Source: Candidatus Gastranaerophilales bacterium (GTDB lineage Bacteria; Cyanobacteriota; Vampirovibrionia; Gastranaerophilales; Gastranaerophilaceae). Taken from it: a stretch of DNA of 45,445 nt. Within the stretch, counting starts at the first letter, position 1. The number at the start of each line of letters is the position of its first letter. Shown here piece after piece: positions 1 through 45,445 of the stretch. Where the stretch lies: NCBI GenBank assembly GCA_944326515.1, contig CALVEI010000010.1, positions 1 to 45,445 on the forward strand, read 5' to 3'. The position numbers and the translations under genes are program-made. The notes beneath the pieces were generated by a model that was not told the origin of the DNA, made no database searches, and saw only the letters and a list, made by a program, of their open reading frames with translations.

Positions 1-877
1 CCAACAAAGGTGATTCTTTATTTATCTCTGAGAATTTCTTTATAAATTTTTCTGTATGATTTTTTGTATAGTGGTTTATTGCGTATCCCCCTGCAATGCT
101 TAATCCAGTTGATATTGCAGAGTTGTATATTAATGCTTTTTTTCTCTCATTTTTTATTTTTTTACTTTTGGCCGTTTGTTGTATAAATGTTCCTGTTAGC
201 AATACATCTGTTGCATTCATAATGTGTTGAGCAAAGTTTGTATCTGCGTATCTTTCTGCAATTTTTTGTAACGGTTTTTTGTTTAGTAGTTTGCCTATTC
301 CATTTGCTATATGCTCTGTTGCTGTGTTATAAAAACCTTTGAAAGATATATTTTGGTGTTGTTTTACTCTTTGTTCTTCTTGTTTTGTATCTTTAAAAAA
401 TAATGTCATAATGGGTGGGATTAACAAGCAAGTCAGTACTGATTTTGGTACGGCTATAACAAATCCTAGCCCGAGTTTGAAAAGTTGAGTTGCAAACTGA
501 TAAACTTTTGAGTTTAAAAGTTCTTTAGAATTGCCTTTTAGGGTGTTAATTGTTTGTTTTGAAATATATTTTTGAGGTGATTTGTCAATTTTAATTACAG
601 CTTTACTGACAGGGAGAGTTGCACCAGCCATAATTGTATATCCTATAGCATTTGATGCTAATGATTTTGCACAGGCATAGTTTCTGTTTTCTTTGTCAGT
701 TTTTGGTGTAGTTAATATAGCAATTGGTCTTACTATTGTAGATAGTCCGAGTGATACTGTGCCTGAAAATATTGCAGGATAATCTGCAGCAAACTTTAGG
801 CTTTTTAAAAGCAGTTTGTTTTTATATATCCCTTTAAAAGACGGTGTGTTGTTATATGATGTTGACTTTATTTTCAT
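1..877 (-). CDS. FKG-motif hypothetical membrane-associated protein (partial, runs off left edge)
   Basis: An open frame runs from an ATG at 875-877 leftward to the window edge without a stop, giving about 292 codons of an unfinished gene. I do not recognise a family with a known function. Residues 11-16 read PSFKGI, and a second copy of the motif, ISFKGF, lies later in the chain near residue 187. The middle has hydrophobic, glycine/alanine-rich stretches that look like membrane segments (around residues 30-45, 70-85 and 130-150). AAAGG five nucleotides upstream of the ATG is the probable ribosome binding site. The 162-bp gap to the autotransporter start makes the two genes divergent. The FKG motif near the N-terminus is shared with the protein at 6281 and, more loosely, the protein at 12683, which suggests a lineage-specific class. 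Function unknown. Confidence 0.75.
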   Translation of the reverse strand, partial: MKIKSTSYNNTPSFKGIYKNKLLLKSLKFAADYPAIFSGTVSLGLSTIVRPIAILTTPKTDKENRNYACAKSLASNAIGYTIMAGATLPVSKAVIKIDKSPQKYISKQTINTLKGNSKELLNSKVYQFATQLFKLGLGFVIAVPKSVLTCLLIPPIMTLFFKDTKQEEQRVKQHQNISFKGFYNTATEHIANGIGKLLNKKPLQKIAERYADTNFAQHIMNATDVLLTGTFIQQTAKSKKIKNERKKALIYNSAISTGLSIAGGYAINHYTKNHTEKFIKKFSEINKESPLL

Positions 878-1039
878 TTACCTTTATTAGATAACATACA
901 CAAGTAAATGTAAATCTTAAAATTTTTAAGGTTCAACTCAAAATCATGTAAACAAATGATAAAATAGCAATGCATCTTGTTATAAATTAAATAAACTGGG
1001 TATTATCAATATACATAGGATTTTTATAGAGGTCGCGGT

Positions 1040-4000
1040 ATGAAACGGATTTTTAAATTTAATTTCATAAAAAATTATGCAAATAAATGTTATTTTCCAA
1101 ATGCGTCAGCTTTTAGCATATGTGCTTTGGCAGTCTTGTTAAATATGAATGTTCAATCATTTGCTGATAATGTTCCTGTGCCTAAAACAGCGGGTACTGA
1201 AAATTCTTATTATCAACTTGAGGAAACACCAACGCAGACAGAAAATACAATAACAAAATACGAATGGAATGAGCAGACAAAAACTCTTGAACCAACACAT
1301 TATGAAGTAAAATTGACCGCTATAAATATTGGTACTGGTAGTGACAAGATTTATTATAATTGGGCTATTGACGCTGATGGTCCTTACTTGGATTATTCAG
1401 AAACCCCTATAGGTGATGATTATATAACTATAAATTATGACTTTGACAGCTTACCGGTTGAAGAATTATATAATCCCTAATCGAATACCTTGGATTTTGT
1501 TAATGGGGTGTTTGTGGGTCTTGATACTGCTGTTGGTAATAGTGGTTTAATCAACAAAATAGATGGTGTTTTTGCAAGTAACGGTACTGCTATTTCAAAT
1601 TATGGCAAAATAGCTTCTGTTGCAGGGTATTTTATAGCTAATCAAAATTCTGCTATTAGAAATTCAGGTGAGATATCTTCAATAGATGGATATTTTGCAG
1701 GTAGCTCTGTTGATTAAGGTGGGGCTATATATAATGGTTTTGGTGCAGAACGAGATGCTAGCTTACCTGAATATAAAGAGACTACAATTGATTTAATAAA
1801 AGGAATATATATAGCAAACAAGGCAGATTATGAAGGCGGAGCTATATACAATGAAGGCTTTATTGATAAAATTGATGCTGATTTTATTGGTAATAGTGCT
1901 GAACAAGGCGGTGCTATATATAATAGAGAAGGCGAGATAAACTCTATTAACGGTACTTTTATAGGTAATACTTCTTCATCTGCCGGTGGGGCTATTGCTT
2001 CGCTTGACGGATATATTGTTGAAATTTCTGCTGATTTTTACAGAAATAAATCAATAGGTAGTTATAGCGCTCAAGGTGGGGCGATTTCTAACTTGGTTTA
2101 TACTGCTGGTCGTGCAATACCTTATGAAGAGCCCAGATACCAAGAGCCATACGGTGTAAAAAAAATAAACGGAAATTTTGTTGAAAATGCTGCTATAGCG
2201 CAAGAAAGTCGAAATGTTAATGCAATGGGTGGTGCTGTATATAACATTGCTAATATTGATGAGATTAACGGGAATTTCTATAAAAACACTGCAGTCGTTA
2301 GATATGCGCTTAATCCTCATCGGATAACTGATAAATCTGTTTCTAATTTTTCTTCAGATGATTGGCTTGATCATAGTGTTGCCGCAGGCGGTGCCATTGC
2401 AAATGATTCTATGGGGTGGCTTGAAGACGCGCATATTGGTAAAATTACCGGCAATTTTATCGAGAACTCTGCTGTTGTTGATGGTTTAGAATATGGCACT
2501 GCTCTGGGTGGTGCTGTTTATAATAATTCTATGTTAGTGACAGCTGTTCTTTTATTTGACAATGGAATGTCTGTATTTGCAAATTTTGCAGGTGATAATT
2601 CTACTGTTGTTCAGGATTCAACATTTGTAAATAATTATGTATCATCAGTTAATGCTTTTGGTGGAGCTATTGCTTCTATCGTTAATTATGATTTACTTAT
2701 TTCACCAGATGTTGTGCCTATTGATGAACTTAAAAATAACTTACAAAAAGAAGGAATCGATGTTACTGGTTTATCTGATAATCAATTAGTTGATAAATAC
2801 ATTGTTCTTGCTAATGAAGAGGCAGCTGCAGAAGGCTTGCCTTTCCTGCTAACTACAGATGTTAACCCTAAGATATTGAATTCTTATTTTGAAGATAATA
2901 AAGCAGTTGCTAACTGAGATGAAAGTTCAATGGCTTTGGGCGGTGCTATTTATTCTGTAATGAAAGAAACTCAACATGATATTGCAGGGTATGATGTCTC
3001 CGAGCCAAAGGAATCTCGTGCCAATATCCTTTATGATAAAAGCAATTACTCCTCATTGGAAATAACCAATACTTCTTTTGTTAATAACCTTGCTTCTTCT
3101 CCAAATGGTACTGCCAAAGGCGGTGCAATATACTCTGAAGGTAATTTAACGATTAATGCTGATAATGGTGTATCTTTGTTCAAAGGCAACAAAACTATTG
3201 ATAAAAACGGCGAAGAGTCAAATGCCATATATATGGCATCATTGATTGACTTTAGAAGTAATGAAGCAAGGATGTCTTTGCCTGACAATTATAATTACAT
3301 GATTAAGACAGCTCAATTGAATCTTAATGCAAAAAAATAACGGTGTTATTCAGATTGATGATAAAATTGCAGGTGGTGCTGTTAATGTAAATTATGATCC
3401 AAGAAGGCAAGCCCAGTCCATTAATCTTGATGATGCAAGATTAACAGAAGAAGACTTATGGGATACTCCGTTTATCGAAACTCCTGAGACTGCTTTTGAT
3501 TTAAATATTAATGGTGATAATACCGGTAAAGTTATATTAAATAATGATGTAATTAACGCAAATATAACACTTGATAATACCAATTTATATCTTGGTAGAG
3601 AAAATGTGTTTGATCAATCACAATCATTGACTTTAAATTCTGGTTCAATGTTTTTGATAAACAATTCTATTGGTGAAATGCACATTCCTACATTAAATAT
3701 CAACGGTAATACAAATCTGGCCGTTGATGTTGATTTGGCTAACAAGTCAATGGATAGACTGACCGCAGATAATTATAATATTGCTTCAGATTCAAATCTT
3801 AATGTCAATTATTTAAATTTGTTATCTGATGCAGCAGAAGATAACACTCTGATACTTTTTGCTGATGCACAGTTGAAAAACAATGTTGCTTATATCGGAG
3901 AATCTCCTATAGCTTATAGTCCTATATGGAAATATGACGTAAGTTATTTGAAAGATTCAGGCGAGTTTATGTTTGTTCGTGGTGCTGCAGGAAGTTCTGA

Positions 4001-4985
4001 AAGCTACAACCCTGCGGTTTTGCCTGCTCCTGTTGTAACTCAAGCGGGTGCTTATTCAACTCAGGTTCAGACTTTTAATTTTGCTTTTCAACATGCTGAC
4101 AATTTTATGATGTTCCCTTCTTTAGAAAGGGTTGCCTTTGCAGCTCAAAATAAATATGCTTTGGCTTCAGACAATGGGGTATTTTCTCCTTTGATGACAC
4201 CATCTGAGTCAAATAGTTTTTGGGTTAAACCTTATGCGTCTTTTGAGTCTGTTCCTCTTCAAAATGGACCAAAAGTGTCAAACATAAATTATGGTACTCT
4301 TATTGGTCATGATAGTGAAATGAAAGATCTAGGCAATGGTTTTGCCAGAGTATTAACAGGATATATTGGTTATAACGGTTCAAGTCAAAGATTTCAAGGC
4401 GTAGATTCTTATCAAAATGGTGGTGTTTTAGGTGGAACAGCAACATTTTATAAAGGTAATTTCTTTAATGCAACAACTCTTTCTGTTGGGGCAAGTGCTG
4501 GTGATGCTTCTACTATGTATGGTAATGAAAACTTCGCTATGTTAATGGCTGGCGTCGGTAACAAGACCGGTTATAACTTTGAATTTAATGGTGGCAGATT
4601 TATTTTTCAACCTGCAATGCTTATGAGTTATTCATTTATCAATACATTTGATTATACTAATGCTGCAGGTATTAGAATTGATAGTGATCCTTTACACGCA
4701 ATACAGCTTTCTCCGGGACTTAAGTTTATTATGAATACCGAAAGCGGTTGGCAGCCTTACTTAGCTGTTGATATGGTTTGGAATATACTTGACGATACAA
4801 GGGTAAGAGCTAATGATGTGAGGTTGCCTTCAATGAGTATTAAACCTTATGTATCATATGGGCTTGGTGTACAAAGACGCTTTAAAAATGATAAATACAC
4901 AGCATTTGGTCAAACTATGATTCATAATGGCGGAAGAAGAGGTGTGTCCCTCACATTTGGTTTGAGATGGAAAGTGGGAAAATAA
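1040..4985 (+). pseudogene. Pmp-like autotransporter, broken by 3 in-frame stops and 1 frameshift
   Basis: One reading frame can be followed from ATG 1040 to about 3335. It is interrupted by TAA at 1478-1480, TAA at 1715-1717 and TGA at 2915-2917. It then shifts frame at a run of seven A (3331-3337) and continues to a stop at 4985. Removing one A would restore the frame. The product would be about 1,300 residues: a long signal peptide (about residues 1-42, ending SFA/DN), a passenger full of alternating GGA(I/V) and FxxN motifs (roughly ten of each, as in chlamydial polymorphic membrane proteins), and a C-terminal autotransporter beta-barrel over the last 270 residues ending FGLRWKVGK. RBS AGAGG lies 7 nt before the start. 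Each stop is one transition away from a sense codon (CAA to TAA, CGA or TGG to TGA). Most likely a young pseudogene; phase variation at the A-run is possible only if the stops are also overcome. Confidence 0.8.
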
Positions 4986-4995
4986 TCCCACTTTT
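4971..4995 (+). terminator. Rho-independent terminator after the autotransporter
   Basis: AAAGTGGGA (4971-4979) pairs with TCCCACTTT (4986-4994) across a six-base loop that contains the TAA stop of the barrel frame, with T-rich sequence following. The terminator therefore overlaps the last codons of the gene. Confidence 0.75.
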
Positions 4996-5072
4996 CTAAA
5001 TCCTTTACTAGTATTGAAAAATATGATATTTTAATTTTGTTTTGATTTCGAATTGTTGTTTGGTGATAAAAA

Positions 5073-5414
5073 ATGAATTATGTTCGATGGTATGATAAAG
5101 ATCCTGATTTAAGTAGCTTGATGGCTTTTTTGGAATCATTGAATGATGATGTTAGAGACGAAGTTGCACAAGATTTAATTCAAATTATACTTTCAGAGCT
5201 AAAAACTAATACAGACGGTGAAATTTCTTTATTGAATGAAAACAAAATTACTGAGTATAAGCGTTGGTATGACAAAAACATTTCACTTCATTCTGCTGTA
5301 GAAATAATAAAAAATTTGGATGATACTCAAAGAAAAGAGATAATTTCTCTTATAATGGAATCTATAGTTCAGATTTTAACGGAATATAATTATGAAAAAT
5401 CAGAAGATGAATAA
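5073..5414 (+). CDS. Hypothetical protein with an internally duplicated RWYDK motif
   Basis: 113 residues, no recognised family. The chain consists of two related helical halves: RWYDKDPDLSSLMAFLESLN (residues 5-24) followed by an amphipathic acidic helix, and RWYDKNISLHSAVEIIKNLD (from about residue 64) followed by a similar helix. This points to an internal duplication of about 58 residues. There is no signal peptide or membrane segment, so the product should be cytosolic. Its end overlaps the start of the SDR reductase, so the two genes are probably co-transcribed and translationally coupled. The upstream GGTGA is a weak ribosome binding site. Confidence 0.7.
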   Translation: MNYVRWYDKDPDLSSLMAFLESLNDDVRDEVAQDLIQIILSELKTNTDGEISLLNENKITEYKRWYDKNISLHSAVEIIKNLDDTQRKEIISLIMESIVQILTEYNYEKSEDE

Positions 5415-6138
5415 GGTTGCACTTGTTACAGGCGCTTCTAGGGGGATTGGTAAAGCTATTGCTAAGATTCTTTCTAGATGTGGGTATCGTGTTTTTATAT
5501 GTGCAAGAAATAAGGATGATCTGCAAACAACTGCTTCTGAAATCGGTGCAGAAGGCTTTTTTGTTGTCGATTTGACTGATGCAAATGCGTGTAAATCACT
5601 TATCGATTATGTTGTTAATGTTGCAGGTTCTATTGATATTCTTGTTAATAATGCTGGAGCTTATGTGTATTCTCCTGTTGAAAAAACAAAAGAAATAGAT
5701 ATTGATAATTTGCTAAATCTTAATATTAGGGCTGTATTTTTACTTACCAAATATGCAGTGGATAATATGAAAAGTAACAAATGGGGTAGGGTAGTTAATA
5801 TCGGTTCTATTAGCGGTGTTGTCGGAGAAGCTAATGCTTCTTTATACTCAATGACTAAGTCTGCTTTATGTGGTTTTGCAAAAGCTCTTGCGTTGGAGCT
5901 TGCAGAGTATAACATTACTGTTAATAACATTAATCCAGGATGGGTCGAAACTGAATTGGCTGAAAACGCTGTTGTAGATAGCGATTTTAGTTATCAGGAA
6001 GAAATTGATATGATTCCTCAAAAAAGATTCATTCAGCCGGAGGAAATTGCTAATTTTGTAAAATATTTGGTTTCAGAAGAAGCAAAAGGCATGACAGCAC
6101 AAAGTATCAGTCTATGTGCGGGTTTGAGTGCGGGTTAG
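5392..6138 (+). CDS. Short-chain dehydrogenase/reductase, 3-oxoacyl-ACP reductase-like
   Basis: 248 residues, a normal classical SDR length. The NAD(P)-binding motif TGASRGIG is at residues 13-20, NNAG at 86-89, and the catalytic tetrad is Asn111, Ser139, Tyr152 and Lys156 (YSMTK). NPGW follows the active site. The closest well-known relative is FabG, which reduces 3-oxoacyl-ACP with NADPH in fatty acid synthesis, but the gene is not in a fab cluster, so the true substrate is uncertain. The start could be ATG 5392 (23-nt overlap with the upstream gene) or ATG 5407 (MNKVALVTG, 8-nt overlap). The second fits FabG N-termini better. Translational coupling to the upstream gene is likely. Confidence 0.88.
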   Translation: MKNQKMNKVALVTGASRGIGKAIAKILSRCGYRVFICARNKDDLQTTASEIGAEGFFVVDLTDANACKSLIDYVVNVAGSIDILVNNAGAYVYSPVEKTKEIDIDNLLNLNIRAVFLLTKYAVDNMKSNKWGRVVNIGSISGVVGEANASLYSMTKSALCGFAKALALELAEYNITVNNINPGWVETELAENAVVDSDFSYQEEIDMIPQKRFIQPEEIANFVKYLVSEEAKGMTAQSISLCAGLSAG

Positions 6139-6280
6139 GTTTATACTAAAGTTGTAAGAATTTTTTGATAAATCCTCTATAAAGATGATTATGTTGTCTT
6201 CTTATAATGGTACTTTAATAAGGTATTCTAATTTAAAGAGTTATGAGTATCAATAATTAAATAAGGAAGGCAAGTAAAAG

Positions 6281-6766
6281 ATGAAAATTACACAATCTAA
6301 TTTTACACTGTTCAAGCCACTTTCTAAAGAAGAAAGACAGGAAGTTCACTCAAATCCTTTTGGAATCAATTTCAAAGGTAATGTTTTGACATCAGATGTT
6401 TTTGAGTCATCTAAAGCAAAAGAAACTAACAACACAATTTCTAACCCATTTGCAGCTGTTACTGGTAAGTCAAAAATGGTTGCAAGTGCTGTTGTGGGTA
6501 GTATGAACTCTTTTAATGAGGCCTTCCGTTCTAGAATTAATTCTATTATTTCTTTTGGTAGACAAGTAAAAGATACAATAGCTAATTCTTGGGAAAAAGC
6601 TAAAAATACTGAAATCACACTTGATTTTAAAGGATTAGCTGAGTCTATTTCTTCTAAGTTTAACAATCAATACAGTGTTAACAATCTGTTGAAACGACCT
6701 GTAGATGATTTGCATGCTATGTTTGCTCTTGAACATGCTACTTATAAAGAAAGTTTGAAAGCGTAG
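6281..6766 (+). CDS. Lineage-specific hypothetical protein with NPF and FKG motifs
   Basis: 161 residues with a strong Shine-Dalgarno (AAGGAAGG) upstream. The N-terminus contains NPFGINFKGNVLTSDVFES (from residue 26), then NPFAAVTG near residue 56. The remainder is helical and mixed-charge. No signal peptide is obvious and I recognise no functional family. A TATAAT box at 6203-6208 in the 142-bp upstream gap is a plausible -10 element with no convincing -35. The gene is followed after a few bases by a HEAT-like helical protein gene, so the two probably form an operon. The FKG motif links it to the proteins at 1-877 and 12683. Confidence 0.75.
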   Translation: MKITQSNFTLFKPLSKEERQEVHSNPFGINFKGNVLTSDVFESSKAKETNNTISNPFAAVTGKSKMVASAVVGSMNSFNEAFRSRINSIISFGRQVKDTIANSWEKAKNTEITLDFKGLAESISSKFNNQYSVNNLLKRPVDDLHAMFALEHATYKESLKA

Positions 6767-6773
6767 GTTGCCA

Positions 6774-7142
6774 ATGAAAACAATAAATAAAATAGACAAT
6801 ATTATCGAAGCTTTATCTAGACATGAAGATCCAAAATCAGTTTCTATTCTTGAGGAAATCGGAACAAATTCTGAAATTGATGAAATCAGAGAAAAAACTG
6901 CACATGCACTTATTAAAAAGAATACAACTGATTCTTTAAAAGTAGTTGTTGCAAAAAGCGGTAAAGGTATCAATGACTTGAGTGCTAGAGTTGCAATGAG
7001 CTCTATTAACGAAATTCTTTCATTGAACGATAAATCTGAAGTTTTAAAAGTTTTAGAAGAAACTATGAACTCAGAAGAACAAAAACAAGATATTAAAGAT
7101 ACAGCTCGTTCTGTTAAAGCTTTAATTACTTATTCTATGTAA
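6774..7142 (+). CDS. Small HEAT-repeat-like helical protein
   Basis: 122 residues from ATG 6774. A TTG six bases earlier is in frame, but TAGG at 6764-6767 is correctly spaced only for the ATG. The sequence is a series of amphipathic helices with alternating Leu/Ile and charged residues (for example DPKSVSILEEIGTNSEIDEI, and IREKTAHALI), which resembles HEAT/armadillo-type alpha-solenoid repeats. No catalytic motif is visible. It lies immediately after the FKG/NPF protein and before a strong terminator, so the pair forms a two-gene unit. A scaffold or protein-binding role is a guess from the fold type only. Confidence 0.7.
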   Translation: MKTINKIDNIIEALSRHEDPKSVSILEEIGTNSEIDEIREKTAHALIKKNTTDSLKVVVAKSGKGINDLSARVAMSSINEILSLNDKSEVLKVLEETMNSEEQKQDIKDTARSVKALITYSM

Positions 7143-7159
7143 TTAGAAAAGATTATAAT

Positions 7160-7188
7160 AAAAAAGCCTCTTTTTAAGAGGCTTTTTT
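7160..7188. terminator. Bidirectional rho-independent terminator
   Basis: A perfect 13-bp stem (7160-7172 with 7176-7188) closes a three-T loop, with A-runs on one side and T-runs on the other. It lies between convergent genes and can serve both. The stop of the minus-strand gene starts at its right edge. Confidence 0.9.
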
Positions 7189-7517
7189 TATGCTGTATAA
7201 ACCGTTGGTTTGCTTTGTCCTTGTGGTTGTGCAGGATTTCCTTGTTGTGGATTTTGGGGTTGTTCGTTGTTTGGGTTAATACCTGGAATTTCGCCTCCAA
7301 ATACTGCAATAATCTCATCTGCAAACAATTGTAGTAAATTTTGGATTTTGTCTTCTGTTATGTTTAATTCATCAACATTGAGATTGCTAAAATCGATTTC
7401 TTCTCCATTTTCTCCGTATCGATTTTGGTCAAATAAAGTTTCACTTCTTGCTGTGTTATAGTTTGATGCTGTTTTTAATGCTTCTTGTAACCCTAAACTT
7501 AATCTGTTTACCTGCAT
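7188..7517 (-). CDS. Hypothetical protein with Pro/Gln-rich tail
   Basis: 109 residues from ATG 7515-7517, chosen because AAAGGAG sits at ideal distance upstream. An in-frame start 24 bases earlier has no such site. The N-terminus (MQVNRLSLGLQEALKTASNY) is helical, the middle has acidic segments (DFSNLNVDELNITEDKIQNL), and the last 35 residues are rich in Asn, Gln, Pro and Gly, ending PTVYTA. No family recognised, no signal peptide. It is the last gene of the ksgA-ispE direction, but a 123-bp gap separates it from ispE, so it may have its own promoter. Confidence 0.72.
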   Translation of the reverse strand: MQVNRLSLGLQEALKTASNYNTARSETLFDQNRYGENGEEIDFSNLNVDELNITEDKIQNLLQLFADEIIAVFGGEIPGINPNNEQPQNPQQGNPAQPQGQSKPTVYTA

Positions 7518-7640
7518 TGATAATCTCCTTTTGTCAGACAACCATCAGTCCCTGTTAACTATCTTGAAAGATTTTGACTTCCATACTAGTTATCGGTTTT
7601 TTCTAGATAAACTTAATAGTTTTGGAGAGATATGTTTACA

Positions 7641-8489
7641 TTATTTAACAATATTTATTCCATCAGATATAAATTGTAAATCTTCAATCACAAGGAATTT
7701 TGAACTGTCAAATTCCACCGGAGAGAATCTTTCCAGTATAAAGAAAGTTGGGCCTGAGCCACTCATAAGGGCTTCTGGTAATGATTCCTTGATTTGTGCA
7801 AGTTCTTTGTAGTCTGTTAGCAAAGCTAACTCCAGACTGTTGTATAAGAACTTTGTGTCAAAGCTTTCTGCCATTTTTTCTGTATAATTCTTTATTTTAG
7901 GTTTTTCAGACAATGCAAATTTTTTGTAAGCTTCCTTTGCTGAAATCCCGTATCCGATAGGCTTTATGAGTGTTACATAGTTGCTTGTTGTGTTTATTCT
8001 TTCTGTTTGTTCTCCTCTGCCTGAACAGATTGCGGTTCCGCCGTGTAGGCAAAAGTTTAGGTCTGAGCCAATAGAGGCGCATAAACTTTCCAAATTTTCT
8101 TCTTGTAATGGTGAATTAAATAGCTTATTTAATCCGTAAAATGTTGCGGCAGCATCAGTGCTTCCACCAGCTAGCCCTGCTTCTATTGGAATATTTTTTT
8201 CTATATATATTTCAATTTCTTTATTTTTGATATTTGCTTTGTTTATAAATTTTTCAGCGGCTTTGTATACCAAATTTTTGTTATCATAAGGAATCTGTGT
8301 TGAATTGCCTGATAGCTTTATCAAGTTTTCTTGAGCGTCTTTTATTGTTATTGTTAAGTAGTCGTACAAACTTATTGCTTGCATAATACTTTTTATATTG
8401 TGGTAGCCATCTTCACGTTGGTTTAATACTTCTAATGTAAGATTGATTTTTGCAGGAGCAGCAAGTTTTATACTTTTTGTTTCTTCCAT
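7641..8489 (-). CDS. ispE: 4-diphosphocytidyl-2-C-methyl-D-erythritol kinase
   Basis: 282 residues, the usual IspE length. It phosphorylates the 2-hydroxyl of CDP-methylerythritol in the MEP route to isoprenoids, in the cytosol. The GHMP kinase signature is clear: PAKINLTLEV with Lys14 near the N-terminus, the ATP-binding loop AGLAGGSTDAAA near residues 93-104, and the third motif MSGSGPTFF near the end. The start is ATG 8487-8489 with GAGG nine bases upstream. An earlier in-frame TTG would overlap that site. It follows ksgA by 15 bp, an arrangement common in Cyanobacteria and Firmicutes, so the two are probably one transcript. Confidence 0.95.
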   Translation of the reverse strand: MEETKSIKLAAPAKINLTLEVLNQREDGYHNIKSIMQAISLYDYLTITIKDAQENLIKLSGNSTQIPYDNKNLVYKAAEKFINKANIKNKEIEIYIEKNIPIEAGLAGGSTDAAATFYGLNKLFNSPLQEENLESLCASIGSDLNFCLHGGTAICSGRGEQTERINTTSNYVTLIKPIGYGISAKEAYKKFALSEKPKIKNYTEKMAESFDTKFLYNSLELALLTDYKELAQIKESLPEALMSGSGPTFFILERFSPVEFDSSKFLVIEDLQFISDGINIVK

Positions 8490-8504
8490 TTTGTTAGACC
8501 TCAA

Positions 8505-9341
8505 TTATTGGTTGTTTTTCAGCTCTTCTGATAGTTTTGCAAACTCTTGTATAGAAAGAGTTTCGCCTCTTGTGTTTTCTTCTATATCTAAGTTACTGAG
8601 TGTTTTTGATACAGATTCTTTTGAAAAGCCTCCGTTTATAAGAGAGTTTTTAAGATTCTTTCTTCTCGTAGCAAAGCAAGCTTTTACTACTCTCTTTAAA
8701 AAAGTATAATCGTTCACTTTTACTTTGGGTTCTTTGTTTATTGTTATTCTGACTAAAGCTGAATCAACTTTTGGGGCAGGGTAGAAGCTTCGTTTGCCTA
8801 CTTTTTGAATAAGTTCAACCTCTGCATTAAATTGAGTTAATATTGATAATAATCCATATTGTTTTGATGGGGATTTCTCATTTGCAACAAGTCTTTGGGC
8901 TACTTCCCACTGAACCATTAGTATGATTTCAGAGATTCTTTTTCTGTTGTCGTTGTTTAAATCATCTATTTCACCAAGCAAGTGTGCAAGTATCGGGCTT
9001 GTTATGTAATATGGTATATTTGCAACAACTTTAAAAGTTGTGTCTTCTAAATCTTTTAGATTTGTTTTTAAAATATCGTTGTGAATTAGAGTGAATTTGT
9101 TTGTTCTAATGTGCGCAAGTGCTTCAATCGCATCTTTATCAATTTCGACCGCGTAAACTTTTTTTGCCTTATTTACAATGTTTTCTGTAACAAACCCAGC
9201 TCCCGGCCCGATTTCAAGTACAGTGTCATCAGGGGTAACTTCTTGCACTATTCTATCGATTACTGATTCATCTACAAGAAAGTTTTGCCCAAGGCGTTTT
9301 TTAGTTTTAAATAGTTTTGCTCTTAAAAAATAGTCACTCAT
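8505..9341 (-). CDS. rsmA: 16S rRNA (adenine1518-N6/adenine1519-N6)-dimethyltransferase
   Basis: 278 residues, also known as KsgA. It dimethylates two adjacent adenines in the 3' terminal helix of 16S rRNA using S-adenosylmethionine. Visible motifs: KKRLGQNFLVD (residues 14-24) typical of KsgA, SAM-binding VLEIGPGAGFVT (41-52), the catalytic NIPYYITSPI (about 108), and a C-terminal helical domain with FATRRKNLKNSL. ATG 9339-9341 is preferred. An upstream TTG would add ten residues but run into the promoter region of the divergent gene at 9380. The 38-bp gap to that gene must hold both promoters. Confidence 0.95.
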   Translation of the reverse strand: MSDYFLRAKLFKTKKRLGQNFLVDESVIDRIVQEVTPDDTVLEIGPGAGFVTENIVNKAKKVYAVEIDKDAIEALAHIRTNKFTLIHNDILKTNLKDLEDTTFKVVANIPYYITSPILAHLLGEIDDLNNDNRKRISEIILMVQWEVAQRLVANEKSPSKQYGLLSILTQFNAEVELIQKVGKRSFYPAPKVDSALVRITINKEPKVKVNDYTFLKRVVKACFATRRKNLKNSLINGGFSKESVSKTLSNLDIEENTRGETLSIQEFAKLSEELKNNQ

Positions 9342-9361
9342 ATTATTATCTTTCTTTAGCC

Positions 9362-9372
9362 TATGATACAAT
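9362..9372 (+). promoter_or_regulatory. -10 element giving a probable leaderless transcript
   Basis: TATGAT (9362-9367) overlaps TACAAT (9367-9372). The latter ends seven bases before the ATG at 9380, so transcription would begin at or next to the start codon. There is no ribosome binding site in the interval and no good -35 hexamer. Confidence 0.45.
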
Positions 9373-9379
9373 AAAAACT

Positions 9380-10249
9380 ATGATTATTATACCTGAATAT
9401 TTAGCCATTCATGAACCTGATGACAGATTGTTGGATATTATCAACGAAAAAGAGTTTGATGATAAAGTTTTGTATGAAAAACAGTCTGATTTTCATAATA
9501 TAAAGGTAATAGAAAACGAAGTAGGGCGTTTTTTACATTATAAGGATACTTATCAGGCTGGTTTTATTGATACGCAACAATACAAAGGTAATTTGCCTTA
9601 TATTAATTATTTTACGATTCCATATTTGATTAATCCTAAGATAAAAAATATTTTATTAATAGGTTTTGGCTCAGGAAAAATTGTTAATGATTGGGAATTC
9701 TTATTTGATAACATAAATTGCATTGACGTTGTCGATATTGAAGAAAATATTTTTGATATAGCTCAAAAATATTTTAATTTTAAAAAGTCAGATAAAGTTA
9801 ACTTTATTCTACAAGATGGCTTAGTTTATCTTAGAGAATCTTCTAAAAAATATGACTTAATTGTTGTTGATGTTGCATCTGATGATGGTATAGACGAGAG
9901 ATTTTTGAGTGATGATTATTTTAATTTGATAAAACATTCTCTTAACGATAAGGGGATGTTTGTTTCAAACTTATGCTCCAGTGCTGATTTTGAGCATAAG
10001 GATAATTCGTTCTTCCGCTCGCTTAAAGAATTGTATAACTCCTATTTTAAAGATGTGATGATTTATAAAGGCGATGAGTCAGATAGGGTATATTACAAAG
10101 CTTTCTTTGATTTAGATGAAAGAGTTATTGATATTACTAATGTTATTTTTATCTCTTCAGATACAAAAATGTTGTTGTCTGATAATTATGAAAAAATCAA
10201 TAAACTTGGTATTGATATAGCTTCTTATGTAAAAGATTTACAACGCTAA
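9380..10249 (+). CDS. Spermidine synthase-like (SAM-binding) protein
   Basis: 289 residues. The order of segments matches the spermidine synthase family: LYEKQSDFHNIKVIE (31-45), YQAGFIDTQQY (58-68), IPYL, a nucleotide-binding loop LLIGFGSGKIVNDW (92-105), acidic VDIEENIFDIAQKYF (118-132), and YDLIVVDVASDDG (158-170). In true SpeE the loop is GGGDGG and the catalytic region has D-x-x-D-P; here these are FGSGK and DVASDDG, so polyamine synthesis is not assured and another aminopropyl- or methyl-transfer is possible. Start taken at ATG 9380 because the in-frame upstream region overlaps ksgA. Its end overlaps the convergent PAP2 gene by four bases. Confidence 0.75.
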   Translation: MIIIPEYLAIHEPDDRLLDIINEKEFDDKVLYEKQSDFHNIKVIENEVGRFLHYKDTYQAGFIDTQQYKGNLPYINYFTIPYLINPKIKNILLIGFGSGKIVNDWEFLFDNINCIDVVDIEENIFDIAQKYFNFKKSDKVNFILQDGLVYLRESSKKYDLIVVDVASDDGIDERFLSDDYFNLIKHSLNDKGMFVSNLCSSADFEHKDNSFFRSLKELYNSYFKDVMIYKGDESDRVYYKAFFDLDERVIDITNVIFISSDTKMLLSDNYEKINKLGIDIASYVKDLQR

Positions 10250-11205
10250 CTGAGCTTTTTTATCACAAAAGGGTATAAGCAAGTTATAAATATTGCGCTA
10301 GCAAAAGAAGTGATAGTATAAGCTAAATATTTGTATGTAACAGCTGATAACAAGCTGTTTAATACGGAAGATATTGCGTATAAAACAACTACACCAGCTA
10401 GGATTACCACTGTTTTCTTTATCTTTGTCATTTTGTCAGGTATTTCGTATTTGACTAATCTTTTCTCGAGTAGCCATCCTGTGAATATACCAAGCATAAA
10501 AGATATCTTTGGATATACGCCTTGTTTCATAGAAACAGGGTTTATTGTATCTGTAAGTTCATTGTATGCGGTCATTTGTGCACAGCATTTTATATGTAAG
10601 TATGCATATAAAAGAATCGTTAGCCATATTATTAGGATATAAAATATAAAATCTCTTTCTGGCTTTTTATCAATCCATTTTAATAATTTGTCTGTAAATA
10701 ACATTATGAAGATGCCTGCAACTATAGAAACAATTACATCTTGAGGGGTATGTACACCAACGTAATTTCTTGAAAATCCAACAAGCAGAATGATTGCAAT
10801 CATAGAGTATCTTAAAATTTTGTTGTTCCACCATTTGTAGGCAATACTGCCCCATACAGCTGTTGCACCGGCTGTGTGACCACTTGGGAATGAGTACCCG
10901 TCAGCAGCAGGCAATACTCTTTCAATAGGTTTTACAGAAGAGTCTAATATCCAAGGTCTTTTTATGCAGGCAGTCATTTTTAAAAAAACGTTAGTAAATA
11001 AGGTTAAACCAAAAGTAAAAAGCATAAATTGCCCTATTCTTTTGTTAATACCCCAATAAACTATAGCCATAACAGAAAGTGGGATTATTAGTTCTCCAAA
11101 CCAAGTTATAGAAATGAAAAAGTTATCAAACACCCCATTTGTAATATCTCTTAAGTGTTGAAGAATGAGTAAATATTTTATCTGTAGTCCTAGTGTGCCA
11201 AACAT
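10246..11205 (-). CDS. PAP2-family phosphatase (membrane)
   Basis: 319 residues from ATG 11203-11205. A further 39 codons are open up to a TTG at 11322, but the ATG gives the usual PAP2 N-terminus (a Leu-rich helix followed by FFISITWFGELIIP). The three phosphatase motifs are present in order: KMTACIKRPW, SFPSGHT and SRNYVGVHTPQDV, which carry the conserved Lys/Arg, His and His/Asp residues. At least eight hydrophobic helices indicate an integral inner-membrane enzyme. Family members dephosphorylate phosphatidate or undecaprenyl diphosphate on the periplasmic side. The lipid substrate cannot be told here. Extra membrane helices after the catalytic core make it longer than minimal PAP2 enzymes. 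Confidence 0.9.
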   Translation of the reverse strand: MFGTLGLQIKYLLILQHLRDITNGVFDNFFISITWFGELIIPLSVMAIVYWGINKRIGQFMLFTFGLTLFTNVFLKMTACIKRPWILDSSVKPIERVLPAADGYSFPSGHTAGATAVWGSIAYKWWNNKILRYSMIAIILLVGFSRNYVGVHTPQDVIVSIVAGIFIMLFTDKLLKWIDKKPERDFIFYILIIWLTILLYAYLHIKCCAQMTAYNELTDTINPVSMKQGVYPKISFMLGIFTGWLLEKRLVKYEIPDKMTKIKKTVVILAGVVVLYAISSVLNSLLSAVTYKYLAYTITSFASAIFITCLYPFVIKKLS

Positions 11206-11305
11206 AATTTCTGTATCAATTGTAAAGCTTTTTTTATTATTGGGCAATTTTTTTACAACAAATGTTTTTATATAGCTAAGGTAGTAAATTATTAGTGTGT
11301 GAAAA

Positions 11306-11575
11306 ATGGAAAATATGAACAACTCACTGTCACAGGGAAGTTGTGATAATAGATTGTATCAAAACAACTTTGAAGACAGTATGGTTACGACTCCTATTGT
11401 ACGAAGCAACACTGGTTTGCCACAGTATGATAAGATTACAAGAGAATATGCAGATATTGTAAAAACACTTGCAACGGTGCAGATGAATCTTTCTAGTAAA
11501 TTGCTTGCATCTAGTTTTTTGAAATGTTCTGCTTTAGATAGGAATCAACAAAAGCGTCAATATCTCCGTCCATAA
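11306..11575 (+). CDS. Small ORF, uncertain, 3' end antisense to prfB
   Basis: 89 residues, hydrophilic, no recognised family: Asn/Ser-rich start, then a region with [20 protein letters not shown] and a helical stretch. The first 205 bases occupy a gap that would otherwise be empty between two minus-strand genes. The last 65 bases lie opposite the 3' end of prfB, and the C-terminus there is probably not under protein-level selection. No strong ribosome binding site is visible. It could be a real gene whose stop has been lost, or a chance ORF. Confidence 0.4.
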
Positions 11576-12621
11576 CAGAGTCTACATTTCCTACTTCGTA
11601 GCCTGTTCTATGGTCTTTGACCATTTTGTATGGATGAAATACGTATGAGCGTATTTGTGAGCCAAAGTTTATGTCGAAATTTTCGCCTTTTAGTTCAGCG
11701 AGCTTTTTGTCGTGTTCTGCTTGTTTTATTGCTAATAGCTTAGATGCAAGCATTTGCATAGCTGTTTCTTTATTTTGTAATTGAGAACGTTGTTGCTGGC
11801 ATTTTATTACGATACCTGTAGGTTTATGAAGTATTCTTACAGCTGTTTCTACTTTATTTACGTTTTGTCCGCCGGCTCCGCCTGATCGCATAGTATCTAC
11901 TTCTATATCTTCAGGTGGGATTGTTATAACTTTTTCAAAGTCCTCAATTACAGGGCTTACTTCCAGTGACGCAAAGCTTGTTTGTCTTTTTCCGTTTGCA
12001 TTAAATGGCGAAATTCTGACTAATCGATGAACGCCTCTTTCTGCTTTAGCAAGGCCAAAAGCATATTTGCCTGATACTTTTATTGTTGCTGATTTGATTC
12101 CTGCTTCATCTCCATCAGACTTGTCGAGGAGTTCTACTTTCCAGCCTTTTGATTCTGCCCATCGAGTGTACATTCTAAGTAACATTTGTGCCCAATCTTG
12201 GGCATCTGTTCCTCCTGCCCCTGCGTTAACAGTTAAAATGGCATCGTATGAGTCATACTCTCCGGAAAGCGTCATTTTTACTTCCCATTCATTCATTTCT
12301 TTTTCAAGAGATTCTATTGAATTTTGGAGTTCTTCCCACAATGATTCGTCATCAGATTCGTTATACAGTTCAACCAAAAGCTCACAATCAGCAATTGTTT
12401 TGTCCCAATTTTCTGCTTGTTCAATAGTGTTTTTATATTCAGTAAGTTCTTGTGACAGTTTTGATGCTTTTTGTGGATCTGTCCAGATATCTTCGCTTTG
12501 AAGTTTTAAATCTATTTCTTTAACTTTGTCTTTTAAAGTAGCGAGGTCAAAGACACTCCTTCGCTTTGTTTATTTTCAAAGCCAATTCTTCTAATTTCTG
12601 TTTTTGTTCTATATCAGTCAT
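11511..12621 (-). CDS. prfB: Peptide chain release factor 2, programmed +1 frameshift
   Basis: RF2 recognises UGA and UAA and triggers peptide release. The gene starts at ATG 12619-12621, runs 24 codons to an in-frame TGA (12547-12549) and continues in the +1 frame to 11511, giving about 369 residues, the normal RF2 length. The slippery CTT TGA C is preceded by an internal Shine-Dalgarno-like AAGGAG (12556-12561), the same arrangement as in E. coli, where low RF2 lets the ribosome shift and so autoregulates synthesis. The SPF anticodon-like tripeptide (in [10 protein letters not shown]) and the catalytic GGQ ([13 protein letters not shown]) are both present. It diverges from the zeta-like gene with a 61-bp gap. 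Confidence 0.96.
12545..12562 (-). promoter_or_regulatory. prfB: prfB programmed +1 frameshift site
   Basis: Read on the minus strand: AAGGAG, three bases, then CTTTGAC. The six-base Shine-Dalgarno-like element and its spacing to the CTT codon match the classical RF2 recoding site. The two frames join exactly here into one RF2-length protein. Confidence 0.95.
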
Positions 12622-12682
12622 AGTAAATTTATTTTAGCACAAATAGCAACTATTTATATTTACAGGTTTTGTCACAATTGCA

Positions 12683-14536
12683 ATGATTGTAAGCAATAAT
12701 ATCAAATCTATAACTTATAAACCAAATACTAACAACTTTAAGGCTGTTAAATTACATAACAGTCTGTTTGATGTTAAAGACAATTTTATTACTGCATTTA
12801 AGCCTGTTTTTATTAAGTCTCCTGTTTTTCCAAAAGATGTTTTTCAAAATAATTTTTCTAACCTTGAACCTAGAAAAAGAAACTTTATACATAAATTTGC
12901 TAATTTAAGCGAACATTATCAATTGATGTTTGATGTCTATCAGTTGCAGTTCTTGAAGAATTTTTCTGTAGAAAAGTTAAAATCTTTGTATAAATCAGCA
13001 TACATGCAAGATTCTTTTGGGATGAAACGTTTTTCACCTTCAGAGCTTATCTCTATAGCTGATTTACCTTTTGAAAAATTACGTTTTTTAAAACCATTTA
13101 TGAAAGAAAAAAATGCGATTGGTCGGTTCAATTATTCTTATGATTCACTTAAGACGATTGCTAATTTTTCAAAAGATGAGTCTAAAAAAGCTATGATACT
13201 TTTGGGTAATAAAATACCATCAGAGGATTTGATAGCTCTTTGTAAAGATAATAATGCCAACATTCAGGAATTAAAAAATCGCATTAATACTTTAAATGAT
13301 CTTTTTAAAGACAATGTGACAGAAATTTCTGTTAAAAAATATCAAAATAACTATGTGATGTCATTATTAACAGAAAACGAGCATAAGGTGCATCGTTATG
13401 TTTTTGATAATCAGTTTAAGCTAAATAAGAATTATAAGTCTGATGTTGATTTTGATGCTCAAAAATTTGTTAATAAAAGCTTTTTCTCAAGATTAAATCC
13501 ATTTGCTTCAAAAAAATCTGTATCTGTTGTTAATAATACTGTTGATAATTTAAGAGTTTCTGAAGAAGAACATTTTTATGCATTAGATGATATTCAAGAT
13601 TATGCCGAGTTTGTAAAGCAGATGTATATGAAAGCTTATAAGCATAATTTTTATGTTATTCACTCAGGAAAAGGGCACTTTATTAATACAGATTTTAAAT
13701 TGCCGGATAATTTGCTCGTTAACTATTGGCAAAAAGGTGCAATATCTCAAGATGACTTGATAAAAATATGTTCCGATAATGCAGGAGCAATTCCTGAAAG
13801 TGATTTTAAATTTTTTGCAAAGAATAAAATAAGGATGACTCCTTATGATAATGACAGATATCTTGAAATTAGAAGAAGAAATGTTTTATCTGAGCCTGTT
13901 AAGGTTGGGTCAGAGTATTACAATCAAGTTTTGCAAAAAACTTTGAAAGCAGAAGAAGCTAAGTTGAAAAATATTAGAGCAGAAAGAAAACTACTTATAA
14001 TTGATGGATTGCCCGGAGCAGGAAAATCAACAATTATAAAGAAAATTTTAAATGGTGATATCAATTCGTATTACACACCTGATGCTGATGACATAAAAGG
14101 TATGTTTGAAGAAGTTTATAAACAAGGTGAATGTGCTGAGCTTGTTCACAAAGCTTCCAGTCATATTTTACGTAACTATATTATTCCTAATGTATTTGCT
14201 CAAGGAAAAAACATGATATTTCAAACAGGTGGTGGTTCTGTGAATATTCACAAAATTATTCAACAAGCTAAAAGTAACGGTTATGACGTAGATTTTATTC
14301 ACATCGCTACACCAAAACAGCTTTCTATGCAAAGATCAATTTCTCGTTTTGAACAGATGGGTAGATTTATTGATCCGTACGCTGTTTTATCGATTTTTAA
14401 TCATAATAACAGAGAGAAAAAATATGCAGCAAAAATATTTTCATACCATGAAGGAATTAGAAATGCATATAGAGTTGAAAATGGCGAAGTGTTTTTAATT
14501 ATAGATGGTCAAATAAGTAAAATGCAGAAGTTATAA
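12683..14536 (+). CDS. Large protein with C-terminal zeta-toxin-like kinase domain
   Basis: 617 residues. The last 180 carry a P-loop kinase of the zeta-toxin/AAA_33 type: Walker A GLPGAGKST (442-450), acidic PDADDIK (466-472), LVHKASSHIL, FQTGGGS in the place of zeta's EGTGR, and IATPKQLSMQRSISRFEQMG, corresponding to the zeta segment with ATP-contacting arginines. Zeta toxins phosphorylate UDP-N-acetylglucosamine. The glutamate of EGTGR is replaced by Gln. The first 430 residues are unknown: an early NNFKAVK motif, NPFASKK around 271, and two copies of a segment of type I-x2-x-DLI-x2-C-x-DN (near 178 and 354). No antitoxin gene adjoins. No good ribosome binding site precedes ATG 12683. Substrate and role unknown. 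Confidence 0.75.
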   Translation: MIVSNNIKSITYKPNTNNFKAVKLHNSLFDVKDNFITAFKPVFIKSPVFPKDVFQNNFSNLEPRKRNFIHKFANLSEHYQLMFDVYQLQFLKNFSVEKLKSLYKSAYMQDSFGMKRFSPSELISIADLPFEKLRFLKPFMKEKNAIGRFNYSYDSLKTIANFSKDESKKAMILLGNKIPSEDLIALCKDNNANIQELKNRINTLNDLFKDNVTEISVKKYQNNYVMSLLTENEHKVHRYVFDNQFKLNKNYKSDVDFDAQKFVNKSFFSRLNPFASKKSVSVVNNTVDNLRVSEEEHFYALDDIQDYAEFVKQMYMKAYKHNFYVIHSGKGHFINTDFKLPDNLLVNYWQKGAISQDDLIKICSDNAGAIPESDFKFFAKNKIRMTPYDNDRYLEIRRRNVLSEPVKVGSEYYNQVLQKTLKAEEAKLKNIRAERKLLIIDGLPGAGKSTIIKKILNGDINSYYTPDADDIKGMFEEVYKQGECAELVHKASSHILRNYIIPNVFAQGKNMIFQTGGGSVNIHKIIQQAKSNGYDVDFIHIATPKQLSMQRSISRFEQMGRFIDPYAVLSIFNHNNREKKYAAKIFSYHEGIRNAYRVENGEVFLIIDGQISKMQKL

Positions 14537-14555
14537 AGCTTCTGCATTTTATTTT
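14519..14555. terminator. Terminator between zeta-like gene and metG
   Basis: A 12-bp stem pairs 14519-14530 (AAAATGCAGAAG) with 14539-14550 (CTTCTGCATTTT). The eight-base loop contains the stop codon of the zeta-like gene, and T-rich sequence follows. A-rich sequence on the other side allows use by convergent metG too. Confidence 0.85.
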
Positions 14556-14557
14556 CT

Positions 14558-16135
14558 TTAGTTGCCTTTTTTAGATGCTCCTGCTATTTCAGAATCTAAT
14601 CTTAAAAATACAGGTTTAATTTTTGATTTTTCTGTTATTATACCTGTCGGAATTTCTGCCCATTTTAGTGAGTCTAGCTTAACTTCTGTTGGGTCTGTAG
14701 ACAGGTTAAGTTGCTCATATATATCTTTGGCAATGTTTGGACAATAAGGAGCCAGCATAGTTGCTATAAATCTCATTGACTCTAATACAGTGTAAAGAAC
14801 CTGAGCACATTCAAGCATTTTTTCCTCTTTAGCTAAGCTCCAAGGTGCTGTGTCATTTACGTATTTGTTAACAGTGTTTGAGAAGTTTACGATTTCTTGA
14901 GCCGCTTCTGCTACTTCGTATTTGTCAAATCTTGCTTTTACTGCTTCAACTGTTTTCATTGCTTCTTTTGCTATTTCAGAGTCAGATGAAGTTATGAATT
15001 CTTCTTTTATTTCTCCGTTAAAGTATTTTACTTGCATATTAAGAGTTCGGTTTAAGAGGTTACCTATGTTGTTTGCAAGGTCAGCGTTAACTCTCTCTTT
15101 AAAATCTAAGTCTGAGTAGTTTCCGTCTCTGCCTGTTGGTGCAGTAACCATCATAAAGTATCTGAATGCATCAGGATGAGCTAGTTCAAAACTATCCATA
15201 ACATCTTTTGGTGAAATAACATTGCCTAATGATTTACTCATTTTTGTCTGGTCGATAGTAATCCAACCGTGTGCAAGTATTGTTTTAGGTAGAGGGATGT
15301 CAAGAGCCATCAAGAATGAAGGCCAGTATATTGCGTGGAATTTTAGAATGTCTTTACCAATAACTTGAACATCAGCAGGCCAATATTTTTTGAAGTTTTC
15401 TGAAGGATTTTCAGGGTCATAACCTAAAGCTGTAATATAGTTTGAAAGTGCGTCAATCCAAACATATATGACCTGAGAATCGTCACCAAGGACTGGAATA
15501 CCCCAGCTTACAGATTCTTTTGAACGAGAAACAGAAATGTCTTCTATATGTTCGAGTTGGTTAATTACTTCGTTTGCTCTGAATTCTGGCTGTATAAAGT
15601 CAGGATTGTTTTTGATGTGTTCAATTAATCTGTCTTTGTATTTTGAAAGTTTGAAGAAATAGTTTTCTTCTTTAACTTCTTCAGGTTTTTTTAAGTGATC
15701 AGGACATAAGCCGTCTTCTGTTAAATCTCTAGGGTTTAAGAAAGATTCGCAACCTGAGCAATAAAGTCCTGTGTATGAGTGTTTGTATATGTCACCATTA
15801 TCTTGTAATTTTTTAAATATTTTTTGTACGATTTTTTCGTGGTCTTCATCGGTTGTTCTGATGAATTTGTTGTAGGATATTTCAAGACCTGCCCAGCACT
15901 CTTTAAATTTGTTTGCGTTCAAGTCGCACAATTCTTTTGGCGTTATTCCCATTGATGCTGATGTTTTTTGTATTTTTATACCGTGTTCATCAGTACCTGT
16001 GAGAAAATATACGTAATCATATCTTTGTCTGAAATGACGAGCAAGTACGTCAGTTTGTATTTTTTCATATGCGTGACCTATATGAGGTGCTCCGTTTACG
16101 TAATCTATTGCTGTTGTTAAGTAAAATTTTGTCAT
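14558..16135 (-). CDS. metG: Methionyl-tRNA synthetase
   Basis: 525 residues. It charges tRNA-Met with methionine. The class I signatures are HIGH at 18-21 (APHIGHAYEK) and KMSKS at 298-302. A zinc site of the form C126-x2-C129 ... C144-x2-H147 lies in the connective domain, suggesting a single-zinc type. The alpha-helical anticodon-binding domain follows, but the C-terminal EMAP/tRNA-binding extension found in longer MetRS is absent. It is divergent from rph with a 73-bp intergenic region, in which TATAAA precedes metG on its strand and GGGATAG serves as a ribosome binding site. Confidence 0.96.
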   Translation of the reverse strand: MTKFYLTTAIDYVNGAPHIGHAYEKIQTDVLARHFRQRYDYVYFLTGTDEHGIKIQKTSASMGITPKELCDLNANKFKECWAGLEISYNKFIRTTDEDHEKIVQKIFKKLQDNGDIYKHSYTGLYCSGCESFLNPRDLTEDGLCPDHLKKPEEVKEENYFFKLSKYKDRLIEHIKNNPDFIQPEFRANEVINQLEHIEDISVSRSKESVSWGIPVLGDDSQVIYVWIDALSNYITALGYDPENPSENFKKYWPADVQVIGKDILKFHAIYWPSFLMALDIPLPKTILAHGWITIDQTKMSKSLGNVISPKDVMDSFELAHPDAFRYFMMVTAPTGRDGNYSDLDFKERVNADLANNIGNLLNRTLNMQVKYFNGEIKEEFITSSDSEIAKEAMKTVEAVKARFDKYEVAEAAQEIVNFSNTVNKYVNDTAPWSLAKEEKMLECAQVLYTVLESMRFIATMLAPYCPNIAKDIYEQLNLSTDPTEVKLDSLKWAEIPTGIITEKSKIKPVFLRLDSEIAGASKKGN

Positions 16136-16208
16136 AATCTATCCCACTTTATACTAATTTGATAAGATAAAGTTACCACAAAAAGACAATAGAAAAAAGG
16201 AGATAAAA

Positions 16209-16910
16209 ATGTCAGAACGTTTTAATAACAGAGGCAATAAAGACTTAAGACCTGTTAAATTTACAAAGGATTATACAAAACATGCATTAAGCTCTGTTTT
16301 GGTTGAATTTGGGGATACAAAAGTTATTGTAACTGCTACAGTTGAAGAAAAAGCACCAAAATGGATGGAAAAGGATGATCCAAGAGGTTGGGTAACAGCT
16401 GAGTACTCATTATTACCTACTTCTACTCATACAAGATGTCAAAGAGAAAGAACAAAAATATCTGGAAGAACTCAAGAAATTCAAAGATTAATAGGTCGTA
16501 GTTTGCGTTCTTGTGTTGATTTAGAAAAGATTGGTGGTTTAACAATTACGATTGATGCTGATGTTATACAAGCTGACGGTGGTACAAGATGTGCTAGTAT
16601 TTGTGGCGGTTATCTTGCATTAGAAGATGCTGTAAAAAAACTGATGGAAAAAGGTATATTAAAAGAAAATCCGATATTAGAACCCATTGCAGCAGTTTCT
16701 ATCGGTCTAATTGATGGTGAAATTAGGCTTGATTTGGATTATAGTGAAGATTCTCACGCACAGGTTGACTCTAATGTTGTTATGACTAAAAGTGGCAAGA
16801 TTATAGAATTTCAAACCACTGCTGAAGGAAATCCATTTACTAAAGCTGAGTTGTATGAAATTTTGGATACTGCAGAGATTGCTATACAAAAAATAATGGG
16901 AATGTATTAA
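16209..16910 (+). CDS. rph: Ribonuclease PH
   Basis: 233 residues, full length. A phosphorolytic 3'-5' exoribonuclease that trims tRNA precursors. Recognisable segments: RPVKFTKDYTKHALSSVLVEFGDTKV near the N-terminus, WVTAEYSLLPTSTHTR, the phosphate-binding region SGRTQEIQRLIGRSLR with its conserved arginines, IDADVIQADGGTRCASI, and DLDYSEDSHAQVDSN with the conserved acidic residues. AAAAAAGGAG lies seven bases upstream of ATG 16209. The gene ends in a palindromic terminator. Confidence 0.95.
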   Translation: MSERFNNRGNKDLRPVKFTKDYTKHALSSVLVEFGDTKVIVTATVEEKAPKWMEKDDPRGWVTAEYSLLPTSTHTRCQRERTKISGRTQEIQRLIGRSLRSCVDLEKIGGLTITIDADVIQADGGTRCASICGGYLALEDAVKKLMEKGILKENPILEPIAAVSIGLIDGEIRLDLDYSEDSHAQVDSNVVMTKSGKIIEFQTTAEGNPFTKAELYEILDTAEIAIQKIMGMY

Positions 16911-16928
16911 TACATTCCTATTATTTTT
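16899..16928 (+). terminator. rph terminator, perfect palindrome
   Basis: The 20-base palindrome at 16899-16918 (left arm GGAATGTATT) has the rph stop codon at its centre and is followed by TATTATTTTTTT. As a hairpin it must open its centre to make a loop, leaving a stem of about eight pairs. Confidence 0.7.
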
Positions 16929-16979
16929 TTATTTTATTTTATTCTCGGTTTATCCAGCAGAGCCAGAACTTGTGCTTGC

Positions 16980-17666
16980 TTAAAAGTTTATTTTCTTCTC
17001 TTTTATTACTTTTGCCGCACAGTCAATACCATGTCCGCCTTTTACACAGTTGGCTGAATTATTATCGTTTCCTGCAGGAAGTACACCTACACCTTTTATC
17101 AAACCAAAGAAAAATATATCTCGTCCATACATATTTGGACCTTTCGATCCGTTTACATCAACGGCAAAACGGCCCATGCAGTTGGTAAGATGTTTGTCTG
17201 ATGGAGTCGGTGTTCCGTCTGCAAATCCTTTTTTTGCATCACACTTGTCTGTTGCAAAACTAATGCACATTCCGTCTGTTGTAACAATTGTATAACCTTT
17301 AATTTCATCTACTGTATTGTTAAGGTATTTTGGGGCTTCATCGTAACATTGTGCAGTGCTGGAGTCATCGATTCTTGCAGTGTTAAACTGAGCTACAAAT
17401 CCTTCTTTATGGTCTCCATTTGTACCTTTCCAAAATATGTTGGGATCGTTCCATTTTTTACCAAGACCAATCGGTCCGTAGTCAATCTTCATTCTGTCTA
17501 TTGCTTGACTTAAAGAAGAATATGCTTTTAAACAACCAGCAACGTGTTCATTATTCTTTGTATTCATATTTAGTGTTGGTATTGTCATTGCTGCAATAAC
17601 ACCTATGATTACTAATGTAACCAATACTTCTGCCATTGTGAATGCATGGAATTTTCTAAATTTCAT
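16980..17666 (-). CDS. Type IV pilin-like / pseudopilin protein
   Basis: 228 residues with a prepilin signal: short basic leader MKFRKFHA, then FTMAEVLVTLVIIGVIAAMT. Cleavage by prepilin peptidase is expected between Ala8 and Phe9, giving an N-methylated Phe with Glu at +5 (Glu13), followed by the long hydrophobic helix used for membrane insertion and pilus packing. The globular part has several Cys (GCLKAY, AQCYDEA, DGMCI, DKCDAK, NCMGR, NCVKG, IDCAAK) and Gly/Asp-rich loops, as in G/H-type minor pseudopilins. TTGAGG precedes the ATG and contains the bioA stop. The gene is the last of an M29-bioA-pseudopilin run. The partner secretion ATPase is not in the window. Confidence 0.88.
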   Translation of the reverse strand: MKFRKFHAFTMAEVLVTLVIIGVIAAMTIPTLNMNTKNNEHVAGCLKAYSSLSQAIDRMKIDYGPIGLGKKWNDPNIFWKGTNGDHKEGFVAQFNTARIDDSSTAQCYDEAPKYLNNTVDEIKGYTIVTTDGMCISFATDKCDAKKGFADGTPTPSDKHLTNCMGRFAVDVNGSKGPNMYGRDIFFFGLIKGVGVLPAGNDNNSANCVKGGHGIDCAAKVIKEKKINF

Positions 17667-17673
17667 CTTATCC

Positions 17674-19035
17674 TCAATTCTTTTCCGTAACAGTTTTTAT
17701 TGCATTATAAGCTATTTCGGTGAGTTTTTCAATTTCTTCTTCAGTTATGATTAAAGGAGGTAAAAAATAGATAATATTACCAATTGGCCTTAATAGTGCT
17801 CCATTTTTCATCGCTTCACGAAATACTTTGTGTCCAATTCTTTCAGTAAATAAATATGGTTCTTTTGTTGTTTTGTTTTTAACTATTTCTATTGCGCCTA
17901 TCATTCCTATATGTCTTATGTCTCCGACATGTTTTAATGTCTGGAATTTTTCGAGGCATTCTTTTAGTTTTTTGATTTTTGGTTGAAGATTTTCTATAAT
18001 TTTTTCTTCTTCCATTATTTTTAAGTTTTCAACTGCTATGGCACAAGCTATGGGGTTACCTGTAAAACTATGACCGTGGTAGAAAGTTTTTAGTTGTGAA
18101 AAATCGTCATAAAAAGCATTGTATATTTTGTCAGTTGTTATAGTAGCGGCAAGAGGTATATAACCTGCTGTAATTCCTTTTGCGACACAAAATATATCCG
18201 GTTTAATTTCTGCGTGTTCGAATGCAAAATACTTACCTGTTCTACCAAAAGCCATTGCTACTTCATCATCAATTAGTAAAATGTCGTATTTGTCACACAA
18301 TGCTCTTAATTTCTTTAAGTATTCTGCAGGGTATACTCTCATACCTGCAGCGCCCTGAACAAGAGGTTCTACAATCATTGCTGCTATTTCTTTGTGGCGT
18401 GTTTTAAAAAGTTTTTCAACCTCATTAAAACATTCGATACCACATTCGCCTTGTTTGCAATTCTTAGGGCATCTGTAGCAATATGGCGCACAAACTTTAA
18501 GAGTTTCAAAAACAAGCGGATTAAATATTTTTTTATAAATATCAATTCCACCTACTGATACAGACCCCAGAGTATCTCCGTGATATGATTCTGTCATAGA
18601 AACAAAATGTTTTTTTTCAGGTTTCCCTTTTTGGTACCAGTATTGATACGCCATTTTTATTGCTACTTCAACAGCTGTCGAGCCGTCATCAGAGTAAAAA
18701 ACTTTTGAAAATGGTTCTCCTGCCAACTTTACAAGTTTTTCAGCCAGTTCTATTGCCGGTTTGTGCGTAAAATCGGCAAGTAGAACGTGTTCTATTTTTT
18801 CTGTTTGTTGTGTAAGTACCTTATTTAGTTTTGGATTTGAATGTCCCAGCGTATTTACCCACCAAGAGGAAATTCCATCAATGTATTGGTTTCCATCAAT
18901 GTCGTATAGGTAAACTCCTTCTCCTCTTTCAATTATTGTTGGCTTAAAATCAGAACCTTCATATTGTTTCATTTGTGTGTCTGGGTGCCATACATATTTT
19001 AGGTCTTTTTCAATCCATTCTTCTTTTGTTGTCAT
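17674..19035 (-). CDS. bioA: Adenosylmethionine-8-amino-7-oxononanoate aminotransferase
   Basis: 453 residues. It transfers an amino group from S-adenosylmethionine to KAPA, giving DAPA in biotin synthesis, with PLP as cofactor. WHPDTQM (16-22) near the N-terminus is the typical BioA opening, and SYHGDTLG-type and DDEVAMAFGRTG motifs follow. The PLP lysine is Lys286 in VAKGITAGYIPL. A cysteine-rich insertion (Cys182, 186, 189, 193, 198, 202) starts with the PYCYRCP segment seen in several BioA proteins. No other biotin gene lies nearby. It follows the M29 peptidase by 23 bp and precedes the pseudopilin by 7 bp. Confidence 0.93.
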   Translation of the reverse strand: MTTKEEWIEKDLKYVWHPDTQMKQYEGSDFKPTIIERGEGVYLYDIDGNQYIDGISSWWVNTLGHSNPKLNKVLTQQTEKIEHVLLADFTHKPAIELAEKLVKLAGEPFSKVFYSDDGSTAVEVAIKMAYQYWYQKGKPEKKHFVSMTESYHGDTLGSVSVGGIDIYKKIFNPLVFETLKVCAPYCYRCPKNCKQGECGIECFNEVEKLFKTRHKEIAAMIVEPLVQGAAGMRVYPAEYLKKLRALCDKYDILLIDDEVAMAFGRTGKYFAFEHAEIKPDIFCVAKGITAGYIPLAATITTDKIYNAFYDDFSQLKTFYHGHSFTGNPIACAIAVENLKIMEEEKIIENLQPKIKKLKECLEKFQTLKHVGDIRHIGMIGAIEIVKNKTTKEPYLFTERIGHKVFREAMKNGALLRPIGNIIYFLPPLIITEEEIEKLTEIAYNAIKTVTEKN

Positions 19036-19058
19036 TTTGTTTCTCTCTGTCTGTACTT

Positions 19059-20162
19059 TTATATTACAAATTGGCCGTCTTTATAAATCAATTTGTCGTC
19101 TGCGTATATTTCTCCACCATTTTTCATATTTTTAATTAGATCCCAGTGAAGGCCTGAAACATTTTTTCCTCCAGCTTCCGGATAAGAAGCACCTAATGCC
19201 ATATGAATTGCACCGCCAATTTTTTCGTCAAAAAGAATATTTCCTGTAATTTCTTGTATCATATAGTTTGTTCCGATAGCGATTTCACCTACAAACCTTG
19301 ATCCTTCGTCCATATTTATCATATCAAGGAAGTACTCTTGGCCTTTTTCTGCACTTGCTTCAACTACTTTACCGTTTTCTAAACGAACACGTACTTTGTG
19401 AGCTTCATTGCCTCTGTATATTTGAGGAAAGTCAAAGTAAATTGTTCCGTTTGCGCTGTCTTCTACAGGGGATGTGTAAATTTCTCCATCAGGGAAGTTG
19501 CATTGTCCTGAGCAGTTTAGCCATTTTCGCCCTTCTGTATTGAATGTTATGTCTGTTTCTTCACCTATGATATGCAGCTTTGTTGTTTTATTTAGGTAAT
19601 CAGCTATTCTTTGTTGTTCTTTGTCGATTTCTCTCCATTTTTCTATTGGATTGTCTAAATGCAAGTAACAAGATTTTATTAAGAAGTCTGTATAATCATC
19701 TAGAGACATTTTGGCTTCTTGTGCCAATGCATTTGTCGGGAAATCAGCAATTACCCATTTTAAGCTGCCTTCTGCTGAACGTTGCATTAGTAAGTTTGAA
19801 AGATGTCTTGTTGCTGCAGAACGCTTTGCCATTTTTTTTGAATCAGCTTTAGCCATTGTTTTGGTGTTTGTAGGTGCACCTATTGATATGAATTTGTTGG
19901 CTGTTTTATATTCAAGTTCTGTCATTGGGTCGATATATTCAAGTTGTTCATCAGAAGCATATTTGATGTAAGTTTCTCCAAGTCCCTCCATTGTTGCGTG
20001 GACGATTGGATGAGCCCCTTTTTGTAGAACTTGTTTATATATTTCTTTTACCAATGGTTGAGCTTCGTGACTTGTTGCTCTAATTATTGTTAAATCATTT
20101 GGTTGTATATCTACTGAATATTCAACTAATACCTTTGCGTATTTTTCCCATAATTTATTCAT
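19059..20162 (-). CDS. Aminopeptidase, peptidase family M29
   Basis: 367 residues from ATG 20160-20162, supported by AGAGGA seven bases upstream. A longer in-frame extension of 24 codons has no such support. M29 enzymes (thermophilic aminopeptidase T/S type) are dimetal exopeptidases that remove N-terminal residues in the cytosol. The expected C-terminal metal ligands can be followed: SPVEDSANG and VGEIAIGTN with a conserved Glu, then IHMALGASYPEAGG and GLHWDLIKN supplying His, Tyr, His and Asp. It is the first gene of a minus-strand run with bioA and a pseudopilin, with no evident functional link. Confidence 0.92.
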   Translation of the reverse strand: MNKLWEKYAKVLVEYSVDIQPNDLTIIRATSHEAQPLVKEIYKQVLQKGAHPIVHATMEGLGETYIKYASDEQLEYIDPMTELEYKTANKFISIGAPTNTKTMAKADSKKMAKRSAATRHLSNLLMQRSAEGSLKWVIADFPTNALAQEAKMSLDDYTDFLIKSCYLHLDNPIEKWREIDKEQQRIADYLNKTTKLHIIGEETDITFNTEGRKWLNCSGQCNFPDGEIYTSPVEDSANGTIYFDFPQIYRGNEAHKVRVRLENGKVVEASAEKGQEYFLDMINMDEGSRFVGEIAIGTNYMIQEITGNILFDEKIGGAIHMALGASYPEAGGKNVSGLHWDLIKNMKNGGEIYADDKLIYKDGQFVI

Positions 20163-20220
20163 TTTTCTATCCTCTTTTAAGTTTGTTAGTTTATTATAGC
20201 CTTTTTTCTCGATATAAACA

Positions 20221-20249
20221 AATAAAGCAGCCATTTAAGCTGCTTTATT
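20221..20249 (-). terminator. Terminator of the lipid A operon
   Basis: AATAAAGCAGC (20221-20231) pairs with GCTGCTTTATT (20239-20249) around a seven-base loop. It lies 20 bases beyond the lpxA stop on the minus strand, upstream of the M29 gene. Confidence 0.85.
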
Positions 20250-20268
20250 TATTATGTTGTTTTAAGTT

Positions 20269-21057
20269 TTAAAACATTGTGTTTTCTGCTTTTCTTAGAG
20301 TTATTCCTCTTTTAGATTCACGAATAAATTGAACAAACTTCTTAACGTATTCATCCTGTTCAATATTTCTTTCTATCACGTCACAAGCTTTGGTAATTGT
20401 ATATTCCCCTGATTTAAGAATCTTTAACGCCTCTTTGAGGTTACTTCTTACTTCAGGAGCAATTCCTCTTCTTTTCAGGCCTATTGCGTTGATTCCGTGA
20501 GGTATTGGCGGACGACCTTCTCCTTTTACATATGGCAAGCAATCCATTCTTGCTGCAGAGAAACCGCTTATAATACACATTTCACCAATTCTTAAGTTTT
20601 GGTGAAATACGCTCATTCCTCCTAAGAATGCTCCCTTGCCTACGTGGCAGTGTCCACCTATTGTTGCAAGGTTTGCCATGATAACTTCGTCTTCTAATAC
20701 GCAGTTGTGAGCAACGTGAGATGATGTCATTAAAAGACATTTGTCTCCGACTATTGTCGCATTGCCTTCGCCTGATGCTCTATTTACTGTTGCATATTCT
20801 TTAATTATACAGTTTTTACCTATTATTGATTTTGTAGGTTCGTTTTTATAACCTAAATCTTGAGGTGCTGTACCTATGCTTGCAAATGGTGAAATTATTG
20901 TACCTTCACCTATTTCACAATACTCTAAATATGCATTTGGCATAATTGTTACATTGTCTGCAATCTTTACGCCATTTCCAATTACAGCATTTGCACCTAT
21001 TGTCACATTTTTTCCTATTTGTGCATCATCGGCAATTATTGCTCTTTTATCTATCAT
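20269..21057 (-). CDS. lpxA: UDP-N-acetylglucosamine acyltransferase
   Basis: 262 residues. It catalyses the first step of lipid A synthesis: transfer of a 3-hydroxyacyl chain from ACP to the 3-OH of UDP-GlcNAc. The N-terminal two thirds is a hexapeptide-repeat left-handed beta-helix (IGKNVTIGANAVIGNG and onward). His117, in SSHVAHNC, matches the catalytic His125 of E. coli. The C-terminal part contains GINAIGLKRRGI, typical of LpxA and not LpxD. TAGGAGG precedes the ATG. It follows fabZ by nine bases as the last gene of the operon. Confidence 0.96.
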   Translation of the reverse strand: MIDKRAIIADDAQIGKNVTIGANAVIGNGVKIADNVTIMPNAYLEYCEIGEGTIISPFASIGTAPQDLGYKNEPTKSIIGKNCIIKEYATVNRASGEGNATIVGDKCLLMTSSHVAHNCVLEDEVIMANLATIGGHCHVGKGAFLGGMSVFHQNLRIGEMCIISGFSAARMDCLPYVKGEGRPPIPHGINAIGLKRRGIAPEVRSNLKEALKILKSGEYTITKACDVIERNIEQDEYVKKFVQFIRESKRGITLRKAENTMF

Positions 21058-21066
21058 TGTTGCCTC

Positions 21067-21528
21067 CTACATAACTGAGAAAATCATATCAGCTGACATT
21101 GCAAGTTGTCCGTCAACCATAGCTTTACCTTGAGCTTTGATGATAGGTCCTTTTACTTTTACAAGTTCAACTTCCATATCAAGTCTGTCACCTGGGCGTA
21201 CTATTCTTTTGAATCTACAATTGTCTATGCCAGCGTAAACAACAAGTTTACCTTTATACTCTGGCATTGTCATTAAGATACCTGCACCCAACTGAGCCAA
21301 TGCTTCTGTTTGTAAAACACCTGGCATAATTGGGTTACCAGGAAAATGTCCTTGGAAGAATGGTTCGTTGAATGTTAAATTTTTATATCCTTTCGAGTAT
21401 TTTCCAGGTACACATTCTGTGATTCTGTCAACCAACAAGAATGGATATCTGTGAGGAATCATTTCCATAATTTGCATTACGTCAAATTGAAGAACTTCCT
21501 CTGTTGTATTTACATTTTCTGTACTCAT
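21067..21528 (-). CDS. fabZ: 3-hydroxyacyl-ACP dehydratase
   Basis: 153 residues. A hot-dog fold enzyme that dehydrates 3-hydroxyacyl-ACP in fatty acid elongation and competes with LpxA/LpxD for the same hydroxyacyl-ACP pool. IPHRYPFLLVDRI is at 24-36. Catalytic His61 (QGHFPGNPIMPG) and Glu75 (QTEALAQ) have the standard 14-residue spacing. GGAGAAG precedes the ATG. In many bacteria fabZ is encoded within the lpx cluster, as here, between lpxC and lpxA. Confidence 0.96.
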   Translation of the reverse strand: MSTENVNTTEEVLQFDVMQIMEMIPHRYPFLLVDRITECVPGKYSKGYKNLTFNEPFFQGHFPGNPIMPGVLQTEALAQLGAGILMTMPEYKGKLVVYAGIDNCRFKRIVRPGDRLDMEVELVKVKGPIIKAQGKAMVDGQLAMSADMIFSVM

Positions 21529-21549
21529 CTATACTTCTCCTTAGTCTAA

Positions 21550-22368
21550 TTAATTTTCTTTTTTGATTTTGTCTTTAAGCATCTTTGCTACTTTAACGTG
21601 AACAGCGTGGCCTGCTTCTTTAACAATGACTTCTGCTTTTAAATCGAGCGGATTAAATCCAGTTAGGTAAAAGTCACCAATTAAGTCTAATATCTTATGT
21701 TTTACAGGTTCAAAATTGCTTTTTAATTCTGTTGTGTAGCCGTCATCAGTCATACCAACTGTGTTTTCGATGCTTACACCTCTTGCATAACCCGCAGCTT
21801 GAAGCATTTCAAGCTCTTTCAAGTAACCAAAGGTTCTTGCTTCAATTACTTCATTCATTTTCTCTTTGTCTAGAGATACCCATCTGTGGTTTAATTCCGG
21901 GTGGTTAAAGTTAACGCTGTATGTTACTTTAAATTCGTCTGACGGTACAACAATTAAGTGAGTTTTTCCGTTAAAGTAAGAAACAGGTTCTTCTATAACG
22001 TAGCTTTCTTTTGCTTTGTTTCCTGCTTGTTTGAAAATTTCTACCCATTCAGCTGAACCGCCGCCAAGTATTGGCATTTCAAAATGAGTAAGATAAACAT
22101 CTATTGCTTCTATATGACAAATTGCACAAGCTGCCATAAAATGTTCAATTAACATTACTTTGATATCTTGGTTGCCAATCACTGTACAATGTTCTGTTGA
22201 AACAACATTATCTACATTTGCTTCGATTACTTTGTCACCAAGGTGGAATCTTATACCTTTTGCATCTGATGGTACAAGTCTTGCTGTGCAATCAACACCC
22301 GTCATCAAGCCCTTTGATGAAACTTCTGTTTCTTTTAAGATTGTATTAACTGTTGTTGTCATAGTCAT
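21550..22368 (-). CDS. lpxC: UDP-3-O-acyl-N-acetylglucosamine deacetylase
   Basis: 272 residues, slightly shorter than the E. coli enzyme. It performs the zinc-dependent committed step of lipid A synthesis. Zinc ligands are visible as His76 (LIEHFMAA), His224 and Asp228 (VKHKILDLIGD), and the catalytic His254 lies in EAGHAVHVK. GGGSAEWVE is the conserved glycine segment. The ATG overlaps the lpxD stop by one base (TAATG), so translation is coupled. A second ATG two codons on is an alternative start. Confidence 0.96.
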   Translation of the reverse strand: MTMTTTVNTILKETEVSSKGLMTGVDCTARLVPSDAKGIRFHLGDKVIEANVDNVVSTEHCTVIGNQDIKVMLIEHFMAACAICHIEAIDVYLTHFEMPILGGGSAEWVEIFKQAGNKAKESYVIEEPVSYFNGKTHLIVVPSDEFKVTYSVNFNHPELNHRWVSLDKEKMNEVIEARTFGYLKELEMLQAAGYARGVSIENTVGMTDDGYTTELKSNFEPVKHKILDLIGDFYLTGFNPLDLKAEVIVKEAGHAVHVKVAKMLKDKIKKEN

Positions 22369-23456
22369 TATTCTTCCCCTTGTTCAAATGATTCAAGCAA
22401 GTGCTCATATTTTTTGAATTTGCCAACGGCCTCTTCTGCAGCTTTAAGCATTTTTAACTGTTTAATAAAGTCTTTTCTTGGAACAGCAGGTGCACCGATG
22501 ATGATAGATTTATCAGGGAAGCTTTTTGTTACACCAGCCTGAGCCATAACAATAGAATCAGAGCCTATGCTCAAGTGGTCCGCAAGACCTGCTTGACCGG
22601 CAATAACAACTCTGTCACCTATTTTACAGCTACCAGCCAAACCTACTTGTGAAACTATCATACAAGCACCGCCAATTTTACAGTTATGGCCGATTTGTAC
22701 AAGGTTATCAATCTTTGTTTGTGGTCCGATAAATGTATTTTCAATTGTACCTCTATCGATACAAGTGTTAGCTCCGATTTCTACATCGTCTGATATAACA
22801 ACACCGCCGATAGATGGTATTTTATAAACTTTTTGTTTTGTGTTTGCTTCTTTAACAGCACCTTCTTTTCTTGCTTGTTCTATAACATCAGGGTTTTCTG
22901 TTACAAAGCTGAAACCGTCTGCACCGATGCTTACACCATGTTGCAAGATTACTCTGTTTCCGATGTGAGAGTTGTCACCGATATTTACTCCAGGGTGGAA
23001 TAAACAATTTTCACCTACTGTGCAGTTTTTACCTATATATATGTTTGCAAGAAGTTTTGTGTTGTTTCCTACTACTGCGTTTCTTGAAATAACAACGTTT
23101 GGTCCGATTGATACATTTTCACCTATTTTTGCTTCTGGGTGAATTACTGCTGAAGGATGGATTCCGTTTGGTGCATCAGGTGCATCATAGAATAGATGAA
23201 GAAGTTTCATCATTGCTAATCTAGGACGTTCAACCTCTATTGTTGAAATGTGTTCGAAATTAACACCAAGAGGAACAAGTGCAACTTTCGCTTTTGTTTT
23301 CATAAGGTTTTCAATCTCTTCCTCTGACAAAGCCAAAGCAAGTGCGTTTTCATCAGCGAGCAAAGGTGGCAAAAGTTTATCTATACTGGCATCATTCACT
23401 TTTGTTAAAATACCGCCTACTATTTCTGATATTTCCTCTATTTTGTAACTTTTCAT
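22368..23456 (-). CDS. lpxD: UDP-3-O-(3-hydroxyacyl)glucosamine N-acyltransferase
   Basis: 362 residues. It adds the second hydroxyacyl chain, N-linked, in lipid A synthesis. The N-terminal domain of about 95 residues precedes a long left-handed beta-helix of hexapeptide repeats ([20 protein letters not shown] and onward). [15 protein letters not shown] is the conserved LpxD segment, and IGHNCKIGG contains the active-site His region. AAAGGAGAGAG precedes ATG 23456. It is the first gene of lpxD-lpxC-fabZ-lpxA, behind a recognisable sigma70-type promoter at 23484-23512. Confidence 0.96.
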
Positions 23457-23483
23457 CTCTCTCTCCTTTAACTATATTGTTCT

Positions 23484-23512
23484 ATTTTAATACTATCAGG
23501 GAAAAATTACAA
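23484..23512 (-). promoter_or_regulatory. Promoter of the lipid A operon
   Basis: On the minus strand TTGTAA (23507-23512) and TAAAAT (23484-23489) are separated by exactly 17 bases, about 28 bases before the lpxD start. Confidence 0.6.
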
Positions 23513-23567
23513 AATTTTTATATATATTTAATAACTCTTGTTTGTAAACTTTTTGTAACAAAATAAG

Positions 23568-23598
23568 AGTATATACGCAATTTCGATAAAGTATATAC
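23568..23598 (+). promoter_or_regulatory. Tandem AGTATATAC sites, 22-bp spacing (putative operator)
   Basis: AGTATATAC occurs at 23568-23576 and again at 23590-23598, 22 bp apart, which places both on the same DNA face. The core GTATATAC is a perfect palindrome. The second copy ends 36 bases before the ATG at 23635. The same word, also as a 22-bp pair, lies upstream of the gene at 42959-43354, and singly before purA. Confidence 0.5.
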
Positions 23599-23634
23599 CT
23601 TTATATATATAAGAGATATAAAGGAGATTCTAAA

Positions 23635-23913
23635 ATGTCAATTAATCCGGCAGGAAATACAAATAATAATAGAGGCGGTAATGGACAATTCAGACCCCTT
23701 TTGAGAAAAGCTCAGCAAGAAAATAGATTACAAGCTAACCTTGCAATTCTTGATAAAAAAGATATCAGAATGAGATTTAAAAACTCAAGAGATCCTCTTT
23801 ATATCGCATTTGATTATATTGACAAAAGACCTGTAAAAGAACTAGCAGTTGCTTTTGTAAAAGATACAATTTTTGATGTAATGAACTTCGTATCAGGCGG
23901 AACATTGGCCTAG
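23635..23913 (+). CDS. Small hypothetical protein, probably well expressed
   Basis: 92 residues. The first 20 are Asn/Gly-rich and likely disordered. The rest is basic (FRPLLRKAQQENRLQANLAI, then RMRFKNSRDPLYIAFDYIDKR) and ends in a hydrophobic helix with VKDTIFDVMNFVSGGTLA. No family recognised. AAAGGAG is ideally placed, and the gene stands alone between its own putative operator and a strong terminator, so it is a deliberate monocistronic unit. The tandem GTATATAC sites upstream suggest control by a dimeric regulator. Confidence 0.75.
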   Translation: MSINPAGNTNNNRGGNGQFRPLLRKAQQENRLQANLAILDKKDIRMRFKNSRDPLYIAFDYIDKRPVKELAVAFVKDTIFDVMNFVSGGTLA

Positions 23914-23930
23914 AAACATAATAACAAAAC

Positions 23931-23966
23931 AAAAAGGTAAACTGAAAACAGTTTACCTTTTTAGTT
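23931..23966. terminator. Strong bidirectional terminator
   Basis: 14-bp perfect stem (23931-23944 with 23949-23962) and an AAAA loop, with A5 and T5 arms. It separates the 92-residue gene from convergent skp. Confidence 0.92.
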
Positions 23967-23987
23967 TACTATTCTCTATTTATTTGT

Positions 23988-24431
23988 TTATTTTGCAGTT
24001 GCATTTAGGGTTTTTATAATATTGTCAGATATATCTGTTGCTCCATATAACGCATTGTTGCTTGTTAAAATTAATGCGTAAACACCTTTTTTACCTTCTG
24101 CATCAATTGCTTTTCTTACGTCATTTTCGATTGATTGTAAAGCAGCAATTTTGTCTTTTTGTAATTTGTCCATTTTTGCTTTTAATTCTTTAGCATATTT
24201 GTCTTCAAGCTTTTTTCTTTCTGCATCAGTAGTTGCTGCTACAACTTTCTTTTGTGCATCCACAATGAATACTCTGATGTCAGCTTCACGTTTTTGGAAA
24301 GTAGTGTTGATTGTTTCTGTTTTTTTGTAGCCTTTTAGAACCTTGTCTATGTCTACTGATGCATATTTATCAGCAGCAAAAACAGGTGTAGCCATTGCTA
24401 AAACAGCGATTAAAGTAAGTAATTTTTTCAT
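23988..24431 (-). CDS. Skp/OmpH family periplasmic chaperone
   Basis: 147 residues: a signal peptide (MKKLLTLIAVLAMATPVFAA, cleavage near Ala19-Ala20), then YASVDIDKVLKGYKK, the typical OmpH opening strand and helix, a long charged coiled coil (about 40-105, rich in Lys, Glu and Ala) and a closing strand VYALILTSNNALYGATDISDNI. Skp trimers hold unfolded outer membrane proteins in the periplasm, consistent with the lipid A genes nearby. AGAGAGAG upstream is the ribosome binding site. Confidence 0.9.
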   Translation of the reverse strand: MKKLLTLIAVLAMATPVFAADKYASVDIDKVLKGYKKTETINTTFQKREADIRVFIVDAQKKVVAATTDAERKKLEDKYAKELKAKMDKLQKDKIAALQSIENDVRKAIDAEGKKGVYALILTSNNALYGATDISDNIIKTLNATAK

Positions 24432-24506
24432 TAAACTCTCTCTTTTCTATTTGTCTTTTTCTGTAATTTACATTACACTACCATATTTTAAAAAATTAGT
24501 AAATAC

Positions 24507-24530
24507 AAAAAGACGGCAAATTTATTGCCA
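24507..24530 (-). terminator. Terminator of the Lys/Gln-rich secreted protein gene
   Basis: On the minus strand GGCAA and TTGCC pair around a five-base loop and are followed by GTCTTTTTG. The stem is short, so this is weaker than the other terminators in the window. Confidence 0.5.
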
Positions 24531-24540
24531 CCTTTTGTCT

Positions 24541-24858
24541 TTAATATTTAAAAGAGTCTTTTAAATTTTGAATAGCATCTTTTCTTTGTTGTTGTTTCTT
24601 TTTAATTGCTTCTTGTTGAGCTTGTTGTTGTTTTTTGTATTCTTCTTGTTTTTTTTGTAATGCTTTTTTGTCTTTTTCTCGTTTTTTTGCTGCTTCTTCT
24701 TGTTTTTTCTGGTATTCATTTATTTTTGCATCTTGTTTTTTAATGGCAGCATCACGTTTTTGTTGGTAATCTTGTAAAAAGTTTCCACTAGCTGCAAAAG
24801 AAGCTCCTGCTGAAAACATAAAAATAGCTGTTAATAAGATTGTAGAAAGTTTTTTCAT
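24541..24858 (-). CDS. Secreted Lys/Gln-rich coiled-coil protein
   Basis: 105 residues with a clear signal peptide (residues 1-23, ending SFAA before SGNF). The mature part is an almost continuous helix of Lys, Gln, Glu and Ala with few hydrophobics (QQKRDAAIKKQDAKINEYQ and similar), so it should form a highly charged single helix or coiled coil in the periplasm. GGAGG is well placed upstream. It sits next to skp on the same strand with its own gap, and may be a small chaperone-like or envelope-associated protein. That role is a guess. Confidence 0.75.
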   Translation of the reverse strand: MKKLSTILLTAIFMFSAGASFAASGNFLQDYQQKRDAAIKKQDAKINEYQKKQEEAAKKREKDKKALQKKQEEYKKQQQAQQEAIKKKQQQRKDAIQNLKDSFKY

Positions 24859-24915
24859 TTTTATACCTCCATCTATAGTTATTAGATTATAGCAGCATTT
24901 ATTTCTGTTATCAAT

Positions 24916-25086
24916 CTAATAATCTTCTGGAATATAAAAGTCTTTTTTATTCAGTTCTTTTCTTGTTTCTTCATAAGAATTAGTAGAACAGCAGATATTT
25001 TGATATTCTTTGACAATTGAAATTATGTCGTCTGTTGATAATCTTATAAGTCTGCGACCGTTTTGGTTTTCTATTATTGTAGCCAT
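24916..25086 (-). CDS. 56-residue small protein divergent from radical-SAM-like gene
   Basis: A short ORF with one of the best Shine-Dalgarno sites in the window (AAGGAGG, five bases before ATG 25084-25086). The N-terminal half MATIIENQNGRRLIRLSTDD is followed by a helix IISIVKEYQN, a Cys-Cys pair at residues 32-33 and a charged tail ending FYIPEDY. No family recognised. It diverges from the radical-SAM-like gene across 211 bp. Possibilities include a regulator, a partner or even a peptide substrate of that protein; the sequence alone does not decide. Confidence 0.6.
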   Translation of the reverse strand: MATIIENQNGRRLIRLSTDDIISIVKEYQNICCSTNSYEETRKELNKKDFYIPEDY

Positions 25087-25297
25087 TATTCCTCCTTGTG
25101 TGTTTTTTATCGGAATGTTTTTGAGCTACTTTAGTTAAATCATTTGTTGTGTTTAGAAATTACTTTTTATATTTGAATGTATATAAGAATATAGAATATC
25201 GATTAAGTCCTTTTATCCAACTGTGCAATTTATTAATTTTGCAAAAATGTTTAGAATTTCACTATTGATTTTGTATGTTTAAGGAGGGAATGTAAAA

Positions 25298-26152
25298 ATG
25301 AATAACTCTATTATTCAGGCTCAATGTGTTAATCTTAAGGAACTTAATCATTTATTTATAGATTTAGAATATGTAAAAGATCAAACAAAAAGTTTTAATG
25401 TGTATAGAAGTAGAAGTTTTAATCAAAAAAATAAAAAATACTTACAACTTGATGAAATAAAAGATGCCTTGTCTGAGGTTGATAAATCTCATTTGAAATA
25501 CATATATTTGCTTGGAAAAAATTCAATGTCTCATCCTGAATTTAATCATATCTTGCGACTTTGTCTTTCTTATTGTTCGGTTACAATTTTTTCTGATGGC
25601 AGTTGTATTAATGATAAGAAATCAAGATTTTTAAAAAGGGTTGAAGAAGAAGGAACTAATGAGATCATTTTCAAAGTAACTATAAATCATTACGATGAAA
25701 AGATAAATGATGAAATTGCAGGTAGAGGAGCTTTTAGAAAAGCTGTTCATGCAATAACGTCTTTAAATAAATACGGTTTTAATCCAATTTTAGTTATAAA
25801 AACTGAACCGTCTAAAATTGAAGATTTTAAAGAAGGATTTGCTGAGTTAGGTAAAAAATTTAGGTTTGAAACTGATGACATCAATTTTTCATTCATTTTG
25901 CAAGATAAATTTGAAGATGTTGAATCTTTTAATAAAAAACAATTACCGGTTTGTGATTGGAATTTAGATTGTATGACGTCAAGACTTCTTAGCAAATCAG
26001 GTATCTATAATTGTGCTGCACTTATAAATGATTACAGAGCCAGAAGTGGAGCTTCTCTTGGTGATTTTAGTAAAAAATGTTATTTAGAAACTGAAAAATG
26101 TTCTCAATGCAAGATGTTCGGACAAAGAATGTTCTGTAACAGTTGGGTTTAA
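25298..26152 (+). CDS. Radical-SAM-like protein with SPASM-type cysteines but no CxxxCxxC
   Basis: 284 residues. The order of elements resembles a SPASM radical SAM enzyme: LFIDLEY as first strand, YIYLLGKNSMSHPEFNHIL in the position of the GGEP motif, VTIFSDGS in the place of TNG, GRGAFRKAVHAITSLNKYGF as the usual helix, and a C-terminal set Cys261-x6-Cys268-x2-Cys271-x8-Cys280, with earlier cysteines at SGIYNC and LPVCDWNLDC. The CxxxCxxC that binds the radical-generating cluster is absent after the first strand, where VKDQTKSFNVYR stands. It is probably a degenerate, non-catalytic member or binds a different cluster. AAGGAGGG precedes the start. Function unknown. Confidence 0.6.
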   Translation: MNNSIIQAQCVNLKELNHLFIDLEYVKDQTKSFNVYRSRSFNQKNKKYLQLDEIKDALSEVDKSHLKYIYLLGKNSMSHPEFNHILRLCLSYCSVTIFSDGSCINDKKSRFLKRVEEEGTNEIIFKVTINHYDEKINDEIAGRGAFRKAVHAITSLNKYGFNPILVIKTEPSKIEDFKEGFAELGKKFRFETDDINFSFILQDKFEDVESFNKKQLPVCDWNLDCMTSRLLSKSGIYNCAALINDYRARSGASLGDFSKKCYLETEKCSQCKMFGQRMFCNSWV

Positions 26153-26193
26153 CTAACTGTTACTTGATAATAAATGTTTAGATAGTAAAACAT

Positions 26194-26287
26194 AAAAAAC
26201 GCAGGTCAGAAAACTTTTAAACCAAGCCACTAAAAAAATTTTTTTTATCGCAACCTAATTGGAATTTCCTGGATGTTAACTGCCTGC
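26194..26287 (-). ncRNA. Candidate small structured RNA with terminator
   Basis: Read on the minus strand, GCAGGCAG (26287-26280) pairs with CTG-A-CCTGC (26209-26201), followed at once by a G and six T (26199-26194). Inside, CCAA...GTTGC...TAAAAAAA pairs with TTTTTTTA...GTGGC...TTGG to give a long imperfect hairpin, leaving a bubble that contains CCAGGAAATT. An ATTATATA-like -10 lies just upstream of the 5' end. It is not 4.5S RNA (no GGAAGGAAGCAG loop), and it is short for 6S RNA. The region lies after leuB and after the radical-SAM-like gene, so it could instead be an elaborate 3' terminator. Confidence 0.4.
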
Positions 26288-26340
26288 ATGTATATAATTC
26301 CCAAATTAGGGACTTTCTAAACATTTTTTTTGAAAATTGT

Positions 26341-27426
26341 TTAATTTCTTAACAATTCATTCACGATTAAATTACCAATTCGTGATGTTGTTGTTAATTC
26401 TGTCCCTTGGGTATAGATATCTTTAGTTCTATATCCTTTTTGAAGTACTTTTTTAACTGCATTTTCTATATCTTTAGCCGCGTCATCTAATGAAAAACTG
26501 TATTTTAACATCATTGCTGCAGATAGTATAGTCGCAATAGGGTTAGCAATATTTTGACCTTTTATATCAGGAGCTGAGCCATGGATGGGTTCGTACATAC
26601 CAAGTTTTGTGTCTGATAGGCTTGCACTTGGTAGCATACCCAAAGACCCTGGTAGCATTGATGCTTCATCAGAAAGAATGTCTCCAAAAATATTCCCAGT
26701 TACAATAACATCAAATTGTTTAGGATTCCTTATAAGCTGCATAGCTGCGTTATCTACATACATATGTGTTAATTCAACTTCCGGATATTCTTTTGAAATA
26801 TTTGTTATGATTTCTCTCCATAGTCTGGAACAGTCTAGTACGTTTGCCTTGTCAACAGAGCAAAGTTTTTTATTTCTTTTCATTGCTGTTTTAAAAGCAA
26901 CATGAGCTATTCTTTCAATTTCATTTTCATAATATATCATGTTATTGAAACCGGCTTTTTTTCCATTAACTGTTTCTATTCCTCTTGGCTCTCCAAAGTA
27001 AACATCACCTGTTAGTTCTCTTACTACCATAATATCAACACCTCTTATGATTTCAGGTTTTAGTGTTGATGAATCAATTAGTTCGTCAAAAACAACAGCA
27101 GGTCTAAGATTTGCAAAAAGATTGAGTGCTTTTCTTATTCCAAGCAGTGCTTTTTCTGGTCTTACTTGTGGAGGGAGTGTGTCATATTTCCAATCTCCTA
27201 CTGCTCCAAGAAACACAGCATCTGATTTTTTTGCAAGTTCTATGGTTGAATCAGGTAAAGGTGTCTTGTATTCGTCATAGGCACAGCCTCCGATAAGAGC
27301 GTGTTCAAACTCAAAGTTTATTTCTCCCTTATATTTTTCTTGTACTGCTTTTAGTACGTTAACACCTTCTTGTATTATTTCTGGGCCTACTCCATCACCT
27401 GGTAAAACAGCAATTTTATGAATCAT
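26341..27426 (-). CDS. leuB: 3-isopropylmalate dehydrogenase
   Basis: 361 residues. It oxidatively decarboxylates 3-isopropylmalate with NAD+ in leucine synthesis. [15 protein letters not shown] opens the chain, [23 protein letters not shown] contains the substrate-contacting arginines, and the metal/NAD region [24 protein letters not shown] and [19 protein letters not shown] follow. TAAGGAG precedes the ATG. It follows leuD by 23 bp, so leuD-leuB is one operon. leuA and leuC are not in the window. Confidence 0.96.
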
Positions 27427-27449
27427 AAATTAAACTCCTTATTTTAAAA

Positions 27450-27950
27450 TTAGACTCCAAGTTTCTTTTTTGTGTAGTTAATTAATCCGCCTTGTGCTAT
27501 TAAATCTTGGATTTCTTTTGGGTATTTTTCGCAAACATATTCTTTGTTTTTAGTTATGTTTTTAATTATGCCATTGTGTAAATCAACGCTTATTTTATCA
27601 CCTTTTTGTGCGTCGTCGGCTACTTCTTTATTTTCAAGAATTGGAAGTCCAATATTTATTGCATTTCTGAAAAATATGCGAGCAAAAGATTTTGCAATTA
27701 CAACAGAAACTCCACTGGCTTTGATAGCAATAGGTGCGTGTTCTCTTGAGCTGCCACAACCAAAATTTTCTCCGGCAATTATTATGTCACCATGCTTTAC
27801 GCTTTTTGCAAAAGAGTTGTCGATATCTTCTAAACAGTGGCTTGCGAGTTCTTTTTCGTCAGATGTGTTTAAATATCGAGCTGGTATTATAACATCAGTA
27901 TCAACATTGTCATCATATTTCCAACAATTTCCTACAAGTGGTGTATTCAT
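27450..27950 (-). CDS. leuD: 3-isopropylmalate dehydratase small subunit
   Basis: 166 residues from ATG 27948-27950 (GGAG seven bases upstream; a TTG two codons earlier is less likely). With LeuC it isomerises 2- to 3-isopropylmalate. The swivelling-domain features are evident: [14 protein letters not shown] near the N-terminus, [14 protein letters not shown] around residues 61-74, and [19 protein letters not shown]. The size and lack of a [4Fe-4S] cysteine triad fit the small subunit. Confidence 0.95.
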
Positions 27951-28043
27951 GGTCAATCTCCATTTACAAATATTTCAAAATATACTATATATAATAATAT
28001 AAAATTTATCTGTTTGTGATACAAAAAAGAAGGAGATTTGAAG

Positions 28044-28259
28044 ATGAATTATTACATTGGCGAAGCTGCTGGAAAAGTTTACGAATTTTTAGCTGATCAA
28101 AAAAACAACGAAGCTACTATTTCTAAATTAGAAAAAGAATTAGACTTGAACCAAAACTTTGTTTCTATGGGTATTGGTTGGTTAGCTCAAGAAGGTAAAG
28201 CTGATCTTTCTGGTAAAGGTGCTAGAACAAAAGTTAGATTAATCGAAGAAGTTAAGTAG
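28044..28259 (+). CDS. Winged helix-turn-helix protein (DUF2582-like), copy 1
   Basis: 71 residues from ATG 28044, eight bases after AAGGAG. A TTG six bases earlier would be too close to that site. The sequence MNYYIGEAAGKVYEFLADQK, NNEATISKLEKELDLNQNFV, then SMGIGWLAQEGKADLSGKG fits a small winged-helix domain in which the last part forms the wing (TKVRLIEEV). I connect it to the DUF2582 winged-helix family from memory. It is followed by its own terminator and by a near-identical paralog, each with separate signals. A DNA-binding or protein-binding role is likely; targets unknown. Confidence 0.85.
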   Translation: MNYYIGEAAGKVYEFLADQKNNEATISKLEKELDLNQNFVSMGIGWLAQEGKADLSGKGARTKVRLIEEVK

Positions 28260-28279
28260 TTCGTATTAAAATAATTATG

Positions 28280-28314
28280 AAGAGAGCAAGTTTTATTACT
28301 TGCTCTCTTTTTTG
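28280..28314 (+). terminator. Terminator after wHTH copy 1
   Basis: AAGAGAGCAAG (28280-28290) pairs with CTTGCTCTCTT (28299-28309) around an eight-base loop, then a T-run. The stem core AGAGCAAG recurs in the terminator of copy 2, so the duplication included the 3' flank. Confidence 0.88.
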
Positions 28315-28333
28315 TAATTTTTATATAATTTAT

Positions 28334-28362
28334 ATGACAAGTTTAAAAAAATTTGATACAAT
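28334..28362 (+). promoter_or_regulatory. Promoter of wHTH copy 2
   Basis: ATGACA (28334-28339) and TACAAT (28357-28362) are separated by 17 bases, about 50 bases upstream of ATG 28413. This gives the second copy independent expression. Confidence 0.55.
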
Positions 28363-28412
28363 AAACTCGTTATAAAATTTATCTTTATAAATTAGAAGAA
28401 GGAGATTTGGAT

Positions 28413-28628
28413 ATGAATTATTACATTGGCGAAGCTGCTGGAAAAGTTTACGAATTTTTAGCTGATCAAAAAAACAATGAAGCTACTATTTCTAAAATGA
28501 AAAAAGATTTAGATTTAGATCAAAACTTTGTTTCTATGGGTATTGGTTGGTTAGCTGGTGAAGGTAAAATTGATCTTGCAGGTAAAGGAGAAAGAACTAA
28601 AGTTAGATTGGTTGATGAAATTCAATAA
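28413..28628 (+). CDS. Winged helix-turn-helix protein (DUF2582-like), copy 2
   Basis: 71 residues from ATG 28413 after AAGGAG. Residues 1-28 are identical to copy 1, and the first 66 bases of the two reading frames are almost unchanged at the DNA level. Differences cluster in the recognition-helix/wing half: KMKKDLDLD for KLEKELDLN, GEGKIDLAGKGE for QEGKADLSGKGA. Its own promoter lies upstream and its own terminator downstream. The pattern suggests a recent tandem duplication or gene conversion, with divergence where binding specificity would be set. Confidence 0.85.
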   Translation: MNYYIGEAAGKVYEFLADQKNNEATISKMKKDLDLDQNFVSMGIGWLAGEGKIDLAGKGERTKVRLVDEIQ

Positions 28629-28654
28629 TTAAATTTAGTTTTTAGCTAAAAGAT

Positions 28655-28687
28655 AAAAAGAGCAAGGTTTATACTTGCTCTTTTTTT
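28655..28687 (+). terminator. Terminator after wHTH copy 2
   Basis: AAAAAGAGCAAG (28655-28666) pairs with CTTGCTC plus T's (28674-28685) around a seven-base loop, then more T. Confidence 0.88.
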
Positions 28688-28708
28688 ATCAAAATTTAGT
28701 TTTATTTT

Positions 28709-28717
28709 TGCTAAAAT
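28709..28717 (+). promoter_or_regulatory. Extended -10 of trpB promoter
   Basis: TG-C-TAAAAT (28709-28717) preceded by a T-rich stretch, 26 bases before the trpB start. The tyrS upstream region has the same form: T-rich, then TGCTACAAT at 29992-30000. No clear -35 in either case. Confidence 0.45.
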
Positions 28718-28743
28718 AGTCTTATGTCAATTAAGGAGTAGAT

Positions 28744-29946
28744 ATGTTTGTAAAAAATCTAAATTATAACTTACCAGATAAAGATGGTTTTTTTGGAGAA
28801 TTTGGCGGAGCTTTTGTGCCTGAGGATTTTAAAAAAGTTTTAACAAGACTCAATGACGAGTTTGAAAAAGCAATCAATGATGAAAAATTTTTGGACGAAG
28901 TTTACTCCTTGTTAAAGGATTATTCAGGACGTCCGACTCCTTTGTATTTTGCTAAAAATTTAACTAATTACTACGGAAAAGGAAAAATTTATTTAAAAAG
29001 AGAAGACCTTAATCATACAGGCGCGCATAAAATAAATAACGTAATTGGTCAGGCGTTATTGGCCAAAAGAATGGGTGCTAAAAAAGTTATTGCTGAAACA
29101 GGTGCAGGTCAGCACGGTGTTGCATCTGCTACTGCAGCGACTTTGCTTGGTTTGCAATGCGACGTTTTTATGGGCGAAAAGGATATTATTCGCCAGCACT
29201 TGAATGTTGAAAGAATGAAGCTTCTCGGTGCAAAAGTTCATTCGGTTGATACTGGAACAAAAACGCTTTCTGATGCGTGTGATGCTGCAATAGATTATTG
29301 GATAAGACACAGTGATGAAGTCTTTTATATTCTCGGCTCAGCAGTGGGGCCTCATCCTTATCCTAAAATTGTAAGATTTTTCCAATCTGTGATCGGCAAT
29401 GAAATTAAACATCAGTGTCTTGAAAAAGAAGGCAGACTTCCTAATTATGTGTTGGCTTGTATCGGTGGTGGTAGTAATGCAATAGGTGCATTCCACGCTT
29501 TTATGGATAATCCTGAAGTGAAACTTATTGGACTTGAAGCTGCAGGTGAAGGAGTGGAAACAGAAAAGACTGCTGCTAGTTTAGCTAAAGGCAAAAAGAT
29601 GATTTTACACGGTAAACGTCAGTATGTTTTATGCGATAAAGACGGAAATATTGGAGAATCTTATTCAATTTCTGCAGGTCTTGATTACCCCGGGTGTGGT
29701 CCTGAACACTGCTATTTGCATGATACCGAGCTTGCAAAATATGAACCGATTACCGATGACGAAGCTGTGCAGGCGTTTGCAAGACTCTCTCGTTTGGAAG
29801 GTATTATTCCAGCGATAGAATCCGCTCACGCTGTGGCTTATTTAGAAAAATTAATGCCGACAACAAATGCTGACGATATAGTGGTTGTAAATTTATCCGG
29901 TCGTGGAGATAAAGACACTGAAAGATTGTTGCAACTTTTAGTTTAA
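28744..29946 (+). CDS. trpB: Tryptophan synthase beta chain
   Basis: 400 residues. A PLP enzyme that condenses indole with serine. GFFGEFGGAFVPE near the N-terminus and LKREDLNHTGAHKINN with the PLP lysine at Lys96 are diagnostic, as are ETGAGQHGVA, GGGSNAIG (phosphate-binding) and EGIIPAIESAHA near the end. It is the classical TrpB1 length. AAGGAG is seven bases upstream. No trpA or other trp gene is adjacent, so the alpha subunit must be encoded elsewhere. Confidence 0.97.
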   Translation: MFVKNLNYNLPDKDGFFGEFGGAFVPEDFKKVLTRLNDEFEKAINDEKFLDEVYSLLKDYSGRPTPLYFAKNLTNYYGKGKIYLKREDLNHTGAHKINNVIGQALLAKRMGAKKVIAETGAGQHGVASATAATLLGLQCDVFMGEKDIIRQHLNVERMKLLGAKVHSVDTGTKTLSDACDAAIDYWIRHSDEVFYILGSAVGPHPYPKIVRFFQSVIGNEIKHQCLEKEGRLPNYVLACIGGGSNAIGAFHAFMDNPEVKLIGLEAAGEGVETEKTAASLAKGKKMILHGKRQYVLCDKDGNIGESYSISAGLDYPGCGPEHCYLHDTELAKYEPITDDEAVQAFARLSRLEGIIPAIESAHAVAYLEKLMPTTNADDIVVVNLSGRGDKDTERLLQLLV

Positions 29947-30032
29947 GCATATATGAGTGTAAATTATTTATTTCTACCACTTTTTTATTTTTGCTACAAT
30001 ATTTGTAAATAACTGAACAGAGGATTTGATTA

Positions 30033-31259
30033 ATGGAAGAAAGATTTCAACTAAAAGAAGAATTTATAAAACAGGCACAAGAAATTTCCAGAGGTGCAGA
30101 ACTTTTGCCTGGAGGTGTTAAAGAGCTTGCAATAAAATTGCAAAAATCTAAAGAATCAGGCAAACCGATAAGAGTTAAACTTGGAATGGATCCAACTCGT
30201 CCTGACTTACACCTTGGTCATACTGTTGTTATGAAAAAACTTAAGAAATTTCAAGAGCTTGGTCACCAAATAGTTCTTTTGGTTGGTGGTGCTACAGCAA
30301 TGGTCGGAGACCCTTCTGGAAAATCAGAAACGAGACCTGCATTAAGCAAAGAACAGGTTGAAGAAAACGCAAAAACATATTTTGAACAAATGTCAAAGGT
30401 TTTGGATACTTCAAAAGCTGAGGTGGTTAATAACGCAGATTGGTTACATCCAATGCAATTGACTGATTTGCTAAAATTAGCTTCTCAGGTAACAGTTGCT
30501 CAGATGATGACTCGTGATGACTTTGCAAAAAGATATGCAGATGGTAAACCAATTTCTATACACGAATTTTTCTATCCTCTAATGCAAGCTTATGATTCAG
30601 TTGCAATAGATGCTGATATTGAATTAGGTGGTACTGACCAAAGATTCAATGTTCTTTTGGGTAGAGAAATTCAAACAGCTTATGGAAAGCCAAACCCTCA
30701 AATGGTTATGCTTTTGCCATTGATTGAAGGTACTGATGGCTTGGTAAAAATGTCTAAAACATATCCTGAACACTGTATTTCTTTAACTGACAGTGCTAAA
30801 GATATGTATGGAAAATTAATGTCTATACCTGATACTTTGATTGTTAAATATTTTAGTCTATTAACAGATATTTCTGATGAAGAATTAAAACAAATTGAAG
30901 AACGCTTAAAAACTGAAAACCCTCGTGATATTAAAATGCAATTAGCTTATACAATCACTAACGAATATCATAGTGATGAAGAAACAAAAAAAGCTCAAGA
31001 CGAATTTGTTAACGTAGTTCAAAACAAAGGTATTCCTGAGGATATTCCTTCATTTAAAATGACAGAAGACAAAAATATTCTAGATTTATTATTAGAGCTA
31101 GGTTTTGTTTCAAGTAAAGGTGAGGCAAAAAGACTTATTGCCGGTGGTGGTGTAAAACTCGACAATGAAAAAGTTTCTGATATAGCTCTTGTGGTCTCTG
31201 TACCAACTGAACCTAAAGTGCTACAATCAGGTAAACGTAAATTCATGAGGCTTGTTTAA
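30033..31259 (+). CDS. tyrS: Tyrosyl-tRNA synthetase
   Basis: 408 residues. It charges tRNA-Tyr. The class I motif HLGH is at 60-63 (PDLHLGHTVV) and KMSKT at 239-243, where the last Ser of KMSKS is Thr. The C-terminal S4-type RNA-binding domain is visible as LLLELGFVSSKGEAKRLIAGGGVKLDN. VGGATAMVGDPSGKSETR is typical of the bacterial enzymes. AGAGGA precedes the ATG. The stop overlaps the cysK start by one base (TAATG), giving an unusual tyrS-cysK-cysE operon. Confidence 0.96.
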   Translation: MEERFQLKEEFIKQAQEISRGAELLPGGVKELAIKLQKSKESGKPIRVKLGMDPTRPDLHLGHTVVMKKLKKFQELGHQIVLLVGGATAMVGDPSGKSETRPALSKEQVEENAKTYFEQMSKVLDTSKAEVVNNADWLHPMQLTDLLKLASQVTVAQMMTRDDFAKRYADGKPISIHEFFYPLMQAYDSVAIDADIELGGTDQRFNVLLGREIQTAYGKPNPQMVMLLPLIEGTDGLVKMSKTYPEHCISLTDSAKDMYGKLMSIPDTLIVKYFSLLTDISDEELKQIEERLKTENPRDIKMQLAYTITNEYHSDEETKKAQDEFVNVVQNKGIPEDIPSFKMTEDKNILDLLLELGFVSSKGEAKRLIAGGGVKLDNEKVSDIALVVSVPTEPKVLQSGKRKFMRLV

Positions 31260-32179
31260 TGTCAAAAATTCATAATAATATTCTTGAGCTTGTTGGAAAT
31301 ACTCCAATGGTATTTCTTAACAAGCTAAATGACGGTTACGCAAAAGTTGCTGTGAAGCTTGAGTTTTTTAACCCTGCTAATTCAGTCAAGGATAGACCGG
31401 CTCTGTTTATGATTGAACAGGCTGAAAAAGAAGGTTTGATTGACAATGATACTGTGATTATTGAACCTACAAGCGGTAATACTGGTATAGGGCTTGCTCT
31501 TGTATGTGCAGTAAAAGGGTACAGGTTGATTCTTACAATGCCAGAAAATATGAGTATGGAAAGAAGAAAGATGCTCCAAGGTTATGGAGCAGAGGTCGTT
31601 TTAACTCCTGCTCAAGCAGGCATGAAAGGTGCTGTTAATGAGGCAATAAAACTTTCTGAATTAATTGAAAAAAGTTTTATACCTTCTCAGTTCTCAAATC
31701 CTTACAATCCTGAAAGCCATGTTCATTCTACTGCAGAAGAAATTTGGGAACAGAGTGACGGAAAAGTTGATATTTTCGTTGCGTCTTTTGGTACTGGCGG
31801 AACAGTTTCAGGAGTTGGTAAAGGTTTGAAAGCCAAAAATAAAAATATACAGATTGTTGGTGTTGAACCTGATGAAAGCCCGCTTGTTTCTCAAGGAATT
31901 GCTGGCCAACATGGAATCCAAGGTATAGGGGCAAATTTTGTGCCAAAGAATTTTGACAGAACATATGTTGATAATGTAATGACTGTTGCTACCAAAAACT
32001 CTTTTGAAACTGCAAAATTACTTTCAAGAAAAGAGGGTATTTGTTGCGGTATATCTTCAGGTGCTAATGTATTTGCAGCTTTAGAACTGTCTCGAAAACC
32101 TGAAAATAAAGACAAACTTATCGTTACAGTTATTTGTGATTATGGAGAAAGATATATATCTACTCCCCTATTTAATTAA
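31259..32179 (+). CDS. cysK: Cysteine synthase (O-acetylserine sulfhydrylase)
   Basis: 306 residues. It makes cysteine from O-acetylserine and sulfide with PLP. Lys44, in NPANSVKDRPA, is the PLP lysine. EPTSGNTGIGLA is the substrate-binding loop, GTGGTVSGVGKGLK binds the cofactor phosphate, and the C-terminus has CDYGERYISTPLF. Translation is coupled to tyrS by TAATG, and cysE follows 12 bases later, so both cysteine-synthesis steps are produced together. The C-terminus of CysE can bind CysK in other bacteria. Confidence 0.96.
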   Translation: MSKIHNNILELVGNTPMVFLNKLNDGYAKVAVKLEFFNPANSVKDRPALFMIEQAEKEGLIDNDTVIIEPTSGNTGIGLALVCAVKGYRLILTMPENMSMERRKMLQGYGAEVVLTPAQAGMKGAVNEAIKLSELIEKSFIPSQFSNPYNPESHVHSTAEEIWEQSDGKVDIFVASFGTGGTVSGVGKGLKAKNKNIQIVGVEPDESPLVSQGIAGQHGIQGIGANFVPKNFDRTYVDNVMTVATKNSFETAKLLSRKEGICCGISSGANVFAALELSRKPENKDKLIVTVICDYGERYISTPLFN

Positions 32180-32191
32180 GAAAGATGATAT

Positions 32192-32854
32192 ATGCTTTTA
32201 AAACGTGCTATTGAACAAATTAAAGAAGATATTAAAACTATTTATGATAAAGATCCGGCGGCCGGTAACATTGTAGAGGTTTTTTTGTGTTACCCGGGGT
32301 TACACGCACTTATCTCTCATAGGGTTGCTCACAAACTCAGATATTGGGGAATTCCTGTTATTCCACGTTTGATTTCTTATTGGAGCAGAATATTTACAGG
32401 TATTGAAATTCACCCTGGAGCAAGAATTGGTAGAAGATTTTTTATTGACCATGGTATGGGTGTTGTAATTGGTGAAACAACCTATATTGGTGATGATGTT
32501 CTTTTATACCAAGGTGTGACTCTTGGTGGTACAGGTAAAGAACATGGAAAACGTCACCCTACAGTTGAAGACAATGTTATTGTTGGTGCTGGAGCCAAAG
32601 TCCTTGGTAATCTTACTATTGGCAAAAATTCCAGAATCGGAGCAGGCTCCGTTGTAGTTGATGATGTTCCAGCCGATTCCACAGTAGTAGGGATACCTGG
32701 CAGAGTCGTTCATCAGCGTGTTATGGTTGATGGTCAATTGCAGCATAACAGGCTCCCTGACCCCGTAAAATGTCAGTTGAACAGGCTCACTTATGAGGTT
32801 GCGGAAATTAAAGAGAAGCTTAACATAACCACATCAGGAAAGACTGATTGTTAA
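32192..32854 (+). CDS. cysE: Serine O-acetyltransferase
   Basis: 220 residues. It acetylates serine from acetyl-CoA, supplying CysK. DIKTIYDKDPAA and YPGLHALISHRVAHKL begin the short helical domain; the hexapeptide beta-helix follows with IEIHPGARIGRRFFIDHGMGVVIGET, where the catalytic His lies. The tail continues well past the beta-helix. It is the shorter type seen in Gram-positives and cyanobacteria, not the longer E. coli type. Last gene of the operon. The upstream AAGAAAG is a weak ribosome binding site. Confidence 0.95.
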   Translation: MLLKRAIEQIKEDIKTIYDKDPAAGNIVEVFLCYPGLHALISHRVAHKLRYWGIPVIPRLISYWSRIFTGIEIHPGARIGRRFFIDHGMGVVIGETTYIGDDVLLYQGVTLGGTGKEHGKRHPTVEDNVIVGAGAKVLGNLTIGKNSRIGAGSVVVDDVPADSTVVGIPGRVVHQRVMVDGQLQHNRLPDPVKCQLNRLTYEVAEIKEKLNITTSGKTDC

Positions 32855-32918
32855 GCATAATAACTTTTTTATTTACACTTCTTAATTGATTAGACTATGT
32901 ATTTTTTGAATTTTTTTG

Positions 32919-32957
32919 TATAATGGACAGAGTAAGGGTAAGGGGATATCCCCTTTT
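32919..32957 (+). promoter_or_regulatory. Ferredoxin promoter -10 and 5' UTR palindrome
   Basis: TATAAT at 32919-32924 is a consensus -10, although no good -35 is visible. Within the predicted leader, AAGGGGATATCCCCTT (32942-32957 approximately) is a perfect 16-base palindrome followed by TTT. It could act as an operator or as a small attenuator hairpin before the AAAGGAG of the ferredoxin gene. Confidence 0.45.
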
Positions 32958-32979
32958 TCATAAAATAAAGGAGAAAACA

Positions 32980-33159
32980 ATGAAAGTAAAAATTAATGAT
33001 GGATGTATCGCTTGTGGCGCTTGCGAATCTGTATGTGATGCAGTATTTTCTATCGAAGATGTTGCTGTAGTTAACGAAGCAGCTGTTGCTGATAACGAAG
33101 ATTGCGTTAAAGAAGCTGCAGAATCTTGCCCAGTAGGCGTTATCGAAGTTGAAGAATAA
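32980..33159 (+). CDS. [4Fe-4S] monocluster ferredoxin
   Basis: 59 residues from ATG 32980, seven bases after AAAGGAG. A longer in-frame start would read through the upstream palindrome. Cys9, Cys12, Cys15 and the remote Cys50 (followed by Pro51) form one [4Fe-4S] site. The second set is not complete, so this is a one-cluster type like those of Thermotoga or Desulfovibrio, not the clostridial two-cluster type. Cys19 and Cys42 are extra and in the positions that form a disulfide in such ferredoxins. The protein is very acidic. Low-potential electron carrier; partners are not identified here. Confidence 0.93.
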   Translation: MKVKINDGCIACGACESVCDAVFSIEDVAVVNEAAVADNEDCVKEAAESCPVGVIEVEE

Positions 33160-33175
33160 TTGATTTTTCAATAAT

Positions 33176-33214
33176 AAAAACAGTCTTGAAGCTTTACATC
33201 AAGGCTGTTTTTTT
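33176..33214 (+). terminator. Ferredoxin terminator
   Basis: AAAAACAGTCTTGA (33176-33189) pairs with TCAAGGCTGTTTTT (33199-33212) with one G-T pair, around a nine-base loop, then T's. The loop contains TTTACA, which may be the -35 of nth. Confidence 0.88.
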
Positions 33215-33225
33215 GCTATAAATAA

Positions 33226-33879
33226 ATGATTATGAAAGTTAAAACTCTAAAATATGTTGATGAAATTGTTAAAGGAATAAAGGATGCAAATCTTCCTCAA
33301 AGGGATTTTGTAAAAATGATGGAAACTTTTCACGATCCTTTTAAGGTTTTGATTTGTTGTATTTTGAGCTTGCGTACAAATGACTTAACTACTTATCCAT
33401 GTTCTCTTAGAATGTTGCAATTAGGAACTACTCCAAAGGACTTTTTAAATGTCGATGTTGATACATTAGCAAAAGCTATTTATCCTGTTGGGTTTTATAA
33501 AAACAAGGCGCAACAAATTTTAGATATTTCAAAGGAGCTTGTTGAAAAATATGGCAGCAAAGTTCCTGATTCTATAGAAGAACTTATAAAATTTAAGGGA
33601 GTTGGAAGAAAAACTGCAAATTTAGTTTTAGCTAAAGGCTTTGGTATTCCTGCAATATGTGTTGATGTTCATGTTCATAGGATTTCTAACAGACTTGGTT
33701 GGGTTAAAACCAAAACGCCTGATGAAACAGAAATGGAACTAAGAAAACTCTTACCAAAAAAATATTGGCTAGATATAAATACAATACTTGTTACTTTCGG
33801 ACAAAACCTTTGTAAACCACAAAAGCCTATGTGTAATGTTTGCCCCATAAAAGAATATTGTGAAAGTTGTAATTTATAG
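33226..33879 (+). CDS. nth: Endonuclease III-like base excision DNA glycosylase
   Basis: 217 residues. A helix-hairpin-helix glycosylase/AP lyase that removes oxidised pyrimidines. The HhH motif is FKGVGRKTANLVLA (123-136) with the catalytic Lys129. Asp147 lies in VDVHVHRISNRLGW. The [4Fe-4S] ligands are C196-x6-C203-x2-C206-x5-C212. The segment LSLRTND (47-53) has Arg where E. coli Nth has the intercalating Gln, as in some other Nth subfamilies. Starts at 33226 or 33232 are both possible. No ribosome binding site is present and TATAAA lies at 33217-33222, so a very short leader is likely. The 3' end overlaps the convergent gene by six bases. Confidence 0.93.
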   Translation: MIMKVKTLKYVDEIVKGIKDANLPQRDFVKMMETFHDPFKVLICCILSLRTNDLTTYPCSLRMLQLGTTPKDFLNVDVDTLAKAIYPVGFYKNKAQQILDISKELVEKYGSKVPDSIEELIKFKGVGRKTANLVLAKGFGIPAICVDVHVHRISNRLGWVKTKTPDETEMELRKLLPKKYWLDINTILVTFGQNLCKPQKPMCNVCPIKEYCESCNL

Positions 33880-35094
33880 TCCGAGTTCTTTTAAGACTCC
33901 ATCAAGTGCTATTTTTACGTGAGCGTAGTTTAGCCCACCTTGCATATATGCTGCATATGGTGGTCTTAGTGGGCCGTCAGCTGACAGTTCTATTGTTGAA
34001 CCTTCTATAAAGCTTCCTCCAGCCATAATCAATTTATCATCATACCCTGGAACTTCATCAGGAACTGGTGTGAGATACGATTCTATTGGTGAGTTATGCT
34101 GTAATGCCTTGCAAAAAGCTAACAAAGGTTCAGGTTTGCCAAATTCTATAGTCTGAATCAAGTCAGTTCTTGGTACTTCCGGTTTTGGTGTCGAAATAAA
34201 ACCTATATCTTCAAATACTTGCGATGCAAGAATTGCACCCTTTATAGCTTCTGATACAATTGATGGAGCCATAAAAAGACCTTGGAATATTAGTCTTGTT
34301 TGGTTTAACATCGCTCCGCCTTCTGTTCCTATGCCGGGGGCTGTTAGTCTGTAGGCTGCTTGTTCAACATATTCTTGTTTTCCGGCAATGTATCCGCCTG
34401 TTTCAACAATTCCCCCGCCTGGGTTTTTGATTAATGAACCAGCTATTAAATCTGCGCCTATTTCAAGAGGTTCTTTTTCTTCTACAAATTCGCAATAGCA
34501 GTTATCTATAAAGCAAATACAATTTGGATTTTTTGACTTAACTATATCGATAACTTTTTTTGTTGTTTCAATGTTGAGAGATTTTCTAGTCGCATATCCT
34601 CTTGAACGTTGGATTGTTACCATATTAACCGATTTGTTTATAGTTCTTTCAAGTTGTTCAAAATCTACGTCTTGGTTGTTAACAAGAGGTATTTCTTCAT
34701 ATAAAACACCGTGACCCATTAATGATGCTCTGTAGTTGCCACGTGTACCGATAACTTCTTCCATTGTGTCGTATGGTGTTCCTACTACTGAAACAAGTTT
34801 TTCCCCGTGTCTTAAATTACCAAACAATGCACATGCAATTGCATGTGTACCAGATACAAAATGGTTTCTTACTATTGCAGCTTCTGCTTTAAATACATCA
34901 GCAAATGTTTTATCGAGGGCTTCTCTACCCATATCATCGTGACCGTAGCCACTTACTGTTGCAAAATGTTCAAGCCCGATTTTATTTTTTCTAAAGGCTT
35001 CTAAAACTTTTTGTTGGTTATATTCTTTTATTTTATCTACTCGTTTAAAGTATTCTTGTACTTTTTCTTCGGCTTGTTCAATAATTTTATTCAT
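33874..35094 (-). CDS. Methionine gamma-lyase family / aluminium resistance protein (PLP)
   Basis: 406 residues. It belongs to the PLP fold-type I family formerly called aluminium resistance protein and now methionine gamma-lyase family, common in Cyanobacteria and Firmicutes. SGYGHDDMGREALD near residue 48 and NHFVSGTHAIACALFG around 77-92 are characteristic. Lys223, in AGSLIKNPGGG, should bind PLP. ERQ-type features of typical CGS/CGL enzymes are not seen. The physiological reaction is not well defined for the family. GGGGAAA precedes the ATG. Its presence supports a cyanobacterial-relative assignment but does not prove it. Confidence 0.9.
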   Translation of the reverse strand: MNKIIEQAEEKVQEYFKRVDKIKEYNQQKVLEAFRKNKIGLEHFATVSGYGHDDMGREALDKTFADVFKAEAAIVRNHFVSGTHAIACALFGNLRHGEKLVSVVGTPYDTMEEVIGTRGNYRASLMGHGVLYEEIPLVNNQDVDFEQLERTINKSVNMVTIQRSRGYATRKSLNIETTKKVIDIVKSKNPNCICFIDNCYCEFVEEKEPLEIGADLIAGSLIKNPGGGIVETGGYIAGKQEYVEQAAYRLTAPGIGTEGGAMLNQTRLIFQGLFMAPSIVSEAIKGAILASQVFEDIGFISTPKPEVPRTDLIQTIEFGKPEPLLAFCKALQHNSPIESYLTPVPDEVPGYDDKLIMAGGSFIEGSTIELSADGPLRPPYAAYMQGGLNYAHVKIALDGVLKELGL

Positions 35095-35180
35095 AATATT
35101 TCCCCATTCCTATTTTATTCTATCAAAAATATATTTTATTATTCTTGTTTTTTTGCTATTTTGTTTTTGGAGGGGATTAA

Positions 35181-35441
35181 ATGAGAATTACACTTGTTTG
35201 CAATACTTCATTTGGTAAGTATGTAAAAATGCCGACAAATAACAATAAGGAATTGTATGTTAATGCTAATGATATAAAGTATTTAGAATATGATAAGACA
35301 AAAAGTATTCTAAAAATTGATACATCTTATAATGTCCATTCTATCCTCACGAATGATCCTAAAAAAATTATAGATAAGATTGCTATTAATGATGCTAAAG
35401 ATAACTCTATAATTGATATATCTGATGGTTGTTATCTTTAA
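35181..35441 (+). CDS. Small hypothetical protein
   Basis: 86 residues, no family recognised. MRITLVCNTSFGKYVKMPTN begins with a beta-strand; ELYVNANDIKYLEYDKTKSI and SYNVHSILTNDPKKI look like alternating strands, and the C-terminus is acidic and Asn-rich. No signal peptide or membrane segment. GGAGGGG nine bases upstream is a strong ribosome binding site, and the gene stands alone before a strong terminator, which supports it being real. Confidence 0.7.
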   Translation: MRITLVCNTSFGKYVKMPTNNNKELYVNANDIKYLEYDKTKSILKIDTSYNVHSILTNDPKKIIDKIAINDAKDNSIIDISDGCYL

Positions 35442-35450
35442 GTTTATATA

Positions 35451-35486
35451 AAAAAGAACTCCTGCCTAATAGCAGGAGTTCTTTTT
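35451..35486. terminator. Bidirectional terminator between small gene and pgk
   Basis: 15-bp perfect stem (35451-35465 with 35472-35486) and a six-base loop, A5 and T5 on either side. It serves both convergent genes. Confidence 0.93.
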
Positions 35487-35497
35487 ATTAGAAATTC

Positions 35498-36703
35498 TTA
35501 TGCTTCATCTAAAGCGTCAACGCCTGGAAGAACTTTACCTTCGATAAATTCGAGAGAAGCTCCGCCACCAGTTGAAACGTGAGTGAAGTCTTCTGCTTTG
35601 CAGAACTGTTTAGCCGCAGAAACAGAATCGCCACCGCCGATAACAGATACTGCACCGTTCTTAGTAGCTGCAACAATTGCTTCTAAAACTGCTTTTGTTC
35701 CGTTTGAGAAAGCAGGAGTTTCGAATGCACCAACAGGTCCGTTCATCAAAATAGTTTTTGAGTTTTCGATAACTTCAGCAAATCTCTTAACTGTTTCAGG
35801 ACCAGCATCTACGCCTTCAAATCCGTCTGGAATAGCGTCAACAGGAGTGATTTTGTTAGTTCCGTTTCCACCAAAATCATCTGTAGCAAGTACGTCTGTT
35901 GCCATAACAATTTTTACGCCTTTATCAGCAGCTTTCTTTTCGATAGCTTTTGCTACGTCCATTTGGTCGTCTTCGCAAATTGAGTTTCCGATTTTACCGC
36001 CGTTAGCTTTTACGAATGTATAAGCCATACCGCCACCGATAATAAGGTTGTCTACTTTATCGATTAAGTTTTCTAAAACACCGATTTTAGAAGAAACTTT
36101 AGCACCACCAACTACAGCAGTGAAAGGTCTTACTGGATTATCAAGAGCTTGAGATAAGCATCTTAATTCTTTTTCCATCAATAAACCAGATACAGCAGGT
36201 TTTAAAACTTTAGCCAATTTAGCAGTTGAAGTGTGGTTTCTGTGAGCTGCGCCGAATGCGTCGTTTACATAGAAATCACCTAATTTAGCCAATTCGTTTG
36301 CAAAAGTCATATCGTCGTCTTTTGCTTCTTCTGCTTTGTAGAAACGGATGTTTTCCAATAAAGCAACTTGACCATCTTTCAATGCTTCTAATTCTTTATC
36401 TGCACCTTCTCCAACTGGAGATTTAACAAATAATACATCTTCACCTAAAACTTTGCCTAAATATTTAGCAACAGGTTCCAATGAAAATTCTTCAACTTTC
36501 CATTCTCCTTTTGGTCTGCCAAGGTGTGCCATAAGGATAATTTTTGCGCCTTTATCTTTTAAAAATTGCAATGTAGGTAAGATAGCTCTGATTCTTGTAT
36601 CATCTGTAACGTTTTTGTCAGCGTCCATAGGAACGTTTACGTCTACGCGTACGAGAGCTCTTTTACCTTTGATGTCACCTAAATCGTGAACTGATTTTTT
36701 CAT
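35498..36703 (-). CDS. pgk: Phosphoglycerate kinase
   Basis: 401 residues from ATG 36701-36703, with GAGGTG eight bases upstream. Eight more in-frame codons upstream lack support. It transfers phosphate between 1,3-bisphosphoglycerate and ADP. RALVRVDVNVPMD (signature), MAHLGRPKG, NDAFGAAHRNHTS, GGAKVSSKIGVLENL with the conserved lysines, and the C-terminal nucleotide loop GGGDSVSAAKQF are all present. Monocistronic between two terminators. Confidence 0.97.
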   Translation of the reverse strand: MKKSVHDLGDIKGKRALVRVDVNVPMDADKNVTDDTRIRAILPTLQFLKDKGAKIILMAHLGRPKGEWKVEEFSLEPVAKYLGKVLGEDVLFVKSPVGEGADKELEALKDGQVALLENIRFYKAEEAKDDDMTFANELAKLGDFYVNDAFGAAHRNHTSTAKLAKVLKPAVSGLLMEKELRCLSQALDNPVRPFTAVVGGAKVSSKIGVLENLIDKVDNLIIGGGMAYTFVKANGGKIGNSICEDDQMDVAKAIEKKAADKGVKIVMATDVLATDDFGGNGTNKITPVDAIPDGFEGVDAGPETVKRFAEVIENSKTILMNGPVGAFETPAFSNGTKAVLEAIVAATKNGAVSVIGGGDSVSAAKQFCKAEDFTHVSTGGGASLEFIEGKVLPGVDALDEA

Positions 36704-36776
36704 AATACACCTCATGTTCTTTATCATCCGTACAGTTTTTATTTTCTTAAAAACATACTAAATAGTAAAGTAAAAT

Positions 36777-36813
36777 AAAAAGGTCTCAGCTTTTAACCGA
36801 GACCTTTTTGGTT
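36777..36813. terminator. Terminator after gyrA
   Basis: AAAAAGGTCTC (36777-36787) pairs with GAGACCTTTTT (36799-36809) around an 11-base loop, with T-runs both ways. It sits between gyrA and pgk, both on the minus strand. Confidence 0.9.
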
Positions 36814-39384
36814 TTATTCTTCACTATTGTTTTCAGTGCTTATATCTAAGATACTTTGTTGAACAGAATTATCAACAGGTGTGTCATCTACTGGAACATT
36901 GCATTCCGTATTGTTTCCGTCTTCTGAATCCGTATCAACTATCTTGTTGATTGTACAAACCATATCACCTTCAGAAAGGTTTTGGATTCTAACGCCAGTT
37001 GCAGGTCTGCCTTGACGAGAGATACAATCAGCTTTAATTCTAGATACAACACCGTTTTGTGTTACAACCATAATTTCATCTTTTTCTTCAACGATTGTTA
37101 ATGCAACCAATCTAGATGTTGAAGATTTGAATTTAGTTGCGATAAGACCGATACCACCTCTGTTTTGAGGTCTGAATTCAGAAAGTTTCGAGCGTTTTCC
37201 AAATCCGTCAGAAGTTACAACAAGAAGATCTGCGTCGTAATCTCTAGGTACGATATCACAACCTATGATTTTATCTCCGCTTCTCAATTTCATTGAGTTT
37301 ACGCCTCTTGCGCTTCTACCAAGCGGTCTCATGTCGCTTATTGGGAATCTTATTGCCATACCGCAAGATGTACCGATAATAACTTCGTCATTATCTTGTG
37401 CTTGTTTTACCCAGCAAAGAGTGTCACCTTCTTCTAATCCGATAGCGATTATGCCGCTTTTTCTTATGCTTTCGAAGTTATCAAGTGAAATTCTCTTAAT
37501 ATAACCTTTTTGTGTAAGCATGATAAGGTTAGAAGCAGATTTGAAGTCACTAACAGGAACAACTGCCGTAATTTGTTCATCTTGTTCCAACGGCAATACG
37601 TTTATGATAGGTAAGCCTTTTGCTTGTCTTCCACCTTCTGGGAACTCGTATACATTCAGACTGTATACCGTACCTTTAGAACTGAAGAATAAGACTTTGT
37701 CATGCATCATTGCTGTAAAGAAGTGTTCTACGTCGTCATCTTCCTTAGTCTTGATGCCGCCTTTGCCTCTAGTCGCTCTGTTTTGACGTTCAAATGTATC
37801 TAAAGAAATTCTCTTTAAGTATCCTTGACGAGTTATGAACACAGCCATAGGAACATTTGGAGTTAAATCTTCTATTGTCATTTCGTCAGCTTCAGGAACT
37901 ATTTGTGTTCTTCTGTCGTCGCCGTATTTTTCTTTATCTTCTGTCAATTCCTCTTTTATGATGTTAAGAACTTTTTGTCTGTCTGCCAAAATAGCTTCGT
38001 ATTCTGCAATTTTCTTTTTAAGTTCTTCGTATTCAGATTTGATTTTGTCTTGTTCTAATCCTGTTAAACGTCTTAATTGCATTTCAAGGATTGCGTTTGC
38101 CTGATCAACGTCAAGACCAAATCTGCTCATTAAGCCTGTTCTTGCTTCATCTGTTGTCTTAGATTTTTTAATCAACTCGATAACTTCATCTAAGCTGCCT
38201 AATGCAATTAACAAACCTGCCAAGATATGAGCTCTGATTTTAGCTTTTTTAAGGAAGAATATTGTTCTTCTTGTAACAACTTCTACTCTGTGTTCAACGA
38301 ATTCGTTTAATACTTCGTATAAATTCATTAAACGAGGTTGTTTACCAACAAGTGCAACCATGTTTACACCGAAAGTAGTGCTTAGTTGTGTATATTTGAA
38401 TAAGTTATTCTTAACAACTTCCGGTTTGGCGTCACGTTTAAGTTCAATAACTATACGCATACCTTCACGGTCTGATTCATCACGCAAATCTGAAATACCG
38501 TCAATCTTCTTATCTCTAACAAGTTCTGCTATTTTTTCTATCAACATTGCTTTGTTAACTTGGTAAGGTATTTCTGTAACAATAATTGCTGTTCTTCCTT
38601 GACGTCCTCCGCCACCAGGGATTTCTTCAAATTGTGCAACAGCTTTCATTTTGATAGAACCGCGGCCTGTTGTATAAGCTTGTTTAATATCCTGTAAGCC
38701 CACAATAGTAGCTGCTGTAGGGAAGTCAGGGCCTTTGATATGCTCCATTAAACCTTCGATCGTAATATCAGGGTTATCAATAAGAGCAATTGTTCCGTCA
38801 ACAATTTCATTAAGGTTGTGAGGCGGTATGTTTGTTGCCATACCTACTGCGATACCTGAAACCCCGTTCAAAAGTAACATAGGAAGTCTTACAGGTAATA
38901 CAGATGGCTCTTCTAATGAACCGTCAAAGTTTGGAGTGAAATCAACTGTTTCGCAATCAATATCTGCAAGCATTGATTGTGTGATTTTATGCATTCTTGC
39001 TTCTGTATAACGCATTGCAGCAGCAGAGTCACCGTCAACAGAACCAAAGTTACCGTGGCCGTCGATTGTTTGGTATCTTGTTGAAAAATCTTGAGCCATA
39101 CGAACTAAAGATTCATATACAGCAGTATCACCGTGTGGGTGATATTTACCAAGAACTTCACCTACGATTCTGGCACTTTTCTTAAATGGTTTATCAGGTG
39201 TCATTCCTAGTTCGTTCATTGCGAACAATATACGTCTGTGAACTGGTTTTAAACCGTCTCTTACATCTGGCAAAGCACGTCCCACAATTACAGACATTGC
39301 GTAATCGATGTAAGAACGTTTCATCTCATCTCTTATATTAACCGGTACAATTTTACCGTCTTCAAATAAATTCTGCTGGCTCAA
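36814..39384 (-). CDS. gyrA: DNA gyrase subunit A
   Basis: 856 residues. The cleavage/rejoining subunit that supercoils DNA with GyrB. The start is a TTG (39382-39384), supported by GGTGGAG and by the conserved N-terminal sequence, since the first internal ATG would cut off family residues. [20 protein letters not shown] leads the domain, and catalytic Tyr126 is in [10 protein letters not shown]. The quinolone region [12 protein letters not shown] has Thr87 and Glu91 at the E. coli Ser83/Asp87 positions, a natural-type combination. The C-terminal beta-pinwheel begins with an altered GyrA box ([10 protein letters not shown]). The acidic tail has many Asp, Asn and Ser. gyrB is not in the window. 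Confidence 0.96.
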
Positions 39385-39515
39385 TTCTCCACCCCTATAA
39401 TACTAATGATATTTATCTATATTAAAATTCTAGCATAAATAAGCAGTGGTGCAAATTGTTAATAAACATACTCTTTTCTGCACTATGTTTGACTAAAAAT
39501 ACTTTGTTGACCTAA

Positions 39516-39779
39516 CTATCCAAAGAATTTATTAATAAAACCTATTACACCCGATTGATTCGAGGAGTTTTCACCATTTATGCTCTGCATAATATCTGTT
39601 TCTGCATCGTAGTTTTCAGAATAAATACTTGTTGATTTTTCTGTGCTTTTTGCTGAAGTAATATCAAGCAACGGTTCTGTGTTGCGTGGTATATAAACTC
39701 CGCGAGTCTTGCTGATGTAGTTATATTTTGCAAACGGGTTGTAGTAGTTTGCTGGATTTATCATATTGTTATTGCTCAT
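39516..39779 (-). CDS. Small hypothetical protein with NPFAKY motif
   Basis: 87 residues, no family recognised. The N-terminus is Asn/Tyr-rich (NPANYYNPFAKYNYIS), the middle is Ser/Thr/Glu-rich and probably disordered, and the end GVIGFINKFFG is a short amphipathic helix. The only promoter signals are TTGACC-N16-TATATA six bases before the ATG, so the mRNA would be leaderless. The NPFA tetrapeptide is shared with other unknown proteins in the window (6281, 12683 and 42707). Confidence 0.6.
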   Translation of the reverse strand: MSNNNMINPANYYNPFAKYNYISKTRGVYIPRNTEPLLDITSAKSTEKSTSIYSENYDAETDIMQSINGENSSNQSGVIGFINKFFG

Positions 39780-39785
39780 ATTTTC

Positions 39786-39813
39786 TATATAAGAATGTTT
39801 TTTATCAGGTCAA
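39786..39813 (-). promoter_or_regulatory. Promoter predicting a leaderless mRNA (39516 gene)
   Basis: On the minus strand TTGACC (39808-39813), 16 bases, TATATA (39786-39791), then six bases and the ATG at 39779. No Shine-Dalgarno site fits in the interval. Confidence 0.5.
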
Positions 39814-39839
39814 TTTTTTTAGAAGTAAATTTTGTTTTA

Positions 39840-39868
39840 TTTACAAAACTTAAAAATAATTTTATAAT
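39840..39868 (+). promoter_or_regulatory. Promoter predicting a leaderless mRNA (Mini-RNase III)
   Basis: TTTACA (39840-39845), 17 bases, TATAAT (39863-39868), then six bases and the ATG at 39875. Transcription should start at or within a base or two of the start codon. Confidence 0.6.
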
Positions 39869-39874
39869 GTGTAT

Positions 39875-40267
39875 ATGGAAGATTTGAATTTAAAATGTTA
39901 CGCTCACCTGGGTGATGCCGTATATGAACTCTTTATCAGAGAAAAAATTGTATATTTGACATCTAACCTAGCAAGAATGCACAAGATTAACACTTCTTTG
40001 GTTAGGGCTTCTTTTCAGTGTCAGCTTTTAGGTGTTTTAGAACCTTATTTAAACGAAAAAGAGTTGGATTTAGTAAGAAGGGGACGCAACCTTCCTTCTA
40101 CTTCTAAACGTAAAACAAATCAAGCATTGCATCGTATTGCGACTGGGCTTGAGGTTCTTATTGGTTATTTGCATTTAAACGATAGGGAACGTTTGTTGAA
40201 GTTGTTTAAAATAATTTCTGAGTATATTGATTCTAAGGATCACATTGTTGGTGATTCTTTTAAATAA
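39875..40267 (+). CDS. mrnC: Mini-ribonuclease 3
   Basis: 130 residues from ATG 39875. A GTG two codons earlier is in frame, but the promoter geometry favours the ATG. Mini-III is a dimeric RNase III-type catalytic domain without the RNA-binding domain, which matures 23S rRNA in Bacillus and Cyanobacteria. YAHLGDAVYELFIRE contains the acidic catalytic motif, and VRRGRNLPSTSKRK is the typical basic loop. The C-terminal helix with LERLLKLFKII-like sequence (RERLLKLFKII) fits. It converges with the large membrane protein gene, only three bases separating the stops. Confidence 0.9.
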   Translation: MEDLNLKCYAHLGDAVYELFIREKIVYLTSNLARMHKINTSLVRASFQCQLLGVLEPYLNEKELDLVRRGRNLPSTSKRKTNQALHRIATGLEVLIGYLHLNDRERLLKLFKIISEYIDSKDHIVGDSFK

Positions 40268-40270
40268 ATC

Positions 40271-42670
40271 TTATTTTCGTTTATAGAAACTTATTTTTTG
40301 AGGTTCTTCAACTAGTGCGTTGATTCGTATTGTTATATCTGTTATGTTTTTGCTTAATAGCCATGATGGAAAGTTGTCAAAAGGTATAAGCATTTTCCCC
40401 GTTCTACTGTTGAAAGATAGTACAGAACCACCGCTATTTGGTTGCATAGCTATGTTGATTTCTTTATTAATAGGAATTTGCATATAAATTAAATCAATAT
40501 CACAGCCTTTTATTGGCTTGTTAAAGTGTATATTAATTATTGTTTCGCTTTGTAGCGTTGCTTTTTGTACCAAATAATCAAAATAGATTTCTTGTATTGG
40601 TAGTGTTTTTATTGATTGTCCCCAGGCATCAGGCAACTGTTGCAAATTACTGTTTGATAACATTGCATCAAGTATTAACTTATCTTGTTCTGAAAAGCTT
40701 TGTTCTTTTTTGTCCGTAGTTTTTATCAAAAGTGCTTTGCTTTTTTCTGTAACAAGTTTGTATTGTTTACTTAAAATAATGTGTCTGTATATTGGGTTTA
40801 TTCTTAATGATGGATAAACATTATCAAGTTTGGCACTTATGTTATCCATATATATTACATCAGGTTCTTTGCCTTTTATTAATGATAGTGCGTATTTTGC
40901 TTGTTCTTGTGAAACTATATTGTAGTATGACGTATATGGTAACAAAGTCTTTTTATCTAAAAGATAGTACAGTATGCCTTCATTTGTTAAATCTAAAAAT
41001 GCATCATTTGGTTTTGAATTTGATTTTATAAATTCTATGATTTCAAGTAATGATTTCTTTTCTTTGTCTTGTATGTTTAATAAACCTTGTTTAGGAATTT
41101 TTTGTGTTTGTTGTTCAGGTTTTTTGCTGAATATACCATGTTCAAGAAGATTTTGTGCGGTTGTTGAGACAATCAAGAATATCGCAATAAAGGCTGCATA
41201 TTTAAGTGCTTTTTCATTCTTTTTAGATTTGTATAAAAGATATGGAATAAAAATGAAAATCAAGTTAAGTGATAACATTAATAGTCTGTTAAAACTGTAA
41301 ATATCTTTATCTGTTCTGCCAAACGCATATGAAAGAGAGATAAAAATAAGAATGAAAATTGTTTGGTAGATGTTTATTAAGTGGTTGTTTCTTCCTTCTT
41401 TGCTAAATTCTTTTATTACAAGAACTAACAGAACAGGTGCTATAAGAACAGCAAACATTTTATAGTATATAGCTACTGAGGTTGTATCTATATAAGGCAT
41501 AATTGTACCAAAGCCATATAAATTGCCTTGAATATAATAATTTGCTTGTATTAAAAAGTAGTATATTTCTTTTGCATTTATTGCGAATAAAACTAAAAAT
41601 AAAATAAAAGGAATTGATAGATTTTTATATTCTTTTTCTTTTATCGTTGTCCATATTTTGCAAATTGCTATTGGCAGTATTGATATACTCCAAAGAACTC
41701 CCATTGTTGTCCAGTATTTAGAAAACAAGAATGCAAATAAAATATATAGGCTTAAGAATAATTTATTGTTTTTGAATATTGAATCTTTTAACAGTATAAG
41801 AAATACCATTAAATAAATTCCAAATAATATTACCAAATCATCGTTTCTGTATAGGCTTATAATAGGTATGATTGCTGCAATTGAACAATCAAATACAAAG
41901 ATAGACAGTGCGCTGAACACTAAAACTAATAAGTTATAATATAATGTTTCTCCAAGGAAAAACGTGTATAAATTATCTTGTCCGAATATATGAATACCAA
42001 GCCAGCTTTCGACTAAATCTCTATAGCCGTGAACAAGCATAATATCTTTATAATATTCCATATTGAATTTTGCATGCATGAAAAATGCTGTTATGTGTTC
42101 TGCATCGTGATGTGGGTCTACAAATACTTGATTCAGCTCGTAATGTCTTCCAAAACATAACAGAGCGATTGCTATTACAGAGAAGAATGAAAAATGAATA
42201 GAACCGTCTTTCTCTGTTAAAGCTTGTTTTTGCTTTATGTCAAATGCTCCACAAGCAATTAATATTGCTATCCATGTATCCAATATTGGGTATAAGTGTC
42301 CATCGATTGGGTGTAAAGACAAGTAACCCAGTAATAAAATATATTGTATTGTGTAGAATATTTTTTTATTCTTTTGTGTCGCCTCTATTTTGGGCTCAAA
42401 AACATAAGCTTTGAGTTTGGAATAAATCGCAGAGAAAACAAACCAGATTATTGAATATAAAAATACAAACTTTATATCACAGTATTTGTGATAGTTTGCA
42501 TAAATTGTTTCTCCCGTAAAAAAATCTGTGAGATTTGCGTATACTTGGTGAGAAAAAGACAAATAAAATAAAAAAACTGAAATACAAAAGCTTAATATTG
42601 AATTTAATATTAAATCAGTTGTATTCAGTTTGTTAAAAATACCTTTAAAATATCCCTTGCCTAAGTCCAT
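40271..42670 (-). CDS. Large polytopic membrane protein, possibly GT-C-type glycosyltransferase
   Basis: 799 residues. The first 480 residues contain about a dozen hydrophobic helices; the remainder is mainly soluble, probably periplasmic. A first-loop motif VDPHHDAEHI (Asp185, Asp189, Glu191) after helix four or so resembles the D-x-D/E-like acidic motif in the first external loop of GT-C glycosyltransferases that use polyprenyl-phosphate sugars. The soluble C-terminal part (DAFLDLTNEGILYYLLDKK, then PDVIYMDN) also resembles tails of such enzymes. This is a family-level guess. The promoter has TTGCCA-N17-TATAAT six bases from ATG 42670, so the mRNA is predicted leaderless. Confidence 0.7.
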   Translation of the reverse strand: MDLGKGYFKGIFNKLNTTDLILNSILSFCISVFLFYLSFSHQVYANLTDFFTGETIYANYHKYCDIKFVFLYSIIWFVFSAIYSKLKAYVFEPKIEATQKNKKIFYTIQYILLLGYLSLHPIDGHLYPILDTWIAILIACGAFDIKQKQALTEKDGSIHFSFFSVIAIALLCFGRHYELNQVFVDPHHDAEHITAFFMHAKFNMEYYKDIMLVHGYRDLVESWLGIHIFGQDNLYTFFLGETLYYNLLVLVFSALSIFVFDCSIAAIIPIISLYRNDDLVILFGIYLMVFLILLKDSIFKNNKLFLSLYILFAFLFSKYWTTMGVLWSISILPIAICKIWTTIKEKEYKNLSIPFILFLVLFAINAKEIYYFLIQANYYIQGNLYGFGTIMPYIDTTSVAIYYKMFAVLIAPVLLVLVIKEFSKEGRNNHLINIYQTIFILIFISLSYAFGRTDKDIYSFNRLLMLSLNLIFIFIPYLLYKSKKNEKALKYAAFIAIFLIVSTTAQNLLEHGIFSKKPEQQTQKIPKQGLLNIQDKEKKSLLEIIEFIKSNSKPNDAFLDLTNEGILYYLLDKKTLLPYTSYYNIVSQEQAKYALSLIKGKEPDVIYMDNISAKLDNVYPSLRINPIYRHIILSKQYKLVTEKSKALLIKTTDKKEQSFSEQDKLILDAMLSNSNLQQLPDAWGQSIKTLPIQEIYFDYLVQKATLQSETIINIHFNKPIKGCDIDLIYMQIPINKEINIAMQPNSGGSVLSFNSRTGKMLIPFDNFPSWLLSKNITDITIRINALVEEPQKISFYKRK

Positions 42671-42676
42671 TCTATG

Positions 42677-42705
42677 ATTATAGAAGTAAAGCTTTTTTGT
42701 GGCAA
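42677..42705 (-). promoter_or_regulatory. Promoter predicting a leaderless mRNA (membrane protein)
   Basis: On the minus strand TTGCCA (42700-42705), 17 bases, TATAAT (42677-42682), then six bases and the ATG at 42668-42670. Same geometry as the Mini-III promoter. Confidence 0.6.
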
Positions 42706-42706
42706 C

Positions 42707-42895
42707 TTATGCAATATAATTTGTGCCAAATCTTGTTGCACCTAAGAAAACACATTCTTGAAGCATTGCGTCCATTGTTGTATACATTTTTCTTTGTGGC
42801 TTTTGTTGCGCCTTTTTAAGACCTGCTCTTGTGTCTTGATATTGTGCAGTTATTGATAATGTATAGTTAGCAAAAGGGTTAGTATTTACGCTCAT
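42707..42895 (-). CDS. Small hypothetical protein with NPFANY motif
   Basis: 62 residues. MSVNTNPFANYTLSITAQYQ opens the chain, followed by a basic middle (GLKKAQQKPQRK) and a C-terminal half with TTMDAMLQECVFLGATRFG. No signal peptide, no recognised family. AGAGAGAA upstream is a moderate ribosome binding site. It follows the 131-residue coiled-coil gene by 63 bp on the same strand and may be co-transcribed with it, under the tandem palindromic sites upstream of that gene. Confidence 0.6.
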   Translation of the reverse strand: MSVNTNPFANYTLSITAQYQDTRAGLKKAQQKPQRKMYTTMDAMLQECVFLGATRFGTNYIA

Positions 42896-42958
42896 TTTAA
42901 GTTCTCTCTCTGTTAGTCTAGTAGTGCCTGTGTTAGTTGTTTTATGTTTTACTTTTTA

Positions 42959-43354
42959 TTAGTTACCGTATTTGAATGTTTTTTCGATGTTGGATGTTGT
43001 GTTCTTTTCCCATCCGTCTCTTTGTGTTGCATACATTTTTTGTCTTGTTTCGATTTGTTGTTTTTGAAGGTCTAATTGTTGTTCTTTTGTTTGTATTTCT
43101 TTCAATTTTGCAGTGAATACTGCGTTGAATGCTGTACTGTTAACATATTCTATCGCTGCATCAGTTGGTTGGCCTTCTTCATCTGTATTTTGTGCCATAT
43201 AGATTTGACCTGCATACATTTGTTGTTCTACGATTGCTTGTTCTTCCATTGCTAATTTAGAAAGAGTATTTGTTATTCTAGTTAATTGATATTCACAATC
43301 TGATTGAACATTCATCATTGTTTGTGTTGCTAATGCTGATACTGCGAAGCCCAT
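42959..43354 (-). CDS. Hypothetical coiled-coil protein
   Basis: 131 residues, almost all helical. MGFAVSALATQTMMNVQSDC is only weakly hydrophobic and is not a convincing signal peptide. Two heptad-like regions follow (about 22-50 and 82-115, for example KLKEIQTKEQQLDLQKQQIE). No family recognised. The overall form resembles small structural or secretion-associated coiled-coil proteins, but that is only shape. GAGGA precedes ATG 43354. The upstream region contains a 22-bp-spaced pair of palindromes with core GTATAT, the same arrangement as before the gene at 23635. Confidence 0.68.
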   Translation of the reverse strand: MGFAVSALATQTMMNVQSDCEYQLTRITNTLSKLAMEEQAIVEQQMYAGQIYMAQNTDEEGQPTDAAIEYVNSTAFNAVFTAKLKEIQTKEQQLDLQKQQIETRQKMYATQRDGWEKNTTSNIEKTFKYGN

Positions 43355-43403
43355 CTCTTTATCCTCTTTTTTATTTATCTCTCGTATATATATAAAGTAA
43401 AAT

Positions 43404-43434
43404 AGTATATAAAAATTGCTTTTTTAGTATATAC
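43404..43434 (-). promoter_or_regulatory. Tandem AGTATATA(C/A) sites, 22-bp spacing (putative operator)
   Basis: AGTATATAC at 43426-43434 and the one-mismatch AGTATATAA at 43404-43412 are exactly 22 bp apart. A further GTATATAT at 43384 may be a third, degenerate site. They lie 50-80 bases upstream of the coiled-coil gene. Confidence 0.5.
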
Positions 43435-43514
43435 TTTGCTTAATATTTCTTTACAATAAATTGACTAATAAGGTATAAAGTGTTGATAATAGGCTGTTTT
43501 GTGTTTTTCGAGAA

Positions 43515-44863
<1,349 letters not shown>

Positions 44864-44892
44864 CATATTTGAAAATTAATTAAAAAAATATG

Positions 44893-44921
44893 TTGACGTA
44901 AAAATATGTTCTTGTTATGTT
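44893..44921 (+). promoter_or_regulatory. tRNA-Lys promoter
   Basis: TTGACG (44893-44898), 17 bases, TATGTT (44916-44921), about 65 bases before the mature tRNA. A short GC-rich patch (GCGGTCGG) follows the -10, which is typical of stringently controlled stable-RNA promoters. Confidence 0.6.
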
Positions 44922-44986
44922 ATATAAGCGGTCGGAAATAAGAGGTTTTTTCCAAAGACCAAATTGAAAAAAGAATACTAGAAAAT

Positions 44987-45059
44987 GCGTCACTAGCTCA
45001 GCAGGTAGAGCACTCCCCTTTTAAGGGATAGGTCCCGCGTTCGAATCGCGGGTGACGCA
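44987..45059 (+). tRNA. tRNA-Lys (anticodon TTT)
   Basis: 73 bases that fold as a standard cloverleaf: acceptor GCGTCAC/GTGACGC, D-stem GCTC/GAGC, anticodon loop CTTTTAA with TTT at 45020-45022, variable AGGTC and T-arm CCGCG-TTCGAAT-CGCGG. The first pair of the anticodon stem is a C-T mismatch. The discriminator base is A and no CCA is encoded, so a CCA-adding enzyme is required. A T-run follows at once. Confidence 0.97.
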
Positions 45060-45162
45060 TTTTTTTATTGCTTGTTTTTATTTTTTGTCACTAGTTGTCA
45101 GTTGTTAAGATTTGCGCAATTTTTGCTGTTCATTTGTTTTACCAATATTGAAGGGGTAAACA

Positions 45163-45445
45163 GTGTCTATTGGTTTTATAAGAAAAACTGGTACATATTT
45201 TAAAACTGGGGCAATGGCTCTTCTTTTGAGTGCTGCTTCATGTACCGAAAAGGCTCCTGTTATTACAAAAGATATTGTTGAATTTACTTACCCTACAGCA
45301 GCCAAGCTTATTGAAAATTTTGAGAACGGAGCAAGACACTCTGTAACTGTTTTTGTTAAAGATTCAGCTCCTCAGATTGTAAAAAAAGATAGCATGCCTC
45401 AATATAAAACTGTCCCTGATACATTGCTTGCAAAGCTCAAAACTT
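45163..45445 (+). CDS. Probable lipoprotein, 5' part (runs off right edge)
   Basis: An open frame from GTG 45163, with AAGGGG eight bases upstream, runs to the edge, about 94 codons. After a basic start (MSIGFIRKTGTYFKTG) the hydrophobic MALLLSAAS leads to Cys29, a plausible though not ideal lipobox (AASC). The mature part, TEKAPVITKDIVEFTYPTAA, is not recognised. An alternative ATG at the MALLLS position would give a shorter signal peptide. Envelope location is likely; function unknown. Confidence 0.6.
   Translation, partial: MSIGFIRKTGTYFKTGAMALLLSAASCTEKAPVITKDIVEFTYPTAAKLIENFENGARHSVTVFVKDSAPQIVKKDSMPQYKTVPDTLLAKLKT

Follow-up and report, generated by a model that had tools for sequence, protein, structure and literature searches.

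A putative radical-SAM/Twitch pseudoenzyme conserved in a group of Gastranaerophilales genera

In three related genera of gut bacteria of the order Gastranaerophilales, a single-copy gene, which almost all other members of the order retain as a radical-SAM enzyme, lost its catalytic motifs on one stem branch and has been maintained under purifying selection. The reading we lean towards is that the 284-residue protein encoded in the window (the whole stretch of 45,445 nucleotides that was analysed, one contig of a Candidatus Gastranaerophilales genome) is a selected, catalytically dead pseudoenzyme. It would have arisen at a single-copy locus from a radical-SAM/Twitch enzyme that was once active, would carry a putative Fe-S site in its Twitch domain and would act by binding, sensing or electron transfer. 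An initial annotation, made from the DNA sequence alone, had proposed that the radical-SAM scaffold is used here without radical chemistry. This proposal is supported by the fold, the clade-wide loss of cluster and SAM residues, the purifying selection and the finding of no intact paralogue in the genus.

Both the 284-residue frame and the divergent 56-residue frame are present where they had been annotated (Table 1), each with a strong Shine-Dalgarno sequence ahead of its ATG (AAGGAGGG and AAGGAGGA, respectively). A scan of the window with Rfam returned nothing beyond one tRNA.

Table 1. Positions in the window of the two reading frames and of the residues discussed in the text
Feature	Position	Strand	Basis
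Putative pseudo radical-SAM/Twitch protein, 284 aa	25298..26152	+	Orthologue of order-wide single-copy gene; fold; dN/dS
Small protein, 56 aa, divergent, order-wide, not an obligate partner	24916..25086 (start 25086)	-	Found in 49/59 relatives, mostly away from the radical-SAM gene
Likely ribosome-binding site of the 284-aa ORF, AAGGAGGG	25281..25288	+	Read in the sequence
Residues 26-37, VKDQTKSFNVYR, replacing CxxxCxxCY; lost Cys positions 28, 32, 35	25373..25408	+	Cys in 131/131 distinct intact orthologues, 0/30 distinct clade members
Residues 36-50, YRSRSFNQKNKKYLQ, a conserved basic motif particular to the clade, modelled as disordered	25403..25447	+	Top-conserved 14-residue stretch of the clade; pLDDT <50 at 30-44
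Residues 73-77, GKNSM, replacing G(G/A)EP-M/L	25514..25528	+	E75, P76 in 131/131 intact orthologues
Residues 99-103, SDGSC: TNG to (S/T)DG, C103 gained	25592..25606	+	N100 in 131/131 intact; D100 in 30/30 clade members and L186
Twitch region, residues 222-275, with invariant C225, C239, C268, C271	25961..26122	+	All four invariant in intact orthologues, clade and L186

Fold and catalytic residues

The AlphaFold2 model of the 284-residue protein, which was based on 51 sequences, reached a pLDDT of 84 and a pTM of 0.82. Its predicted fold is a radical-SAM barrel with a Twitch/SPASM region, in agreement with the SPASM-type layout that had been read from the sequence. Foldseek gave BlsE, SkfB and MoaA as best structures, and VIA-align determined a Z of 15.9 for SkfB (rmsd 3.9, 217 residues aligned) and of 15.8 for BlsE (4.1, 235), with SuiB and PqqE as further matches. 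Residues 30-44 showed a pLDDT below 50 and overlap with the most conserved stretch of the clade. The Pfam Radical_SAM profile matched with 30.2 bits compared to a gathering cutoff of 29.5, and the match begins at profile position 21, that is, without the cluster loop. Together with this score, the partial (beta/alpha)6 barrel and the nesting among intact orthologues in the tree place the protein, by its descent and its fold, within the radical SAM superfamily. A sequence search of the PDB yielded matches to aldolases at chance level only, and these were discarded.

The alignment of intact and altered sequences comprised 191 rows, which represent 131 distinct intact orthologues and 30 distinct sequences of the altered clade, plus the separately altered sequence L186. 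CxxxCxxC and G(G/A)EP are present in the distinct intact orthologues. Intact relatives show CNxxCxxC(Y/F/W) exactly at the place of VKDQTKSFNVYR and G(G/A)EP at the place of GKNS, so that both the missing CxxxCxxC and the replacement of GGEP by GKNSM, as initially described, were confirmed. The CxxxCxxC for the SAM-binding [4Fe-4S] cluster is absent from 30 of the 30 distinct clade members, and among the SAM-binding motifs E75, P76 and S128 are lost in the window protein.

With a threshold of at least 95% invariance among the intact sequences, 42 positions count as near-invariant. The altered clade has lost nine of them (C28, N29, C32, C35, F48Y, E75, P76, N100D, which is always D, and S128), nearly all of which belong to the cluster and SAM motifs. 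In related enzymes, the cognate Ser contacts SAM and GGEP is located near the cluster (PMC10906245). Based on these motif roles and that of CxxxCxxC, the lost positions probably line the cluster/SAM site. The other 33 positions are kept, including all four Twitch cysteines.

The C-terminal C-x6-C-x2-C-x8-C of the initial annotation is literally present (C261, C268, C271 and C280), but it is not the conserved set: of the 30 distinct clade members, only one has C280 and 26 have C261. The truly conserved cysteines are C225, C239, C268 and C271. They occur without exception both in the clade and in the 131 distinct intact orthologues and follow the four-cysteine pattern described for the Twitch domain (PMC6231123). 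Their assignment as C-terminal auxiliary-cluster cysteines of the SPASM/Twitch type is in line with the alignment to SkfB, BtrN and PqqE.

Motif loss on a stem branch and subsequent purifying selection

The gene belongs to the single-copy core of the Gastranaerophilales: 369 of 383 genomes have it, as do 51 of 52 genera. In the genus of the window (g1), all 23 genomes carry the altered gene in one copy each, with full-length frames free of stops; since the same alteration is shared by all of them, it is not due to chance. Altered sequences also occur in the genera g45 (L164, L202, L204, L209) and g51 (L161, L200, L201), where some rows were assigned to the clade by the shared YRSR motif and an identity of 59-64% instead of by the tree. 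The search of the genus for paralogues with an intact CxxxCxxC, as suggested initially, revealed none: with an intact orthologue as query, the top match in each genome was this same locus, and the remaining matches were weak, partial and in other open frames. In the genome of the window, 22 matches to the radical-SAM domain were obtained, the altered gene included. In genus g45, tandem paralogues of about 200 residues (MKINFYGVKNAAALQTESGY...) were observed to follow the altered gene on the same strand (L077; also L074-L076).

In the tree of 106 rows, 22 altered sequences form one group with a support of 100/100, which is nested among intact rows; 1.94 changes per column fall on its stem. The three closest pairs showed a dN/dS of 0.066-0.111, which is a rough value because dS is at least 0.6 in every pair. 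Across all 30 distinct clade sequences, 98 positions are invariant. The most conserved 14-residue stretches of the clade, residues 36-49 and 37-50, lie right behind the lost cysteines in the YRSRSFNQKNKKYL loop. The loss of the motifs under yet strong selection indicates that the old enzyme was apparently put to another use.

Not only losses, but also gains were observed. C10, D100, R37 and R39 occur in 30/30, C103 in 29/30 and C261 in 26/30 distinct clade sequences, while all six are rare or absent in intact orthologues (C103 in 2/131). The conserved C10, C103, C261 and D100 could point to a new activity and not just to a role in binding.

A second loss was found in one species of genus g39 (L186, G241:C16:1228-2067). 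Its cluster loop reads KADSSSTFSYG, GGEP is changed to GLDP and TNG to TDG, and S128 is replaced by N; the open frame is complete with 288 codons, and all Twitch cysteines are kept. The roughly 25 other g39 genomes that were examined and in which the N-terminal part is present are intact. Seven of the eight losses of L186 fall on the nine positions lost in the main clade, with a chance probability of about 1e-5, or of about 9e-4 without the three cysteines, which were left out of the second figure because L186 had been noticed by their loss; since all positions were treated as equally change-prone, this overlap establishes that both losses emptied the same site, but says nothing about the reason. 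L186 could be a case of early decay in a single genome, and it is the positional agreement that makes it informative.

Gene neighbourhood

Of 59 relatives, 49 have the 56-residue protein, mostly at other places and with unrelated neighbours. It adjoins the altered gene in 23/23 genomes of the genus, in G033 and in loci of g45 and g51, and it is also located beside intact enzymes (L094, L098). Its model showed a beta-beta-alpha-alpha arrangement (pLDDT 79, pTM 0.55). No match was obtained in NCBIfam or the PDB, and an assignment to the Pfam family OKR_DC_1_N was discarded (E 0.059, below the cutoff). While the reading frame noted initially is real, the Cys-Cys pair, for which it had been highlighted, is confined to the window and its nearest relative. 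The frame is conserved next to the altered gene in the genus and the two sister genera and lies elsewhere in most other genera. A cassette of RiPP precursor and maturase comprises a small linked precursor, and this arrangement was not found, as the 56-residue protein is mostly unlinked and its Cys pair is not conserved. Altogether, the pairing looks like a shared neighbourhood in one group of genera, not like a partner system.

Two small secreted OmpH/Skp-like proteins (23988-24431 and 24541-24858, both on the minus strand) adjoin the 56-residue frame. In L126 and L158, a member of this family also lies immediately upstream of the intact radical-SAM gene, and the next genes there resemble flagellar fliI/flhA. 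On the plus strand of the window, two tandem and near-identical frames of 73 residues (NYYIGEAAGKVYEFLADQKNNEATISK..., 28038-28259 and 28407-28628) appear winged-helix-like by eye, and members of their family recur near the radical-SAM gene in 15 loci.

The intact gene directly adjoins pilO, with pilMN beyond, in 63 of 83 intact loci (59 convergent, 4 in the same direction), compared to 0 of 22 altered loci; these counts are not independent because the loci are related. Here, pilN was assigned by Pfam, and the name pilO is based on position and length only. Several intact lineages are also without the link to pilO. Pilus genes have been reported for Gastranaerophilales (PMC5877343). The frequent position beside pilO weakly hints that the ancestral substrate may have been part of the type IV pilus or envelope machinery, a tie drawn from the neighbourhood in related genomes, where the genes are mostly convergent. 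The idea that the gene was altered because type IV pili had been lost was rejected, as pilMN are kept in 22 of the 23 genomes of the genus. In the genome of the window, a sigma-factor-like gene, an rlmB-like gene (both assigned by eye), pilMN and pilO are ordered as around the intact genes, with the radical-SAM gene missing from this place. In 41 loci, a conserved protein of about 105 residues without a Pfam match is encoded directly upstream of the intact gene and after a comF-like gene (e.g. L112:2229-2543, plus strand).

Possible roles and comparison with known families

For the favoured pseudoenzyme, the following course can be envisaged. The selective loss of the [4Fe-4S]-SAM motifs on one stem branch would have converted a formerly active radical-SAM/Twitch enzyme. 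In the resulting protein, the Twitch domain may still bind an Fe-S cluster, and the conserved IN(D/E)KK-x-RFL helix region may still bind the ancestral substrate or partner. The basic YRSRSFN-KNKKYL loop could occupy or cover the vacated cluster pocket, and the protein would act by non-radical binding, sensing or electron transfer.

Another explanation would be that C10, D100, C103, C261, K27, R37 and R39 form a putative new site for a metal, a thiol or a ligand in the mouth of the old barrel, and that the protein is a neofunctionalised metalloprotein or enzyme with a new, non-radical activity. The near-fixation in the clade of six of these residues (all but K27), which are rare or absent in intact orthologues, and the long stem followed by strong conservation are consistent with this, but the second loss, L186, has D100 without C10, C103 and C261, and we regard this explanation as unlikely. 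The protein might also regulate another radical-SAM enzyme in the same cell or be a non-catalytic subunit of it, as in heteromeric enzymes with one cluster-less subunit. The 22 radical-SAM domain matches in the genome, the altered gene among them, and the retained scaffold and auxiliary cysteines would fit such a role; no other radical-SAM gene adjoins the altered gene, however, and the intact ancestral gene stands alone as a single copy, which makes this possibility rather improbable.

The initial suggestion of an altered scaffold forming a dedicated partner or peptide-binding pair with the 56-residue protein is slightly less probable still: the two are neighbours throughout the genus and in two sister genera, but the small protein is order-wide, mostly found elsewhere, also next to intact enzymes, and without a conserved Cys-Cys pair. 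Since the catalytic motif is gone, a decaying gene without function or an assembly artefact could be considered as well. For the main clade, this is refuted by the stop-free full-length frames in 23/23 genomes, the dN/dS of about 0.1 and the positions invariant in all 30 distinct sequences, and we give it hardly any weight; the refutation covers the main clade and does not extend to L186, a single genome.

A wider interpretation, which we put forward tentatively and hold clearly less probable than the pseudoenzyme as such, would be that a core radical-SAM enzyme was turned into a non-radical protein at least twice in parallel, with the auxiliary-cluster domain kept, the orthologues active and a new putative Cys/Asp/Arg site at the barrel mouth of the main clade serving a new function. 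If true, this would provide a natural before-and-after pair for the re-use of a radical-SAM barrel. Since the altered protein and the intact orthologue share their single-copy place across sister genera, the ancestral and the derived state are directly comparable. This comparison can show which parts of a Twitch radical-SAM protein stay under selection once radical chemistry is gone, and the binding roles of auxiliary-cluster domains and of the barrel surface in their own right become testable.

Named families of pseudo radical-SAM proteins already exist in NCBIfam. TIGR04150 and TIGR04347, which belong to other lineages, are radical-SAM-like and named pseudo for the missing cluster motif. The window protein belongs to neither: it scored 16.9 bits against TIGR04150 (curated cutoff 250) and gave no match to TIGR04347 (curated cutoff 525) up to an E of 1, and the intact L034 reached only 62.7 bits against the latter. 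Narrow searches of the open-access literature returned no study on pseudo radical-SAM proteins. The best-scoring named families for the window protein and its intact orthologues are the Rv1681 family and MftC (NF049973, TIGR03962), with 34.9 bits for the window protein and up to 112 for intact rows compared to a cutoff of 380.

Among characterised structures, the Twitch-type enzymes SkfB (6efn), BlsE (7vob), MoaA (1tv7) and BtrN (4m7t) align over 200-235 residues of barrel and C-terminal region with a Z of 12-16. They share four C-terminal cysteines with the Twitch domain of the window protein (PMC6231123), which, in contrast to them, is without CxxxCxxC, GGEP and the SAM-contacting Ser. SkfB additionally comprises an N-terminal RRE domain that is missing from the window protein. 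The closest comparison is offered by the intact Gastranaerophilales orthologues, which represent the same single-copy gene with an identity of 31-43% to the window protein. They share with it the Twitch cysteines and the IN(D/E)KK-x-RFL region, and differ from it in that the catalytic motifs are present and that their genes usually adjoin pilO.
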